Shown piece after piece: positions 1 through 64,000 of a stretch of 64,000 bases of DNA. This DNA comes from Herbaspirillum sp. Lineage in GTDB: Bacteria; Pseudomonadota; Gammaproteobacteria; Burkholderiales; Burkholderiaceae_D. The stretch spans positions 1 through 64,000 of the forward strand of contig JAQGLY010000016.1 of assembly GCA_028292625.1 (NCBI GenBank). The letters are read 5' to 3'. Under the pieces are notes generated by a model, which was not told the origin of the DNA, made no database searches, and saw nothing but the letters and a program-made list of their open reading frames with translations. The stretch's first letter is position 1. Each line of letters begins with the position of its first letter. Position numbers and translations under genes: made by a program.

Positions 1-469
1 TGGTCAGCGCCTGCGAATACTTGACATAAGCCACGCCGTAACCGACCTGACCGTAAAGCTCGAAGGTATTTGCGTTCTTGCCGATCACCGAGTAGTTGTT
101 TGACGGATAGTAGTAATACAGGCCGCCCACATCATAAGTAAAACCACCGCCGATATCGCCTTTCTTGCCACCGTAAAGATCGATCTCTACGCCGCCCTTG
201 CCGTCCGCGCCTGACGCATCGACGCCGTCCCTGATCCATTTAATGTTGGACGCCCATGTGCCCAGATACAGGCCCAGCGGATTATAAATGTAATCCGCGC
301 CGCCCTGAACAGCCGGATCCAGGCGAGTCTGGGAAATACCGCGATAACGATAATCACTAACCGCGCCGATATTGAAAGTCAGCGCATTATCCGGAACCGG
401 ATCTTCCGCGTGAGCCAGGCCGGAAATAGAGGCTGCGGTAACCGCAGCGGCGAGAACAAGTTTTTTCAT
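1..469 (-). CDS. TorF-type putative outer membrane porin (partial, cut by window edge)
   Basis: The gene reads leftward from an ATG at 469 and runs off the window, so only about 156 residues are visible. The N-terminus MKKLVLAAAVTAASISGLAHA is a clear Sec signal peptide. The mature part carries SDYRYRGISQT near residue 40, typical of the TorF/gcw_chp family of predicted 8-12-strand outer membrane beta barrels. Aromatic and glycine alternation (GGLYYYYP) also fits beta strands. In many Burkholderiales this gene precedes glnK and amtB, which would lie outside this window. A sigma-54-like promoter about 50 bases upstream supports nitrogen control. The family is well supported; the transported substrate is unknown. 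Confidence 0.8.
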   Translation of the reverse strand, partial: MKKLVLAAAVTAASISGLAHAEDPVPDNALTFNIGAVSDYRYRGISQTRLDPAVQGGADYIYNPLGLYLGTWASNIKWIRDGVDASGADGKGGVEIDLYGGKKGDIGGGFTYDVGGLYYYYPSNNYSVIGKNANTFELYGQVGYGVAYVKYSQALT

Positions 470-519
470 AATGTCCCTCTGAGTGTGTGATTGAAGACGA
501 TCAGCTTCAATTGCGATTA

Positions 520-535
520 AGCAGTTCTTATGCCA
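520..535 (-). promoter_or_regulatory. sigma-54 (RpoN) type -24/-12 promoter for the TorF porin gene
   Basis: Read on the minus strand the sequence is TGGCATAAGAACTGCT. It has the GG and GC dinucleotides at the 10-base separation required by the consensus TGGCACGNNNNTTGCW. It lies about 50 bases before the porin ATG and points toward it. A matching NtrC-like site lies about 145 bases further upstream. Identified by eye. Confidence 0.6.
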
Positions 536-678
536 GCCGGTCGCATATTTCCAAAAAGAAACTATCGATAAGGCAAATACATCAAAGTTCCGCACAATCC
601 CCCGAATGACAGAAACTGCCGCTTTTACCGGCGTCCTCTTTTGGCGCATGGGCCGCACCAAGACGTCCGCTCTGCTAA

Positions 679-697
679 TGCGCACCAAATGGATGCA
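679..697. promoter_or_regulatory. candidate NtrC-binding site
   Basis: The sequence TGCGCACCAAATGGATGCA contains GCACC-N5-GATGC, close to the NtrC enhancer consensus GCACC-N5-GGTGC with one mismatch in the second half-site. Its distance of about 145 bases upstream of the -24/-12 element at 520-535 is normal for an enhancer. A second palindrome-like stretch, TTGGCGC-N7-GCACCAA, lies just to the left, near 639-659. No binding evidence exists here. Confidence 0.35.
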
Positions 698-822
698 TTT
701 AAAATCGTAAATGCGCTTTTTTTGTGCGAAATTATCGCCGGCACCCGCGAGCCTTGCGTGATTCCCCTGACGAACGGAACGCGCTACACTGCCCCTATTG
801 CAGCCATCGAACGAGGAAGATC

Positions 823-1062
823 ATGACCAAGCCGAATTTTTTTGAAGATATGCAGGCCAAAATCCAGGAGGCCATCGACAAATCCCCGGCGAAGGATGTG
901 CAGAAGAACGTCAAGGCCATGATGACCCAGGGCTTTTCCAGGCTGGACCTGGTCACGCGCGAAGAATTCGACATCCAGACACAAGTACTGACCAAGACCC
1001 GCGCCAAGCTCGAAGCGCTGGAACTGCGCGTGGCGGAACTGGAAGCGCAACGCCGAGGCTGA
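823..1062 (+). CDS. ubiK: ubiquinone biosynthesis accessory factor UbiK (BMFP domain, YqiC)
   Basis: A 79-residue protein beginning MTKPNFFEDMQ. UbiK is a small trimerising accessory factor that works with the UbiJ lipid-binding protein in the aerobic late steps of ubiquinone synthesis. The C-terminal third (TRAKLEALELRVAELEAQ) is a heptad-like coiled coil, the hallmark of the BMFP family. The length matches family members. I place the start at 823, directly behind GAGGAAG, rather than at an earlier in-frame ATG at 724. comM begins 8 bases downstream, so the two are probably co-transcribed. Confidence 0.88.
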   Translation: MTKPNFFEDMQAKIQEAIDKSPAKDVQKNVKAMMTQGFSRLDLVTREEFDIQTQVLTKTRAKLEALELRVAELEAQRRG

Positions 1063-1070
1063 TTGCGTAA

Positions 1071-2582
1071 ATGAGTTTGGCCGTTCTGAAAAGCCGCGCG
1101 CTGACCGGCATGGCGGCGCCGCAGGTAACGGTGGAAGTCCATCTGGCCAACGGCTTGCCGAGCTTCACCATCGTCGGCCTGCCCGAAACCGAGGTCAAGG
1201 AAGCCAAGGACCGGGTGCGCGCGGCGCTGATCAATAACCGCTTCGAATTCCCCAATCGCCGCATCGTGGTCAATCTGGCCCCGGCGGACCTGCCGAAGGA
1301 GTCGGGCCGCTTCGATCTCCCGATTGCGCTGGGCATCCTGGCGGCATCGGGGCAAATCCCCTCCGATACGCTGCACTGTTACGAATATGTCGGCGAGCTG
1401 TCGCTGTCCGGGGCATTGCGGCCGATTCGCGGCGCGCTGGCAATGGCGTATGCGATGCAGCATTCGTCCGATCGTCCGGGATTCATCGTACCGCGCGACA
1501 ACGCGGACGAAGCCGCACTGGTGCAGGACGCCTGTATTCTGCCGGCCGGCTCGCTCCTCGACGTCTGCGCGCATTTTGCCACGCCGGATGGCGACGGCAG
1601 ACTGGCCCGCCATATCGTTCCGCCGCAGCATTGCGCTCCGCTCTATCCCGATTTTTCCGAAGTCAAAGGACAATTGCAGGTCAAACGCGCGCTCGAAATA
1701 GCGGCGGCCGGGCAGCACAGCATCCTGATGGTCGGGCCACCGGGAGCCGGCAAATCGATGCTGGCCGCGCGTCTTCCCGGCATTCTGCCGCCGATGACGG
1801 AACGGCAGGCGCTGGAAAGCGCCGCGCTGCAATCGGTCAACGGCGCCTTTGCGATCGCCCGCTGGAAGCAGCGCCCCTACCGTGCGCCGCATCACACCGC
1901 ATCGGCTGCTGCGCTCGTCGGCGGCGGCGGCGTGCCGCGCCCGGGCGAAATTTCGCTGGCGCATCAAGGCGTGCTGTTTTTGGACGAACTGCCGGAATTC
2001 GACCGTCGCGTACTGGAGGTATTGCGGGAACCGCTGGAATCCGGCCGCGTCACCATTTCCCGCGCCGCGCGCCAGGCGGAATTCCCCGCCGGATTTCAGT
2101 TGATCGCCGCGATGAATCCCTGCCCCTGCGGCTATTTCGGTCACGCCGGCGGCGCCTGCCGTTGTTCGCCGGACGCCGTCGCGCGCTACCAGGGCAAGAT
2201 TTCCGGCCCCCTGCTCGACCGCATCGACATGCAGATTCCGGTCGCGGCATTAAAACATGAGGATCTGCAGCAAAGCGCCGCGGGCGAACCGTCCAGCGCC
2301 ATCGCCGAACGGGTGGCGCTGGCTTTCGAACGGCAGTTGCAACGCCAGGACCGCGCCAACAGCCGGTTGACGCCGAACGGCGTCGATGCCCATTGCCGGC
2401 CCGACGACAGCGGCGCGCAATTACTCAGCCATGCGATGAATCGCCTCAACTGGTCTGCTCGGGCGTATCACCGCGTACTCAAGCTGGCCCGCACCATCGC
2501 CGATCTGGCCGATGCACGGATCGTCGCCGCCGCGCACGTCGCGGAAGCCATTCAATTGCGACGAGCGCTGCGCGAACCCTGA
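1071..2582 (+). CDS. comM: ComM/YifB-family AAA+ ATPase (Mg-chelatase-like helicase)
   Basis: A 503-residue protein of full family length. ComM is a hexameric branch-migration helicase that extends incoming DNA during natural transformation. An N-terminal ChlI-like domain spans roughly residues 20-160. Walker A GPPGAGKS lies near 222-229 and Walker B LFLDELPEF near 302-310, followed by the sensor region AAMNPCPCGYFG and a C-terminal Mg-chelatase-type domain. The gene looks intact. A diverged copy of its last 170 or so bases recurs at 12241-12411 in the same orientation (see the pseudogene entry). comM is a known target for genomic island insertion in other bacteria, notably Acinetobacter. Confidence 0.93.
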   Translation: MSLAVLKSRALTGMAAPQVTVEVHLANGLPSFTIVGLPETEVKEAKDRVRAALINNRFEFPNRRIVVNLAPADLPKESGRFDLPIALGILAASGQIPSDTLHCYEYVGELSLSGALRPIRGALAMAYAMQHSSDRPGFIVPRDNADEAALVQDACILPAGSLLDVCAHFATPDGDGRLARHIVPPQHCAPLYPDFSEVKGQLQVKRALEIAAAGQHSILMVGPPGAGKSMLAARLPGILPPMTERQALESAALQSVNGAFAIARWKQRPYRAPHHTASAAALVGGGGVPRPGEISLAHQGVLFLDELPEFDRRVLEVLREPLESGRVTISRAARQAEFPAGFQLIAAMNPCPCGYFGHAGGACRCSPDAVARYQGKISGPLLDRIDMQIPVAALKHEDLQQSAAGEPSSAIAERVALAFERQLQRQDRANSRLTPNGVDAHCRPDDSGAQLLSHAMNRLNWSARAYHRVLKLARTIADLADARIVAAAHVAEAIQLRRALREP

Positions 2583-2586
2583 ACAC

Positions 2587-2605
2587 AGCCGGAGCGCCTC
2601 CGGCT
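2587..2605 (+). terminator. stem-loop after comM
   Basis: AGCCGGAG and CTCCGGCT form a perfect 8-bp stem around a CGC loop, starting five bases after the comM stop. No T tract follows, so it is a weak intrinsic terminator or an RNA 3'-end stabiliser. Confidence 0.5.
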
Positions 2606-2857
2606 TAACCATTCTTTGCATTTACAGCCGGTCCGCAACGATAATTCCACTGTTAGTATTGCCCGGGCGCCACAAATCGTTGTAAGCGGAAGTAACTTAT
2701 TCAATGAATGCTCCTATGTGTGCGATTTGATACAAAGCAACTACAAAGTCGTTAAGGAGTTTTGGCGTTTATTGCCGTTAAATAACATAGACAGTTGTCA
2801 CCAGCTCTGAAATCGTTCACGAGCATGCCAGTTGTCATCTTTAAAAGAGGAAATAAA

Positions 2858-3433
2858 ATGACCAACAGCATATCCAGCTTGTCATCAAGTACTGCGAGCG
2901 TCGCCAACCCGTCAAGCGCCGGGATGAAGCAACATATAAGCGATATGAAAGCGGCAAGCGCAGCGGCAACGACACAGGCATCCAGCGATACCGGCGCCGC
3001 CACTTCTGCAAGTACGTTCAGCAGCACCGCCGCCACGACCAGTGCGCAGGCTACAGCCGATGCAGTCCAAAGTGTGTTGGCTCAACTCGAGAGTCAACTC
3101 AGCCAATCGACCTCGGCCAGTAGTTCTACTAGTACGGATTCGGGCGCCGCAACATCGAGCAGCTCCAGCGCCGTATCGTCAAGTTCCACAAAGGTGTTTG
3201 ACCCAGCCGACACTAACCAGGACGGCACCGTGTCCCCACAGGAGCTAGCCGCCTATCAGCAAAGCACCGCTTACCTGAACAGCCCAGCCGCGGTCAACGC
3301 GTCCGCCAAGAGCCCCCAGGCAGAGGCCGCGCATAGTCGTCATTTGGCCGAGACATCGCAGACCGGCTCCGCCACCCAGGCGTATACCAGCACCTCCACG
3401 CCAGCGACGTCTTCGATCGATACCACAAGCTAA
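2858..3433 (+). CDS. Ser/Thr/Ala-rich protein with a single EF-hand
   Basis: A 191-residue low-complexity protein rich in Ser, Thr and Ala, with no signal peptide visible. A canonical 12-residue EF-hand loop, DTNQDGTVSPQE, sits near residues 118-129 with Asp, Asn, Asp, Gly and the terminal Glu all in place, so calcium binding is likely. I chose the ATG at 2858 because AAAAGAGG lies 7 bases before it. It is followed by a perfect palindrome and then a two-component system. Its role is unknown; the SSS-rich N-terminus recalls secreted or surface proteins with EF-hands, but that is only a resemblance. It lies in the comM-bracketed block. Confidence 0.75.
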   Translation: MTNSISSLSSSTASVANPSSAGMKQHISDMKAASAAATTQASSDTGAATSASTFSSTAATTSAQATADAVQSVLAQLESQLSQSTSASSSTSTDSGAATSSSSSAVSSSSTKVFDPADTNQDGTVSPQELAAYQQSTAYLNSPAAVNASAKSPQAEAAHSRHLAETSQTGSATQAYTSTSTPATSSIDTTS

Positions 3434-3447
3434 GTCTGGCACCAGAC

Positions 3448-3471
3448 GCGTCGGCGCGATCGCGCCGACGC
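3448..3471. terminator. perfect 24-bp GC-rich palindrome after the EF-hand gene
   Basis: The sequence is its own reverse complement, with half-site GCGTCGGCGCGA. As RNA it can form a 10-bp stem with a GATC loop. It lies 14 bases beyond the EF-hand stop codon. There is no T run, so it may be a weak terminator or a protein-binding site. Confidence 0.4.
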
Positions 3472-3563
3472 TGCAGACAATCGGTCGTGGCTTTCGATGA
3501 ATGAACTGTTCCATCCGCTTTACTTCACCCGGCAGCGCCGCCTTTCGTATCTGATGTCCGAAT

Positions 3564-4286
3564 ATGACTGATATCGTAGAGGTTCTCATCGTCGATGACG
3601 ACGCTGCGATCCGTAATTTGTTGATCACGTATCTCAGCGACTTCGGTATCCAGGCGACCGCTGCCGGCGATGGCGCGGAAATGCGACAGGCGCTTGCTAG
3701 CAAGCGCTTCGACATCATCATTCTGGATCTGATGTTGCCGTCGGAGGACGGGCTATCCTTATGCCGCGGCATCAGAACGGTATCGGACATTCCGATCGTC
3801 ATGTTGACCGCCCGCGCCGAATCGGCCGACAAGGTGGCCTGCCTGGAAGTGGGCGCCGACGATTACGTGATCAAGCCCTTCGATCCACGTGAGCTTGTTG
3901 CACGATTGCACACCATTTTGCGGCGGGCCGCCGGCAAGCCCCAGGCTGTCGTATTGCGCCCGCAGGCATCCAACCAGATCGCTTTCGGTGGCTGGACATT
4001 AAACCGGACCACCCGGGAGCTGACCTCGCCGCAACGCTTGGTGATTCCGCTGTCCAATGGCGAATTTCGCTTGCTTTGGGCATTCATCGAAAAGCCGCGC
4101 GTCGTATTAAGCCGCAGCGAGCTGTTAAGCGCGGCCCGCGGGCGGACCATGGAAGCATTCGACCGCACCATCGATTTGATGGTCTCCCGGCTGCGCCAGA
4201 AGCTGGAAGAGGATGTCAAGACGCCACAACTGCTGCGAACGATTCGCGGCGAAGGATATTTTTTGGATACCGAGGTGAACCGATGA
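3564..4286 (+). CDS. OmpR/PhoB-family response regulator
   Basis: A 240-residue two-domain regulator. The receiver domain (about 1-120) has the acidic pair VDDD, the phospho-acceptor Asp in ILDLMLPSEDG near residue 54, and the conserved Lys in VIKPFDP. A winged-helix DNA-binding domain fills about 140-236 (RTIDLMVSRLRQKL, IRGEGYFL). Its stop overlaps the start of the histidine kinase by 4 bases (ATGA), showing a translationally coupled pair. Target genes are unknown; the EF-hand gene just upstream and the divergent-side transporter are candidates by position only. Confidence 0.9.
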   Translation: MTDIVEVLIVDDDAAIRNLLITYLSDFGIQATAAGDGAEMRQALASKRFDIIILDLMLPSEDGLSLCRGIRTVSDIPIVMLTARAESADKVACLEVGADDYVIKPFDPRELVARLHTILRRAAGKPQAVVLRPQASNQIAFGGWTLNRTTRELTSPQRLVIPLSNGEFRLLWAFIEKPRVVLSRSELLSAARGRTMEAFDRTIDLMVSRLRQKLEEDVKTPQLLRTIRGEGYFLDTEVNR

Positions 4287-5293
4287 AGCTGAGCCGGATG
4301 AATACCCTGTTCACTCGCCTGTTTGCCTTGGTCTTTTTGGTATTGACGATCAGTCATGTGTTGACGTTTTGGCTGATTTTCGGCTTCCATCACGACACCA
4401 ACCGGCCGCATGGGGGACTGCCCGATTTCGGCATGGTCGTACGCATCGGGGCTGAGCTGTTGACGGTTGCTTGCGTAGCCTGGTTCGCGACTAAAATCGT
4501 CGCCCGGCCAATCCAGCAATTGTCGGCTGCCGCAGCGGAACTGGGCGATAACGTGGACCGCGCGCCGCTCCCGGAGGCTGGGCCGCTTGAGGCGCGCCAG
4601 GCTGCGCGCGCGTTTAACCGCATGCAAAGTCGTCTGCGCGAACAACTGGCGGCCCGGGGGCGTTTCCTCGCGGCGGTGTCGCATGATCTGCGCACGCCGC
4701 TGACCAGAATCCGTCTTCGCGTGGAGCGGATGGGTGTCGATGAAACCATACAATTGTTGCGCGCCGACGTCGCTGAAATGACGTCGATGCTGGACGCGAC
4801 GCTCAACTATTTGCGCGGCGAGGCACAGATCGAGCCGTGTGTCCTGCTGGATATTCATTCTCTGGTCGTTTCGATGGCGGAGGACTATGAAGAGCAGGGA
4901 TTTTCGATCAGCACAAGCGGTGCGGCTTCGCCCATACCGGCGTATCCGGTTTCATTGAGGCGCGCATTGAGCAATCTGATTGAAAATGCGCTGCGTTATG
5001 GAGAGCAGGCGAGTGTGAAATGCATTGAGCACCCTGAAGGCGTGACTATTGCCGTCAGCGATCGCGGCCCCGGCATACCGGACAGCGAGTTACATGCGGT
5101 ATTTGAACCCTTCTATCGCCTTGAGCTGTCCCGCAACAAGGAAACCGGTGGGGTCGGATTGGGTCTGTCGATTGCCCGCGAAGCGATTCATCGCCACGGC
5201 GGAACCTTGAGCCTCGACAACGCCATAGGAGGCGGCCTGGTCGCGTCGATTTTTCTGCCGAGAATCGAACACGATTTCATCACAGAGGCGTAA
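4283..5293 (+). CDS. membrane sensor histidine kinase (EnvZ-like layout)
   Basis: A 336-residue kinase. There are two transmembrane helices (about 11-35 and 53-72) with a very short periplasmic loop containing two His residues (FHHDTNRPHGG), then HAMP, a HisKA domain with SHDLRTPLTRIRLR near 133-146, and a HATPase domain with NLIENALRYG, DRGPGIPD and GGVGLGLS. I place the start at 4283, overlapping the regulator stop, instead of an upstream in-frame ATG at 4076 inside that gene. The tiny loop makes a large periplasmic ligand unlikely; sensing of metal, calcium or membrane state is possible but not shown. Confidence 0.9.
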   Translation: MKLSRMNTLFTRLFALVFLVLTISHVLTFWLIFGFHHDTNRPHGGLPDFGMVVRIGAELLTVACVAWFATKIVARPIQQLSAAAAELGDNVDRAPLPEAGPLEARQAARAFNRMQSRLREQLAARGRFLAAVSHDLRTPLTRIRLRVERMGVDETIQLLRADVAEMTSMLDATLNYLRGEAQIEPCVLLDIHSLVVSMAEDYEEQGFSISTSGAASPIPAYPVSLRRALSNLIENALRYGEQASVKCIEHPEGVTIAVSDRGPGIPDSELHAVFEPFYRLELSRNKETGGVGLGLSIAREAIHRHGGTLSLDNAIGGGLVASIFLPRIEHDFITEA

Positions 5294-5359
5294 ATAGGCA
5301 ACCGCCCATTCCGTCGCGACGGGGTTGCGCGGACCCTGATTTCCGCACGGCTTGCGGGC

Positions 5360-7015
5360 TTACAGAGCCGCGGCCAACGGACGAAAATTCTGGAAATCCC
5401 AATTACGCCCGGGTGCGGCATCGATCAGCGTGCGCGTATATTCGTGCTGCGGATCGCCCAGCACCGAGACCGCGTCGCCGGCCTCGACCACCTCGCCACG
5501 CCGCATGACCACAATGGTGTTGCAGATCTGAGCCGCCACGCGCAGGTCGTGCGTGATGAACAGGATCGCGATCCCGGTGCGCTGCCGGATTTCCTCGAGC
5601 AAGTCCAGTACCTGGGCCTGCACCGACACGTCCAGCGCCGATACCGCTTCGTCGGCCACCAATACATCGGGTTCCATCACCACCGCCCGCGCAATGCACA
5701 GGCGCTGGCGCTGACCGCCGGAGAACTGGTGCGGGTAGCGCTGCATCACGTCCGGCGTGAGCCCTACCAGGACCAGCGCGCGCGCCGCGGTCTCCAGCGC
5801 CTCGGCGCGCGGCGTACCGAAATTGACCAGTCCTTCGATCAGTGAATCGCCTACCGTACGGCGCGGGTTGAGCGAGCGGTATGGATCCTGAAATACGAAT
5901 TGCACGCGCTGCCGCAGCGGACGCATCTCGCTGGCGGGTACGCGGGCCAGGTTGATTCCCTTGAGCAGCACCGCGCCATCGCTGGGATCGATCAGCTTGA
6001 CCACACAGCGCGCCACCGTGGATTTGCCGGAGCCGGATTCGCCCACCACGCCCAGCACTTCGCCGCGCCGCAACGTGAAGGTCACGCCTTTGGCGGCGTT
6101 CACTTTACGGGACGCTCCCAGCAGGCGTTTTTCTTCATAGATTTTCCCCAGACCCACCACCTCCAGCATTTTCTCGGCATCGGGCAACGCGCGATGCCGC
6201 GGGATCAGGCTAGGCACCGAGGACACCAGCATGCGTGTGTAACTCTGAGCCGGGTTGGCCAGAATGGTCTCGCGGCTGCCGGTTTCCACCAGCGCGCCGT
6301 GGTTCATCACCACGATGCGGTCGGCGATTTCCGACACCACGCCGAAGTCATGCGTGATGAACACCACCGCGGTTTTCTGGTGCTGCTGCAGCTCGCGAAT
6401 CAGCGCAAGGATCTGCTTTTGCGTAGTGACGTCCAGCGCGGTCGTCGGTTCGTCGCAAATCAATACCCGCGGTTTGAGGATCAGCGCCATCGCGATCACG
6501 ATGCGCTGGCGCTGTCCGCCGGATAGCTGGTGCGGAAAGGAATGATAGATGCGCTCGATGTCGGGCAGGTGCACGGATTGCAGCATGGCCAGCACCTGCA
6601 CCCGGCGTTCGCCGGCTGAGGCGCGCGTGTGCAGGCGCAGCACTTCATCGATCTGTTGGCCGACACGCTGGACTGGATTGAGCGCGGTCATCGGCTCCTG
6701 GAACACCATTGCCACGCGCGAAGCGCGCAACTCGCGCATGCGCGTCTCGCCCGCGCTGAGGACGTCCTCGCCGTCGATCAGGATGCGCCCGGCCGTCGGC
6801 GTCAGCGCACCCTTGGGCAACAGGCCCATGATGGCAAACGAGGTGACCGATTTGCCGGAACCCGATTCGCCGACGATGCACACGGTTTCACCCGCATGCA
6901 CGTCAAAGGAAATATCCCGGACCACGGGCCGCATGGCGGCGCCCTGACCGGCCTGGACAGTCAGTCCCTCGACCGAAAGCACCGGTGCGGCAGCATTTGC
7001 AGAAGTCATCATCAT
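5360..7015 (-). CDS. fused double ATPase of a peptide-type ABC importer (GsiA/YejF-like)
   Basis: A 551-residue protein made of two ABC ATPase domains in one chain, equivalent to DppD plus DppF. Walker A GESGSGKS occurs near residues 49-56 and again near 320, and signature motifs LSGGQRQR and FSGGQRQR follow in each half. Both halves keep Walker B and the switch His (FITHDFG, FITHDLR), so both sites look active. It is the last gene of a leftward operon: binding protein, permease, MITE, permease, ATPase. Three consecutive ATGs occur at the start. The fused form resembles glutathione (GsiA) and microcin C (YejF) importers, but the substrate cannot be told. Confidence 0.9.
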   Translation of the reverse strand: MMMTSANAAAPVLSVEGLTVQAGQGAAMRPVVRDISFDVHAGETVCIVGESGSGKSVTSFAIMGLLPKGALTPTAGRILIDGEDVLSAGETRMRELRASRVAMVFQEPMTALNPVQRVGQQIDEVLRLHTRASAGERRVQVLAMLQSVHLPDIERIYHSFPHQLSGGQRQRIVIAMALILKPRVLICDEPTTALDVTTQKQILALIRELQQHQKTAVVFITHDFGVVSEIADRIVVMNHGALVETGSRETILANPAQSYTRMLVSSVPSLIPRHRALPDAEKMLEVVGLGKIYEEKRLLGASRKVNAAKGVTFTLRRGEVLGVVGESGSGKSTVARCVVKLIDPSDGAVLLKGINLARVPASEMRPLRQRVQFVFQDPYRSLNPRRTVGDSLIEGLVNFGTPRAEALETAARALVLVGLTPDVMQRYPHQFSGGQRQRLCIARAVVMEPDVLVADEAVSALDVSVQAQVLDLLEEIRQRTGIAILFITHDLRVAAQICNTIVVMRRGEVVEAGDAVSVLGDPQHEYTRTLIDAAPGRNWDFQNFRPLAAAL

Positions 7016-7046
7016 CGCTTTATCAGGCAGGAGTGGTCGGAGGCGT

Positions 7047-7943
7047 TCAGATGCGGCGCGCCATGCGCGGATCCAGCGCGTCGCGCAGTGCGTCGCCCAG
7101 CACGTTGACGCTTAGGACGGTAAGCGAAACCAGGATCCCCGGGTACAGGATCAGGCCCGGCAGCATCATGAAATAGACACGGCTCTCGGCCATCACATTG
7201 CCCCACGACGGGGTCTCCGGCGGGATGCCGGCGCCCAGGAAACTGAGCGCGGCTTCGGCGAGAATCGCTGAGGCGAAAATATAAGTGCCCTGGACGATCA
7301 ACGGCGCCAGCGTCGACGGCAGCATGTGGCGCCACATCAGTACGGGCACGGGAGTGCCGAGGACCACGGCGGCCTCGACATAGGACTCATTGCGCACGCT
7401 CAGGATGACACTGCGGACCATGCGGACCACGCGTGGGATATCCGGAACGCTGATCGCTATGAGCACCGTGAACAGGCTGGCCCCCGACAGCGACACCAGC
7501 GCGATGGCGAGCAAAATCCCGGGAATGGCCATCATGCCGTCCATCACGCGCATGATGATGGCGTCGGCCAGGCGGAAATAGCCCGCTACGACCCCGATGA
7601 ACAAGCCGATGGAGAGACTGATGATCACCGTCCCCAGACCGACCGTCAGTGAAACGCGCGCCCCATAGATGACGCGCGAAAAAACATCGCGGCCGAAGGC
7701 GTCGGTGCCAAGCCAGTGCGCCGCCGAGATCGGCTTGAGGCGCTGCGCCGAATCCAGCATCGAAGGGTCGGTCGTGCCCAGCCACGGAGCGAAGATGGCC
7801 ATGGCCACCAGCAGCAGCAGCACGCCCATGGCGATCATCACGGGCCAGCTGCGCAAGGTGCGTTTTATCTGCGCCAGCAACGGCGAAGCGGCGCTGGCAT
7901 GGGGATCGGCTGCGGGCACGGCGGGTATGATGGATGTCTGCAT
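7047..7943 (-). CDS. ABC importer permease, DppC/GsiD type
   Basis: A 298-residue inner membrane permease of the BPD_transp_1 family. An N-terminal helix (about 35-57) is followed by five more helices, with the EAA-loop EAAVVLGTPVPVLMWRHMLP around residues 205-224. The C-terminus LDPRMARRI is typical of the C-type subunit. Its start codon lies only 6 bases from the end of the 271-bp repeat element at 7950-8220. The original ribosome-binding region has therefore been replaced or remodelled; only AGGTCACC remains before the ATG. Confidence 0.9.
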   Translation of the reverse strand: MQTSIIPAVPAADPHASAASPLLAQIKRTLRSWPVMIAMGVLLLLVAMAIFAPWLGTTDPSMLDSAQRLKPISAAHWLGTDAFGRDVFSRVIYGARVSLTVGLGTVIISLSIGLFIGVVAGYFRLADAIIMRVMDGMMAIPGILLAIALVSLSGASLFTVLIAISVPDIPRVVRMVRSVILSVRNESYVEAAVVLGTPVPVLMWRHMLPSTLAPLIVQGTYIFASAILAEAALSFLGAGIPPETPSWGNVMAESRVYFMMLPGLILYPGILVSLTVLSVNVLGDALRDALDPRMARRI

Positions 7944-7949
7944 GGTGAC

Positions 7950-8220
7950 CTAGGGCCTGTTAACAATTAATTTAGGAGTGCGAACGGGTCGTAGGCGTTG
8001 CAGGCCTAGGCGCAGCGACGCGACGTAGTGGTGCTACGGCAAGGAGCTGCAACACCGGCATGCAACGCCTACGACCCGTTCCCTCCGGGTTCAAACCAAA
8101 ACGTGCGCTGCCCGCGTTGCATGGCTTGCAGGGGGACCCACCCCCTGCTGCGCCACGCGCCTTGTCAGCACACGGTTTGGTTTGAACGCATCTCCTAAAT
8201 TAATTGTTAACAGGCCCTAG
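7950..8220. mobile_element. MITE-like element with 29-bp perfect terminal inverted repeats
   Basis: Bases 7950-7978 and 8192-8220 are perfect inverted copies. Each end reads CTAGGGCCTGTTAACAATTA inward. The flanking CTAG/TA is compatible with a short TA-type target duplication. Inside are a second perfect 21-bp inverted repeat (7982-8002 with 8061-8081) and a third pair with one mismatch in 17 (8089-8105 with 8171-8187), so the whole unit could fold into a branched structure. No reading frame inside looks like a transposase. It separates the two permease genes of one operon, and the TAG stop of the upstream permease lies in its end. The parent element is not in this window. Confidence 0.85.
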
Positions 8221-9158
8221 TAGCGGATGCGTGGATCAAGCAAGGAATACAGCACATCGATGACGAGATTGATAAGCACGTAGAGCGTCGAGAAAAGCAG
8301 GATCAACGCCTGGATGATCGGATAATCGCGCGCCAGCACGGCCTCCAGCACCAGCCGTCCCACGCCGGGGATATTGAATACCGATTCCGTGACCACCACA
8401 CCGCCGATCAGCATGGCGATGCTTACGCCGATGATGGTGACGATCGGCACGGCCGCATTGCCCAGTGCGTGATTGATCAGCACCGCGGATTCCTTGAGGC
8501 CTTTGGCGCGGGCGGTGCGGATGAAGTCCTCTCCCATTACCTCGATGACGCTGGTGCGCACAATGCGCGCGATCAACGCGATATAGGCGGTGCTCAACGC
8601 CATTGTCGGCAAAATCAGCCGCTGCAGGAATGGCCACAGACCCGCCGACAGCGGCTGATAGCCTTGCACCGGCAACCAGCCCAGCCAACGCGCAAACACC
8701 AGGATCAGTATGTAGCCGATGATGAACACCGGTACCGAGAAGCCCAGCACAGAGGAGGCCATGACCAAGCGGTCCAGCGGCTTTCCCTGCTGCCAGGCGG
8801 CCAGCACGCCAACCGGAATGGCGATCAGAACGGCAATCACGATGGTGGCGAGACACAGCGCCAGCGTGGGGCCGAAACGATCAGCGATCATGCCGGAGAC
8901 CGGCAAACCGGAAATCAGCGAAGTACCCAGATCGCCCCGCAGCAACTGGCCTATCCAGATGAAGAACTGCGTCACGACCGGCTTGTCCAGCCCCATGCTC
9001 ACCCGTATCGCATTCAGTTGTTCCGGCGAGGCGCCGTCGCCGGCGAGAATGATGGCGGGGTCGCCGGAGGATAGTCGCAACAGCGCAAAGACGATGACGG
9101 CCACCACCGCAAGCACAGGGATGGCGGCCAACAGACGGCGCAAGAGAAAAGTAGGCAT
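8217..9158 (-). CDS. ABC importer permease, DppB/GsiC type
   Basis: A 313-residue six-helix permease of the B type. It has the typical N-terminus MPTFLLRRLLAAIPVLAVVAV, a periplasmic segment with SGDPAIILAGDGASPEQL, the loop EDFIRTARAKGLKE near residues 205-218 and the usual end LLDPRIRY. The protein is full length, although its TAG stop (8217-8219) falls within the terminal repeat of the MITE-like element. It follows the binding protein gene by 18 bases and pairs with the permease at 7047-7943. Confidence 0.9.
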   Translation of the reverse strand: MPTFLLRRLLAAIPVLAVVAVIVFALLRLSSGDPAIILAGDGASPEQLNAIRVSMGLDKPVVTQFFIWIGQLLRGDLGTSLISGLPVSGMIADRFGPTLALCLATIVIAVLIAIPVGVLAAWQQGKPLDRLVMASSVLGFSVPVFIIGYILILVFARWLGWLPVQGYQPLSAGLWPFLQRLILPTMALSTAYIALIARIVRTSVIEVMGEDFIRTARAKGLKESAVLINHALGNAAVPIVTIIGVSIAMLIGGVVVTESVFNIPGVGRLVLEAVLARDYPIIQALILLFSTLYVLINLVIDVLYSLLDPRIRY

Positions 9159-9176
9159 GGGGAGGATTGATTATTT

Positions 9177-10766
9177 TCAGTTCTTCGCCATATCCCAGAA
9201 CACCGGCGCCGGAGCCCGCAATTCGGTCGTCACGTTTTTGCGCAAGGCCGTGACCGGTGAACGCTCGCCCATCGGTATGACAACCACGTTGTCGATCGCC
9301 AAATGCTGGATCTCCGCAGCGATTTTCTTTTGCTCGGCCAGATTCCCGGTGCGCGCCATCTTCATGCGCAGCGCTTCGATTTCCGGCACGTCGGGCCAAC
9401 CGAACCAGGCTCCGGCGCCATTGGCGGCGATGGTCTGGGAGCCCACCGGGTCGGCCAGCGCGGACAGCGGACTCATGGTGCTGAAAATGTTCCAGCCGCC
9501 CTTGGAAATGGCTTCTTTGGACGTGCGGCGCACGGTCACGGTCTGCCAGTCCATCGCCTGCAACTGGACAACGAAGCCGGCCTTGCGCAGCGCTTGCGCA
9601 TAGACCGGAGGCATGGCGGTGGAGGTCGGCTGGTCGGTCGGGTGCAGGATCACCACCGGCGTGCCGTCGTACTTGGCGGCCTTGAGCATGGCGGCGGCCT
9701 TGACCGGATCGCCCTTGACGAACTTGTCGGCATCCACGTTAGTCGCGTATACGCTGTCGCAGCCGTACAGGGATGCGCAAACCCGGTAGTATTTCGGATT
9801 GCCGACCTGCGCCTGCAGCACGGCCTCCTGGTCGATCGCACGCAACGCGGCCTGGCGGATGAGCTTGTTGTTGAACGGCGGCTGCGTGAAGTTGAGCCGC
9901 GCGACGTTCTGCGAACCGCGCTCCTTGTATTCCTTGAGCACGATCTCGGGATTGTGCTCAAGCATCGGAATCAGGTCGCCCGGCACGTCCTCGATAAGGT
10001 CGATCTCGTTACTCATCAGGGCATTGACGGCCGTCATTGGATCGGACATCGTGACCCATTTCACCCGATCCACCTTGACCACTTTGCCGCCGGCCAATCC
10101 GCTGGCCGGTTCCCGGCGCGGCACATAGTCCTTGAACTTTTCAAATACCGCCTGTACGCCGGGACGGTATTCGGCGTTGACGAAGCGGAAGGGGCCCGAA
10201 CCGATCGTCTCCTTGATCGGCTGGGTCGGCGGCGTTTGCGCGACGCGCTGCGGCATCATGAAAGGGACCAGATTGCTCGGCCGCGACAGCGCGCGCAGCG
10301 CGATATCCGTCGGTTCCTTGAAGGTCATGGTGAAGGTTTTGGCGTCAACTACTTTCATCTCCTTCATCAGATTAGTCATCACCTGGCCCAGCTTGTCCTG
10401 GGCCGCAAAGCGCTGAATCGAAGCCACGCAATCGTCCGCCGTGACAGGCGCGCCGTCATGCCATTTAAGACCGTCGCGCAGCGTGAAGGTGTAAGTCTTG
10501 CCATCGGGCGAGACGGTCCACTTTTCCGCCATTTGAGGCTGCACCTTGTTTTTTGCATCGAGTGACAGCAAAGTGTCGTAAACCATGTAACCGTAATCCC
10601 GGACGATTTCGGTGGTGGTAATGATCGGATCCAGCGAACGCAGACTCGCATGCATGACGGCCGTAATGGTCTGGGCCTGTGCTGCGGCGGCGACGCCCAG
10701 GCTCAAGGCCATCGAGGTCACGACGGCGCCGGCGGTGCGGCGGATATTGGATATCGGGTGATGCAT
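9177..10766 (-). CDS. periplasmic substrate-binding protein of the ABC importer (SBP_bac_5)
   Basis: A 529-residue extracytoplasmic binding protein of the dipeptide/oligopeptide/nickel family. I start it at 10766, where GAGGAG lies 10 bases before the ATG. An earlier in-frame ATG would put 44 unlikely residues before the signal peptide. The signal sequence (RRTAGAVVTSMALSLGVAAAAQAQ) is followed by the family motifs SLDPIITTTE, LRDGLKWHDGAPVTADD and IGSGPFRF. It is the first gene of the operon, as expected for the most highly expressed component. The ligand is unknown; the fused ATPase and the nearby M14 deacylase suggest small peptides or acylated amino acids. Confidence 0.9.
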   Translation of the reverse strand: MHHPISNIRRTAGAVVTSMALSLGVAAAAQAQTITAVMHASLRSLDPIITTTEIVRDYGYMVYDTLLSLDAKNKVQPQMAEKWTVSPDGKTYTFTLRDGLKWHDGAPVTADDCVASIQRFAAQDKLGQVMTNLMKEMKVVDAKTFTMTFKEPTDIALRALSRPSNLVPFMMPQRVAQTPPTQPIKETIGSGPFRFVNAEYRPGVQAVFEKFKDYVPRREPASGLAGGKVVKVDRVKWVTMSDPMTAVNALMSNEIDLIEDVPGDLIPMLEHNPEIVLKEYKERGSQNVARLNFTQPPFNNKLIRQAALRAIDQEAVLQAQVGNPKYYRVCASLYGCDSVYATNVDADKFVKGDPVKAAAMLKAAKYDGTPVVILHPTDQPTSTAMPPVYAQALRKAGFVVQLQAMDWQTVTVRRTSKEAISKGGWNIFSTMSPLSALADPVGSQTIAANGAGAWFGWPDVPEIEALRMKMARTGNLAEQKKIAAEIQHLAIDNVVVIPMGERSPVTALRKNVTTELRAPAPVFWDMAKN

Positions 10767-10976
10767 GGTCTTTTTATCTCCTCGGCGAAATGAACGGTGC
10801 AGCGAACAGGTCCGACAGCAAATTGCATGCCATCGCAATCGAAGGTGTTTCATCCGAATCCAACGCGGGATCATCGGCAACGCTCTACAAGCGTGCACTT
10901 TTTAAATATTTCTCAACCGGGGATACCCAGCCCGCACCTTAATGTACCATTTGCTCGACCGTGACGCACCCAGAGA

Positions 10977-10992
10977 TGGCGCGATTTTTGCA
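10977..10992 (+). promoter_or_regulatory. strong sigma-54 (RpoN) promoter for the M14-family enzyme
   Basis: TGGCGCGATTTTTGCA matches the consensus TGGCACGNNNNTTGCA at every fixed position but one, with correct GG-GC spacing. It faces the M14 gene. Transcription would start near 11003, giving a leader of about 178 bases that contains a hairpin. Confidence 0.65.
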
Positions 10993-11032
10993 TAAGTGCG
11001 CTAGCCAATCGAAATCGATTCATCAAGGAACA

Positions 11033-11057
11033 CCGGCGCACTGTCCAAGTGCGCCGG
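11033..11057 (+). promoter_or_regulatory. leader hairpin before the M14-family gene
   Basis: CCGGCGCACT pairs perfectly with AGTGCGCCGG across the 5-base loop GTCCA. It lies about 30-55 bases into the leader predicted from the sigma-54-like promoter, has no T tract after it, and sits well before the TTG start at 11181. It might be an mRNA-stabilising 5' stem or a regulator target. Confidence 0.35.
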
Positions 11058-11180
11058 GACGGCTTAACAATAAGGGTAATTGTGGTCGGTACGGTTTCAG
11101 CCATCGGATACGACAGGGCTGTTTGGCCTTGGTAAGAAGGCAATATTTTATTCGTGTAATTTCAATTAGGAGTCAAGTCT

Positions 11181-12164
11181 TTGAATACCTTGGAAAAAAT
11201 CCGCGCTACATTGCCAGCCTACCCGATCGAGGTGAGCTTGCCCGATATCGACAAGTGGAAGAAGGGCAATACCGGCGTCGATTACGTGCATACGTTCGAC
11301 AGCGGCGTCGCCGGGCAGCATGTGATGATCATGGCGCTTACCCACGGCAATGAAGTCAGTGGCGCAATCGTGCTAGACCAGCTTCTGCAACTCGGCTTGC
11401 GCCCGCTCAAAGGACGCGTCACGCTGGGTTTTGCCAATGTCGATGCCTATAAGCGTTTCGACAAGGACGATGCCGATGCCTCGCGCTATGTCGACGAGGA
11501 CATGAACCGTGTCTGGTCCAAAGCCAAACTGGACAGCAATCAGGACTCCGTGGAGTTGCGCCGCGCGCGCGCCTTGCGCCCTATCGTCGACACCGTCGAT
11601 CTGTTGCTCGACATGCATTCGATGCATGAAGAATCGGCGGCGTTGATGATGTGCGGCCCGCTGGTCAAAGGCATGCGCTTCGCCGCTGAAATCGGCGCGC
11701 CGGAACATGTGGTCGCCGACCCCGGCCATCTGAACGGCAGCCGGCTGCGCGAATACGGCGGTTTCGGCGATCCGTACAGCTTGAAGAACGCGTTGCTGAT
11801 CGAGAGCGGACAGCATTTCTCGCTGCAAAGCAAGAAAGTTGCGCTGGATGTGGCGGCACGCTTCCTGATTACCACCGGCGCGGTGGCGGAGGCGGATCTG
11901 GCAAGCTTCCTGTTGCCGAAACCGGCCTCGCAACGCTTCCGTGAAGTGACGCAGCCAATCACCGCCGATACGATGGATTTCGAATTCACGCAGGATTTCC
12001 GGGGGCTGGAATTGATCGAAAAAGCCGGCACCGTGATTGCCCGCGACGGTCAGCGCGAACTGGTCAGCCCTTACGATCGATGCGTGATGATCATGCCTTC
12101 GTTGCGCCACCTCGGCCCCGGCGTGACAGTGCTGCGCCTGGCCAAAGTGCTGGACTTCAAATAA
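11181..12164 (+). CDS. M14-type succinylglutamate desuccinylase/aspartoacylase family protein
   Basis: A 327-residue zinc-dependent amidohydrolase fold. The zinc motif HGNE (ALTHGNEVSG near residues 53-62), the central LLDMHSMHE and the later ESGQHF match the AstE/AspA branch, which removes acyl groups from N-acyl amino acids. The start is TTG, preceded at 8 bases by TAGGAGT; the next in-frame ATG would cut into the zinc domain. It is transcribed away from the ABC importer and has its own sigma-54-like promoter. This suggests that imported acylated amino acids or peptides are deacylated for nitrogen. Substrate specificity is not visible. Confidence 0.82.
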   Translation: MNTLEKIRATLPAYPIEVSLPDIDKWKKGNTGVDYVHTFDSGVAGQHVMIMALTHGNEVSGAIVLDQLLQLGLRPLKGRVTLGFANVDAYKRFDKDDADASRYVDEDMNRVWSKAKLDSNQDSVELRRARALRPIVDTVDLLLDMHSMHEESAALMMCGPLVKGMRFAAEIGAPEHVVADPGHLNGSRLREYGGFGDPYSLKNALLIESGQHFSLQSKKVALDVAARFLITTGAVAEADLASFLLPKPASQRFREVTQPITADTMDFEFTQDFRGLELIEKAGTVIARDGQRELVSPYDRCVMIMPSLRHLGPGVTVLRLAKVLDFK

Positions 12165-12177
12165 TGTGACCCAGACC

Positions 12178-12199
12178 CCCCGGCGGTGCTTCGCCGGGG
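12178..12199 (+). terminator. stem-loop after the M14-family gene
   Basis: CCCCGGCG and CGCCGGGG form an 8-bp GC stem around a 6-base loop, 14 bases after the stop codon. Only two T residues follow, so termination strength is uncertain. Confidence 0.5.
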
Positions 12200-12240
12200 T
12201 TCGTGCGGCTCCCTCACTCCGGTTCGCTCCTGAACTTGTC

Positions 12241-12411
12241 CGCATCGACGCCCATTGCCGAACCGGCAACAGCGGCGCACAATTAATCAATCATGCAATG
12301 AATCGCCTCAACCGGTCCGCGCCAGCGTATCATCGCGTGCTCAAGCTGTCCCCACGCCATCGCCGATATGGCCCAGGCCATCCCGTTGCGTCGGCCGTGC
12401 GCGCACCCTGA
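12241..12411 (+). pseudogene. decayed duplicate of the comM 3' end
   Basis: This stretch matches the last part of comM (about 2382-2582) in the same orientation. Over the first 98 aligned bases I count 16 differences. The translation keeps GAQL, HAMNRLN and AYHRVLKL, which occur in ComM at the equivalent place. After that a one-base shift changes the frame; the original frame resumes as AIADMAQAIPLRR, and some 30 bases of comM are missing. The similarity ends right after the TGA and the next bases AACA, which both copies share. An open frame drawn from 12166 through it is not a gene. With intact comM it brackets about 9.7 kb. Confidence 0.8.
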
Positions 12412-12465
12412 ACATGCTTCATTTTATTTATTGTCATGATTGCCCGAGCCGCCGACCGATCCGCC

Positions 12466-12993
12466 ATGCAGAGATTTTCACCATCATTCCCGATTTGCGC
12501 CTTGTTCCTGTCAAGCCTGTTAATTGCCTGCTCCCCCGAATACAATTGGCGCGAAACGCACGGCAACACTGTTCCCTTTACAATATTGCTGCCTGGAAAA
12601 CCTGATTCGTTTACACAAGCGATTACGCTCGACGGCACATCGGTCTCCATGACCATGACCGCGACCGAGGTGAACGGCGTGACATTCGCGGTCGGCACCG
12701 CGCGTTTTCCGGATGAAGCGGCAGCGCAAAATGCATTAAACCAAATGAAAGCAGCACTGATCAAAAACATTGAGGGGGTCCCGATCGACCTCCCGGTGCC
12801 GGGCAGGGAAATCGCCGGCGTCCGCGCGGTAACGTTCAGCGCCAATGGGACACTCAGAGGAAAACCGCTGCAAATGACGGGACGCCTATATAGTGTTGAA
12901 AAACGTGTCTATCAGATCATTCTGGTCGGCGATCCCAAGAAAATGACGCCCGACGCGCGCGAGATGTTTTTCACCTCGTTTCGACCGAATTAA
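12466..12993 (+). CDS. small predicted lipoprotein of unknown function
   Basis: A 175-residue protein with a lipoprotein signal: MQRFSPSFPICALFLSSLLIAC, with the lipobox Cys at residue 22. An in-frame ATG at 12436 would add ten residues; neither start has a good ribosome binding site, and 12466 gives the more usual signal length. The mature domain is rich in beta-strand patterns (VPFTILLPGKPDSF, GRLYSVEKRVYQIILVGD, ending FFTSFRPN). That ending resembles small periplasmic domain families in Betaproteobacteria, but I cannot name it. It stands alone between the comM remnant and the DUF1840 gene. Confidence 0.7.
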   Translation: MQRFSPSFPICALFLSSLLIACSPEYNWRETHGNTVPFTILLPGKPDSFTQAITLDGTSVSMTMTATEVNGVTFAVGTARFPDEAAAQNALNQMKAALIKNIEGVPIDLPVPGREIAGVRAVTFSANGTLRGKPLQMTGRLYSVEKRVYQIILVGDPKKMTPDAREMFFTSFRPN

Positions 12994-13039
12994 TTATCAT
13001 CTATTAGTTGTTATTTAAACCAGCAGAGAGAAGAACCCT

Positions 13040-13384
13040 ATGTTACTGACGTTCAAATCCAAAGGCGCGGCCGATGTGCTGATGTACGAAAACCATGCCA
13101 AACGCATTCTCGACCTGCTGCACAAAGACACCAAAATCGGCGTTATCACCGCGGCCGAGACGGCCCATGCCGTCAGCGTGCTGGAAAAAGAGATCCTCAA
13201 TAACCGCAGCCACGAGGCCAGCGAAGCCATCCGGCAGGATATCAACGCCCACCACAACGAGAACGGCGACGATAACAAGCACGAACACATCGATCTGGTG
13301 AGTTTCGCCAATCGCGCTTATCCGTTGCTGGACATGCTGCGCGAAGCGCAAAAAGGCAATTACGACGTGCTGTGGGGCGTGTAA
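13040..13384 (+). CDS. DUF1840 family protein
   Basis: A 114-residue soluble protein beginning MLLTFKSKGAADVLMYENHA, the recognisable DUF1840 N-terminus (SKAAADVIM-type). The segment DLLHKDTKIGVITAAETAHAVSVLEKEI is predicted helical. DUF1840 genes are commonly found beside rsmB or the deformylase cluster in Burkholderiales. Here rsmB begins 12 bases later, suggesting one transcript. The function is unknown; partner genes point to a link with translation or the cell envelope, but that is only association. Confidence 0.85.
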   Translation: MLLTFKSKGAADVLMYENHAKRILDLLHKDTKIGVITAAETAHAVSVLEKEILNNRSHEASEAIRQDINAHHNENGDDNKHEHIDLVSFANRAYPLLDMLREAQKGNYDVLWGV

Positions 13385-13396
13385 CGACCGTGTGCG

Positions 13397-14764
13397 GTGT
13401 CGACGCCGCCGCGCGGCGGTAGCACCGACCTGAGCGCAACAAAAATAAACGTGAATCTCATTTCCGATAAAAACGATCCGCTGGCGCTCAATCTGCGCCA
13501 TGCGGCGCAAGCCGTCGCCCAGGTCAAGGGCGGAACCGCCCTGCCGCAGGCGTTGAACCGGATTTTCCTGGACAGCGCCGCATCGCCGCGCGCGCGCGGC
13601 GCAATTCAGGACATCGCCTATCGCACCATGCGCCATCTCGGGCTGGCCGAAGGCTTGCTGGCCTTGTTGGTCGTCAAACCGGTGCAATCGCCGCTGCTGC
13701 AAGGTTTGCTGCTGTGCGCGCTTTCTTTGCTGGCCGATACCGAAGACAGCGCCTACGACGCCTTCACCGTGGTCGACCAGGCGGTCGACGCGGCGGCAGC
13801 CGATCCAGACATGCAACATGCCAAGGGCATGGTCAACGCAGTGCTGCGCCGTTTCCTGCGCGAACAGGCGACGCTGCTGCCGCAAGCCGGAAAAACGCCG
13901 GCCGGCAGCTGGAATTATCCGGTCTGGTGGATCGACCGCATCAAGGCCGCCTATCCGGAGCAATGGCAAGCGATTCTGCAGACCGGCAACCGGCAGCCGC
14001 CGCTGACGCTGCGCGTCAACCGGCGCAAAACCGACACCGCCGCCTATTTGCGGATACTGCAAGACGCAGGGCTGGACGCCGCCATCATCGGACCGTTCGC
14101 GGTGAAATTGCACAAACCCGTCCCGGTCGCCCAGATTCCAGGCTTCGCCGACGGGCTGGCGTCGGTCCAGGATGCCGCCGCGCAACTGGCCGCGCCGTTG
14201 CTGGACGTCCACGACGGCATGCGCGTGCTCGACGCCTGCGCCGCGCCCGGTGGCAAAACCGGCCATTTACTGGAAATCGCCGATATTGAACTCACCGCAG
14301 TGGATCGCGACCCGCAACGCATGCGCCGCGTGGCTGACAATCTGGCGCGCCTGCGGCTGTCGGCGACGCTGCTGACCGGCGATGCGGGCAGCCCCAGCTG
14401 GTGGGACGGCCGCCGTTTCGACCGCATCCTGGCCGACGTGCCCTGCACCGCGTCAGGAATCGTGCGCCGGCATCCCGATATTCGCTGGTTGCGGCGTAAA
14501 ACGGATACTATCCAACTTGCAACACTTTCGGCCGCGATTCTGGACAATCTTTGGCAGATGCTCGAGCCGAATGGTAAATTACTGCTGGTAACATGTTCGC
14601 TGTGGCCGCAGGAATCGGAACAACAGGCAGCTGCTTTCGGTGCGCGCAATAACGATGCATGCCGATTGCCGGCGCCCGGCCAATTACTTCCGGCAGCAAC
14701 TCAGGAACAGGATCATGACGGCCTGTTCTACGCGCTATTCCAGAAAAACGGCACAGGAATTTGA
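13397..14764 (+). CDS. rsmB: 16S rRNA (cytosine-967 C5) methyltransferase RsmB
   Basis: A 455-residue protein that methylates C967 of 16S rRNA using SAM. A NusB-like RNA-binding domain occupies about 25-165. The Rossmann methyltransferase domain shows DACAAPGGKTGHLLE near 278, the motif IV Cys in DVPCTASG near 348 and the motif VI Cys in LLLVTCSLW near 397. The start is GTG at 13397; another GTG at 13451 (VNLISDKND) is also possible, as neither has a clear ribosome binding site. The stop overlaps the next gene by one base (TGATG). Confidence 0.93.
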   Translation: MSTPPRGGSTDLSATKINVNLISDKNDPLALNLRHAAQAVAQVKGGTALPQALNRIFLDSAASPRARGAIQDIAYRTMRHLGLAEGLLALLVVKPVQSPLLQGLLLCALSLLADTEDSAYDAFTVVDQAVDAAAADPDMQHAKGMVNAVLRRFLREQATLLPQAGKTPAGSWNYPVWWIDRIKAAYPEQWQAILQTGNRQPPLTLRVNRRKTDTAAYLRILQDAGLDAAIIGPFAVKLHKPVPVAQIPGFADGLASVQDAAAQLAAPLLDVHDGMRVLDACAAPGGKTGHLLEIADIELTAVDRDPQRMRRVADNLARLRLSATLLTGDAGSPSWWDGRRFDRILADVPCTASGIVRRHPDIRWLRRKTDTIQLATLSAAILDNLWQMLEPNGKLLLVTCSLWPQESEQQAAAFGARNNDACRLPAPGQLLPAATQEQDHDGLFYALFQKNGTGI

Positions 14765-15414
14765 TGCAAGCACCTCGGCGCCCTCCACAGCAGATTCAAG
14801 CCGCTTTCCGACCGGCACGCCGGACATCGACCCCGATACCCGCAACACGGCGCTTCATCCTGCATTTGACGGCGCTGCTGCTGATCGCACTGATTGCCCT
14901 GGCCGTCCCAATACGGGCGCACGCCGCCGAAATCGCTATCCTGAACGCCTCGCTCGACAGCACGGAAGAGGGTTACCGCCTGTCGACCGCCTATTCCTTC
15001 GAACTCAATCACGGCCTCGAATCGACCATCATGCGCGGCGTGCCGCTCTACTTCACGACCGACGTTGAAGTGACCCGCCACCGCTGGTATTGGCTCGATC
15101 AGACCGCCGCCTCCACATCGCAGACCATCCGCGTTTCCTACAACGTGCTGACCCGGCAATTCCATGCTTCGGTCAATAACAGTTTGCAGCAGAATTTCGG
15201 CTCGCTGGAAGATGTCATGGCGTTCGTGCGGCGCCCGCCGCGCTGGATCATTGCCGGATTGAAAGACCTGCGTTCCGGCGAGACCTACAACGTCGCGGTG
15301 CGCATGCGGCTAGACGTCGCGCAGCTATCCAAGCCGCTTCAGGTCAACGCCCTGAACGACAGCGACTGGCGCCTGTCGTCAAACTGGATCAGCTTCAACT
15401 ATAGACCCGAATGA
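14764..15414 (+). CDS. DUF4390 family exported protein
   Basis: A 216-residue protein with a long N-terminal region and a hydrophobic segment (FILHLTALLLIALIALAVP, about 30-48) ending at AHAAEI, a probable signal peptide. The mature part (ILNASLDSTEEGYRLSTAYSFELN, WYWLDQ) is the DUF4390 pattern. The gene lies in the conserved order rsmB-DUF4390-ntrY. It starts at the ATG overlapping the rsmB stop and overlaps ntrY by 4 bases, so all three are coupled. It probably acts in the periplasm with the NtrY-like sensor, though this is inferred only from gene order. Confidence 0.85.
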   Translation: MQAPRRPPQQIQAAFRPARRTSTPIPATRRFILHLTALLLIALIALAVPIRAHAAEIAILNASLDSTEEGYRLSTAYSFELNHGLESTIMRGVPLYFTTDVEVTRHRWYWLDQTAASTSQTIRVSYNVLTRQFHASVNNSLQQNFGSLEDVMAFVRRPPRWIIAGLKDLRSGETYNVAVRMRLDVAQLSKPLQVNALNDSDWRLSSNWISFNYRPE

Positions 15415-17660
15415 CACGAAAACTCCGGTATCTGCTGGTTGTCGGCTGCGGCATCTTCGCCATTCTGCTGTTCCTACTGGCGTCCGCCTCCGAAAACACC
15501 GCCTTCTTCGACCAGCACTATTCATGGCTGCTGGGCCTCAACGCGCTGGTCGCGGTGATGCTGCTGAGCGTGGTGTTCGTGCTGCTGACGCGCTTGGTCA
15601 AACGTTACCGCGGCCGCAAATTCGGCTCGCGGCTGATGGCCAGGCTGGTGCTGCTGTTCGCCATCATCGGCATTCTGCCGGGCCTGCTGATTTACCTGGT
15701 GTCGGTGCAATTCGTATCGCGCTCCATCGAATCCTGGTTCGACGTGCATATCGAATCGGCGCTGGAATCCGGCCTCAACCTGGGCCGCAATTCGCTGGAA
15801 TCGGCCTTGTCCGACCTGACTGAAAAAGGGCGCAATATCGCGCTCGAACTGGCCGACAGAAGCGACAGCGCGCAAGTGACCTATCTGTCGCGGCTGCGCG
15901 AACAAAATCTGGAAGCCTCGATCTTTACCGCCGACGGCCAAGTGGTGGCGACCGTCGGCGGAAATATCGGCGCCCTGACGCCCGACCCGCCGACCGCGGC
16001 CATGATTCGCCAGGCCAGCGCCAGCCGGGGCTTTGCCGCACTGGAAAACGCCGGATCCAATGACATCGACGCCGAAAACGATCTGCGGCTGCACGTGGTG
16101 CTGGAAATTCCGGCGTCCGGCAGCGCACTGATGACGCGTTCGGAACGCCACTATCTGGAGATATACCAGCCCGTTCCGACCTATCTGGCCACCAACGCCA
16201 ACGTGTTGCGCGAGGCATACAGCGAGTATCAACAGCGCTCGGTCTCACGCACCGGCCTGCGCAAAATTTATCTGGTCACGCTGACACTGACCCTGCTGCT
16301 GGCGGTGTTCGGCGCCATCGTCAGCGCGTTTGTCATCGCCGGCGACCTGGCCAAGCCGCTGCTGCTGCTGGCCGAAGGCACCAAGGCCGTGGCCGAAGGC
16401 AATTTTTCGCCGCGCCCCATCGTCGCCACGTCGGACGAACTCGGCACGCTGACCAAATCCTTCAACGCCATGACCCGTCAATTGCTGGAAGCGCGCGATA
16501 CGGTCGAGACCAACCGCGCCCGGCTGGAGGAAGCCAAGGCCTATCTGGAATCCGTGCTGGCCAATATGTCGGCCGGCGTGATGGTGCTGGACGACAGTTT
16601 CCGGCTGATTACCAGCAACGAATCGGTCAAACGCATTTTGCAGCTGGACATCGCGCCCTACATCGGTCAGCCGCTGGTCAATGTCGACGGGCTGGCGGCG
16701 TTCGCGCTGGCGATCACCAACGCCTTTTCCGAACAAAGCGCGCAACGCGCGGCCAGTGCGGCTCCGCTGGAAAAACTACATTGGCAACAACAGATCGAAT
16801 TGCCGCGCTTGCTCAATGACGCCGTCGACGAAAAGATCACGGTGCTGGCGCGCGGTTCGCGGCTGCCGGTCGAGACCGGCACCGGCTACGTCGTGGTGTT
16901 CGACGATATTTCCGATGTGATCTCGGCGCAGCGTTCGATCGCGTGGGGCGAAGTGGCCCGGCGTCTGGCGCATGAAATCAAAAACCCGCTGACCCCGATA
17001 CAATTGTCGGCCGAGCGCCTGCAGATGCGTCTGAGCGACAGGCTGGGGCCGGCCGACGCCGCCGTGCTGGACAAAAGCACCACCACGATCGTCAATCAGG
17101 TCACCGCGATGAAACGCATGGTCGACGACTTCCGGGATTACGCGCGCACGCCTCCGGCAAAACCGGAGGAACTGGATCTGAACGCACTGATTGCCGAGAT
17201 CCTGAATTTATATTTGTCAGGCGACGAACGCGATGCGATACACGTCGCACTGGCGCCGGATCTGCCGCATGTGATGGGGGATGCGACGCAATTGCGGCAA
17301 GTCATTCACAACCTGCTGCAAAACGCGCAGGATGCGGTCAACGATGCGACGCAGCCGAGTCGCTCGTCGACTGCGCCGCGTATCGATGTGACGACCGAAA
17401 TCGTCAATTATCAAAGTTCGGTCGGCGCCGCCTGCAACGCCATCCGCTTCACCGTCGGCGACAACGGCCCGGGCTTCGCGCCGAAAATTCTGGCGCGCGC
17501 ATTCGAACCCTACGTCACTTCCAAAGCGCGCGGCACCGGACTGGGCTTGGCCATGGTCAAGAAAATCATCGACGAACACGGGGGTAAAATCGATATTCAA
17601 AACAGAAGCGATGGCAGCGGCGCCAAAATTTCGATTTTGCTGTTAAAGTTAGCAAGCTGA
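15411..17660 (+). CDS. NtrY-like sensor histidine kinase
   Basis: A 749-residue membrane kinase. Helices lie near 7-27, 42-62, 82-102 and 288-312, enclosing a large extracytoplasmic region (about 105-287). Next come HAMP (about 312-365), a PAS domain (about 375-495), HisKA with HEIKNPLTPIQLSAERL near 521 and HATPase with NLLQNAQDAVND, GDNGPGF and GTGLGLAMVKKI. This is the NtrY layout of nitrogen and respiration-linked two-component systems. Its start overlaps DUF4390. The partner regulator follows after a 211-base gap that contains a TATAAT box, so the regulator may also have its own promoter. Confidence 0.92.
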   Translation: MTRKLRYLLVVGCGIFAILLFLLASASENTAFFDQHYSWLLGLNALVAVMLLSVVFVLLTRLVKRYRGRKFGSRLMARLVLLFAIIGILPGLLIYLVSVQFVSRSIESWFDVHIESALESGLNLGRNSLESALSDLTEKGRNIALELADRSDSAQVTYLSRLREQNLEASIFTADGQVVATVGGNIGALTPDPPTAAMIRQASASRGFAALENAGSNDIDAENDLRLHVVLEIPASGSALMTRSERHYLEIYQPVPTYLATNANVLREAYSEYQQRSVSRTGLRKIYLVTLTLTLLLAVFGAIVSAFVIAGDLAKPLLLLAEGTKAVAEGNFSPRPIVATSDELGTLTKSFNAMTRQLLEARDTVETNRARLEEAKAYLESVLANMSAGVMVLDDSFRLITSNESVKRILQLDIAPYIGQPLVNVDGLAAFALAITNAFSEQSAQRAASAAPLEKLHWQQQIELPRLLNDAVDEKITVLARGSRLPVETGTGYVVVFDDISDVISAQRSIAWGEVARRLAHEIKNPLTPIQLSAERLQMRLSDRLGPADAAVLDKSTTTIVNQVTAMKRMVDDFRDYARTPPAKPEELDLNALIAEILNLYLSGDERDAIHVALAPDLPHVMGDATQLRQVIHNLLQNAQDAVNDATQPSRSSTAPRIDVTTEIVNYQSSVGAACNAIRFTVGDNGPGFAPKILARAFEPYVTSKARGTGLGLAMVKKIIDEHGGKIDIQNRSDGSGAKISILLLKLAS

Positions 17661-17871
17661 ATCGCTTTTATATACGCGGCGAAGCATCCGAGTCGGCATC
17701 GACAAGATACTATTGACTCGCCCAAGGTCGGTTAACACCCAGCAAAACCGCAGCCTTGGCATTGACCGCATATAATTGCAAAAAAAAACCGACATCGTAT
17801 TCCGCCGGATCGCAACTTCCACTCGCTTCCGATGGTCGGATGAAATCACGCACTACAGAGAAAGCAGGCAC

Positions 17872-18606
17872 ATGGCTAACATCCTGGTCGTCGATGACGA
17901 AATGGGTATCCGCGAATTACTCTCCGAAATTCTGAGTGATGAGGGGCATGTCGTAGTAACGGCGGAGAATGCGCAGCAGGCGCGCGAGTTGCGCCTGAGC
18001 GCAGCGCCGGATCTGGTTCTGCTCGACATCTGGATGCCCGATACGGACGGCGTCACTCTGCTCAAGGAGTGGCAACGCGACGGCCTGCTGACCATGCCTG
18101 TGATCATGATGTCCGGGCACGCGACCATCGACACGGCGGTGGAAGCCACCCGCATCGGCGCGCTGAATTTCCTGGAAAAGCCGATCGCGCTGCAAAAGCT
18201 TCTAAAAGCCGTGCAACACGGCCTGACGCACAATCGCGAACCGGTGCGCACGCCGGCGTATATCCGTCCGCCCGCGGCGATGAACGAATCCCCCGATGCC
18301 CAGTCCCTGGCCCCTTACGGCGCCCTCGGCATCGCCGGCGGCATCGGCAACCCGGAAGCGCCGAACGGCCTCAATTCCGGCGCGGCGTATTTTTCATCTT
18401 CGGACAATGCCGCGGGCATTTCCTTCAATCTGCCGCTGCGCGAAGCGCGGGACGCATTCGAACGCGCTTATTTCGAATACCACCTGATCCGTGAAAATAG
18501 CAGCATGACCCGAGTGGCCGAACGCACGGGCCTGGAACGCACGCATTTATACCGCAAACTCAAACAATTGGGCGTGGAGCCCGGGAAACTTGCCAGGAAG
18601 AATTAA
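17872..18606 (+). CDS. NtrX-like response regulator lacking the AAA+ domain
   Basis: A 244-residue regulator. The receiver (1-120) has VVDDE, phospho-acceptor Asp52 in LLDIWMPDTDG and Lys in FLEKPIAL. The C-terminal 45 residues are a Fis-type helix-turn-helix (MTRVAERTGLERTHLYRKLKQLGV). Between them is only a Pro/Gly/Ala/Ser-rich linker (about 125-190), where typical NtrX carries the sigma-54-activating AAA+ ATPase. It therefore cannot activate RpoN by the usual mechanism. The start at 17872 fits the family N-terminus MANILVVDDE. Receiver-Fis proteins at this locus seem usual in Burkholderiales, as far as I know. Confidence 0.85.
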   Translation: MANILVVDDEMGIRELLSEILSDEGHVVVTAENAQQARELRLSAAPDLVLLDIWMPDTDGVTLLKEWQRDGLLTMPVIMMSGHATIDTAVEATRIGALNFLEKPIALQKLLKAVQHGLTHNREPVRTPAYIRPPAAMNESPDAQSLAPYGALGIAGGIGNPEAPNGLNSGAAYFSSSDNAAGISFNLPLREARDAFERAYFEYHLIRENSSMTRVAERTGLERTHLYRKLKQLGVEPGKLARKN

Positions 18607-18788
18607 TCTGCCCCGCGCAGTAAGCGCGCGATACAATATCTCACATTACAGAAGGAACCCATCCCTTAATGCAGCCTCACACTCTGGAGGACTCGCCAAA
18701 ATTGTATCGTTTTTGCCGCTGCCCTTGAAATACCCCGCATCAGCGCCATGTTTCCAGCATCGAACTTCTACTATGGGAGAGCATGCAT

Positions 18789-19046
18789 ATGAACCTGATC
18801 TATAACAGCGACCAATATACGGTTGTCGAGTTTACGCCGGACAACAGTACCGAAACCCTGCGCAACGGGGGTTACGAAATCATGGATAAATCTTTCAATC
18901 GCGAAATATTCCTGGCGGGTTCAATGGCGGAGATGTTTCGTAAGGATGTGGAGGATCTGATCGCGAGCGAACCGTCAATCGAGGATATCGACAGCTTTCT
19001 GGGTCAATACGATGGGTTCATGCGGCAGCCGATGATGGTTCATTGA
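18789..19046 (+). CDS. DUF3567 family small protein
   Basis: An 85-residue soluble acidic protein, MNLIYNSDQYTVVEF onward, matching the Burkholderiales DUF3567 family. I prefer the ATG at 18789, which lies 8 bases after GGGAGA, over the ATG six bases earlier, which would be too close. The middle (YEIMDKSFNREIFLAGSMAEMFRKDVEDLI) is helical. It is monocistronic, with a strong terminator 24 bases after the stop. The function is unknown. Confidence 0.85.
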   Translation: MNLIYNSDQYTVVEFTPDNSTETLRNGGYEIMDKSFNREIFLAGSMAEMFRKDVEDLIASEPSIEDIDSFLGQYDGFMRQPMMVH

Positions 19047-19069
19047 TCGAACGGCCGATCGATAAAAAC

Positions 19070-19097
19070 GGGGCGCTCATCAAGGCGCCCTTTTTTT
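19070..19097 (+). terminator. intrinsic terminator of the DUF3567 gene
   Basis: GGGCGC and GCGCCC form a stem around an 8-base loop and are followed directly by seven T residues, a textbook rho-independent terminator. Confidence 0.88.
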
Positions 19098-19186
19098 ATG
19101 CTTGCAATGGCATATAGGCCATATCTGTTGTTTGATTGGGACATATCTGAAGGTCGCCACACCCTCTGCCGCAAGCGCCGCGGGCT

Positions 19187-21088
19187 TTATATTTCGATCT
19201 TGGTGCCCAGCTCGACCACCCGATTCGCCGGAATATGAAAAAAGTCCGACGGTTTGGCGCCGTTTTGATGCATCCAGGCAAAAATCCGCTCACGCCACAT
19301 CGGCATGCCCGCCAATTTGGTCGGCACCACGGTATCGCGCGCGATGAAGAACGAGGTATCCATCAATTCGAACTGCATATTGAACTGCTGTTCCGCCAGG
19401 GCCAGCACGACATTCACATCCGGCGCCTCCTTGAAGCCGAAAGCCGCGCGCAACAGATAGATATTGCCGCCCAGCTCGCGTAATTTCAGCCGCTGTTCAT
19501 TAGCCACGAAAGGCACGTCCCAGATACTGATCTTCAGAAAAATGACGCGCTCGTGCAGAATCCGGTTGTGTTTCAAATTGTGCAGCAGGGACACCGGCAC
19601 CGTCTCTACATTCCCGGTCATGAAGACCGCGGTGCCGCCCACCCGGTGCGGCGGATGCGCCAGCAATCCTTCCACGAACGGGGCCAGCGGAATACCGTCG
19701 TCCTTGGTGCGCGCCCGCAACAGCATGCGGCCGGAGTACCAGGTCATCAGCAGGAAAAACGCCCCGCTGCCCAGCAGCAGCGGGAACCAGCCGCCATCGG
19801 CGATCTTCATCAGATTGGCGGCGAAGAAACTGAAATCGACGACAAAGAAAATCGCGATCACCAGCGTCACCAGGCCGGTATGCCATTTCCACAGGGTACG
19901 CATCACCACCGCCGCCAAAATGGTGGTGATGACCATCGTCGTGGTCACCGCCACGCCGTAGGCGGCAGCCAGGTTGTCCGATTTCTTGAACGCCAGCACC
20001 ACCGCAATGACCAGCAGCATCAGCATCCAGTTGATGAACGGCACGTAAATCTGCCCGCGTTCATCGACCGAGGTATGCAAAATCCGCATGCGCGGCACAA
20101 AACCCAGCAAAATCGCCTGGCTGGTCAATGAAAACGCGCCGGAAATCACCGCCTGCGACGCAATCACGGTGGCGCATGTGGCCAGCACCACCATCGGGAT
20201 CAGCGACCACTCCGGCACCATCAGATAAAACGGATTGCTGATCGCTCCCGGATTGGTCAGCAGATAGGCACCCTGGCCGAAATAATTCAAGAGCAGGCAA
20301 GGCATGACCGTAAACAACCATGCGAAGCGAATCGGCCGGATGCCGAAATGGCCCATATCGGCATATAGCGCTTCGGCGCCGGTCAACACCAGCACCACGG
20401 AACCGAGCACGACGAAGGCCTGCAGCGAATGCTGCATCATGAACGAAAAAGCGTAGTACGGATTGACCGCCTCCAGAATGCCGGGCGCCAGCAGAATATT
20501 GAAGATCCCCAACACTCCCAGCGATCCGAACCAGACCATCATCACCGGTCCGAACAGCTTGCCGACCAGCGAGGTCCCATGGCGTTGAATGACGAACAAC
20601 AGCACCAGAATCGCCACAGTCAGCGGGATCACATATTTGGACATGCCCGGCACCGCGATTTCGAGTCCTTCGACCGCCGACATCACCGAAATAGCCGGCG
20701 TAATCACCACGTCGCCGTAAAACATGCAGGCGCCGAACACGCCCAGCATCATCAATATGCTGGACCGGCGCGACCCTGCCAACGCGGTGCGCAGCGACAA
20801 GGCCATCAGGGCCAGCACGCCGCCCTCGCCGTTGTTGTCGGCGCGCATCACGAACAGCACGTATTTCAAGGAAACCACAATGGTCAGCGACCAGAACAGC
20901 ATCGAAATGATGCCGTATACCGCATTCGCCGAGAACGGAACCCCGTGTTGCGGGCTGAAACATTCTTTCAACGCATACAACGGACTGGTTCCGATATCGC
21001 CGAACACCACCCCCAATGCGGCCAGCGTCACAACATGCAAGCGGGCGGAGGTAATTCCTCCTTCTTTCGCTGCCGTCAAATTGCTCAT
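19187..21088 (-). CDS. kup: Kup-type low-affinity potassium/proton symporter
   Basis: A 633-residue inner membrane transporter. The N-terminal motif [18 protein letters not shown] is diagnostic of the KUP/HAK family. About twelve transmembrane helices extend to roughly residue 440, with [21 protein letters not shown] and [15 protein letters not shown]-type segments, then a cytoplasmic C-terminal domain. I start at 21088 ([11 protein letters not shown]) rather than an in-frame ATG 31 residues earlier, because the family begins here and GGAA precedes it. It is monocistronic. It imports potassium with protons and works even at low pH. Confidence 0.93.
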
Positions 21089-21311
21089 TTCGTTTCCATT
21101 ACGATTCAAATTAGGGCGTACTTTATCGCACTTATAGGGGCGTAAAGAAAAAATCAAAATTTGCCGGGGAGTTTTCTTCAAAAATTAACATATGGCGTTT
21201 GTTGTGAAGTGCTTATGGGTTCATGGCGACAGCGCGAAGGAATCGACGGACAAGCTCGTCAAACGTGGCAGGGCTTCTTGTGATCGCCTGCGATAACCGT
21301 ACAATACGGCG

Positions 21312-21527
21312 ATGAACCTTACCCTGACCGACCTCGAAGAAGCTATCAATTACTGGCGCCGTCAGCGTCCCGCCACCGGGGAGGAATGCGCATTGTCGCC
21401 GGAAGTCAATTTGCTCGCCGGCATCTACGCCATGATGATTTTCGACGGCCTGACCGAGCGGCCGATGGACACCGTCGACGCCGCCGCACGTCAGTTGCTG
21501 ACGCTTTGGCGGCAGCAGCAAGCCTAG
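21312..21527 (+). CDS. DUF3717 family small protein
   Basis: A 71-residue protein beginning MNLTLTDLEEAINYWRRQRPATGEE, the conserved DUF3717 signature of Burkholderiales. The remaining part (LLAGIYAMMIFDGLTE) is helical. No signal peptide is seen. It lies 114 bases before the patatin-like gene on the same strand. The function is not known. Confidence 0.85.
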   Translation: MNLTLTDLEEAINYWRRQRPATGEECALSPEVNLLAGIYAMMIFDGLTERPMDTVDAAARQLLTLWRQQQA

Positions 21528-21641
21528 CGCTCGCCGGGACGGCGGCCGATCCAAGCGCATCCTGCCCGACTCTGTTACGCTGCCGATTCAAGCCAAATGT
21601 CACCGCAACGGATGCAATTCACCGAGCAAGGAATCATGGTC

Positions 21642-22913
21642 ATGGCAGTCAGCCCGCGCAAAACACCCTCCCCCGCAGCATCGAAAAGCCGCTCCGCCCC
21701 TCAACGCAAACCGCCAGCCGCCGCCCTGAAAGCGGCCGGCCCGATCGCGGCAAGCCAGCCCGCTCATACGGCTCAGGCAATATCAGGCGGTCAACCGCAA
21801 GTCGTACTGGTATTGCAGGGCGGCGGCGCGCTGGGAGCCTACCAGGCCGGCGTCTACCAGGCCTTGCACGAACACAATCTGACGCCGGACTGGGTGGTCG
21901 GCACCTCGATCGGCGCCATCAACGCCGCCCTCATCGCCGGCAATCCGCGTGAAACCCGGCTGGCCCGGCTCAAGGAATTCTGGGACCGGGTCGGCCAGGA
22001 CGATGTGCTGGATATGAAAAATGTCCCCGACACCACCCGGCAACTCAATATCTGGCTGGAAACGGTGGACACTTACCTGCGCGGCGTACCCGGCTTTTTT
22101 ACGCCGCGGCCGTTCAACCCGTTTGCGATGGGGATGACGGTGCCGCCCGAAAAGGCGAGCTTCTACGACACCGGCGAACTCGCCGCAACCTTGAGCGAAC
22201 TGGTCGATTTCGATTATCTGAATTCCCCCGGCGGCATGCGCCTGACTGTCAGCGCCACCAAAGTCACCTGCGGCACGCTGGTCAATTTCGACTCGCCGCA
22301 ACAGCCCATAGGCGTCGAGCACATCATGGCCAGCGGCGCGCTGCCGCCGGCCTTCGCGCCGGTGCGCGTCGACGGCGATCTGTACTGGGACGGCGGCCTG
22401 TATTCGAATACCCCGCTGGAAACCGTGCTCGACGACGAACCGCGCCGCAACCTGATTTGCGTAATGGTGGATTTATGGCTGGCCGACGGCAGCGAACCGA
22501 CCACGCTGGATGAGGTGCAGACACGGCAAAAAGACGTCACCTACGCCTCGCGTTCGCAAGCGCATATCGACGATTACATGCGCACGAATCAGTTGCGCAG
22601 CGCTGCCCGCGCCCTGTACGCGCGTCTGCCGCAGGCGTCGCGCAACGCCGACGATCTGAAAAATCTGAAGGAACTCGGCAATGCCACGACCATTCATATA
22701 TTGCGTTTGCAATACAGCGGACGTGACTGGAACATGGCGGCGAAAGATATCAACTTCTCGCGGGGCTCGCTCGTCTGGCGTTGGCAACAAGGCTATAACG
22801 ACGCACGGCGCGCACTCCAATCCTGCCAAACGGCGCTGTTCAGTCATTCCGAGGCGGGCATCGTTCTTCATGACTTCCGGCCCGCGCCGGCGAAGACTGA
22901 AGCTGCATGCTAG
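21642..22913 (+). CDS. patatin-like phospholipase with DUF3734 domain
   Basis: A 423-residue lipid acyl hydrolase. It has the glycine-rich oxyanion motif GGGALGAYQAGVYQAL near residue 60, the nucleophile elbow GTSIG near 87 and the catalytic Asp in DGGLYSNTP near 250, so the Ser-Asp dyad is complete. The C-terminal third (YMRTNQLRSAARALYARLP, WRWQQGYNDARRAL) is the DUF3734 extension. ATGs at 21597, 21636 and 21642 are in frame; AAGGA at 21628 best fits 21642. The phasin gene downstream suggests proximity to polyhydroxyalkanoate or membrane-lipid metabolism, but no operon is evident. Confidence 0.88.
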   Translation: MAVSPRKTPSPAASKSRSAPQRKPPAAALKAAGPIAASQPAHTAQAISGGQPQVVLVLQGGGALGAYQAGVYQALHEHNLTPDWVVGTSIGAINAALIAGNPRETRLARLKEFWDRVGQDDVLDMKNVPDTTRQLNIWLETVDTYLRGVPGFFTPRPFNPFAMGMTVPPEKASFYDTGELAATLSELVDFDYLNSPGGMRLTVSATKVTCGTLVNFDSPQQPIGVEHIMASGALPPAFAPVRVDGDLYWDGGLYSNTPLETVLDDEPRRNLICVMVDLWLADGSEPTTLDEVQTRQKDVTYASRSQAHIDDYMRTNQLRSAARALYARLPQASRNADDLKNLKELGNATTIHILRLQYSGRDWNMAAKDINFSRGSLVWRWQQGYNDARRALQSCQTALFSHSEAGIVLHDFRPAPAKTEAAC

Positions 22914-22939
22914 AAAGGCAATTAATTGATTTTGTGCAA

Positions 22940-22994
22940 TGCAACAAATAAGTGTTGACACTGGCGTTTAAATTGGTAATATACGATTGTTGCA
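22940..22994 (+). promoter_or_regulatory. phasin promoter with flanking inverted repeat
   Basis: TTGACA (22955-22960) and TAATAT (22977-22982) are separated by 16 bases and form a near-consensus sigma-70 promoter. TGCAACAA at 22940-22947 and TTGTTGCA at 22987-22994 are perfect inverted copies on either side of it, a layout fit for a repressor. PhaR-type control of phasin genes is known; assigning this repeat to PhaR is inference. Confidence 0.6.
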
Positions 22995-23045
22995 ACGCAC
23001 CATTCAGCAGCGATTCCCCCATCCAAACCCCGAGAGGAGACCAGT

Positions 23046-23609
23046 ATGTTTTCATTTCAAGATCAATTTTCCGCCGCCAGCAAAGCGCACTTCGACGCTC
23101 AGGTCGAACTGATTAACACCCTCACCAGCAAAGCCTTTGAAGGCATTGAAAAGGTGATTGAGCTGAACATGAGCGCCACCAAGGCATCGTTAGAGGAATA
23201 TGCAACGAGCAGCAAGCAGCTCGCCGGCGCCAAGGACCCGCAAGAATTCACATCGCTGGCCGCCGCCCAAGCGCAGCCGAACGCGGAGAAGGCAGTCGCC
23301 TACAGCCGTCATTTGGCAGGCATCCTGAGCTCGACCCAGTCGGAATTCGCCAAAGCCGCCGAAACGCAAATCGCCGAAACCAGCCGCAAGGTATCGACCT
23401 TGATCGACGAGATCAGCAAAAATGCGCCGGCCGGTTCGGAAAATGCGATCGCGGTGCTGAAGTCGGTCGTCGGCAACGCCAACGCAGGTTACGAGCAACT
23501 GACGAAATCGACCAAGCAAGCGGTCGAAGCCATCGAAAGCAACATGAATACAGCGGCCAAGCAATTCACCCAGGCCACTGAGAAAACCACCCGCACCGCC
23601 AAAAAATAA
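23046..23609 (+). CDS. phasin (polyhydroxyalkanoate granule protein)
   Basis: A 187-residue phasin of the TIGR01841 type common in Burkholderiales. The N-terminus FSFQDQFSAASKAHFDAQ and the long amphipathic helices rich in Ala, Lys and Glu are characteristic. The C-terminus ends in a Lys/Thr-rich tail (TTRTAKK). Phasins coat PHA granules and control their number and size. GAGAGGAG precedes the ATG, a strong ribosome binding site, and with the promoter and terminator around it this is a well-expressed single-gene unit. No PHA synthase is in the window. Confidence 0.92.
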   Translation: MFSFQDQFSAASKAHFDAQVELINTLTSKAFEGIEKVIELNMSATKASLEEYATSSKQLAGAKDPQEFTSLAAAQAQPNAEKAVAYSRHLAGILSSTQSEFAKAAETQIAETSRKVSTLIDEISKNAPAGSENAIAVLKSVVGNANAGYEQLTKSTKQAVEAIESNMNTAAKQFTQATEKTTRTAKK

Positions 23610-23669
23610 TAGACTCAGGCAATAGTGTTATTGCCGTTTTAACGCAGAATTGCTGCGCTGAAATACCGA

Positions 23670-23697
23670 CGGGCCGTCATGCGGCCCGTTTTTTTTT
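23670..23697 (+). terminator. intrinsic terminator of the phasin gene
   Basis: CGGGCCG and CGGCCCG make a perfect 7-bp stem with loop TCATG, followed by nine T residues. Confidence 0.9.
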
Positions 23698-23724
23698 GCT
23701 TCGGCAATCGATTGCCGCCTATCG

Positions 23725-25326
23725 CTACGCCAGCATACTCAGCGCCACCGCCTCGGCCACTTTGATGCCGTCGATCGACGCCGACATAATCCCGCCAGCA
23801 TAGCCGGCGCCCTCGCCCGCCGGAAACAGTCCCTTGGTATTCATGCTCTGCAAGGTGTCGTCGTGCCGGCGGATCCTGACCGGCGACGAAGTGCGCGTTT
23901 CAACCCCGGTCAGCACCGCATCGTGCATGGCGAAACCGCGCAACTGCTTATCGAACACCGGCAGCGCTTCGCGCACCGCCGCGATCGCATAATCCGGCAA
24001 GACCGAATCCAGGCTGCCCAGCCGCACCCCCGGCTTGTACGACGGCTCGACCGCACCCAGCGCCGTCGATGGCCGTCCGGCCAGGAAATCGCCGACCAGC
24101 TGTGCCGGCGCATCGTAATTGGCGCCGCCCAATTCATAGGCACGCGTCTCCCATTGCTGCTGAAACGCGATCCCGGCCAAAGGATGACCCGGATAATCGG
24201 CCGGCGTAATGCCGACCACAATGACGCTGTTGGCGTTGCGCTCGTTGCGCGAATATTGGCTCATCCCGTTGGTCACCACCCGGCCCGGCTCCGACGCCGC
24301 CGCCACCACGGTGCCGCCCGGGCACATGCAGAAGCTGTAGACCGCGCGCCCGTTTTCGCAGTGATGCACCAGCTTGTAATCGGCCGCGCCCAGAATCGGA
24401 TGGCCTGCGCTGGGCCCGAAACGGCAGCGATCGATCAGGGATTGCGGATGTTCGATCCGGAACCCGACCGAAAACGGCTTGGCCTCGATATATACGCCGC
24501 GCTCGTACAGCATCTGAAACGTATCGCGCGCGCTGTGCCCGATCGCCAGCACCACATGATCGGCCGCAATATATTCGCCGCCGGCCAGGATCACGCCTTG
24601 CACCCGGCCGTCGGCGATATCGATATCGTCGACCTTGTGCTGAAAACGAAACTCGCCGCCCAGCGCTTCGATCTGCTCGCGCATCAGCTCGACCATCTTG
24701 ACCAGCCGGAAGGTGCCGATATGCGGTTTGCTGACGTACAGAATTTCCTCCGGCGCATCGGCCTTGACGAATTCGGTCAGCACCTTGCGTCCGTAATGCT
24801 TGGGATCTTTCACCTGGCTATACAATTTGCCGTCGGAAAACGTCCCCGCGCCGCCTTCGCCGAACTGTACGTTCGATTCCGGCTCCAGCTTGCGCTTGCG
24901 CCACAAGCCCCAGGTATCCTTGGTGCGTTCGCGCACTGCCTTGCCGCGCTCCAGGACAATCGGCCGGAAACCCATCTGCGCCAGAATCAGGGCGGCGAAA
25001 ATGCCGCATGGCCCGGTGCCGATCACGACCGGCCGCCTGGTCAGCGATGCCGGCGCCCGGGCGACGAATTTATACTCGGTATCCGGCGTCGGCATCACCG
25101 CGCGGTTGCCTTGCAGACTGCGCAGCAGCGCCGCCTCATCGCGCACCTCGACGTCGACCGAATAGGTCAGCACGATCGCCGATTTCTTGCGCGCATCGTA
25201 ACTGCGACGAAAAATCGTAAAACCCAGCAAATCGTCGGCGGCAATCGCCAGCCGCGCCAAAATCGCGTCGCTCAGCGCCGATTCCGGATGATTCAAAGGG
25301 AGATTTATTTCGTTCAATCGCAACAT
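23725..25326 (-). CDS. COG2509 family FAD-dependent oxidoreductase
   Basis: A 533-residue flavoprotein. The N-terminal 90 residues (LRLNEINLPLNHPESAL) are the small domain characteristic of COG2509. The dinucleotide motif VVIGTGPCGIFAALILAQMG follows near 100, then the family block EGGAGTFSDGKLYSQVKD. A C-terminal SPVRIRRHDD...GLFPAGEGAGYAGGIMSASIDG binds FAD. The reaction is not established in this family. An ATG nine bases upstream (25335) is an alternative start. It is co-directional with mnmC but downstream of it (54-base gap), so they may share a transcript. Confidence 0.87.
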   Translation of the reverse strand: MLRLNEINLPLNHPESALSDAILARLAIAADDLLGFTIFRRSYDARKKSAIVLTYSVDVEVRDEAALLRSLQGNRAVMPTPDTEYKFVARAPASLTRRPVVIGTGPCGIFAALILAQMGFRPIVLERGKAVRERTKDTWGLWRKRKLEPESNVQFGEGGAGTFSDGKLYSQVKDPKHYGRKVLTEFVKADAPEEILYVSKPHIGTFRLVKMVELMREQIEALGGEFRFQHKVDDIDIADGRVQGVILAGGEYIAADHVVLAIGHSARDTFQMLYERGVYIEAKPFSVGFRIEHPQSLIDRCRFGPSAGHPILGAADYKLVHHCENGRAVYSFCMCPGGTVVAAASEPGRVVTNGMSQYSRNERNANSVIVVGITPADYPGHPLAGIAFQQQWETRAYELGGANYDAPAQLVGDFLAGRPSTALGAVEPSYKPGVRLGSLDSVLPDYAIAAVREALPVFDKQLRGFAMHDAVLTGVETRTSSPVRIRRHDDTLQSMNTKGLFPAGEGAGYAGGIMSASIDGIKVAEAVALSMLA

Positions 25327-25379
25327 GCGCTTCATCCGCTGGGTCTGAAAAATCGATGCCGTCGATCGTCGGCAGGGCG

Positions 25380-27272
25380 CTATTCTACTCTAGGGCGTGT
25401 CGGCGGTTGCGACTGCCGGCGCTGCGTCAACGCAAAACGCGCCGGATCCAGCATGGCGACCAGATCGCGCGGCAATGGCAGCGGTTCGCCGTCGAGTTGC
25501 GCCGCCAGCAACTCGGCCGCCAGCGGCGACCAGATCAGGCCGCGAGATCCGTATCCAAGCAAGCCGTACAGCCCCGGCAAGCGCGGCATGTCCCGCAAGC
25601 GCGTATCGCCGCTGCCGGCCAAACGCTGCGGATCGGGCAAGGCTCCCACCAGCGGCAGACGATCCGCCGACACGCAGCGAAAGCCCACCCGGCCGTCCAG
25701 CTTTTCGACATTCTCCTGCGCCAGCCGGCCGGGCAACATTCGTTGCAAATGCCGAAGGTTTTCCCGATGACTATCCAGGCGCAATGCCGGATCCGGGTCG
25801 GTGTCGTAGGTCGCGCCCAGGCTGGCGATACCGCCGGCGGCCGGCGTCAAATAGGCATCGCCGCACACCACGAAAGGCGGATCCGCCGATCGCGCGGGCA
25901 AATGCGTGACCTGTCCCCGAATCGCGCTCAACGGCAGGTGAGCCGCTTGCGCCAGCTGCTTGGCCTGTACCCCGTTCGCCAAAATCACCACCGGCGCCCG
26001 CGCAATCGGCGCGCCGTCGGCATCCAGCGCATCCCAACATGCATGCGCGGCGTCGTAAATCAGCGTCGCCGCCTGACGCAGGTAAATCGCCTGCAAGCGA
26101 TCGCCGCAGGCATCCAGCATCGCCCGGCAGACCGCGGCCGGCTGCAGCCATCCGGCCGCCGGAAACCACCAGCCGCCCGCCACCGGCTGCCGTAACGCCG
26201 CTTTGGCTTCGGAGCTCTCCATTCGCCGCGCGAAATCCGGCGGATAGCTCCACGGCAAACGCATAGCGGCGGCTCCCTGCGCCGCATCGCTGCGCGCCAG
26301 TTGCAGCACGCCGCAAGCCTGCCCCGGCAAACCGCGGCCGACGCCGCCAAGACCGTCCCAGACGTGCAGCGCAAATAGATAGGCGGCGCGCGTCAGACGC
26401 GACAAGGGGTTGTCGTCCTGCGACAGCACCGGCATGAAAATACCGGCGGCATTGCCGGATGCCTGCCGAGCGGGACCGTCGTACTGTTCGATCAATGTGC
26501 AACGCCAGCCGCGCGCACCGAGCCTGTGGCAAGCCGAAGCGCCGGCCAGGCCGGCGCCGATCACGATCGCATGTTTTTCAGGAACAGGGCGGCGCTCGGG
26601 CGCAAGTCCGGTCTGCGTGCGACGCGGCGCGAATCGCATCGACAATGCATCGGGGGCTCTCGCGCATTCGATAAAGCCGGCCCGCCCGAAATCCGCGGAC
26701 ACGGCGTCGGCGACCCCCGGGGCGGACAGCGGCATGGCCAGCGTCAGGTGCGCATCCGCCGCCGCCAATCGCGGCAGCCATCGCATCATCGTTGGCGTTA
26801 CATCGGCCGCTCGACAATAGGCATCGTCGAACGCCAAAGACAATTGCGGCAAACTCGCCGCCGGCGGCGCACCCGTCGCCAACGTCAGCACCAGCCGGCC
26901 GCCGGCCAACGACATCCGATGAAAACCCGGTACGGCGGGCGGCCAGCATCCGCGCAACTGCTCAATGAACGCATCTGAATCGCCAAGCCCCGCACTCCGC
27001 ATTTGTGAAACGGCGTGCTCCAGAACGCCTGCATCCGGCAACCCTTCGATTACGGCGACATAATGCAAACGCTCGGGCGCAGCGGGATCGCGCAACAACG
27101 CCGCAGCCGTCAGCAACAAGCGGACGCCGTCGAAATCCAGATCCAGCAAAGTAAAAGACGACCGGCCCAGCCAGCGGCTTGGCAACGCAGCCAGGGCGCT
27201 TCCTGCGAAGATCGTCGCATCCATCGACATAGGCTCTACGAAATTCTTAAAGAAAAGCGGATCGTATCGCAT
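25380..27272 (-). CDS. mnmC: MnmC: tRNA 5-carboxymethylaminomethyl-2-thiouridine oxidoreductase with degenerate methyltransferase domain
   Basis: About 630 residues. The C-terminal part (from about 235) is the FAD-dependent MnmC2 domain that converts cmnm5s2U34 to nm5s2U34 in tRNA. It has IVIGAGLAGASACHRLGARG, SGNAAGIFMPVLS and GFRCVSADRLPLVG. The N-terminal 230 residues align with the MnmC1 methyltransferase, but the SAM loop (normally GFGTGLNF) reads LDLDFDGVRLLL near 38-50. The later DGFAP-type motif is also altered (AFDDAYCRAADVTP). Methyl transfer is therefore doubtful. I start at 27272 (MRYDPLFF), since the residues before it do not fit the family. Confidence 0.8.
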   Translation of the reverse strand: MRYDPLFFKNFVEPMSMDATIFAGSALAALPSRWLGRSSFTLLDLDFDGVRLLLTAAALLRDPAAPERLHYVAVIEGLPDAGVLEHAVSQMRSAGLGDSDAFIEQLRGCWPPAVPGFHRMSLAGGRLVLTLATGAPPAASLPQLSLAFDDAYCRAADVTPTMMRWLPRLAAADAHLTLAMPLSAPGVADAVSADFGRAGFIECARAPDALSMRFAPRRTQTGLAPERRPVPEKHAIVIGAGLAGASACHRLGARGWRCTLIEQYDGPARQASGNAAGIFMPVLSQDDNPLSRLTRAAYLFALHVWDGLGGVGRGLPGQACGVLQLARSDAAQGAAAMRLPWSYPPDFARRMESSEAKAALRQPVAGGWWFPAAGWLQPAAVCRAMLDACGDRLQAIYLRQAATLIYDAAHACWDALDADGAPIARAPVVILANGVQAKQLAQAAHLPLSAIRGQVTHLPARSADPPFVVCGDAYLTPAAGGIASLGATYDTDPDPALRLDSHRENLRHLQRMLPGRLAQENVEKLDGRVGFRCVSADRLPLVGALPDPQRLAGSGDTRLRDMPRLPGLYGLLGYGSRGLIWSPLAAELLAAQLDGEPLPLPRDLVAMLDPARFALTQRRQSQPPTRPRVE

Positions 27273-27345
27273 GTGCTCGGCTACCGCACCATCCGACCAT
27301 CCGCCAGCCTGACCGCCGCTTCTCCGCCACACCCGCATTTGCTTC

Positions 27346-27392
27346 TTGCACGACTAAACCATTTTCGCTATTATCATTAGCCTGGAAATGAT
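27346..27392 (+). promoter_or_regulatory. promoter of the marR-efflux operon with overlapping operator-like palindrome
   Basis: TTGCAC (27346-27351) and TATTAT (27369-27374) have 17-base spacing. ATCATT-N8-AATGAT (27373-27392) overlaps the -10 box and extends to the start region, where an autorepressing MarR protein would bind. The ATG at 27388 lies inside this palindrome, which favours the later start at 27406. Confidence 0.55.
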
Positions 27393-27405
27393 TAGGCAGC
27401 TATCA

Positions 27406-27840
27406 ATGTCGGATATAGACGAACGTTTTTCGATGGCGTTGCATACGTCGGCGCGCATCTGGCGGCTGGCGCTGGACCGGCGCATGAAGGATCTGGGCAT
27501 CAGCCAGGCCGGCTGGATGACCATTGCGCTGGTGGCCAAGACCAAAAATCCGCTGTCCCAGATCGAGCTGGCCAATGAGCTGGGCATCGAAGGACCAAGC
27601 ATGGTCGCGATGCTGGACCGGCTGATGAAGGCCGATCTGATCGCGCGCGAAGCCTCGCCCACCGACCGCCGCATCAAGCTGGTGGTGCTGACCGAGGCCG
27701 GCGCGGCGTTGTATAAGGAAGTCAAAATCAAGGCGACCGCTTTCCGCAAGGAATTGCTCAAGGACATCGACCCCGACCAGTTGCGCGCGGCGACCGACCT
27801 GCTGGAACGATTGCAGAAGATGCTGGAGAGCGACGCATGA
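27406..27840 (+). CDS. MarR/SlyA-family transcriptional regulator
   Basis: A 144-residue winged-helix regulator. LSQIELANELGIEGPSMVAMLDRLMKADLI is the recognition helix region, and SPTDRRIKLVVLTEAG is the wing with the conserved DRR motif. I favour the ATG at 27406 (AGG 9 bases before it) over 27388, which lies inside the operator-like palindrome. It heads an operon with an MFS pump, an outer membrane factor and an adaptor. Its stop overlaps the MFS start by 4 bases. It probably represses this operon and releases DNA on binding an aromatic or drug-like ligand. Confidence 0.9.
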   Translation: MSDIDERFSMALHTSARIWRLALDRRMKDLGISQAGWMTIALVAKTKNPLSQIELANELGIEGPSMVAMLDRLMKADLIAREASPTDRRIKLVVLTEAGAALYKEVKIKATAFRKELLKDIDPDQLRAATDLLERLQKMLESDA

Positions 27841-29408
27841 GCGACGCCGTTTCATCCGCCGCCGGCGACGCGAAACCGCCAGTGCAGGCATTGAACCGCC
27901 CCATGATCACGTTGGCGATCATGCTGGCCACCATCATGCAGACGCTCGACAGCACCATCGCCAACGTCGCATTGCCGCACATGCAGGGCAGCCTGTCGGC
28001 CTCGCAGGATCAGATCACATGGGTGCTGACTTCGTATATCGTGGCTGCCGCGATCGCCACGCCGCTCAGCGGCTGGTTATGCGACCGGTACAGCGTGCGC
28101 AATGTGTTCCTGACCTCCATCTTGGGTTTTACCGTCGCCTCCGCACTGTGCGGCATGTCGACGTCGCTGACCGCCATCGTCGCCGCGCGCCTGCTGCAGG
28201 GCGTCTTCGGCGCCGCGCTGGTGCCGCTGTCGCAAGCGGTTTTGCTCGACATCAACCCGCGCGAAAAACAGGGCTCGGCAATGGCGATCTGGGGCATGGG
28301 CGTGATGGTCGGCCCGATTCTCGGCCCTACGCTGGGCGGCTGGCTGACCGACAGCTATAACTGGCGCTGGGTGTTCTTCATCAATCTGCCGATCGGCGCG
28401 ATTGCGTTTTACGGCGTCCTGACCTACATCCGTAATGTGCCCGGCGCGCGCAAGATCCGTTTCGACATGTTCGGTTTCGGCACCTTGAGCCTGGCCATCG
28501 GCGCATTGCAATTGCTGCTCGACAGGGGCTCGCAAAACGACTGGTTCGGTTCCACCGAAACCTGGGTCGAGGCCATCGTATTCGGGTTCAGCTTTGCGTA
28601 TTTCATCGCGCATACGGCGTTTTCGCCGGCCGGCCGATCGTTTTTCAATTACCGGTTGCTGAAGAACCGCAATTATTTTTCCGGCCTCATGTTCATTTTC
28701 ATCGTCGGCGCGGTGTTGTACGCCACCCGCGCGCTGACGCCGCCGATGCTGCAGAACCTGATGGACTATCCGGTCGCGACCACCGGCCTGGTGACCGCGC
28801 CCAGCGGGGTCGGCACCATGATTGCGATGCTCATCGCCGGCCGTCTGGTGGGCAAGGTCGATGTGCGCCTGATGCTGCTGAGCGGCTTTTCGATCGCCGC
28901 CTTTTCCTTATGGCAGATGAGCCGCTACACGCTGGTGCTGGGCGTGCCGGACATCGTCTGGCCAGGCTTGATCCAGGGCGTCGGCCTGGGCCTGATCTTC
29001 GTTCCGCTGAGCGCCGCCACCTTCGCCACGCTGGCGCCGGAAATGCGCGCCGAGGGCACCGCCATTTTCAGCCTGGTGCGCAATATCGGCAGCAGTATCG
29101 GCATCTCGCTGGTGCAGACGCTGCTGGTGCGCAATACGCAAATTTCCCATTCGTCGATCGTGAACCTGATCAACAACGCCAACCCCGCGCTGCAGGATGC
29201 GGCGGTGCGTTCGGCCTTCAATCTGGATTTGAACAGCGGCGCCGCCGTACTGAACAATGAGATCACCCGACAGGCATCGATGATTGCGTATGTCGACGAC
29301 TTCTGGCTGATGCTGATCCTGACGCTGGCGGTGATCCCGTTGCTGCTGTTGATGAGTTCGCCGGGGAAAGGGAAAAAGATGGAGGTCGATCATGCAGCGA
29401 TGGAATAA
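27837..29408 (+). CDS. DHA2-family MFS multidrug exporter (EmrB-type)
   Basis: A 523-residue, roughly 14-helix proton antiporter. Family motifs include LDSTIANVALPHMQGSL in helix 1, the loop SGWLCDRYSVRNVFL (motif A) and the antiporter motif C region WGMGVMVGPILGPTLGGWL. The start overlaps the marR stop. With the adaptor (31043) and the outer membrane factor (29392) it forms a tripartite pump spanning both membranes, as in EmrAB-TolC. Substrates are likely hydrophobic drugs or phenolics, but this is inferred from the family. Confidence 0.9.
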   Translation: MSDAVSSAAGDAKPPVQALNRPMITLAIMLATIMQTLDSTIANVALPHMQGSLSASQDQITWVLTSYIVAAAIATPLSGWLCDRYSVRNVFLTSILGFTVASALCGMSTSLTAIVAARLLQGVFGAALVPLSQAVLLDINPREKQGSAMAIWGMGVMVGPILGPTLGGWLTDSYNWRWVFFINLPIGAIAFYGVLTYIRNVPGARKIRFDMFGFGTLSLAIGALQLLLDRGSQNDWFGSTETWVEAIVFGFSFAYFIAHTAFSPAGRSFFNYRLLKNRNYFSGLMFIFIVGAVLYATRALTPPMLQNLMDYPVATTGLVTAPSGVGTMIAMLIAGRLVGKVDVRLMLLSGFSIAAFSLWQMSRYTLVLGVPDIVWPGLIQGVGLGLIFVPLSAATFATLAPEMRAEGTAIFSLVRNIGSSIGISLVQTLLVRNTQISHSSIVNLINNANPALQDAAVRSAFNLDLNSGAAVLNNEITRQASMIAYVDDFWLMLILTLAVIPLLLLMSSPGKGKKMEVDHAAME

Positions 29409-30969
29409 GGCCCGTTCCCGCTTTACCCGCGCCAACCGTTCTGAAACCTTATTAGAAATACCTATGGCCCATTCCCGTTTTCAACATTCTCCGCTGTGCG
29501 CCGTGTGCGCCGGCCTGCTGGTCGCCGCTCTGGTCGCCGGACTGGCCGGTTGCGCGCCGATGCCGCCGGAACAGCAGGCGCTGCCGCAACGCGATCTGGC
29601 CGGCGCCCAATTGGCCAAATCGATCCGCCTGGCGCGCGACGGCTGGCCCGACGCGCAATGGTGGACCGCCTATGGCGATCCGCAACTCAATGCGCTGATG
29701 ACGCAGGCCTTGCGCGACGCGCCGACGCTGCAAACCGCCGCTACCCGCCTGGGCGCGGCACACTCGGCGCTGCAGGAGCAAAGAGCGGTGCAAGGTCTCA
29801 GCGTAGACCTGGACGCCAGCGCCAACCGCCAGCGCTATTCGGGCACCGGCCTGTTTCCGGCGCCGATCGGCGGCAGCATCTACAACGAAGCGACGCTGCA
29901 ACTAAAGGCGCAATACGACTTCGACTGGTGGGGGCTGCATCGCGCGCAAATTGCCGCGGCGGTGGGCGAAGTCAATGCGCGGCAAGCCGAATATGCGCAG
30001 GCCGAGCGCACGCTGAGCGGGGCGGTCGCGCAAAGCTATTTCGCGCTGCAAGCGGATTGGGCCAGCCTGGACAATCTGCGGCGGCAGGTCGAGACGCGGC
30101 AGGCCTTACTCAACGACAGCCAGCGCCGCGTCGCGCAAGGGCTGGCGGCGATCGATCTGCAACGCCGCGCCGAAGTGGAGCTGGCGGAAGCCGAGCGGCA
30201 AAGCGCCGCCACCGAAGCGCAAGCCGGGCGCGAACGGGAAGCGCTGCGCGCACTGCTCGGCGCTGACGCCAATGCGCTGGCCGATCTGAAACCGCGTCCG
30301 CTGCCGCCCGCGCCCGCCGCATTGCCGTCGTCGCTGGGCATCGAATTGCTGGCGCGCCGACCCGATCTGCAAGCCGCGCGCTGGCGCGTGCAGGCGTCGC
30401 TGAGCCGGATCGATGCGGCGCAAGCGGCGTTCTATCCGTCGATCAACCTGACCGCGGTATTCGGCCAGGACAGCCTGTCGTTCCGCAATTTAATGGATGC
30501 CGGCAGCCGCACGTTTTTCATCGGCCCGGCGCTGAGTTTGCCGATCTTCGACAGCGGCCGTCTGCAGGCGCGTCTGGGCAGCGAACGCAACGCGCGCGAT
30601 GCGATGATCGCCGAATACAACCAGACGGTGGTCGACGCTGTGCGTGAAGTAGCGCAGGAAGGCGTCAGTTTGCAGGGGCTGGAGCGCCAACAGGCGCAGC
30701 AGACGCTGGCGGAACAGGCCGACAGCCGGATGCTCGACGGCGCGCGACGCAAATTCCACGCGGGACTGGCTGCGCGCGACGAAGTCCTCGATGCGCAGAT
30801 GGCGCTGTTGCAGCAACAGGCGCTGTCGCTGCAGCTGCAAGGCCGGCAACTGGATACCGATGTGGCGCTCATCAAGGCGCTGGGCGGCGGATATCGCCAT
30901 GCGCCGGAAACGTCGCCGGCGGCTCCCGCGGACCATGCGCAGACGCCGGCTGCATCGGGCGCATCCTGA
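29392..30969 (+). CDS. NodT-family outer membrane factor lipoprotein of the MFS pump
   Basis: Up to 525 residues. Two outer-membrane-efflux (OEP) repeats form the barrel and alpha tunnel, with the family motif LLARRPDLQAARWRVQASLSRIDAAQAAFYPSINL split over about 315-350. A lipobox (LAGLAGC) gives lipid attachment. GGAGG six bases before the ATG at 29392 supports that start, which overlaps the MFS gene. The ATG at 29464 gives a more usual signal peptide length but lacks a good ribosome binding site. The linear operon supplies all three parts of the pump. Confidence 0.88.
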   Translation: MQRWNKARSRFTRANRSETLLEIPMAHSRFQHSPLCAVCAGLLVAALVAGLAGCAPMPPEQQALPQRDLAGAQLAKSIRLARDGWPDAQWWTAYGDPQLNALMTQALRDAPTLQTAATRLGAAHSALQEQRAVQGLSVDLDASANRQRYSGTGLFPAPIGGSIYNEATLQLKAQYDFDWWGLHRAQIAAAVGEVNARQAEYAQAERTLSGAVAQSYFALQADWASLDNLRRQVETRQALLNDSQRRVAQGLAAIDLQRRAEVELAEAERQSAATEAQAGREREALRALLGADANALADLKPRPLPPAPAALPSSLGIELLARRPDLQAARWRVQASLSRIDAAQAAFYPSINLTAVFGQDSLSFRNLMDAGSRTFFIGPALSLPIFDSGRLQARLGSERNARDAMIAEYNQTVVDAVREVAQEGVSLQGLERQQAQQTLAEQADSRMLDGARRKFHAGLAARDEVLDAQMALLQQQALSLQLQGRQLDTDVALIKALGGGYRHAPETSPAAPADHAQTPAASGAS

Positions 30970-31042
30970 TTTCCACCGCCGACGCATTCGCATTCATCTT
31001 ATTGAGCAGCACCCACTTTTAGCCATCTTTCGAATAGCCATC

Positions 31043-32200
31043 ATGACCACCGACACTCAAGCCCCCGTCCAGCGCAACAAACGCAAGTTGGCTCTGCTGG
31101 GCATTACGCTCCTGTTCGTCATCGGCGCGATTGCCTATATCGCGTACTACATTCTCGTCGGATCGCAGCGGGAAGAAACCGACAATGCCTATGTCGGCGG
31201 CAATCTCGTCACCCTGACTTCGCAAGTCACCGGCAACGTGCAGCAGATCCGCGCCGATGAAACGCAGCTAGTGGAAGCCGGCGCCGAAGTGGTTGCGCTC
31301 GACCCGGTCGACGCGCAGGTGAATCTGCGTCAGGCCGAGGCGCGGCTGGGCAACATCGTGCGTCAACAACGCGAACGTTACGCCGACGTCGGCCGCTACG
31401 ATGCGATGGTGGCGCAGAGCCGGCTCGCCGTCACCCGCGCCGCCGACGACCTGGCGCGGCGTCTGCCGCTGGCGGGCGACAAACTGTTGTCCGGCGAAGA
31501 TATCGCGCATGCCAGGCAGACCCTGGCAGACGCCAAGGCCGCCGAGGAAGTCGCGGTGAAACAGGCCGCCGCCACGCGCGCGGCCACTGCCGGCGTCGGC
31601 CTGACGGAGAACCCGGCTGTGCTGGCGGCCAAAGCCGATTTCGACCAGGCGTGGCTGGCGGCGCGCCGCAACGCGATTCTGGCGCCGGTCTCCGGCTATG
31701 TCGCCAAGCGCAGCGTGCAGGTCGGCGCACGCGTGACGCCGGGGATGAATCTGATGTCGATCGTGCCGCTGGACCAGCTCTGGATCGACGCCAATTTCAA
31801 GGAATCGGAATTGCGCAACATCCGCATCGGCCAGCCGGCGACGATCGAAGCCGATATCTACGGCGGCAAGGTGACATATCACGGGAAAGTGGTCGGGCTG
31901 TCGGCCGGCACCGGCAGCGCGTTTTCATTGCTGCCCGCACAGAATGCGAACGGCAACTGGATCAAGGTGGTGCAGCGGCTGCCGGTGCGCATCGCGCTGG
32001 ATCCGCGGGAGTTGAAGGCCAATCCGTTGCGGATCGGCTTGTCGACGCTGGTGACGGTGGATACGCACGATCGCGGCGGCCAGACGCTGGGTCTGGCGAT
32101 GCCGGCCACGCCGGTCTATTCGACGCAGGCCTTGCGCCAGCCGATGCAGGAAGCGGATGCATTGGCGGATCGGATTGTGCAGGCGAACCTGGTCAAGTAG
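31043..32200 (+). CDS. EmrA/HlyD-family membrane fusion protein of the MFS pump
   Basis: A 385-residue adaptor. The N-terminal membrane anchor (KLALLGITLLFVIGAIAYIAYYILV, about residues 15-39, shown in part) is followed by a lipoyl half (TDNAYVGGNLVTLTSQVTG), a helical hairpin, the second lipoyl half (ILAPVSGYVAKRSVQVGARV) and a beta barrel. I chose the ATG at 31043 because it starts the MTTDTQAPVQRNKRK cytoplasmic tail; frames extending further upstream overlap the previous gene. It is the last gene of the operon, which ends at a strong bidirectional terminator. Confidence 0.9.
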   Translation: MTTDTQAPVQRNKRKLALLGITLLFVIGAIAYIAYYILVGSQREETDNAYVGGNLVTLTSQVTGNVQQIRADETQLVEAGAEVVALDPVDAQVNLRQAEARLGNIVRQQRERYADVGRYDAMVAQSRLAVTRAADDLARRLPLAGDKLLSGEDIAHARQTLADAKAAEEVAVKQAAATRAATAGVGLTENPAVLAAKADFDQAWLAARRNAILAPVSGYVAKRSVQVGARVTPGMNLMSIVPLDQLWIDANFKESELRNIRIGQPATIEADIYGGKVTYHGKVVGLSAGTGSAFSLLPAQNANGNWIKVVQRLPVRIALDPRELKANPLRIGLSTLVTVDTHDRGGQTLGLAMPATPVYSTQALRQPMQEADALADRIVQANLVK

Positions 32201-32214
32201 ACGCGCCGCTCCAA

Positions 32215-32254
32215 AAAAAAATGCCCTCCGAAAAATTTATCGGAGGGCATTTTT
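32215..32254. terminator. bidirectional terminator between the efflux operon and trpS
   Basis: ATGCCCTCCG and CGGAGGGCAT form a 10-bp stem (32221-32230 with 32241-32250) flanked by A and T tracts on both sides. It can therefore stop transcription from both convergent units. Confidence 0.88.
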
Positions 32255-32282
32255 CATTCCAGGCAGCGCCTATCGGTCAAGC

Positions 32283-33783
<1,501 letters not shown>

Positions 33784-34749
33784 ATGGACCGACTACAAGC
33801 AATGCAAGTCTTCATGAGAGTGGTGGAAACGAACAGTTTCAGCAAGGCGGCGGAAACCCTTTCGCTGGCACCCTCTTCCGTCACCAGCATCATCAAGAAT
33901 CTGGAAGCGTTTCTGGATGTGCGCCTGTTACAGCGCACGACGCGGCGATTGAATCTGACCGCGGACGGCACCGAATACTACGACCGCTGCCGCCAGATTC
34001 TGCATTTCATCGAAGAAACCGAAGCCAGCCTGCACAGCACCACGCGCCAGCCGAAGGGACGCCTGCGCATCGACATGCCGGGCTCGATCGGCCGCATGAT
34101 CGTGCTGCCGAAACTGGCCGAATTCGAACGCCGCTATCCGGACATCGAACTGATGATCGGTCTCACCGACCGCACGGTCGACCTGATTCAGGAAGGCGTC
34201 GACTGCGTGATCCGCACCGGTTCGCTGGCCGATTCCAGCCTGGTCGCCAAACGCATCGGCCTGCTGCATTGGGTGACCTGCGCCACGCCGGAATACTTAC
34301 GCGAACACGGTGAACCGAAATCCATCGAGGATTTGCAGCGGCATCGCGCGGTCAATTATTTCTCCTGCAGCACCGGACGGGTGATGCCGTTCTTCTTCCG
34401 CGTCGAAGGCAAGGACACGCCGGTGCAGATGCAGGGCAATCTGGCGGTCAATCAGTCGGAAGCGTATCTGGCCTGCGGGCTCGAGGGACTGGGCCTGCTG
34501 CAACTGAGCGCCTACAACGTCATTCCGCATCTGAAATCGGGACGGCTGGTGCCGGTGCTCAAGGAATTCCAGGCGCCGCCGCTGCCGGTGTCGCTGATGT
34601 TCCCGCACAACCGCCACCTGTCGCCGACCGTGCGCGCCTTCGTCGATTGGGCCAGCGAAGTATTCGACAACGACGTCAGCGTCCGGGCCATGCCGGGCGC
34701 CGACGTCGCCGCCAACAACAGTAGCGGCCTGCTGGTCGCCAATCATTAA
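33784..34749 (+). CDS. LysR-family transcriptional regulator
   Basis: A 321-residue LTTR. The N-terminal winged helix (MDRLQAMQVFMRVVETNSFSKAAETLSLAPSSVT) is canonical, followed by a ligand-binding PBP2-like domain (about 90-300) with IDMPGSIGRMIVLPKLAEF. It converges with the RND operon whose last gene ends 40 bases downstream. LTTRs are known to control MexEF-OprN-like pumps, so this could be its activator. The large AT-rich upstream region is the likely autoregulatory site. Confidence 0.88.
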   Translation: MDRLQAMQVFMRVVETNSFSKAAETLSLAPSSVTSIIKNLEAFLDVRLLQRTTRRLNLTADGTEYYDRCRQILHFIEETEASLHSTTRQPKGRLRIDMPGSIGRMIVLPKLAEFERRYPDIELMIGLTDRTVDLIQEGVDCVIRTGSLADSSLVAKRIGLLHWVTCATPEYLREHGEPKSIEDLQRHRAVNYFSCSTGRVMPFFFRVEGKDTPVQMQGNLAVNQSEAYLACGLEGLGLLQLSAYNVIPHLKSGRLVPVLKEFQAPPLPVSLMFPHNRHLSPTVRAFVDWASEVFDNDVSVRAMPGADVAANNSSGLLVANH

Positions 34750-34789
34750 AACACTTCCCGGCTACATCGGAGATTTACTTAAGCGCGTT

Positions 34790-36232
34790 TTATTTCACCG
34801 ATGCCAGCGGCGCATTGCCGCCGGCATCAATATTGCCCCAGCCTCCGCCCAGCGCACGGATCAGCCCCACCGATGCCGCCGCGCGCTGGCCGATGCTTTG
34901 ACTGCGCGAACGCTGCACCGACAGACTGGAGCGCTGCGCGTCGATGACTTCCAGATAACTGGTCGAACCGTTGCGATAGCGCGTATCCGCCAGTTGCGCC
35001 GCCAGCGCCGCCGATTTGACGGCGCTGTCTTGAAATCCGATCTGCCTGTCCAATGTACGCAACGCGCTCAGATTGTCTTCGACATCTTGAAACCCGATCA
35101 GCACTTGTTGGCGATAGTTGGCGATCAGGCCCTCATACCCGGCGTCGGCGCTGGCCAGATTGGCCTTATTGCGCCCACCGTCGAGCAAGGGCATCGTCAA
35201 CGCAGTGCCGATCAGCGGCCCCAGCAGCCAACTGCGGCTCGACCAGTTGAACAGATTGCTCAGCGAATCGGACGCATAACCGCCGGTGCCGGTCAGCACC
35301 AGGCTGGGAAAGAACGCCGCCTTCGCCACGCCGACGCGTTCGCTGGCCGCGGCCAGTTGACGCTGGGCCTGCGCGATATCCGGACGGCGCTCCAGCAATT
35401 CCGACGGCAGACCGGCGGGCACGTTGACCGCCACGTACTGCAACGGTTGCGGCGGCAGCGTGAATTGCGCCGGCGCCTTGCCCATCAGAATCGCCAATGC
35501 ATGGTCGCGCTGATCGCGGCTGCGCTGCACGCTTTCCTGTTCCGATTGCGTGACCGACAGTTCGGTGCGCGCCTGCGCCAGATCGAGTTCGCTGGTATCG
35601 CCGAAATCGTAGCGATGCTGCGCCAGACGCTGCGCCTCCTCGCGCAAGGTCACGGTCTGCCGCAACACATCCAGTTCCGAATCCAGCGAACGGATGGCGA
35701 AATACTGCTGCGCCACGTCGGCCTGCAACGCCAGCAGCACCGAACGGTAGGCCGCTTCCTGCGCCTGCACATCCAGCGCCGCCGCGCGGCTGGCGCCGGA
35801 CAGGCGGCCGAACAGATCGACTTCGTACGACACATTGAACTGTGCTCGCCACTGGGTCGATGAGGTGGTCGCCGTGGCCTGCCGCGTCGGTCCGATACCG
35901 GTGCTCAACTGAAATGCGCGATCGGCATCGGCCAGCCCGGCCGCGGCGCGCGCCTGCTTGACCCGGGATAGCGCCAGATCCAGCGTCGGGCTGGATTGCG
36001 TGGCCTTGACGATCAGGTCGCTCAAGGCCGGATCGTTGAATGCGGTCCACCATGCGCCGCGATCGGTCTGATCGGCCGGATGCGCGAGCTGCCAAGCGCC
36101 GTCCAGCTTGGCCGCTTCACGATATGCGGCGGGCGTATCCACCTGCACCTGCCGAGGAGGCACGGACGATGCGCAACCGGCGAGGATCAAAGCGGCCAGC
36201 ACCGCCGTGAGGGGAAATGTGAATTGTTTCAT
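34790..36232 (-). CDS. NodT-family outer membrane factor lipoprotein of the RND pump
   Basis: A 480-residue TolC-like channel. A lipoprotein signal (MKQFTFPLTAVLAALILAGC) is followed by two OEP repeats, with the marker LLERRPDIAQAQRQLAAASE and VAKAAFFPSLVLTG near residues 290-325. AAGGAG lies 7 bases before the ATG at 36232; an ATG three bases earlier also overlaps the RND stop. It completes the tripartite adaptor-RND-channel operon, in the usual order. Confidence 0.9.
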   Translation of the reverse strand: MKQFTFPLTAVLAALILAGCASSVPPRQVQVDTPAAYREAAKLDGAWQLAHPADQTDRGAWWTAFNDPALSDLIVKATQSSPTLDLALSRVKQARAAAGLADADRAFQLSTGIGPTRQATATTSSTQWRAQFNVSYEVDLFGRLSGASRAAALDVQAQEAAYRSVLLALQADVAQQYFAIRSLDSELDVLRQTVTLREEAQRLAQHRYDFGDTSELDLAQARTELSVTQSEQESVQRSRDQRDHALAILMGKAPAQFTLPPQPLQYVAVNVPAGLPSELLERRPDIAQAQRQLAAASERVGVAKAAFFPSLVLTGTGGYASDSLSNLFNWSSRSWLLGPLIGTALTMPLLDGGRNKANLASADAGYEGLIANYRQQVLIGFQDVEDNLSALRTLDRQIGFQDSAVKSAALAAQLADTRYRNGSTSYLEVIDAQRSSLSVQRSRSQSIGQRAAASVGLIRALGGGWGNIDAGGNAPLASVK

Positions 36233-39200
36233 CATCGAACTCCTTCTTGAGAGGCGCCGCGCGGCGGAATTTCCGGCAACATGCCGTCGTCGGTCGTATG
36301 CGCGTGCAGCGGCGCTGCCTTGATTGCGGTTTTGCCGCGATTGGCCAATGCGCGCAACAACACATAAAACACCGGCGTCAGGAACAGGCCGAACGCGGTC
36401 ACGCCAATCATCCCCGAGAACACCGCCACCCCCATCGCATGCCGCATTTCAGCGCCGGCGCCGGTAGACAGAATCAGCGGCACCACACCGGCGATGAACG
36501 CAATCGAGGTCATCAGGATCGGGCGCAAGCGCATGCGCGCCGCTTCGATCGCCGCTTCCAGCGCGGTGCGGCCGGCCAGTTCCAGTTCATGCGCGAATTC
36601 CACAATCAGAATCGCGTTCTTGCACGCTAGTCCCACCAGCACGATCAAACTGATCTGCGTGAACAGATTGTTGTCGCCGCGCGTCAGCCAGACGCCAAAG
36701 ATCGCCGACAAAATACCCATCGGCACGATCAGCAGCACGGCCAGCGGCAGCGTCAGGCTTTCGTATTGCGCGGCCAGCACGAAGAACACCAGCAGCATCG
36801 CCAACGGCAGAATGATGAACAGGGTGTTGCCGGCGATTTTTTCCTGATACGTGATTTCGGTCCATTCGTAACCGATGCCGCGCGGCAGCGTTTCCGCCAG
36901 GATGCGTTCGACCGCGGCTTGCGCCTGGCCTGTGCTGTAGCCCGGCGCGGGACCGCCGTTGACATTGGCCGCGGGGAAGGCGTTATATCGCACGGCCTGA
37001 TCCGGACCGTAGCTCTGCGTCATTTTCAGCAGCGACGACAGCGGCACCATTTCACCGGCGGCATTGCGCGTTTTCAGCAGACCGATATCTTCGGCATGCG
37101 CGCGGAACGGCGCGTCGGCCTGCACCCGCACCTGGAAGGTACGTCCGAATTTATTGAAGTCGTTGACGTACAGCGAGCCGAGGTAAATCTGGAGGGTATC
37201 GAACACGGCCGGCACCGACACGCCCAATTGCTGCGCGCGGACACGGTCCAGATCGGCATACAGTTGCGGCACATTGATCTGAAAGCTGGAGAACATTCCG
37301 GTCAGTTCCGGCGCGGCGCGCGCCTTGACCAGGAAGGCCTGCAACGCATCGTTCAAGGCCTGATTACCCAGCGCGGCGCGATCCTCGATCTGCAGCTTGA
37401 AACCGCCGATGGTGCCCAGGCCTTGCACAGGCGGCGGCGGAAACATCGCAATGAACGCGCCCTGAATGCTGCCGTATTGCTGATTCAGTTTCTGTGCGAT
37501 CGCGGTGGCGCTCAGGTCACTGCTCCTGCGCTCGTCGAACGGCTTGAGCGTGGCGAACACGATGCCGGAATTGGGCGCATTCACGAAGCCGTTGATCGAC
37601 AGCCCCGGGAATGCCACCGCGGATTCGACGCCCGGCGTTTTCAGCGCGATGTCGGACATCGTGCGAATCACGTCTTCGGTGCGATCCAGCGACGCCGCAT
37701 CCGGCAACTGCGCAAAGCCGACCAGGTATTGCTTGTCCTGCGCCGGCACGAAACCCGACGGCACGGTATGGAACAAGGCCACCATCACGCCCAGCAACAG
37801 CGCATAGACGATCAGCGACGCGCCCTTGTGCTTGAGCACCGACGCCGCACCGCCGCCGTAAGCTTCAGAACTGCGATGGAAGAACTTGTTGAAGCGCACA
37901 AAGAACCAGCCGAACAATTGATCGATCACCAGTTGGAAGCGATCTTTCTTCTCATCGCGGCCCTTCAACAGCAGCGCGGCCAGGGCCGGCGACAAGGTCA
38001 GCGAATTGAAGGCTGAAATCACCGTCGAAATCGCAATCGTCAATGCGAACTGTTTGAAGAACTGGCCGGTCAGGCCGCTGACGAACGCCAACGGCACGAA
38101 CACCGCGCTCAGGGTCAGCGCGATCGCGACGATCGGACCTGACACTTCGCGCATCGCCTTGTAGGTCGCTTCCTTGGCCGGCAAGCCGTGCTCGATGTTG
38201 CGCTCCACGTTTTCCACCACCACGATCGCGTCGTCGACCACGATCCCGATCGCCAGCACCAGACCGAACAGGCTCAGCGCATTGATCGAGAAACCGAAGC
38301 CGAGCATCACAGCAAACGTGCCGATCACCGATATCGGCACCGCCAGCAGCGGAATGATCGAGGCGCGCCAGGTTTGCAGGAAGATGATCACCACGATCAC
38401 CACCAGCAGAATCGCTTCGAGCAGCGTATGCACCACCGCTTCTATCGATGCGCGCACGAATTGGGTCGGATCGTAGACGATCTTGTAGTCGACGCCGTCC
38501 GGCATATCCTTCTTCAGATCCGCCATGGTCTTGCGCACGTTATCCGAAATCTGCAGCGCATTCGAACCGGGCGCCTGAAAAATCGGAATCGCCACCGCCT
38601 GCTTGTTGTCCAGCAGAGAGCGCAGCGCATATTCGCTGGCGCCCAGTTCGATGCGCGCAATATCTTTCAGATACGTGACCACGCCGTCCGGCGACGTCCG
38701 CACCACGATGTTGCCGAACTCTTCCACGCTGCCGAGACGGCCGCGCGCATTCACCGAAATCTGGTAATCCACGCCGGGCACCGCCGGCGACGCGCCGATC
38801 ACGCCGGCGGCCACATCCACGTTTTGCGCACGGATCGCATTGACCACATCGGATGCGGCCAGACCGCGCTCGGCCACCTTGCGCGGATCGAGCCAGATAC
38901 GCATCGCGTAATCGCCGGAACCGAACAATTGCACATCGCCGATGCCGGGCAGACGCGCCAGCTGATCCTTGACGTTGAGCACCGCGTAGTTGCGCAGATA
39001 CGCCATGTCATAGCGGTCGTTGGGCGACAGCAAATGCACCACCATGGTCAAATCGGGCGAACTCTTGGTGGTCGTCACGCCTAGCCGTTGCACCACCTCG
39101 GGCAGACGCGGCAACGCCTGATTGACGCGGTTCTGCACCAGCTGCTGCGCCTGATCGGGCGCCACGCCGAGCTTGAAGGTGACGGTCAGCGTCATCAGGC

Positions 39201-39462
39201 CGTCGGACGTGGCTTGCGACTGCATGTACAACATGCCTTCGACGCCGTTGATCTGTTCTTCGATCGGCGTGGCCACGGTTTCGGCAATGGTTTCGGGATT
39301 GGCGCCGGGATACTGCGCCTTGACGATCACCGATGGCGGAATCACCTCCGGATATTCGGAGATCGGCAGATTCAACATAGCGATCAAGCCGCCGATCAGA
39401 ATGATCGACGACATCACGCCCGCGAAGATCGGTTTGTCGATAAAAAATTTGGAGATATTCAT
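36232..39462 (-). CDS. HAE1-family RND multidrug efflux transporter
   Basis: A 1076-residue inner membrane pump of AcrB/MexF type with twelve helices and two large periplasmic loops. It starts MNISKFFIDKPIFAGVMSSIILIGGL and shows the conserved NLPISEYPEVIPPSV. The helix 4 proton-relay motif lies in GIVVDDAIVVVENVERNIE (the two Asp residues near 408), and the helix 10 Lys in VGLACKNAILIVEFAHE. Both are intact. The adaptor gene is 39 bases upstream and the channel gene overlaps its stop. Substrates cannot be deduced. Confidence 0.93.
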   Translation of the reverse strand: MNISKFFIDKPIFAGVMSSIILIGGLIAMLNLPISEYPEVIPPSVIVKAQYPGANPETIAETVATPIEEQINGVEGMLYMQSQATSDGLMTLTVTFKLGVAPDQAQQLVQNRVNQALPRLPEVVQRLGVTTTKSSPDLTMVVHLLSPNDRYDMAYLRNYAVLNVKDQLARLPGIGDVQLFGSGDYAMRIWLDPRKVAERGLAASDVVNAIRAQNVDVAAGVIGASPAVPGVDYQISVNARGRLGSVEEFGNIVVRTSPDGVVTYLKDIARIELGASEYALRSLLDNKQAVAIPIFQAPGSNALQISDNVRKTMADLKKDMPDGVDYKIVYDPTQFVRASIEAVVHTLLEAILLVVIVVIIFLQTWRASIIPLLAVPISVIGTFAVMLGFGFSINALSLFGLVLAIGIVVDDAIVVVENVERNIEHGLPAKEATYKAMREVSGPIVAIALTLSAVFVPLAFVSGLTGQFFKQFALTIAISTVISAFNSLTLSPALAALLLKGRDEKKDRFQLVIDQLFGWFFVRFNKFFHRSSEAYGGGAASVLKHKGASLIVYALLLGVMVALFHTVPSGFVPAQDKQYLVGFAQLPDAASLDRTEDVIRTMSDIALKTPGVESAVAFPGLSINGFVNAPNSGIVFATLKPFDERRSSDLSATAIAQKLNQQYGSIQGAFIAMFPPPPVQGLGTIGGFKLQIEDRAALGNQALNDALQAFLVKARAAPELTGMFSSFQINVPQLYADLDRVRAQQLGVSVPAVFDTLQIYLGSLYVNDFNKFGRTFQVRVQADAPFRAHAEDIGLLKTRNAAGEMVPLSSLLKMTQSYGPDQAVRYNAFPAANVNGGPAPGYSTGQAQAAVERILAETLPRGIGYEWTEITYQEKIAGNTLFIILPLAMLLVFFVLAAQYESLTLPLAVLLIVPMGILSAIFGVWLTRGDNNLFTQISLIVLVGLACKNAILIVEFAHELELAGRTALEAAIEAARMRLRPILMTSIAFIAGVVPLILSTGAGAEMRHAMGVAVFSGMIGVTAFGLFLTPVFYVLLRALANRGKTAIKAAPLHAHTTDDGMLPEIPPRGASQEGVR

Positions 39463-39501
39463 ATTAGTATCCGTGAAATAGGCTAGCGAACGCGTCGGCC
39501 G

Positions 39502-40689
39502 TTACCGCGTCGACACCATCAGATTCGCCGGCAACGCGGTCATCGGCACCGTGGCCGGGTTCACCGTGTCGTTCGGACGGATACGTTGCAGGCCGTTGAC
39601 GACGATGTATTCGTCTTTCTTCAAACCGGAACGCACCACGCGCAGACCGTCGACCATGGGTCCCAGCTGGATCGGGCGATACACCGCCTTGTTGTCGCTG
39701 CCGACGACCATCACGTATTTCTTGTCCTGGTCGGTGCCGACCGCCTTGTCGACGATCAGCACGGCGTTTTCGGCGGCCGAACCGCCGGTGCGCACGCGGG
39801 CATACATGCCGGGAGTCAACGCGCCGTCGGCGTTATCGAATACCGCGCGCACACGGACCGTGCCCGAGCCGGTATCGACACGGTTATCGAACGATTTGAT
39901 TTTTCCCTGGCGCGGATAGCCCTCTTCGCTGCTCAGGCCAATGGAAACCGGAATGCGATCGGTGCCGCTGTTGCCCGCGGCGCCGTTGCTGGCATAACGC
40001 AAGAACGTCGCTTCATCGATTTCAAAATCGACATACACCGGCGATACCGACACCACCGTCGCCAACGCAGGCGCGGTGGAACCGGCACCGACGATATTGC
40101 CGACGGTGATTTCGGCACGCGACACGCGGCCCGATACCGGCGCCGTGATCGCGGTGTATTCCAGATTCAGACGCGCACTCAGACGGGCGGCTTCGGCGGC
40201 CTGCAGATTGGCGTTGGCGCCGGTCAGGGCGTTTTCGCGCTGATCCAGTTCGCTTTGCGCGATCGCATGTTCCTGAATCAGACGGCGCGCGCGCTCCGCT
40301 TCGGTCTTCGCCAGCGTGGCGCTGGCCCGCGCGCCGGCGACGGCGGCTTCGGCGCGCGCCGCTTCGGCCTGATACGGCCGCGGATCGATGGTAAACAGCA
40401 GTGCGCCCTTCTTCACCAGTTGGCCGGCCTGAAAATGAACGGCGTCGATGGCACCGGACACGCGCGGACGGATTTCGACGCGATCGACCGCATCTATGCG
40501 ACCGGAGAAATCGTCCCATTCGGTGACCGATTTCTGCAGCACGGCGGCCACCGACACGGTCGCCGGCGCGGGCGCCGCAGCCGCGGGCTTGGCGGCCCGG
40601 CTGCTCAAGGTAATGGCGGCAATGCCGCCGAGCATCAACACGCCGACGGCGATCATGATGGCTTTATGGGAAGGCGTTGAGGATTTCAT
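39502..40689 (-). CDS. RND efflux periplasmic adaptor (membrane fusion protein)
   Basis: A 395-residue AcrA/MexE-like adaptor. There is an N-terminal anchor (KAIMIAVGVLMLGGIAAITL, about 9-28), then lipoyl, helical hairpin, beta barrel and membrane-proximal domains. Markers are FSGRIDAVDRVEIRPRVSG near residue 62 and YTAITAPVSGRVSRAEITVG near 175. I place the start at 40689 with AAGGAAA just before it. It heads the leftward RND operon. A gap of about 340 bases separates it from the pseudo-hydrolase gene on the same strand. Confidence 0.9.
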   Translation of the reverse strand: MKSSTPSHKAIMIAVGVLMLGGIAAITLSSRAAKPAAAAPAPATVSVAAVLQKSVTEWDDFSGRIDAVDRVEIRPRVSGAIDAVHFQAGQLVKKGALLFTIDPRPYQAEAARAEAAVAGARASATLAKTEAERARRLIQEHAIAQSELDQRENALTGANANLQAAEAARLSARLNLEYTAITAPVSGRVSRAEITVGNIVGAGSTAPALATVVSVSPVYVDFEIDEATFLRYASNGAAGNSGTDRIPVSIGLSSEEGYPRQGKIKSFDNRVDTGSGTVRVRAVFDNADGALTPGMYARVRTGGSAAENAVLIVDKAVGTDQDKKYVMVVGSDNKAVYRPIQLGPMVDGLRVVRSGLKKDEYIVVNGLQRIRPNDTVNPATVPMTALPANLMVSTR

Positions 40690-41026
40690 GGGTTTCCTTG
40701 AAATAGCTAATGGCTGATGGTTGATGAGGCAAAAACCAAGGCGCCGGTTTATCTGAATTGGAATGAAGCGGAATCGGTAATGCAAAGAAAAAAGGCGAAA
40801 ACGTCCCTCTCGCGGCGGCGGGTCAACGCGCTGCGCTATCGATTTCTAAAGGAAAGAAGGACCGCTATATGGTCTATGCCGGCATCCCCGCCGGCGTTAT
40901 CTGTTTAAGACAAGACGTCCAAAGGTTGCGATGAAAACTGAAAATATGCGCCTGATCGCATACGCGTCTATCCGCGTTTTTACGCTTACAGGCTCCCCGT
41001 TGTAATACTTGTAATACCCTGCTGAA
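40690..41026. other. intergenic region upstream of the RND operon
   Basis: No gene with family similarity is seen; a 63-codon frame at 40717-40908 has no ribosome binding site. The region must contain the RND operon promoter facing left. Two exact tandem copies of TTGTAATAC lie at 41000-41017, close to the end of the pseudo-hydrolase gene, and could be half-sites for a regulator. Confidence 0.5.
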
Positions 41027-41815
41027 TCAACAAACTGCTGTAAATTGCGCGACGGTATCCGTCATCACTTCAAATTGCGGATGCTCCGCGTTTGCCAGAT
41101 TGCCGGCGCCGTCGAAACGGCGCATCTGCACCGGCACGCCTGCGGCGATCAATTTGCCCGCGTACTGCTCGGCTTCGTCGCGCAGCGGATCGCGTTCCGC
41201 GGTCATCACCAGCGCCATCGCCAAACTGCCGAGACGGCGCGAATTCAACGGGGATGCATACGGATGCATTGCATCGCCGGCCGACGGCAGATAATCGGCC
41301 CAGCCTTGACGGCAGGGGCAATCGCCCGCGGCGCGCATCGACGGCGTGGTTTGAAACGGATCCAGCATCGGCGTAATCAATATTTGCGCCTTCAACACCG
41401 GCCGATTCGGCACGGCGCGATCGCGCGCCATCAAGGCCACCGCCGCCGCCAGATTGCCACCGGCCTGATCGCCCGCCACGATCACCCGCGACGGAGCGGC
41501 GCCCAACGCCGCGGCATTATCCCAGGCCCATTGCAAGGCCTCGAACGCCAACTCGACGGTGCGCGGAAAATGCAGTTCCGGCGCCAGCGGATAGTCGACG
41601 CATACCACCACAGCGGAGGCCGCCAGGGCCTGCGCCAATTGATCGGCATCGGTGACCGCGCCGCAATTGAACAGACCGCCGTGGAAATACAAAATCAGCG
41701 GCGCACCGGCCAGCTTTGGCCGCTTGCCGAAAATGCGCAAAGTTACGTCGACGCCGCTTTCCTGATCGGCAAACTGTTCGAACGAGGGCGCGGCAAACAA
41801 GGTCGGCAATTTCAT
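41027..41815 (-). CDS. HSL-type alpha/beta hydrolase fold protein lacking catalytic Ser and His (pseudoenzyme)
   Basis: A 262-residue member of the hormone-sensitive-lipase family by fold. It keeps LYFHGG (oxyanion hole, near 44), VDYPLAPE, and the acid in TAERDPLRDE (Asp209). The nucleophile elbow reads GDQAGGN, with Gln117 (CAG) where the family has Ser. The usual His of the G-x-x-H-G-F motif is Asn239 in GAGNLAN. Ester hydrolysis is therefore not expected. The frame is intact and codon use resembles the neighbours, so the protein is probably kept for binding or signalling. It follows a 61-residue membrane peptide gene by 7 bases; a TetR gene is divergent. Confidence 0.8.
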   Translation of the reverse strand: MKLPTLFAAPSFEQFADQESGVDVTLRIFGKRPKLAGAPLILYFHGGLFNCGAVTDADQLAQALAASAVVVCVDYPLAPELHFPRTVELAFEALQWAWDNAAALGAAPSRVIVAGDQAGGNLAAAVALMARDRAVPNRPVLKAQILITPMLDPFQTTPSMRAAGDCPCRQGWADYLPSAGDAMHPYASPLNSRRLGSLAMALVMTAERDPLRDEAEQYAGKLIAAGVPVQMRRFDGAGNLANAEHPQFEVMTDTVAQFTAVC

Positions 41816-41822
41816 GATCCGC

Positions 41823-42008
41823 CTACGGCGCCGGCGTCGTCGAATTGGCCACGATATCGCCCAGCGACGCCGTGGCGCGTGCGGAAATATTGCCGCCGCT
41901 CATCGCGCTTTCCACGATCAGGTCCAGCACCGGGCTGTGATGCAACACCGCAACCACGGCCAGAGCGCCGGCCGCCGCGATGGAAGCCTCAATCAAATGC
42001 ATTTTCAT
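41823..42008 (-). CDS. 61-residue membrane peptide of unknown function
   Basis: The small protein starts MKMHLIEASIAAAGALAV and has one hydrophobic helix (about 8-32) and a polar Ser/Thr/Pro tail ending STTPAP. GGAG six bases before the ATG at 42008 gives a good ribosome binding site. Only 7 bases separate its stop from the pseudo-hydrolase start, so the two are almost certainly co-translated from one mRNA. I do not recognise a family. The helix could be a signal peptide or a single membrane anchor. Confidence 0.65.
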   Translation of the reverse strand: MKMHLIEASIAAAGALAVVAVLHHSPVLDLIVESAMSGGNISARATASLGDIVANSTTPAP

Positions 42009-42169
42009 TTGTAACTCCATACGAAATATGTGTACCAATGTAACAAGTATAGTTATCGCCTGAATAAAGATAAATCGGGGTAATACAGAATCACTGTCAT
42101 CGGATGCTGGACAATTCTTCGCCCCGTCAAAGTCTTTTTCGCGCTTCCTCACTCTGCGGCTCACTGATA

Positions 42170-42181
42170 CAACATATGTTG
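42170..42181. promoter_or_regulatory. 12-bp palindrome between the small peptide gene and tetR
   Basis: CAACATATGTTG is a perfect palindrome in the 293-base divergent region between the membrane peptide gene and the TetR gene. TetR proteins bind such sites and often repress both sides. This is a candidate operator by position and symmetry only. Confidence 0.35.
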
Positions 42182-42301
42182 CCTGGCTGAAACAGTACCG
42201 CTTTGCCACCGTCGCTATCGAATTAAATAACGATCGCTACGAATTAATGCGGACTTTATTACGCTTGTTTTACGATGTCAAGGAGTTTACTATCGATCGC
42301 T

Positions 42302-42946
42302 ATGAAAACCCGGGAAGAGACACCTTCATCCACTCCGCCCGCCCCGCGCAGGAAGGCGGGACGGCCCTTATCGTTCGATCGCGAGCACGCGCTCGAACAG
42401 GCCATGCTCACCTTTTGGCAATACGGTTACGAAACCACGTCGCTGAACGAGCTGACTGCGGCGATGGGAATCACACCGCCCAGTCTGTATAGCGCGTTCG
42501 GAGACAAGGAAAAACTGTTTTTGGAGGCGGTGCAGCGCTACTCGGAAAAGCACTACGGCCTGGTGGAGAGCCGTCTGGAAGTCGCACCGACCGCGCGCGC
42601 GGCGATCCAGGAGCTGCTCGACAATGCCGCTATCGAACATACTTCTCCTTGCCATCCGCCCGGCTGCATGGTGGCGACCGCGGTGACCAATTGCACCCCG
42701 GCGTCGGCCCATCTGCAGGTCACGCTGGCAGGACTAAAAGAACACACCCGGGAATGCATCGTCGCCCGCCTCCAGCGCGGCATCGACGAAGGCGAATTGC
42801 CGTCCTCGGCCAATGCCGCCGCCATGGCCGATTTTTACCTGACGGTGTTGAGCGGCATGACCACCCAGGCGCGCGATCACGCCAGTTGCGGGCAGTTGCA
42901 AAACACCGTCGCAATGGCGATGCAGGCGTGGCCGGCAAAAGATTAA
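42302..42946 (+). CDS. TetR/AcrR-family transcriptional regulator
   Basis: About 214 residues. The N-terminal DNA-binding domain follows an RRKAGRPLSFDREHALEQAM opening and has TTSLNELTAAMGITPPSLYSAFGDKEKLF around residues 45-75. The C-terminal domain contains a Cys-Pro-rich stretch (TSPCHPPGCMVATA), typical of the AefR-like group. The start at 42302 is chosen because residues before it do not fit the family; AAGGAG at 42279 is farther than usual. It diverges from the peptide/pseudo-hydrolase pair and probably controls it. Confidence 0.88.
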   Translation: MKTREETPSSTPPAPRRKAGRPLSFDREHALEQAMLTFWQYGYETTSLNELTAAMGITPPSLYSAFGDKEKLFLEAVQRYSEKHYGLVESRLEVAPTARAAIQELLDNAAIEHTSPCHPPGCMVATAVTNCTPASAHLQVTLAGLKEHTRECIVARLQRGIDEGELPSSANAAAMADFYLTVLSGMTTQARDHASCGQLQNTVAMAMQAWPAKD

Positions 42947-43052
42947 GCCGCGCTCACGTCTCGCTCCCGGCGGAATTGGGGGCAACATCACGTCCGCGAC
43001 GCCAATCGGCTAAAATCCGCAGCACTATCTTCTTTGCCAACCGGACAATCCC

Positions 43053-43991
43053 ATGGACCGTTTCGATACGATGCTGGCGTTTACGCGCGTAGTGGAACTG
43101 AGCAGTTTCACCAAAGCGTCAACGTCGCTGAATTTGCCGAAAGCTACGATATCGGCACAGGTGCTGGCGCTGGAAAAGCGGCTGCGGGTCAAGCTGCTGC
43201 ACCGTACCACCCGGCATGTCAGCGTCACCGCCGACGGCGCCGCCTATTACGAACGCGCCATCCGGCTGCTCAACGAACTCGACGAAACTGAAGCGTCCAT
43301 CGCCAACGCCAGCACCACGCCGAAAGGCCGCTTGCGGGTGGATGTGCCGGGTTCCATCGGACGCCGCATTCTGATTCCGGCGCTCAAATCCTTCTTCGTC
43401 CGTTATCCGGAAATCGAACTGGAAGTGGGATGCACCGATCGGCCGGTCGACCTGCTGCATGAAGGCATCGATTGCGTGATACGCGGCGGCGAAATACTGG
43501 ACGAATCGCTAGTGGCGCGGCGGCTGGGCGACATCCGCCTGCTGACCTGCGCCAGCCCGGCGTATCTGCGGGAATACGGCATGCCGGCAACGGTCGTTGA
43601 TCTGGAGCGTCATGTTCTGGTGCACATGTTCTCCGCGCGGACCGGCAAGAATTTTGCGTTCGATTTTCTGGAGAACGGCGTCAAAACACCGGTGTACGGC
43701 GATCACAGCGTCACGTTCAACGATCTGGAAGCCTGCGCCGCGGCGGCGATAGCGGGACTGGGCATCGTGCAACTGCCGCTATTCATGGCCAACGATGAAA
43801 TTGCGCAAGGAAAGCTGACGGCGGTGCTGCCGGATATCGAGATAGAGACGGTGCCGCTGCATATTCTGTATTTGCAGAACCGCCACCTGTCCAGCAAGGT
43901 GCGCGCTTTCGTCGAATGGGTCGCCGAACTGATCGCCACCGGACCTTACGTCATTCCGCTGGCCCCGCCCCGCCGTTCCGGACCGCGCTGA
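43053..43991 (+). CDS. LysR-family transcriptional regulator
   Basis: A 312-residue LTTR with MDRFDTMLAFTRVVELSSFTKASTSLNLPKATIS as the winged helix and a PBP2 effector domain (RVDVPGSIGRRILIPALKSFF). It resembles the regulator at 33784 along its whole length, for example the shared DVPGSIGR/DMPGSIGR segment, so both belong to the same subgroup. It stands between the tetR gene and the convergent DedA-rhodanese gene. No target is evident. Confidence 0.88.
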   Translation: MDRFDTMLAFTRVVELSSFTKASTSLNLPKATISAQVLALEKRLRVKLLHRTTRHVSVTADGAAYYERAIRLLNELDETEASIANASTTPKGRLRVDVPGSIGRRILIPALKSFFVRYPEIELEVGCTDRPVDLLHEGIDCVIRGGEILDESLVARRLGDIRLLTCASPAYLREYGMPATVVDLERHVLVHMFSARTGKNFAFDFLENGVKTPVYGDHSVTFNDLEACAAAAIAGLGIVQLPLFMANDEIAQGKLTAVLPDIEIETVPLHILYLQNRHLSSKVRAFVEWVAELIATGPYVIPLAPPRRSGPR

Positions 43992-43998
43992 ATCAGCG

Positions 43999-44925
43999 TC
44001 AGTTGGTATCGATCGTATGGCCCGCGGCCACCCACGCATCGATGCCGCCCTGGAGCGGCCGCACCTTGCTGTAACCGCGCTGCATCAATTCCTTCGCCAC
44101 CTGCGCTGCCGACGCTTCGTTCGGACAGGCGCAATACACGATGATTTCGCTGTCTGTGGCGGCGTCCAGCGCAAACGTGGCCAGATCCTTCATGAACACC
44201 GGATACGCGCCCGGAATGCGGCCGTCCCGCTGCGACAGCTGTGAGCGCACATCGACCACGGTCGGTGCCAGTCCCTGCTCGAACATCTGATGCAATTCGT
44301 CCACCGAAATACGCGCCATCCGCAGCGTCGCCATAAAGCGCCGGCGCTGCCACCATTTTCTCGCGATGAAAATCAGGAAGCCGGCGCACAACAGCAGCAA
44401 TCCGCCCTCGCCCAGCTCCTGCAGGATATTGAGCAGATTGTCGACACCGTCGCTGAACAAGGCGCCCAGATAAACGCCCAGCCCTGCCCACAACGCCGCG
44501 CCCAGGCCGTCGTAAATCAAAAAGATCGGGGCGCTCGTGCCGATGGCGCCGGCCAGCGCGGAGGCGACCGACGCAAAGCCGGGAATGAATTTGGCGATCA
44601 GCAGCGACGGCGCGCCGTAGCGGGTATACACGGTCTCGGTCTGCCGCACGCAGGAATCGGGAGACAGCGAAATGCGGCACAAGGTCGACAACACACGGCG
44701 GCCGTAGCGCCGACCCAGCAGAAACCACGCGAAATCGGCGACCAGGGCCGCCCCCACCGCCGTGGTCAGCAGCAACGCCACCGAATACTCGCCGCGATAC
44801 GCCAGCGCGCCGGTGATGATCAATGTGGGATAAGCGGGCAGCGGAGCACCCAGCTGCTCCAGAAAGACATTGGCGAATACAAGCAGCAGCCCGTATTGCT
44901 CGATCAATTGAAGCAAGTGCGTCAT
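43999..44925 (-). CDS. DedA-family membrane protein fused to a rhodanese domain
   Basis: A 308-residue fusion. The DedA/SNARE-associated part (about 1-200) has GAPLPAYPTLIITGALAY, the acidic and Arg-rich amphipathic segments (GRRYGRRVL) and several helices. After a last helix (GGLLLLCAGFLIFIARKWW) a cytoplasmic rhodanese domain (about 215-305) follows: VVDVRSQLSQRDGRIPGAYP, the Cys loop YCACPNEASA near 265 and LQGGIDAWVAAGH. DedA proteins move or flip membrane lipid carriers. The rhodanese domain may handle sulfane sulfur or serve as a regulatory thiol switch. Confidence 0.88.
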   Translation of the reverse strand: MTHLLQLIEQYGLLLVFANVFLEQLGAPLPAYPTLIITGALAYRGEYSVALLLTTAVGAALVADFAWFLLGRRYGRRVLSTLCRISLSPDSCVRQTETVYTRYGAPSLLIAKFIPGFASVASALAGAIGTSAPIFLIYDGLGAALWAGLGVYLGALFSDGVDNLLNILQELGEGGLLLLCAGFLIFIARKWWQRRRFMATLRMARISVDELHQMFEQGLAPTVVDVRSQLSQRDGRIPGAYPVFMKDLATFALDAATDSEIIVYCACPNEASAAQVAKELMQRGYSKVRPLQGGIDAWVAAGHTIDTN

Positions 44926-45005
44926 TGTGGGCCCCCAGGGGAAATCGATAATGCAATATTAATGCGAATGCGAATGCGGAGGGTGCCGAGCAAACCGCCT
45001 GAACG

Positions 45006-45662
45006 CTAGAAGTTTTCGGTATCGGAGGGCGCGGACATCAAATGGCCCAGCTTAAGCTCTTTGGTATTCAAATAATGATCGTTGAACGGATTGCGATTGA
45101 CCAGCAACGGCAGCCGTTCGACCACTTCGATTCCCAGATTTTCCAGCGCCGCCACCTTGCGTGGATTATTGGTCATCAAACGCACCTTGCGAATGCCGAA
45201 ATAATCGAACATCGGCTTGAATCCGCGATAAGTGCGCTGATCGTCGGCGAAACCCAGCCGCCGGTTGGCTTCCACGGTATCGGCGCCGGCGTCCTGCAGG
45301 CGATAGGCACGCAGCTTGTTGATCAGGCCGATGCCGCGCCCTTCCTGCCGCAGATAAAACACGGCGCCGCGTCCCAGCGCGGCAATCTTTTGCAGCGACG
45401 CCTCCAGTTGCGCGCCGCAATCGCAACGCTGGCTGAACAGCGCGTCGCCGGTCAGGCATTCCGAGTGAATCCGCGCCAGCACCTCGCCGCCGTCATCGAT
45501 CGCGCCCAGCGCCATCACCAGATGCTCTTTGCCGGACAAGCGGTCGACAAACGCATGCAACTGGAATGTCGCCCACGGGGTCGGCAGATCGCAGGTGGTC
45601 ACGTATTCCAGCGTCTCTTCGTCCAACGGGGCGGCGGGCTGGATATGCGGGGTGGATGACAT
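45006..45662 (-). CDS. ribA: GTP cyclohydrolase II
   Basis: A 218-residue stand-alone RibA, which opens GTP to the first riboflavin precursor. The zinc ligands Cys69, Cys80 and Cys82 stand in ECLTGDALFSQRCDCG. The GTP-binding LRQEGRGIGL (about 106-115) and TNNPRKVAALENLGIEV complete the family set. The length matches E. coli RibA. GAGG lies 6 bases before the ATG. It has no riboflavin operon neighbours here. Confidence 0.94.
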   Translation of the reverse strand: MSSTPHIQPAAPLDEETLEYVTTCDLPTPWATFQLHAFVDRLSGKEHLVMALGAIDDGGEVLARIHSECLTGDALFSQRCDCGAQLEASLQKIAALGRGAVFYLRQEGRGIGLINKLRAYRLQDAGADTVEANRRLGFADDQRTYRGFKPMFDYFGIRKVRLMTNNPRKVAALENLGIEVVERLPLLVNRNPFNDHYLNTKELKLGHLMSAPSDTENF

Positions 45663-45827
45663 CTAAAACCTCGGAATAAAATGTGGCCCGCGAGCGGCAA
45701 ATCGATCAATGATTAAACTGCATTTACACAATACCCTGACCGGCGATGCATCGTACCGCACCGGTTTCAACGGCGCAGTACGGCGCATGCCGGGCACTGC
45801 ATTATTCCACGCTTATTGCCGCACCGC

Positions 45828-46445
45828 TCAAGCAGGCACCAACGCCGCCAGCGCTGTACGCGTTTGCGCAACCGCCTGATTGATCGCTTCCTCGCCCATC
45901 GACAGGCCTTCGGAATGCACGAACGTAATGTCCTTCAAGCCGATAAAGCCCAAGGCCGCGCGCAAATACGTCTCATGGAAATCCATGGCAGCAGCCGGGC
46001 CATGACTATACACGCCGCCGCGGGCGGTGAATACATAGACTTTTTTGCCCTCCAGCAGACCGATCGGCCCCTTGTCGGTGTATTTGAAAGTCACGCCGGC
46101 GCGCAGCACATGGTCGATCCATGCCTTGAAAGTCGAGCTGATCGAGAAGTTGTACATCGGTGCGCCGATCACAATGACGTCGGCATTTTTCAGTTCGGCG
46201 ATCAGCTCGTCCGACAATTGCAGCGCCTGCACTTGCTCGGCGGAACGCTTGTCGGCCGGCGTGAAGAACGCGCCGATCGTGGCTTCGGTCAAATGCGGCA
46301 CCTGCCTGCCGGCCAGATCGCGCTCGACCACCGAGACGTTATCGCCGTGCGCGGCGGTCCATTTGGCGAGAAACTCGCCGCTCAAGGTGCGCGAATGGGA
46401 GCCGCTGCTACGCAGGCTGGAGTTCAGATGAAGAATGCGGGTCAT
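45828..46445 (-). CDS. azoR: FMN-dependent NADH-azoreductase
   Basis: A 205-residue flavodoxin-fold quinone/azo reductase. The N-terminus ILHLNSSLRSSGSHSRTLSGEF binds the FMN phosphate, and APMYNFSISSTFKAWIDHVLRAG is the conserved isoalloxazine site. TARGGVYSHGPAAAMDF completes the pocket. It reduces quinones by two electrons and so guards against electrophile stress. AAAGGA precedes the ATG at 46445. It stands apart from pirin, but both are quinone or redox linked. Confidence 0.9.
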   Translation of the reverse strand: MTRILHLNSSLRSSGSHSRTLSGEFLAKWTAAHGDNVSVVERDLAGRQVPHLTEATIGAFFTPADKRSAEQVQALQLSDELIAELKNADVIVIGAPMYNFSISSTFKAWIDHVLRAGVTFKYTDKGPIGLLEGKKVYVFTARGGVYSHGPAAAMDFHETYLRAALGFIGLKDITFVHSEGLSMGEEAINQAVAQTRTALAALVPA

Positions 46446-46662
46446 GATAGTCCTTTGATACGGTGGTTAAAATTTAAAAGGAGAGCCGCCGGCGCAACGC
46501 CGGCAAGCGGAACTACGGTCTAAATTGTTACGAAAGAATGTGCCGAAGCCTCGGAATCAGTGCTTCGAGGTCTTGGCGTTCGCGCTCGATCGGCAGCGGC
46601 ATGCCGCCGAAAATAGTTAAGCATTTGATATTTAAATAAATGCCCCCGATCAACCGGCTGCG

Positions 46663-47364
46663 TCAGCCCGGCAAATCGAACAACAACACCTCCGCGGCGT
46701 CGGCCTGCGTCAACAGCACGCGGCTTTCGCCCGTCAATTTCAACGCATCGCCGGTCTGCAACGCGACGCCATTGACCTGCAACGCGCCGCGCACTACCTG
46801 CACATAGCCCAGGCGGCCTGCCGCCAGCGGATATTCGAGCGCGTCCGCCCCGTTCGGAATCGAGGCGTAAATCGATGCGTCCTGATGAATCTGCACCGAC
46901 CCGTCGCGGCCGTCCGGCGATACGATCAACAGCAGCCGCCCGGTTTTCGACGCCGCATCGAAATGCGTTTCGGCATAGCTCGGCGTCCCGCCGGTCACGT
47001 TCGGCTGAATCCAGATTTGCAGGAAATGCACAGGATCGGTGGCAGAATGGTTGAATTCGCTATGGCTGATGCCACGGCCCGCACTTATCCGCTGCACGTC
47101 GCCGGGACGCAATACCGAGCCGGTGCCCATGCTGTCCTTGTGCTCCAGCGCACCTTCGACCACATACGAGATAATTTCCATATCCCGATGGCTGTGCGTG
47201 CCGAAACCCTTGCTTTGCGCGACGCGATCTTCATTGATCACGCGCAGCGGGCCGAAGCCCATATGCCGCGGATCGTAATATTCCGCGAACGAAAAGCTAT
47301 GCTGCGAACGCAACCAACCATGATCGGCGAGGCCGCGTTCCTGATTTGAGCGAATTTCCAACAT
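46663..47364 (-). CDS. pirin family protein (probable quercetinase-like cupin)
   Basis: A 233-residue two-cupin protein. The N-terminal cupin keeps the metal ligands in SHRDMEIISYVVEGALEHKDS and GISHSEFNH (His, His, His, Glu), so iron or nickel binding is expected. Bacterial pirins can oxidise quercetin or act as regulators. I place the start at 47364 (MLEIRSNQERG), where AGGA lies at a proper 6-base spacing; the ATG at 47370 abuts the ribosome binding site. A LysR gene is divergent (197 bases), the usual regulator arrangement. Confidence 0.9.
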   Translation of the reverse strand: MLEIRSNQERGLADHGWLRSQHSFSFAEYYDPRHMGFGPLRVINEDRVAQSKGFGTHSHRDMEIISYVVEGALEHKDSMGTGSVLRPGDVQRISAGRGISHSEFNHSATDPVHFLQIWIQPNVTGGTPSYAETHFDAASKTGRLLLIVSPDGRDGSVQIHQDASIYASIPNGADALEYPLAAGRLGYVQVVRGALQVNGVALQTGDALKLTGESRVLLTQADAAEVLLFDLPG

Positions 47365-47561
47365 GTTCATTCCTTTTCTCGTTACGGACGCTTATGACGC
47401 GTGAAGGGCGGTATATGCAATAATTTCGACCTTATCGATTCCTGCTTTGCCACACCTTTACGGAACAAGCCCGTCGTATGTTTCAATGGAGTGAAGTATG
47501 CATGCCGCCGAAATAAAAGAAAAACGGATAATTTACCGCCCAATCATCGAAAAAATCGAAC

Positions 47562-48488
47562 ATGCTTAAAATCAGTCTGGAAGCGCTGCAAATTCTCGAT
47601 GCGATCGATCGCCGCGGCTCATTCGCGGGGGCCGGGGCGGAATTATTCCGTGTGCCATCGACCATTTCATACACGGTGGCCAAGCTCGAACAGGATTTGG
47701 GGGTGCTGGTATTCGAACGCCTGGGTCCGAAAGTCAAGCTGACCACCGCCGGCGAAGAACTGCTCAAGGAAGGGCGCTATCTGTTGAAAGCGGCGGAAAA
47801 TCTGGAGCATCGGGTGCGCAAAGTGGCCTCGGGCTGGGAAAGCGAGTTGTCGATCTCGATGGAATTGATGTTCGAACCGATCGCGCTGCAGGACGACATC
47901 GAGGCGTTCTACCAAATCGCCGACCGCACCCGGCTGCGCATCAGCCAGGACACGCTGGCCGGCAGTTGGGAAGCGCTGCTGGACCGGCGCGTCGATCTGC
48001 TGATCGGCGCGGCCGGGATCGGCCCTTCCGGCGGCGGTTATACGGCGATTGCAATGGGCATCCTGCAGTTCGTATTCGCCGTCGCGCCGTCGCATCCTTT
48101 GGCCGCGATCGACAAGCCACTGGGCAAGGCCGAGCTGCTGGAACATCGCGCCATCGCGGTTGCCGACTCGGCGCGCAAGGTGCCGGCGCGCACTGTCGGG
48201 CTGCTGTTCGGACAAAACACGCTAACCGTACCCAATATGCACAATAAATACCTGTTCCAACTGGCCGGCCTCGGTTTCGGCCACCTTCCGGAACCGTATG
48301 CCCGCCGCGCCCTGGCCTCCGGGCAATTGATCGAGAAACAAACCGTCGAACAAATTCCGCACGAAACGCTGTATCTGGCATGGCGCAATGGCGAAGACGG
48401 CGCCGCGCTGGCCTGGTGGATCGAACGCATGAAACGTCCCGGCACGCTGCAACGCCTGTTCGCCCTGATGCCCGGCATGCAGCCCTGA
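47562..48488 (+). CDS. LysR-family transcriptional regulator, divergent from pirin
   Basis: A 308-residue LTTR. The winged helix reads LKISLEALQILDAIDRRGSFAGAGAELFRVPSTISYTVAKLEQDLG, split here at no more than its key part; the effector domain fills about 92-300. Its position opposite the pirin gene suggests it controls pirin and itself. The effector is not known. It belongs to a subgroup distinct from the LTTRs at 33784 and 43053. Confidence 0.88.
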   Translation: MLKISLEALQILDAIDRRGSFAGAGAELFRVPSTISYTVAKLEQDLGVLVFERLGPKVKLTTAGEELLKEGRYLLKAAENLEHRVRKVASGWESELSISMELMFEPIALQDDIEAFYQIADRTRLRISQDTLAGSWEALLDRRVDLLIGAAGIGPSGGGYTAIAMGILQFVFAVAPSHPLAAIDKPLGKAELLEHRAIAVADSARKVPARTVGLLFGQNTLTVPNMHNKYLFQLAGLGFGHLPEPYARRALASGQLIEKQTVEQIPHETLYLAWRNGEDGAALAWWIERMKRPGTLQRLFALMPGMQP

Positions 48489-48723
48489 TTCCGGTGCCCC
48501 CGCCGGCCGGTTTCAAACCGTCCCGCCGCGCCGGTTCGCAAGCCGAAAAATCGCAAATAACCGACCCGAACGAGAACGCAAGTCGCGTTTCGCACTCTGA
48601 TCATGCGTAATCCAACAATTATCGGCTCGCCGGTACGCGCTGACGGCCGAGCGGCGTCCATAGCGTGCCGTAACCGAGGTAACGCGGTCGCAAGAACGGG
48701 ACAATTGCATACAGGCGCAAAGG

Positions 48724-51588
48724 ATGCGGAAAATAATCGATTTGCTGGGGGCGCCGCTCTCGGCATTGCTGGCCCTGTCTCTCGGGCTTGGCGCCACGGC
48801 AGTGCTGTTCGCCGACACCAAGCGGCTGGAAAACGACAAGAGTTCGCTTGCCTTCGAACAACGCGCCGAACTGAGCGCCTCCACCGTGCGCCATGGGCTG
48901 GAAGAAGCGGTAGAGAATCTGACCGTCATCAATCAGTTGTTCGCCACCGTCAAAGTGGTTACGCGCGAGCAATTCCGTACGTTTACGCTGCCGCTGCTGC
49001 AACGTTATCCGTATGTTCAGGCCTTCAATTTTCACCGCTACCTGCCACAATCCGAACGCGCGGCGTACGAGCAGACAACGGCCGCCGGGCTGCGCCCCGG
49101 TTTTCAGATCACCGCCGCCGACACCGGCGCGCGGGCCGCGATCAAAAACCGCTATTACGTGGTCGACTATCTGGAGCCGATGCGCGGCAACGAACACGCG
49201 TTCGGACTGGACACTTCCGACAACGCATCGGTGATGGACGCGCTCGATCGCGCAATCGAATCCAATTCCGCCGCCGCCACCAGTTTGCTGCGGCTGGCGC
49301 AGGCCATGGAAAACGAGCACGGCTTTCTGGTATTGATGCCGGTGTATCGTCCCGGCGCCGACATTTCCAATCTCGAATCGCGCCGCGCCAGCCTGATCGG
49401 CGATACCGCGGCGGTGTTCCGCGCCGGCGATCTGATGCAGAAGACGCTGGCGGCGGCGCATCTGCTGGACATGCCCGACATCGTCATCGACATCTACGGC
49501 AACAGCGCCAACGGCGTGCGCACACTGGTATTCCACAGCGGCGATGCGGGGGCGCGCGACGGCCTGCCGCAATGGCTGACGAGCTGGGTGCCGGCATCGC
49601 TGGGCTATAAAACGCCTCACACCAGCAGCCGCACCTTCGAGGTCGCCGGCCAGGACTGGAATATCATGGTGTCGGCGCCGCCGGCGCCGCTGATACAGGC
49701 GCATCTGAGCTCATTGCTGGTGCTGGTCGCCGGCCTGCTGCTGACTCTGTTGGCCAGCGCTTATTTATACACGCTGGTCGTACGCTCGCGCCGGGTACAA
49801 AAACTGGTAGAGGCAAAAACGGTGGAGCTCAGGCTGATCAACGAACTGCTGTCGGAAGACATCATCGCGCGGCGCCAGACGGAAATGGCGCTGAAACTGC
49901 GGGAAAGGGCGATCGAAGCCAGCGCCAACGCGATTCTGATCCTGCGCGCCGACGGCGCCGAGTACCCGATCGAATACGTCAATCCGGCATTCGAGCGCAT
50001 CACCGGTTACAGCGCCGATGAAGTGATAGGGCGCGGCATCCGCATTCTCGAAGGCAGCCGGACCGATCCGCAAAGCCTGAAGCAAATTTACGGCGCAATG
50101 AGCGAACGGCGCGAGGGCAATGCGGTGCTGCTCAATCATCGCAAGGACGGCACGCCGCTGTGGACCGATTTTTACGTCGCGCCGGTGCGCAACGCCGACG
50201 GCGAAACCAGCCATTTCGTCGCCGCGCTGTACGACATCACCTCGATGAAGCATTACGAAGCCGAACTCGAATTCCAGGCCAGCCGCGACACCCTTACCGG
50301 CCTGGCCAATCGCGCGATGCTGCGCGACAGCCTGAGCCAGGCGATCGCCTACGCGCAGCGCAGCGGCCAATCGGTATGGGTGGTATTCATCGACCTGGAC
50401 CGCTTCAAATTCATCAACGACACGCTAGGCCACAAAGCCGGCGACATTTTGCTGAAAACCCTGGCAGGGCGCTTGCAGAATAATCTGCGCGATAGCGATA
50501 TCGCTGCGCGGCTCGGCGGCGACGAATTCGTCCTGGTGCTGCCCGAGCATACCGGCCAGGAACGCGATCCCACTCATTTGCAGCGCATCATGGACAAGCT
50601 GGCCGAGCCGGTGGTGGTCGAAGGGCACAGCTTCTTCCTGACCTGCAGCATCGGCGTGTCGGTCTACCCATTCGACGGCGACGATCCGGAACAACTGATC
50701 AAACACGCCGATATCGCGATGTACCGCGCCAAACAAAGCGGACGCAACAATTTCCAGTTCTATACCTCGGCGATGAACGAGCAGGCGCTGGAGCGGCTGC
50801 GCATCGAAAGCGATTTGCGCGCGGCGCTGGAGCGCAGCGAATTCCTGCTGCATTACCAGCCGAAAGTGGATGTCGAAAGCGGCCAGGTCACCGGCATGGA
50901 AGCCCTGATCCGCTGGCATCATCCGGAATTCGGCATGGTGCTGCCGGGCCGCTTCATCGGACTGGCCGAAGAAACCGGCCTGATCGTGCCGATCGGCACA
51001 TGGGTCATCCGCAGCGCCTGCGCGCAAAACAAGGCATGGCAGGATGCTGGCCTTCCGGCCATGCGCATTTCGGTCAATCTGTCGGCGCGCCAGTTCGCGC
51101 AGAACGATCTGGTGCAATCGATCGCCGGCATTCTGCGCGAGACCGGACTGGAAGCGCATTGCCTTGAAATCGAGTTGACCGAAAGCCTGGTGATGACCGA
51201 CGTCGACCATGCGATCGCCGTGCTGCAGCAACTCAAGCTGCTGGGCGTCAAACTATCGATCGACGATTTCGGCACCGGTTATTCCAGCCTGGCGTATTTG
51301 AAGCGCTTCCCGATCGACGTGCTGAAAATCGATCAATCCTTCGTGCGCGATATCACGGTCGATCTCGACGACGCCGCGATTACCGTCTCCATCATTTCGC
51401 TGGGCCACAATCTGAAGCTGATGGTGATCGCCGAAGGCGTGGAAACGCAGGAACAACTGGCGTATCTGCGTCATCACGGCTGCGACGAAGTGCAGGGCTA
51501 TCTGTTCAGCCGGCCGTTGCCGGCCGATGAATTCGAGGCGGAACTGCGCAGGAGCGCGTTTCGCATTCCGACCGTCGACATTTCCTGA
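48724..51588 (+). CDS. CHASE-PAS-GGDEF-EAL cyclic-di-GMP protein
   Basis: A 954-residue signalling protein. A transmembrane helix (about 8-30) leads to a periplasmic CHASE domain (about 70-300) and a second helix (about 325-347). Then come a short coiled coil, PAS (about 395-510), GGDEF (about 530-690) and EAL (about 700-945). The GGDEF signature RLGGDEF is intact near 597. The EAL residues ([27 protein letters not shown]) are intact too. It could both make and degrade c-di-GMP. The ribosome binding site AAAGG directly touches the ATG, so the exact start is uncertain. Confidence 0.92.
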
Positions 51589-51695
51589 GCGGCGCAAAAA
51601 TCGCTCCGGTCAAGACAGGCGTCTTCATTGGCTATATAGTGGAACATTTCCGCGCCCGGCAATTGGCCAAACGCTTTTCCGCTTTTTGAAGTTTC

Positions 51696-52292
51696 ATGTC
51701 TGTCGATACCACTGACGTCAACAAATCGCTGCACCGTTTCGAGGGTCATGACCGCATCTGGCTGTTCGGCTATGGATCGCTGATTTTCAAGGCGGATTTC
51801 CCCTATCTTGCGCGACGCCAGGCGTCGATCCGCGGCTGGACCCGCCGCTTCTGGCAGGGCTCGCACGATCACCGCGGCACGCCGCAATCGCCGGGGCGCG
51901 TGGCCACCCTGACGCGGCAGGATGGCGCGGTATGTACCGGTATCGCGTATCTGATCGCGCCCGACGTGTTCGATCATCTCGACCATCGGGAGAAAAACGG
52001 TTATTTGCGCGTGACCGTCGATATCGATTTCGAAGACAGCAGCAGCCGGGCAGGGTTAATCTATATCGCCGCCGAAGACAATGCGGCGTTTCTGGGACCG
52101 GCGCCGGAACGGACGATTGCGCGGCAAATCGCCGGCGCCACCGGTCCCAGCGGGCGCAATCGGGATTACCTTACCGATCTGGCGACGGCGCTGCGTACGC
52201 TGGACATGCACGATCCGCATGTGTTCGAGATCGAGCGGCATCTTAACGAACTGACGGCGCATTCGCCGTCATTGCATTTCAGTAATGATTGA
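51696..52292 (+). CDS. ChaC-like gamma-glutamylcyclotransferase
   Basis: A 198-residue protein with FGYGSLIF near the N-terminus (residues 24-31) and HLDHREKNGYLR, whose Glu is the catalytic residue of the family. ChaC proteins cleave glutathione into 5-oxoproline and Cys-Gly. The size agrees with bacterial ChaC. It follows the GGDEF-EAL gene by 107 bases and precedes the OsmC gene. The glutathione and thiol theme fits OsmC and the earlier GsiA-like importer only loosely. Confidence 0.9.
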   Translation: MSVDTTDVNKSLHRFEGHDRIWLFGYGSLIFKADFPYLARRQASIRGWTRRFWQGSHDHRGTPQSPGRVATLTRQDGAVCTGIAYLIAPDVFDHLDHREKNGYLRVTVDIDFEDSSSRAGLIYIAAEDNAAFLGPAPERTIARQIAGATGPSGRNRDYLTDLATALRTLDMHDPHVFEIERHLNELTAHSPSLHFSND

Positions 52293-52460
52293 CGGGCAAC
52301 AATATATTCCTGCCTGTCATCGGTCCGGATGGAATCTTTCTCCCTGCCGTTCGTCTGATTAAAATCCGGCGCAATGGCAACCCTTCCGGCTTGCCGCCGC
52401 TGCGCTACCGTGCTAGCGGCACTTTATTGCAACTTCCGTAACTCTTTTCAAGGAGTCATC

Positions 52461-52886
52461 ATGATCAAGAAAGCATCGGCCATCTGGAAGGGCGGTCTGA
52501 AAGACGGCACCGGCACCATCTCCACGGAAACCGGCGTGCTCGACAGTGCCCCATATGGCTTCAAATCGCGCTTCGAAAACGGTAAAGGCACCAATCCCGA
52601 GGAACTGATCGGCGCCGCGCACGCGGGCTGTTTTTCCATGGCCTTGTCGATGATTCTGGGCGAAGCCGGTCTGACGCCCGAGAAAATCAAAACCCACGCC
52701 GACGTGACGCTGGAAAAGCTGGACAGCGGCTTTGAAATCACGGCCGTGCATCTGACCGTCGCCGCCAGTGTGCCGGGCGCTACCCCGGCCCAATTCGAAG
52801 AACTGGCGGGCAAGGCCAAGATCGGCTGCCCGGTATCGAAAGTGTTGAAAGCCGAAATCACGATGGAAGCGCGTCTGGAAAACTGA
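52461..52886 (+). CDS. OsmC-family peroxiredoxin
   Basis: A 141-residue thiol peroxidase that reduces organic hydroperoxides. The two reactive cysteines stand in [13 protein letters not shown] (near residue 57) and KIGCPVSKV (near 124), as in OsmC/Ohr. The N-terminal residues [20 protein letters not shown] are typical of the OsmC (YhfA-unlike) group. AAGGAG lies 5 bases before the ATG. It is a short single-gene unit. Confidence 0.93.
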
Positions 52887-52999
52887 GCCGTCCGCTCCCC
52901 CTCGGATGCACGCAATGCATGCGGCGGACGCCGACCCGGCGCCCGCTCGTCTTTTCATTTTCGGCACGCAAGCGGCCCACACGAAAGGAATCCTTTGCA

Positions 53000-55441
53000 A
53001 TGAACAGTTTCGGCAATGCTCCGCGCAGTAACGACGCGGAGAGCATCAAAACGTCCATTTCCAATAAGCTCGTCTATTCGGTCGGCAAGGACCCGCTGAC
53101 TGCGCACGCCGAAGATTGGCTGCGCGCGGCCGAACTGGCGGTGCGCGACCGGCTGGTCGAGCGCTGGATGAAAACCAACCGCGCCTATGACCAGCAAGAT
53201 CCGAAACGGGTGTATTACCTGTCGATGGAATTCTTGATGGGACGCACGTTTACCAACGCGCTGCTGGCGCTGGGCATCTACAACGAAATGCGGGCGGCGC
53301 TGGCCGCATTGCAGGTCGACATGGAAGAGATCATCAATGTCGAACCGGACGCCGCGCTGGGCAATGGCGGCCTGGGTCGTCTGGCGGCCTGTTTTCTGGA
53401 TTCGATGGCGACGCTGGGCATCACCGGCATGGGTTACGGCATCCGCTACGACTACGGCATGTTCAGCCAGCAAATCGTCGACGGCATGCAAATCGAAAGC
53501 CCCGATTACTGGCTGGCCGGCGGCAATCCGTGGGAATTTCCGCGGCCGGAGGTCCAATACCGGGTGCGCTTCGGCGGCCATATCGAGGAAATCGACGGCA
53601 AGCCGACCTGGGTCGGCTCGCACGACGTGCTGGCGACCGCCTACGACACCATCATTCCCGGCTACGCCACCGAAACGGCCAACACGCTACGCCTGTGGTC
53701 GGCCAAAGCGACTGCCGAAATGGATCTGTCGGCGTTCAATGAGGGCAATTACCTGGGCGCGGTGGCGCAGAAAAACAATTCCGAAAACGTCACACGGGTG
53801 CTGTATCCGGACGATTCGACCCTGTCGGGCCGGCAATTGCGCCTGCATCAGGAATACTTTTTCGTGTCCGCCAGCCTGCAGGATCTGATCCGGCGCTATC
53901 TGCGCAAACACGACAATTTCGACAAGCTCGCCGACAGCGTTGCGATTCACCTCAACGATACGCACCCAGTGCTGGCGATACCCGAGCTGCTGCGTATTCT
54001 GCTCGACGAACATCATCAGGATTGGGAATACTCGTGGCGGCTGGCGCAACGGATTTTCTCGTACACCAATCACACGCTGATGGCGGAAGCGCTGGAAACC
54101 TGGCCGGTCGACATGCTCAGCGCGGTGCTGCCGCGTCACTTGAACATCATCTTCCTGATCAACGCGGAATTCCTGGCCGGCGTCAACGAAGAGAATGGCT
54201 TCGACATCGAGCGTATGCGCATGCTGTCGCTGATCGAAGAGGGCGGTGAACGCCGCGTGCGGATGGCCCATCTGGCGGTGGTCGCCAGCCATAAGATCAA
54301 CGGCGTCTCGAAGCTGCACAGCGAACTGCTGCGGCAATCGCTGTTCCGCGAATTCGACAAGATATTTCCGGAGCGTTTCACCAACATAACCAACGGCATC
54401 ACGCCGCGGCGCTGGCTGTCGCAGGCCAATCCGGCGTTGTCGGCCCTGCTCGATACGAAAATCGGCCCGGACTGGCGCCGCGATCTGAGCCGGCTGTCTG
54501 CGCTCCACGAATTCGCCGGCGATCCCGCGTTCGTCGATGCATTCCGCAACGCCAAGCAGCAAAACAAGCTGCGGCTGTCGCGCTGGATCGAAGACCATCT
54601 GCACGTCGTCGTCAACACCACGTCGCTGTTCGACGTGCAGGTCAAACGCTTCCACGAATACAAGCGCCAGCTGCTCAATCTGCTGCATGTGATCACGCGC
54701 TACAACCGCATCATCGACAACCCAGCCTCGGTGTACGTGAAACGCACGGTGATCTTCTCGGGCAAGGCCGCATCGGCCTATCACATGGCCAAAAACATCA
54801 TCCGCCTGATCAACGACGTCGCGCACACCATCAACAACGACCCGCGCGTGGGCGACCGTCTGAAAGTGGTGTTCATTCCGAATTACAGTGTCAGCCTGGC
54901 CGAACTCATTATCCCGGCGGCCGATCTGTCCGAGCAAATTTCGCTGGCCGGCACCGAAGCGTCCGGCACCGGCAATATGAAACTGAGCCTGAACGGCGCA
55001 TTGACCATCGGCACCCTGGACGGCGCCAATGTCGAAATTCAGGAGCAGGTCGGCAGCGAGAACATGTTCATCTTCGGCAAAACCACGGAAGAGGTGGCGC
55101 ACATCCGCGCATACGGTTATCAGCCGCGGCTGCTGTATGAGGCCGATACCGAGCTGAAACAGGTGCTGGATCAGATCCGCCACGGGCGCTTTTCGCCCGA
55201 GGAACCGTCGCGCTTCCATGGAATTTTCGACGAACTGGTCAGCTTCGGCGACCGCTATCTGCTGCTGGCCGATTATGCCAGTTACATTGCGACGCAGGAC
55301 CGCATAGACGAGGAGTATCGGCAATCGGAGAGCTGGCATCGCAAGGTGATCGCCAATGTGGCCGGGATGGGGATGTTTTCGTCGGATCGCACGATTGCGG
55401 ATTACGCGGAAGATATCTGGCGGGTGAAGACGTTAGAATAG
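53000..55441 (+). CDS. glgP: glycogen/maltodextrin phosphorylase
   Basis: An 813-residue enzyme that releases glucose-1-phosphate from glycogen. It carries [37 protein letters not shown] and the PLP-binding [16 protein letters not shown] with Lys near 661. The length matches family members. The chosen ATG at 53000 has AAAGGA about 10 bases before it. It stands alone, with no glg genes next to it. A REP-like hairpin cluster follows. Glycogen versus maltodextrin preference cannot be told. Confidence 0.95.
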
Positions 55442-55463
55442 GCGAAGCTTTTTTAACATTTTT

Positions 55464-55604
55464 GGCTGCGCTCCTACTCAGGACTGTCGGAAAAGCAATG
55501 CGGCTACTCCGGACGAACGGGGTTTAGTGGCATTCACAGAAAACCGTTCGTCCGGAGTAGCCGCGTTAGCGGCGTATCGAAGGAAGCGCACCGGCGCTCC
55601 CTAC
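55464..55604. repeat. REP-like hairpin cluster after glgP, with a 21-bp perfect inverted repeat
   Basis: Bases 55500-55520 and 55544-55564 are perfect inverted copies across a 23-base loop. GTAG tetranucleotides, the head of many bacterial REP elements, occur at 55474-55477 (minus), 55504-55507 (minus), 55557-55560 (plus) and 55601-55604 (minus). Each is followed by a GC-rich short palindrome (for example GTAG-CCGC-GTTA-GCGG). The array may stop or protect the glgP message. No RAYT transposase gene is in the window. Confidence 0.65.
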
Positions 55605-55617
55605 CACCAGAGAAAAC

Positions 55618-56568
55618 ATGCCCGGATTCCCCCATCCCCAAGTCGCAGCCCTGTTAAACGGCATCCTCAAACAGGAGCCCAACGCGGTCCCCACGATACA
55701 AGCCGCACGCAATGGCAGCATCGCATTGATAGAACCCCTCAGCGGTCCCGGCGAGCCCGTCGCCGCCGCCTGGGACAGCGTCGCCGATACCGCGCACGGC
55801 CCGGTGCCGCTGCGCTGGTACCGGCCGTCCGCCAGCCAGCCCGATGCCTTGCTGGTCTATGTGCATGGCGGCGGCTGGGTCGCAGGATCGCTGGATACGC
55901 ATGACAGCCTGTGCCGCGCCTTGGCGCTGCGTTCCGGATTCCTGGTCGTCAGCATAGGCTACAGTCTGTCGCCGGAAGCAGTGTTTCCGCAGGCGCAGCA
56001 GGAGGTCAATGAGATCCTGCTGCGCGCGCCCGCGCTGGCGGAGGCGGCCGGTTTCCATACCCGCACGCTGGCGGTCGCCGGCGACAGCGCCGGCGCGCAG
56101 CTGCTGGGCGTTGCGCTGCATGCGCTGGCAGCCGATCGGCTGCCCATGCCGGATGCGGCGGTCTTCATTTATCCGGTCACCGATGCGACGATGAGCGCGC
56201 CCAGCTGGCGCACGCTGGCCGACGGCTATAGCCTGACGGCCGAACGCATGCGCTGGTTCTGGACGCAATATCTGGGCGAGGAGGCGATGCGTACTCCGGA
56301 CCGGCTTACCGCACCCGATATCTCGCCGCTGTACTCCGACCGGCTGGCTGCGTTTCCGCGTTCGATGGTGATTACGGCCGAATTCGATTTGCTGCGGGAC
56401 GAGGGGAGGCAGTTCGCCGAAAAACTGGCGGCGCAAGGCGTGGCGGCGCAACATCTGCATGTGCCGGGACAAATCCACAGCTTCATCCGCTTTCGCAAGG
56501 TGCTGACCGATCCGCAGTGGGGAGCGGATGCGGTATGCGGAAAGATCGCGGAATTTTTGAAGAAATAG
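55618..56568 (+). CDS. HSL-family alpha/beta hydrolase (esterase)
   Basis: A 316-residue esterase/lipase. The oxyanion motif HGGGW (VYVHGGGWVAGS near 80-92), nucleophile elbow GDSAGAQ (near 158), acid in AEFDLLRDE and base in PGQIHSFIRF give a complete triad. This contrasts with the inactive homologue at 41027-41815. The start is the ATG at 55618 just after the repeat cluster. It is convergent with the kinase gene at 56571 with a 2-base gap. The natural ester is unknown. Confidence 0.88.
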   Translation: MPGFPHPQVAALLNGILKQEPNAVPTIQAARNGSIALIEPLSGPGEPVAAAWDSVADTAHGPVPLRWYRPSASQPDALLVYVHGGGWVAGSLDTHDSLCRALALRSGFLVVSIGYSLSPEAVFPQAQQEVNEILLRAPALAEAAGFHTRTLAVAGDSAGAQLLGVALHALAADRLPMPDAAVFIYPVTDATMSAPSWRTLADGYSLTAERMRWFWTQYLGEEAMRTPDRLTAPDISPLYSDRLAAFPRSMVITAEFDLLRDEGRQFAEKLAAQGVAAQHLHVPGQIHSFIRFRKVLTDPQWGADAVCGKIAEFLKK

Positions 56569-56570
56569 GG

Positions 56571-57176
56571 CTAGGGCAAACGCAATTCGAACAAGGCGCC
56601 GCCGCCGGCGCTGTTGCTGAGCACCGCCATGCCGCGGCTTTCGTCTTTGACATGGGCGGCGGCGATGGCATTGCACAGATCCATGCCGAGTCCGGTGGAA
56701 TGGGTTTTTTCCTTGGCGCCGAGGCCGGGGCCATCGTCGCGCACGGTCAGGGACAGATAGCCGTCGCGCTGCACGCAACCGAGCTCGATGCGCGAGCGCG
56801 CAAAGCGCATCGCATTCTGCAACGCGGCTTCCAGCGCCAGCGCGACCAGGTTTTCATCGAAAAACGCCACCGCCGGCATGTCCGTCGTATCGACCGACAA
56901 CGCCACGCCGGTCTTGCCGCTGCGCAGCTGATGCGTCAGCGAGGTCAGGAAATCCGCCGGCGACACCGAATCGATCTGCGCCGCCAACCCGCTCGACGAT
57001 GCCTTGTACAAGGTCAGGAATCCGATCAGTTTATCCTGCAGGTTCAGACAGATCGCATGCGCATGCTCGGCGCGGCCGGGCGCGGGCGCATCGACCATTT
57101 GCTGCAATTCGCCCTCCAGCACGGCGAGCGCATTCTTGATGTCATGCACGATGATGGCCGACAGTCTCGGGTCCAT
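56571..57176 (-). CDS. small soluble histidine kinase without sensor domain
   Basis: A 201-residue kinase. A putative H-box IIVHDIKNALAVLEG (His11) starts the protein, so there is no input domain. The HATPase domain has EAALQNAMRFA (N box), VRDDGPGLG and STGLGMDLCNAI. The gene follows the receiver-TPR gene with only 2 bases between (TGAGTATG), so both are translated together. The kinase probably phosphorylates the neighbour's receiver and takes its input through it or through the TPR scaffold. Confidence 0.85.
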   Translation of the reverse strand: MDPRLSAIIVHDIKNALAVLEGELQQMVDAPAPGRAEHAHAICLNLQDKLIGFLTLYKASSSGLAAQIDSVSPADFLTSLTHQLRSGKTGVALSVDTTDMPAVAFFDENLVALALEAALQNAMRFARSRIELGCVQRDGYLSLTVRDDGPGLGAKEKTHSTGLGMDLCNAIAAAHVKDESRGMAVLSNSAGGGALFELRLP

Positions 57177-57178
57177 AC

Positions 57179-58807
57179 TCAGATCTTTATTGGATGATTG
57201 TTAAGCGTACGACGCAAAAACAGATGCATTTTTGCGACACGGTCGTTGCCGGGAAGCAATTTATCCAATTTTGACAGATAACCGGTAACGCGGGTCACAT
57301 AATCGCGTTCCACACCTTTCTGGCTCATCCACAGCAAATAGATCTGCGCCGCCGATAGCAGCACGCCGGTATTGTCCGGCATGCTGCTCAGCGCTTCTTC
57401 CAGCTTGGCCAGCGACGCCTCGAACTGCGCCGAACGCATCAAAGCCTGGGCTTCGGCGACAATATTCATGCAATGCTTGACCGGGTCTTCGATCAGCTCC
57501 GCCACCAGCGTTTCCTTGCCGGCGTCGCCTAGCACGCGTTTGGCCTGCGCCAGCAATGCGCGGTTTTCGTGATCCGATTTCACGGCGGCCGAGATCAGCG
57601 CCGCGCCCTCGTCGTCGCGGCCGACCGCAAACGCCGCCCGCGCCAGCAACAGCGTCGCATTGACGCCGGGGGTTTCGCCTGCCTTCTGCTGCGCGACTTC
57701 GAAGGCCTGCTCGGCCTGCTCAAGGTCGCCCAGTTTGACGTAGGCCTGCGCCTGCATCGCCGCCTGCGCGCAGAGAAATGCATTGGATTCGGCATACCTG
57801 AGCGGCACGCCGTTAAACACTTTCAGCGCCGCTTCGCCATCGCCGGTATCGACATACACCTGTGCCAGCGAAATCAGATCCGACGCTTGTCCGGTCATCG
57901 ATCCCTTGCTCAATTTGACGACCTGCGAAAACGCCTCCCCGGCCTGGGCCAGCTCGCCGATCTTGTAGGCCGCATCGCCGACCAGCCGGCTGCGCGGCGC
58001 CGACGGCACCACCCGCGCGGAACGGGCCAGCGCGTTCAGCGCCGCATTGTCGTCGCCGGTCATGCCGGCAATATGCGCCAGCAAATCGTAAGCCTCGATA
58101 TATTGGGGATTTTTGATCAGTATCGCCTCGACCATCGCCCGCGCCTTGGCCGGCTCGCCGGCGGCGATTTCGCATTTGGCCAGGCCGAGCGAAGCCCAGA
58201 TCAGATCGTCGCGCAGCGCCAGCGCACGCCGGTAAAGTTCGCCGGCTTCGTCGGGCCGCTGCAGTTCCAGCAGCATGCGGCCCTTGAGCTTGAGGATGTC
58301 GACAATCCATTTGGGTTCCGCCGCCAGCACCTGGTCGCAGGCGGCGACCGCGCCGGCTGTGTCCTTGCGCGCGATGCAGTCGGTGATCGGCAGAAAGGTG
58401 TTTTGCTTGTCCAGCATGCGCCCGATACGCTCTGCCAGCTTGGTGGCGGTCAACGGCTTGAGCATATAAGCGTCGGGCTTGAATTCGGCCGCGCCGGCCA
58501 CCGAGCTGTAACTGGTCTCCGCCGTCACCATGATGAAAATGGTGGATTCGGGCAGCAAGTTGTGAGAGCGGAAATACTCCAGCAGATGCTGGCCGTTGGT
58601 CTCCCGATTCAGGTTGTAATCGCAGACGATGACGTCGTAACTGTTTTTCTGAACGAACTGAATCGCTTCATCGGGCGTAGCCGCCTGATCGACACGCGTC
58701 ATGCCCAGTTGACCCAGATGCAGACGGATGTTCTGGCGCATGCCGGCCAGATCGTCGATCACCAGCGAACGCAGCGTCGCAAGACGGCTAAAAGAAACGG
58801 ATGCCAT
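57179..58807 (-). CDS. response regulator receiver-TPR protein
   Basis: A 542-residue protein. The receiver (about 12-130) has VIDDLAG, the phospho-acceptor Asp63 in VCDYNLN and Lys in AYMLKPLTATK. The rest (150-530) is TPR-like helical repeats (AIQ..., ALRDDLIWASLGLAKCEIAAGEP, YDLLAHIAGMTGDDNAALNAL). There is no DNA-binding or enzyme domain, so output is by protein-protein contacts. It is coupled to the sensorless kinase, and follows the CoaD-HD gene by 138 bases on the same strand. Confidence 0.87.
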   Translation of the reverse strand: MASVSFSRLATLRSLVIDDLAGMRQNIRLHLGQLGMTRVDQAATPDEAIQFVQKNSYDVIVCDYNLNRETNGQHLLEYFRSHNLLPESTIFIMVTAETSYSSVAGAAEFKPDAYMLKPLTATKLAERIGRMLDKQNTFLPITDCIARKDTAGAVAACDQVLAAEPKWIVDILKLKGRMLLELQRPDEAGELYRRALALRDDLIWASLGLAKCEIAAGEPAKARAMVEAILIKNPQYIEAYDLLAHIAGMTGDDNAALNALARSARVVPSAPRSRLVGDAAYKIGELAQAGEAFSQVVKLSKGSMTGQASDLISLAQVYVDTGDGEAALKVFNGVPLRYAESNAFLCAQAAMQAQAYVKLGDLEQAEQAFEVAQQKAGETPGVNATLLLARAAFAVGRDDEGAALISAAVKSDHENRALLAQAKRVLGDAGKETLVAELIEDPVKHCMNIVAEAQALMRSAQFEASLAKLEEALSSMPDNTGVLLSAAQIYLLWMSQKGVERDYVTRVTGYLSKLDKLLPGNDRVAKMHLFLRRTLNNHPIKI

Positions 58808-58945
58808 AGATGGAAACTTGCAAATATAGAAACAATTGAAGAGGGCGCAATCGTACTATAGAAGGGGCGCGAGAAGGGCGCCGATAAGGTGGCATAAAAT
58901 GCCGCGATTCGGACAATCGAAGCCGTATCCGGCTGCAAAACCGGT

Positions 58946-60184
58946 TTATGCGCCGGGCAAGTCCTCCAGGCGGCCGATTTCGCGGCTCAGGTTGGCGATG
59001 GCGCTGCGATTGTATTGGGTCGCGAAATACGGATCCCGATACAGGCGTCCGGCGGCGGCCCGATCCCGCAATTGCGTCATCACCCGCATGCGCCAGGGCC
59101 GGTATTCCGCATCGGGCACCTGGCTTTGTTCATCGCGCACCGCCTGGGCATACATATCGTAGACATCCTCTTCCTGCCCGAAAATGGCCAGATCGACGGA
59201 CTGTATCGTGTCTTTCAATGGATGCGCGACGGCCGGTTCCCGCGAGTGATCGGTCGCGCGGATCAAATCGGCAACCTGATCCGCGGCGGCCGGATCGAGC
59301 CCGCTTTCCAGCCATAAGCAGGCGCTGCGTTCCACGTCCGAGGCGGCCGTGGCGGCCGCGCTTGCCGCGGTGGCGCCCTTCTTGTCGTTCGCGCCCCGGT
59401 TCGCCGCACGCTTGCTGCCGAGATTTCTGCATTCGCCGCCATACACCCCATCGTGAAACCAGAATGCTTTCTTCAGCAGCACCAGCGCCTCCGGCGTGGC
59501 CGCGGTATTCAATCCCCACACCCGGATTTCGGTCAAACCGTGCACCAGATGGTCCAGATTACGATAATGCCGCAGCGAGCCGCCGTAGCTGGTGTCGCCG
59601 ATCAGGCGCTCGAACCACTCATCGGCCTGGCGTATCGCTTGCGGCGTCACGCCCGCTGCGCTGTATTGCCACAGCGCCTCCCATTCCTTGCGCAGCCATT
59701 CCAACAGCCAAGCCCGATGTGCCGGGCCCGGGATGAATTTGCTGACGTTCCAGTTCCAGCCGACCGGCCCCTGCAGCATGGCGACGAAACTGGAGCTGAC
59801 CGATCCCAGATCGCGCGGCGGCATCACGAAAATGGTCTTCGCGCCGTGCAGCACGTCGACATTGGTTTGCTGAATCAGATTTTCGTAGTCGAAATCGGCG
59901 GTGTTGCGAATGCCGCGGATCAGGTAGTCGATGCCGTGTTTTTTGGCCGCGCGGGCCGTGTAATCGCCTTTGACGATAATCACGCGCACATTGTGCCAAC
60001 CGCGTTCGGCGGCGCTCTGCTCAATGATCTGCTTGCGTTTTTCGGCCGGAAATTGCGGCCGCTTGGCGGAATTTTCGGACAGGAACACGGTCACTTCGTC
60101 GGCCAGCGAACGGGCTTCTTCGATCACCCACATATGACCGTTGGTGATCGGGTCCAAAGTGCCGGAAAAGGCTATTTTTTTCAT
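58946..60184 (-). CDS. CoaD-type phosphopantetheine adenylyltransferase fused to a COG4339 HD-domain
   Basis: A 412-residue two-domain protein. Residues 1-165 are a full CoaD-like domain. It has GTLDPITNGH with His17, Lys41 in SAKRP, Arg90 in YLIRGIRNTADFDYE and the SSSF motif near 130, so the key catalytic residues for joining 4'-phosphopantetheine and ATP are present. Residues 175-410 resemble the metal-dependent HD phosphohydrolases of COG4339 (RHYRNLDHLVHGL, FWFHDGVYGG with His244-Asp245, RATDHSREP, VDLAIFGQ). One usual His (YHN) is Arg, and an Ala-rich insert (about 257-282) breaks the second domain. Its reaction is unknown. Confidence 0.78.
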   Translation of the reverse strand: MKKIAFSGTLDPITNGHMWVIEEARSLADEVTVFLSENSAKRPQFPAEKRKQIIEQSAAERGWHNVRVIIVKGDYTARAAKKHGIDYLIRGIRNTADFDYENLIQQTNVDVLHGAKTIFVMPPRDLGSVSSSFVAMLQGPVGWNWNVSKFIPGPAHRAWLLEWLRKEWEALWQYSAAGVTPQAIRQADEWFERLIGDTSYGGSLRHYRNLDHLVHGLTEIRVWGLNTAATPEALVLLKKAFWFHDGVYGGECRNLGSKRAANRGANDKKGATAASAAATAASDVERSACLWLESGLDPAAADQVADLIRATDHSREPAVAHPLKDTIQSVDLAIFGQEEDVYDMYAQAVRDEQSQVPDAEYRPWRMRVMTQLRDRAAAGRLYRDPYFATQYNRSAIANLSREIGRLEDLPGA

Positions 60185-60202
60185 AAGCGGCCGGAATAAC
60201 GG

Positions 60203-60490
60203 TCAAGTCCCGCTATCGTCGCAAAAAGCGGCCAGGAATGTGCTGACGCTGGGAATGGCCGGATCTTCTTCGTAAATCTGCAATGCAAATGCGCGGGCCT
60301 TGTCCATCAGGCCGCTTTCCTTGGCCGCATAAAAGCCCTGCAGTCGACCCTGTATCCGATACACTCCCTCGAACGCATCGATATTGTCTTCGATCAAACT
60401 GAGCGCGCCGCTGTAATCGTGCTTCTGACGCAACGAGGCAGCTTCGATAATCAATTCTTTGGGGGGTTTTAAATGCTTGTTCGACACCAT
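60203..60490 (-). CDS. small helical (TPR-like) protein upstream of the CoaD-HD gene
   Basis: A 95-residue cytoplasmic protein starting MVSNKHLKPPKELIIEAASL. Its helices (LRQKHDYSGALSLIEDNID, GFYAAKESGLMDKARAFALQIYEED) look like two TPR units. AAGGA lies 6 bases before the ATG at 60490. Its stop lies 18 bases from the CoaD-HD start, so they form an operon, and it may be a partner of that fusion. I do not recognise a family. Confidence 0.65.
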   Translation of the reverse strand: MVSNKHLKPPKELIIEAASLRQKHDYSGALSLIEDNIDAFEGVYRIQGRLQGFYAAKESGLMDKARAFALQIYEEDPAIPSVSTFLAAFCDDSGT

Positions 60491-60703
60491 CGGAAATCCT
60501 TGTTTAACACGGAGCGCTCCCACGCTCTGGGCGGTCATCCGTGATAATCGATGGAGGCCGCCAGCCCGGTCAGGGTCTGTAATTCGTTTGTTGATCATAC
60601 ATCAATTTCCAGACGCCATTCTCACGGACGGATCGGTAAACGTAAACAATTGATAACACCGCCGCGAGCGCGCCCTTCGGGCAAATCGCGTTAAGGGGAG
60701 CTC

Positions 60704-61318
60704 ATGACCCGTTATTGCATAGCGCCAGAACGCCGCAAGCTGCTCGTTCGCATCGGCGCCGCCGGTTTGCATACATGGCTGACGTTGCCGGCGGCGTTGG
60801 CGGCATCGAACCCATCCGACCCGGCGACGCCGACCGAGATCACTGTCGAACGTAGTGAGCGGGACGGCTATCCGGTGTTCGATATCCATGCCGGCATCAC
60901 GGTCGCGGCGCCGCCGCAACGCGTCTGGCAGGTCTTGACCGATTACGACCGCTTGGCCGAATTCGTGCCGAATCTGATTTCTTCTCGCTTGATTTCGCGC
61001 CACGGCAACGAATGCGTCGTCGTGCAGGAAGGCTACGGCCGCTTCCTGTTCGTCAAACAGAAGATCGATCTGTTATTGCAGGCGCAGGAAGTTCCGCAAA
61101 CCAGCATTGCGTTAACGTTGTTGCGGGGGAATATGCATGAATACCGCGCCGAATGGCGGCTTAATCGGGTCGAAGCAAACGCGACGCAGCTGATCTATAC
61201 CGGCGCCATCGCGCCCGCGTTTTATGTGCCGGCGCTGTTCGGCACGGCCTTGATCAAAAGCGATTTGCGCAATATGATCGCGGCCGTCGCCAGGGAAATG
61301 GAAAAGACCGCGCCGTGA
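60704..61318 (+). CDS. exported SRPBCC (polyketide cyclase/START fold) protein
   Basis: A 204-residue protein. A twin-Arg signal-like stretch (RRKLLVRIGAAGLHTWLTLP) precedes an SRPBCC domain: ITVAAPPQRVWQVLTDYDRLAEFVPNLISSR and, later, VVQEGYGRFLFVKQKIDLLLQ. AAGGGGAG lies 3 bases before the ATG. The fold is a hydrophobic-ligand pocket, so lipid or aromatic binding is expected. It is alone and convergent with the Tyr-rich gene. Export by Tat rather than Sec is possible but not sure. Confidence 0.82.
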   Translation: MTRYCIAPERRKLLVRIGAAGLHTWLTLPAALAASNPSDPATPTEITVERSERDGYPVFDIHAGITVAAPPQRVWQVLTDYDRLAEFVPNLISSRLISRHGNECVVVQEGYGRFLFVKQKIDLLLQAQEVPQTSIALTLLRGNMHEYRAEWRLNRVEANATQLIYTGAIAPAFYVPALFGTALIKSDLRNMIAAVAREMEKTAP

Positions 61319-61365
61319 ACTGAACCGGGCGCGGCGAGCGGGACTTTTCGCTCTCAGTCTACCGC

Positions 61366-61391
61366 GAAGATCGGCCCGCGGACCGATCTTC
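61366..61391. terminator. bidirectional stem-loop between convergent genes
   Basis: GAAGATCGG and CCGATCTTC form a perfect 9-bp stem with an 8-base GC-rich loop, between the stops of the SRPBCC and Tyr-rich protein genes. It lacks a long T run. Confidence 0.55.
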
Positions 61392-61411
61392 TATTGCTGC
61401 CGACGGCTGTA

Positions 61412-61786
61412 TCAACGTTGATAATAACCGTCGCGGACATAGCCGTCACGACGATAGCCATCGCGATAATAAGCATCCCTAGGATGATAGGCGCGCTCGT
61501 AGACGACCGGGCGCGGCTGGTAATAGCGCGGGGGAGGGGCCTGATAATAAACGGGGGCCGGCGCCTGGTAATAAACCGGCTGCGGCGGTTCCACATAGAC
61601 CCGTTGCGGCGGCTCTCGATAGACAGACGGCTGCACCGCGTTCGCAATCAGGGATCCCACCACCACCGCACCTAATACACCGGCAGCCACGCCGACGCCT
61701 CGGTCGCCGGCGAACGCCCCGGTCGATACCGAAGAAGCCAACACACCGACCACCAGCAGAGCAGCTAAACTTTTTTTGCCAACCAT
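61412..61786 (-). CDS. small secreted Tyr/Pro-rich repeat protein
   Basis: A 124-residue protein. The signal peptide (MVGKKSLAALLVVGVLASSV) and a Gly/Ala-rich helix precede a Tyr/Pro-rich tail (about 55-95) with repeats PVYYQAP, then YRDGY/RRDGYVRDGYYQ. GAGGAG lies 6 bases before the ATG, a strong ribosome binding site. The repeats resemble cell-surface or matrix linker proteins, or glycine-zipper proteins of the OmpA-adjacent type, but no family is certain. It is a single gene. Confidence 0.7.
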   Translation of the reverse strand: MVGKKSLAALLVVGVLASSVSTGAFAGDRGVGVAAGVLGAVVVGSLIANAVQPSVYREPPQRVYVEPPQPVYYQAPAPVYYQAPPPRYYQPRPVVYERAYHPRDAYYRDGYRRDGYVRDGYYQR

Positions 61787-61904
61787 GATGTACTCCTCAA
61801 AGTAAGCGCTTCATTCGCGCCACGATTGAAATATAGAGTACTTTTCCGCCATTGCAGCCCGCCGGCGGAATTCCTTACATTTGATACGGAGTAGGTAGGG
61901 GAGC

Positions 61905-63458
61905 CTACAATCCGGAAACATTAGCTCTATAAAACGCTACAAATTCCGTTACCGGCAGCGCCTTCGAAAACAGCCATCCCTGACCGTATTCCACTTCTCT
62001 AGCCAGCAGATAATCGGCCTGCGCCTGATGTTCTATCCCCTCGGCGACGATTTTCAGCTTCAGGGTCTTCGCCATATCGATGATATGCGGCGTCACACTG
62101 CTGGTGGCCGAATCGGTGCACACGGTGTCGATAAAGGACTTATCGATTTTCAATGCGTCCAGCGGCAGATCCTGCAAATAAGACAGGCTGGAATAACCGG
62201 TGCCGAAATCGTCGATCACCACCGCATAGCCGGATGCGCGCGCCCGCTCCAGCGTGGCGCGCGCCGCCGTCACATCCATGAAACCGCGTTCGGTCGCTTC
62301 CAGCCAGATCTGATCGGCCGCGATGCCGGTCCCTTTCAGCGCGGCGTCGATGAAGTCGAGAATGCGGCCGGTGCGGATATCCTGCGCGCTCAAATTGATC
62401 GCGATATGCAAGCTGCGGTTTTGTTCCAGCAGTGCGCCCAACTCGGCGATCGTCGTCCGCACCACCTGATCGGTAATCGGCAGGATCAGTCCGCTTTCTT
62501 CGGCCAGCGGAATGAACGAATCCGGCCCGACCAGCGCGCCGTTCGGCTGACGCCACCGCACCAGCGCCTCGGCGCCGACGCAGCGGCCGGTTTTCAGTTC
62601 GATCAGCGGCTGATAGTGCGCCACGAATTCGCGCCGCCGCACCGCGGCGGCCAATTCGCCACGCGCGGACAAGCGCCGACGCGACAGCCAGCCGACCAGC
62701 GCGACAAACAGCGCGGCCAATACCATCCCGACCGGCAGCATCAGCATCTGCTGTCTGCGCAATCGCTCAAGCACTCTGCTGCGCTGTTCGATGACCACCG
62801 CTTTGAGGCCCGACGTTTCATGCACGACGATCCACTTGTCGGCTGCGATCTGCGTGCTGCCATCTTTCAATACCCTGTTCACCAATGCCTGATCGGGCTC
62901 GTGCAAGGTTCCCAGCACCAGCCCGTTTTCGGTCGCGACCGCCAGTTGAATATCGCCGTCGGCCACAATATCGACGAAGCGCCTCGGGTCGGCCAGCGCG
63001 TCATGGTTTTTGTAGCGCAACGCGGTCTTCAAATTGCCGTTACTGATTTTCGGATACACGTTCAGCGTCACGGCCAAGCCGTCCGCAGCCGTAAAATCCG
63101 GCGCCGGCAGATCGATGTCGGTCTGCGTGATTCCCCAGGATGAGCACTTCAGCTTGCCGTTTTCAAAATAGCCGATTTCGTCGAGCGTGCGCGAATCCGT
63201 GGTGATTTTGCGCATCAGCTCGATATGCGCAGCGGAGCAGGGTGGCACATCCAGTTTTTCAAAAACCCGCAGTGCCTTGTCGATTTCATCGAACGACCGC
63301 CGGGTGCGTTCGATGGCGCGATCCGCGATCTCGGTCAGCCGCTCCTGTTCCCCCGCCACCGCGCGGTCCCATGAAAAATACATGACCGAGGCAATCGGAG
63401 CGATGGCGCCGATCGAGGCGACCACGATCGACAACAGAATGATGCATTTGCGATTCAT
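61905..63458 (-). CDS. CSS-motif EAL phosphodiesterase (PdeC-like)
   Basis: A 517-residue membrane enzyme. Two helices (about 5-28 and 233-257) enclose a periplasmic CSS domain with Cys residues in PPCSAAHIE and KCSSWG, the redox/DsbA-linked pair of PdeC-like proteins. The cytoplasmic EAL domain (about 275-510) keeps [29 protein letters not shown] and KIDKSF, so it should degrade c-di-GMP. No GGDEF is present. It stands alone. Disulfide state may set its activity, as in PdeC. Confidence 0.9.
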   Translation of the reverse strand: MNRKCIILLSIVVASIGAIAPIASVMYFSWDRAVAGEQERLTEIADRAIERTRRSFDEIDKALRVFEKLDVPPCSAAHIELMRKITTDSRTLDEIGYFENGKLKCSSWGITQTDIDLPAPDFTAADGLAVTLNVYPKISNGNLKTALRYKNHDALADPRRFVDIVADGDIQLAVATENGLVLGTLHEPDQALVNRVLKDGSTQIAADKWIVVHETSGLKAVVIEQRSRVLERLRRQQMLMLPVGMVLAALFVALVGWLSRRRLSARGELAAAVRRREFVAHYQPLIELKTGRCVGAEALVRWRQPNGALVGPDSFIPLAEESGLILPITDQVVRTTIAELGALLEQNRSLHIAINLSAQDIRTGRILDFIDAALKGTGIAADQIWLEATERGFMDVTAARATLERARASGYAVVIDDFGTGYSSLSYLQDLPLDALKIDKSFIDTVCTDSATSSVTPHIIDMAKTLKLKIVAEGIEHQAQADYLLAREVEYGQGWLFSKALPVTEFVAFYRANVSGL

Positions 63459-63731
63459 GCTTGATCTTTTTGGAATGAACGTTCACCGCATCGGCGCGCG
63501 ATCCGCCGCCGGCCTGCCGCCGCGGCGAGTTCGCAAAACGACATGGAATCACTTCGTGGCGCCGCCGTCAATCGCCGGCGGCCGAATTCTCTGCTCCGTC
63601 GCGCCGCTGCCGGCTTGGGGCTGCCGTTGTTTGCCCGGGATAACTGGCAAATGTACGGTGACGGGATTTGCCGCAACAAACCTAGGATAGGGCCTTGCCG
63701 AATCGGCGGACCATTTTTATTGGGGAAAAGC

Positions 63732-64000
63732 ATGCGCATATTGGTACTAGGCAGCGGCATCATAGGCGTCACCACCGCCTACTATCTGACGCGCGCCGGC
63801 CATCAGGTCACCGTAATCGACCATGCAGCGGGACCGGCGCAGGACGCCAGCTTCGCCAACGCGGGCCAGATCTCGCCCGGATGCGCATCGCCGTGGGCCG
63901 CGCCCGGCACGCCGCTGAAAGCGATGAAATGGATGATGCAAAGGCATGCGCCGTTCGCGATGGCGCCTGACGGCACGCTGCTGCAATTGCGATGGCTGTG
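63732..64000 (+). CDS. dadA: D-amino acid dehydrogenase small subunit (partial, cut by window edge)
   Basis: The first 89 residues. [32 protein letters not shown] is the FAD-binding dinucleotide fold, and [29 protein letters not shown] is the DadA marker. DadA oxidises D-amino acids (chiefly D-alanine) to keto acids with electrons to quinone. GGGGAAAA precedes the ATG at 63732. The rest lies outside the window, so completeness cannot be judged. Confidence 0.9.

Follow-up and report, generated by a model that had tools for sequence, protein, structure and literature searches.

The 64,000-nucleotide stretch of Herbaspirillum sp. DNA analysed here (hereafter the window) carries on its minus strand a gene for a protein of 412 aa (58946..60184; the other features of the window given with coordinates below lie on the same strand), in which a CoaD (phosphopantetheine adenylyltransferase, PPAT) domain is joined to an HD phosphohydrolase domain. 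The CoaD domain (residues 1–160, 59705..60184) was assigned from its match to TIGR01510, its PPAT fold and its invariant residues, and the HD domain (residues 161–412, 58949..59704) from H212, H244, D245 and D331 and from the resemblance of the model of a close relative, L034, to class I phosphodiesterases (PDEs). An AlphaFold2 model of the whole protein, built from 22 fusion sequences, has a mean pLDDT of 88.4 and a pTM of 0.85. Two peculiarities of the HD half had been pointed out in the initial annotation, and both are present. An Ala-rich insert occupies residues 251–278 (59351..59434) and is modelled with a pLDDT below 50 at residues 251–264 and 269–278. This segment is mostly gap in the other rows of the alignment of fusions (A1); the other 21 aligned fusions lack an insert of this length, although a small number of additional residues is seen at this place in L033 and L066. 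The altered His is at residue 208 (codon 59561..59563), which is Arg in the window copy and the first His of a Y-H-N-x-x-H motif in the other 48 of the 49 distinct fusions.

Only 18 nt upstream of the fusion gene lies a small ORF (60203..60598), which is TPR-like by eye and has no Pfam or NCBIfam match. A homologue occupies the same place in locus L032, and the ORF is a possible operon partner of the fusion in the window's clade. Downstream of the fusion are a gene for a receiver-TPR protein (57179..58807; Response_reg and TPR matches) and, further downstream, a gene for a protein with a HATPase domain of the histidine-kinase type (56571..57176; PF02518 match). These two genes are where they had been described to be, but the TPR-like ORF precedes the fusion instead of following it. 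The receiver-TPR gene is also downstream of the fusion in L032 and L033 and was seen only in these nearest relatives (cluster 26: the window, L032 and L033), and it therefore gives little information on the function of the fusion. The genes upstream of the fusion in Janthinobacterium, named by eye, encode a DegP-like protease and a two-component pair.

The architecture recurs in other genomes. In the named contigs, we found 49 fusion loci, mainly in Janthinobacterium, Massilia, Undibacterium and Herbaspirillum-like genomes. Two of these are defective (L072 is cut at its start, with a match from residue 18, and L079 is broken into frames), and the residue counts over 49 fusions given here are taken from the window copy, L005 and the other 47 loci; L003 and L004 were dropped as identical to L033 and L032. 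Because the frame of the 412-aa ORF is open throughout and the same fusion is found at 53–76% identity in many other genomes, a join of two genes through a sequencing error is excluded. The CoaD-HD fusion is real and old.

Within the window's family, a match at E 1e-40 or better was obtained in 125 of 392 genomes and 11 of 44 genera, one of these matches (G291) spanning residues 152–381 only, and the fusion is present in 3 of 34 genomes of the window's own genus. When 399 genomes of the order were searched with a profile of the HD domain alone, 34 besides the window's gave a match. The surroundings of 29 of these matches and of four from the phylum search were examined, and none has a CoaD half within approximately 1.5 kb, whereas two positive controls were detected by the same procedure. 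Among the matches listed for 398 genomes of the phylum, where fusions would rank at the top, only the window's own spans both domains. The possibility that the fusion is widespread in bacteria was dropped, as no fusion besides the window's was found in the order and phylum genomes examined. None of the 76 plasmid records with a match covers 80% of the protein, and a search of viral_contigs with the window protein gave no relative. A huge phage (LR756500.1, 462 kb) encodes a homologue that is 25% identical to the query, 98% of which is aligned, and this phage fusion protein is also present in one IMG/VR contig. Grouping the bacterial and phage fusions together was not rejected in trees of the HD half (p-AU 0.208, without L147) or the CoaD half (p-AU 0.474, without L148 and L143), both of which contain branches flagged as long; the sequences are consistent with either one or two origins.

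On all sequence tests made save the residue at one active-site position, the N-terminal half is a CoaD. It scores 113.4 bits with TIGR01510 (cut-off 103.3), and models of nicotinate-nucleotide adenylyltransferase are far under their cut-offs. In a PDB sequence search with the window protein, the best 34 of 37 matches were PPATs, and the first half of the window model superimposes on solved PPATs with Z scores up to 23.7 (rmsd 1.4 over 156 residues). The residues T9, H17, K41, R90, R93, N108 and S130–S132 are identical in all 49 fusions; N108 is presumably a functional PPAT residue as well. The TxGH motif and the counterparts of T10, H18, K42, R88, R91 and S128–130, which serve in substrate binding or catalysis in PPAT (PMC12784347), are likewise present in 49/49, as expected from the initial description of the domain as catalytically complete. 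The exception is the position of Pro8: the aligned bacterial fusions have Ser there, and the phage fusion and GW-type CoaDs have Ala. The P8A substitution abolished the forward activity of the Helicobacter pylori enzyme, as reported in the same source; Pro8 is one active-site position, and we do not take it as family-defining.

In the tree, the CoaD half of the fusions stands apart from the family's own CoaD on a long branch. Its position, which is weakly resolved, is close to a CoaD type found as the sole CoaD in G040, G048 and G056; that type can therefore be an ordinary PPAT. Simple Nei-Gojobori counts in 11 pairwise comparisons gave dN/dS values of 0.01–0.16 for the CoaD half and 0.08–0.43 for the HD half (one HD value was undefined by saturation), and the mean identities among the 49 fusions are 83% and 60%, respectively. 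By its dN/dS values, the CoaD half is under strong purifying selection.

The metal site of the HD half (H...HD...D) is conserved across the family, with H212, H244 and D245 present in 49/49 fusions and D331 in 48/49. In alignment A3, which contains 32 HD domains, both fused and standalone, and leaves out the window copy, the column of H208 is invariantly His. Sequence searches place this domain poorly. Nothing in Pfam or NCBIfam exceeds its cut-off, including YqeK and the other HD models; the Pfam HD model (PF01966) matches 1 of 32 HD domains with an E value of only 0.1, and DUF4202 weakly matches 3 of 32 (best E 0.004). PDB sequence searches with the HD domains gave no relevant or convincing match. 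The HD half matches a phage "phosphohydrolase" group, PHROG 19425 (6.5e-11), and homologues are annotated as "N-methyl-D-aspartate receptor NMDAR2C subunit" in a cyanobacterium and as "phosphohydrolase" in phages. The initial annotation labels the domain COG4339-type; no paper under this number was found in the literature searched.

The HD half of L034, modelled separately (pLDDT 94.6), aligns with human PDE2A over 217 of 226 residues with a Z score of 17.4 and 14% identity (VIA-align 2), and all of the 50 matches listed are cyclic-nucleotide phosphodiesterases. VIA-align 2 re-examines only the list produced by Foldseek, and the likeness to PDEs is not exclusive of other HD families. In the Foldseek search itself, the best E value was 0.018, with no match at E ≤ 0.001; 49 of the 50 listed rows were PDEs and one was another HD hydrolase, 2pq7. 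The HD half thus has the metal residues of the superfamily and, as modelled, a PDE-like fold. The whole domain aligns with the class I cyclic-nucleotide PDEs (PF00233), and the order of the Y-H-N-x-x-H, HD and D motifs is the same in both. The fusions nevertheless have no PF00233 match. The signature HDxxHxxxxN, the second motif of class I PDEs, is missing: most fusions have HDxxY, with no His three residues after HD, and L032 and L033, which are among the few with HDxVH, lack an Asn five residues on. We did not file the HD half under class I PDEs because this signature is missing and no curated family scores over its cut-off.

The fusion is not the housekeeping enzyme. The genome of the window has a canonical coaD elsewhere (G000:C65:30342-30806), so that the separate gene for which the initial annotation advised a search does exist. 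The same holds in all fusion genomes examined, the window's included (16 genome handles, of which G061 is the same as G026, leaving 15 distinct): in 15/15, a canonical CoaD scores 183–189 bits and the fusion 110–125 bits, both over the TIGR01510 cut-off. A fusion serving as the only CoaD of its genome is thereby excluded in these 15. A housekeeping CoaE is also found in 15/15. Judged from these sequences, the fusion is an accessory second CoaD.

At 15 of the 49 loci, a gene for a CoaE paralogue (hereafter CoaE') is located directly upstream of the fusion on the same strand; at the other 34, none was detected next to the fusion. Twelve of the junctions were measured and range from a 4 nt overlap to a 4 nt gap. 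The three CoaE' proteins scored with TIGR00152 all pass its cut-off of 65.55 (83.3, 109.3 and 82.7 bits). The 12 that were aligned keep the P-loop and the D-x-D motif and have WESAL and HQ[DN]..HP motifs in common, whereas a VPLL[VI]E stretch that is present in seven housekeeping CoaEs is missing from them. A family search detected a second CoaE in 6 of the 15 distinct fusion genomes. This partner makes the case for a link with CoA chemistry stronger than the initial annotation knew.

Two palindromes, each approximately TTGGTyrAnyrACCAA, lie upstream of the CoaE'-fusion operon at a spacing of about 59 bp (51–60). With one half-site mismatch allowed, the pair is found in 14/49 loci, that is, in 13 of the 15 CoaE' loci (not L034 and L035) and in L066, where it directly precedes the fusion. 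A divergent TetR gene adjoins in 10/49. The exact palindrome pattern occurs in 7 of 18 whole genomes, with 1–4 sites each; a reversed control pattern gave no hits in those 7 and one or two in three others (G016, G018 and G024). A close homologue of the TetR protein is encoded once in each of exactly these 7 genomes, and none was found at E 1e-25 in the other 11 or in two more (7/20 in total); the genomes are related, and the co-occurrences are not independent events. In G065 and G067, the TetR gene is beside neither target. The protein is BetI-like, far under the BetI cut-off, and its binding to the paired operator is putative.

In G065, G066, G067 and G068, palindromes paired at 59 bp are found before a transporter gene as well, and a close homologue of the transporter is present in those 4 of 20 genomes. 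It is a major facilitator superfamily (MFS) protein whose closest matches in the PDB are 6e8j, itself a transporter of the major facilitator family, and carriers of the sphingosine-1-phosphate and Spinster kinds, including SPNS1 and SPNS2. Each CoaE' site of G065 contains one mismatch, so that the exact pattern is matched in this genome by the transporter pair and a single site within an ORF. The fusion of G068 has neither an operator nor CoaE'. Unpaired hits at G065:C37 and G070:C333 are inside ORFs and were dropped from the regulon. CoaE', the paired operator and the co-occurring TetR gene together suggest that the fusion belongs to an accessory, separately regulated module of the CoA type.

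We tentatively favour, as the best of several readings and at less than even confidence, a role for the fusion in CoA assembly beyond that of the housekeeping CoaD and CoaE: a second PPAT fused to a PDE-like HD domain, acting in the order HD, CoaD and CoaE'. The HD half would cut a phosphoester to yield 4′-phosphopantetheine, either from a holo-carrier protein or from another phosphopantetheinyl ester. The CoaD half would then add AMP from ATP to give dephospho-CoA, and the linked CoaE paralogue would add the 3′-phosphate, a step that would fall to the housekeeping CoaE in genomes with no paralogue, the window's among them. In general terms, a phosphodiester would be converted to a phosphomonoester by HD, to an adenylyl adduct by CoaD and to its 3′-phosphate by CoaE. 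In Massilia, Undibacterium and their relatives, a putative TetR repressor with its paired operator would control the operon and, in four genomes, also the Spinster-like transporter. The fusion, its two conserved sites, the CoaE partner and the shared operator are read directly from the sequences, whereas we infer each of the substrates, the direction of flow and the binding of TetR.

This assembly route is favoured by the separate CoaD and housekeeping CoaE in 15/15 fusion genomes, the CoaE' partner, the purifying selection on the CoaD half and its invariant PPAT residues, the PDE-like fold of the HD half, the operator pair at 14/49 loci and before the transporter in four genomes, and the co-occurrence of the operator with the TetR gene. 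There is also a precedent in AcpH, an HD-family enzyme that frees 4′-phosphopantetheine, the CoaD substrate, from carrier proteins (PMC8557913). Against the assembly route, an alignment of the HD domain with two AcpH sequences gave no sequence relation (hhalign probability 0.2%). AcpH is present in 6 of the 15 fusion genomes and absent from 9. A second hydrolase for acyl carrier protein would be redundant in those six, which also counts against it. That the fusion has replaced AcpH was considered and rejected because the two distributions do not correspond cleanly: 14 of 15 comparison genomes without a listed fusion lack AcpH as well. CoaE' adjoins only 15/49 loci, and the PDE match is one of fold only, at the low identity and modest Foldseek E value given above, which likewise weigh against it. 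The motif changes in CoaE', the long CoaD branch and the Ser at the Pro8 position further suggest that both enzymes may use intermediates other than those of CoA.

The main rival is a proofreading function, which we consider somewhat unlikely. Here the CoaD half would make some incorrect or surplus products, such as dephospho-CoA analogues with a wrong nucleotide or acceptor, or by-products resembling Ap4A, and the HD half would hydrolyse them. Published work on YqeK offers a direct precedent in both architecture and logic: its HD domain, which occurs in fusions or gene clusters with NadD, hydrolyses the faulty products of that enzyme (PMC9426524). The faster evolution of the HD half relative to the CoaD half would fit a loose specificity. 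The domain itself fits less well, since neither YqeK nor any other HD model exceeds its cut-off on it, and its model is PDE-like rather than like the expected diphosphatases. Proofreading would also leave unexplained why a CoaE partner and a transporter are found under the same operator.

Another reading, which we consider unlikely, is a separate pathway composed of the fusion, CoaE', TetR and the Spinster-like transporter, in which a nucleotide that is CoA-like, but not CoA, is made, moved and removed, perhaps as a signal or an exported compound. In such a pathway, the fused CoaD and CoaE' would have changed together for another phosphomonoester: CoaD would adenylylate it, CoaE' would phosphorylate the adduct, the Spinster-like carrier would move the product, and the PDE-like HD domain would supply or destroy the nucleotide. 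The long branch of the fused CoaD and the consistent new motifs that stand in CoaE' in place of the canonical stretch look as if both enzymes were following the same new substrate. The canonical CoaD and CoaE are retained in all 15 distinct fusion genomes, the regulator is BetI-like but far under the BetI cut-off, and the carrier is nearest in the PDB to 6e8j and to Spinster and sphingosine-1-phosphate carriers. Against such a change of substrate, the window CoaD half and the three scored CoaE' proteins pass equivalog cut-offs, the tallied PPAT catalytic residues are intact in 49/49, and the fusion-like CoaD type is the only one found in three genomes. The suggestion in the initial annotation that the product is a signal is not supported, and a signalling role is unproven.

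A further explanation concerns the window copy only: its HD half could be decaying, or be a regulatory non-catalytic appendage, which would make the protein a spare CoaD. The YHN motif of class I PDEs provides their general acid through its first His. The aligned ranges (residues 1–226 of the L034 model and 611–906 of PDE2A) are consistent with H208 being the counterpart of this His, and if it is, the window copy has no general acid. H208R and the private insert are accompanied by the lack of an operator site in the window and of a CoaE partner for the fusion, the genome having one CoaE only; on these grounds, the HD half of the window copy may be weakened. Its HD-half dN/dS against the two nearest relatives (0.28–0.30, compared with 0.13 between those two) hints at relaxed selection. 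This is only a hint, because values of 0.34 and 0.43 were obtained in pairs with H208 intact, among which the window is not exceptional. Decay is quite improbable, given that H212, H244, D245 and D331 are intact, the frame is open to its end and the HD half keeps its active-site residues across the family.

Comparison with known systems helps to delimit the fusion. It resembles ordinary CoaD (TIGR01510) in its fold, in TxGH, K41, R90, R93 and the SSS motif and in its equivalog score, and differs in being a second copy, fused to HD, on a long branch and with Ser at Pro8. In human COASY, a bifunctional CoaD-CoaE enzyme, the two activities are physically linked, whereas at the fusion loci the neighbouring CoaE' has a gene of its own and the fusion partner of CoaD is HD. 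The analogy with NadD and YqeK drawn in the initial annotation has a published basis: an adenylyltransferase of the same superfamily is fused to an HD hydrolase (PMC9426524). The present protein would work like a bifunctional adenylyltransferase-HD protein of this sort but is not one, as it contains CoaD instead of NadD, its HD domain has no YqeK (COG1713) match, and CoaE' and a TetR-type gene accompany it at some loci. AcpH (PF04336) is similar in being an HD-type phosphodiesterase whose product would be the CoaD substrate (PMC8557913). However, there is no PF04336 match among 22 fusions or 32 HD domains, and AcpH is a separate gene where both are present.

No description of the CoaD-HD architecture was found in the literature searched, a scope that extended neither to preprints nor to most subscription journals. 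One paper (PMC11898892) only remarks that PANTHER PTHR21174:SF0 gives a fungal HD protein the name "phosphopantetheine adenylyltransferase". New here are the CoaE paralogue upstream (15/49 loci), the paired palindrome (14/49), the co-occurrence of the TetR gene (7/18 genomes) and the palindrome before a Spinster-like transporter (four genomes).

The union of a second CoaD with an HD domain, and its position beside a second CoaE in some relatives, point to an accessory route to CoA or a CoA-like product that is under separate control. The fusion also gives initial functional access to a family of HD domains without a Pfam or NCBIfam model over its cut-off or a sequence relative in the PDB in our searches. 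If the assembly route is correct, CoA metabolism in some bacteria would have a second branch, used conditionally, through fused and separately controlled accessory enzymes, and the old question of the purpose of carrier-protein or CoA turnover would become testable in common laboratory bacteria such as Janthinobacterium and Massilia.

In a genome search, the CoaD domain of the fusion was closest to a CoaD type bearing the GW motif SSTM[IV]KG[LM]VGPxGW, which is represented by the loci L007, L008, and L006 from three genomes of the same order as the Herbaspirillum contig (G040, G048, and G056). In these three genomes, the GW-motif type was the sole CoaD found.

The paired operator preceding the CoaE'-CoaD/HD operon is also present in front of a gene for a Spinster-like MFS transporter in four genomes: G065 (contig C103, 153517-154935), G066 (C2, 303436-304830), G067 (C14, 49391-50804), and G068 (C6, 1541402-1542751). 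In G068, the TetR gene is followed by a GMC oxidoreductase gene (L166, 5846-7606), whose match to cholesterol oxidase is partial and below the cut-off for that family.

In the complete genome of Massilia sp. H-1 (L079), the fusion seems to be broken up into overlapping frames, which represents either a pseudogene or sequencing errors. According to PMC11898892, PANTHER PTHR21174:SF0 files a fungal HD protein under phosphopantetheine adenylyltransferase, a name that looks to have been carried over from the CoaD-HD fusion.

In the uncultured huge phage LR756500.1 (L081, 1-17137), the neighbours of the fusion gene encode an ADP-ribosylglycohydrolase, a PARP-type protein, a receiver domain of the cyclic-phosphate-processing kind, and a PIN domain, and a weak MazG-like match below the cut-off also lies nearby. 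Together they form a gene cluster for the chemistry of ADP-ribose and nucleotides. In Myxococcus phage Mx1 (L148, 2501-5390), a CoaD-like gene adjoins a cytidylyltransferase gene, with a nicotinamide phosphoribosyltransferase gene nearby. Rhodococcus phage Trina (L147, 1129-8501) encodes a standalone HD homologue. Because tRNA, nucleotidyltransferase, metallophosphoesterase, and polynucleotide kinase genes are located near it, the Trina neighbourhood hints at a role of the phage HD proteins in RNA repair.
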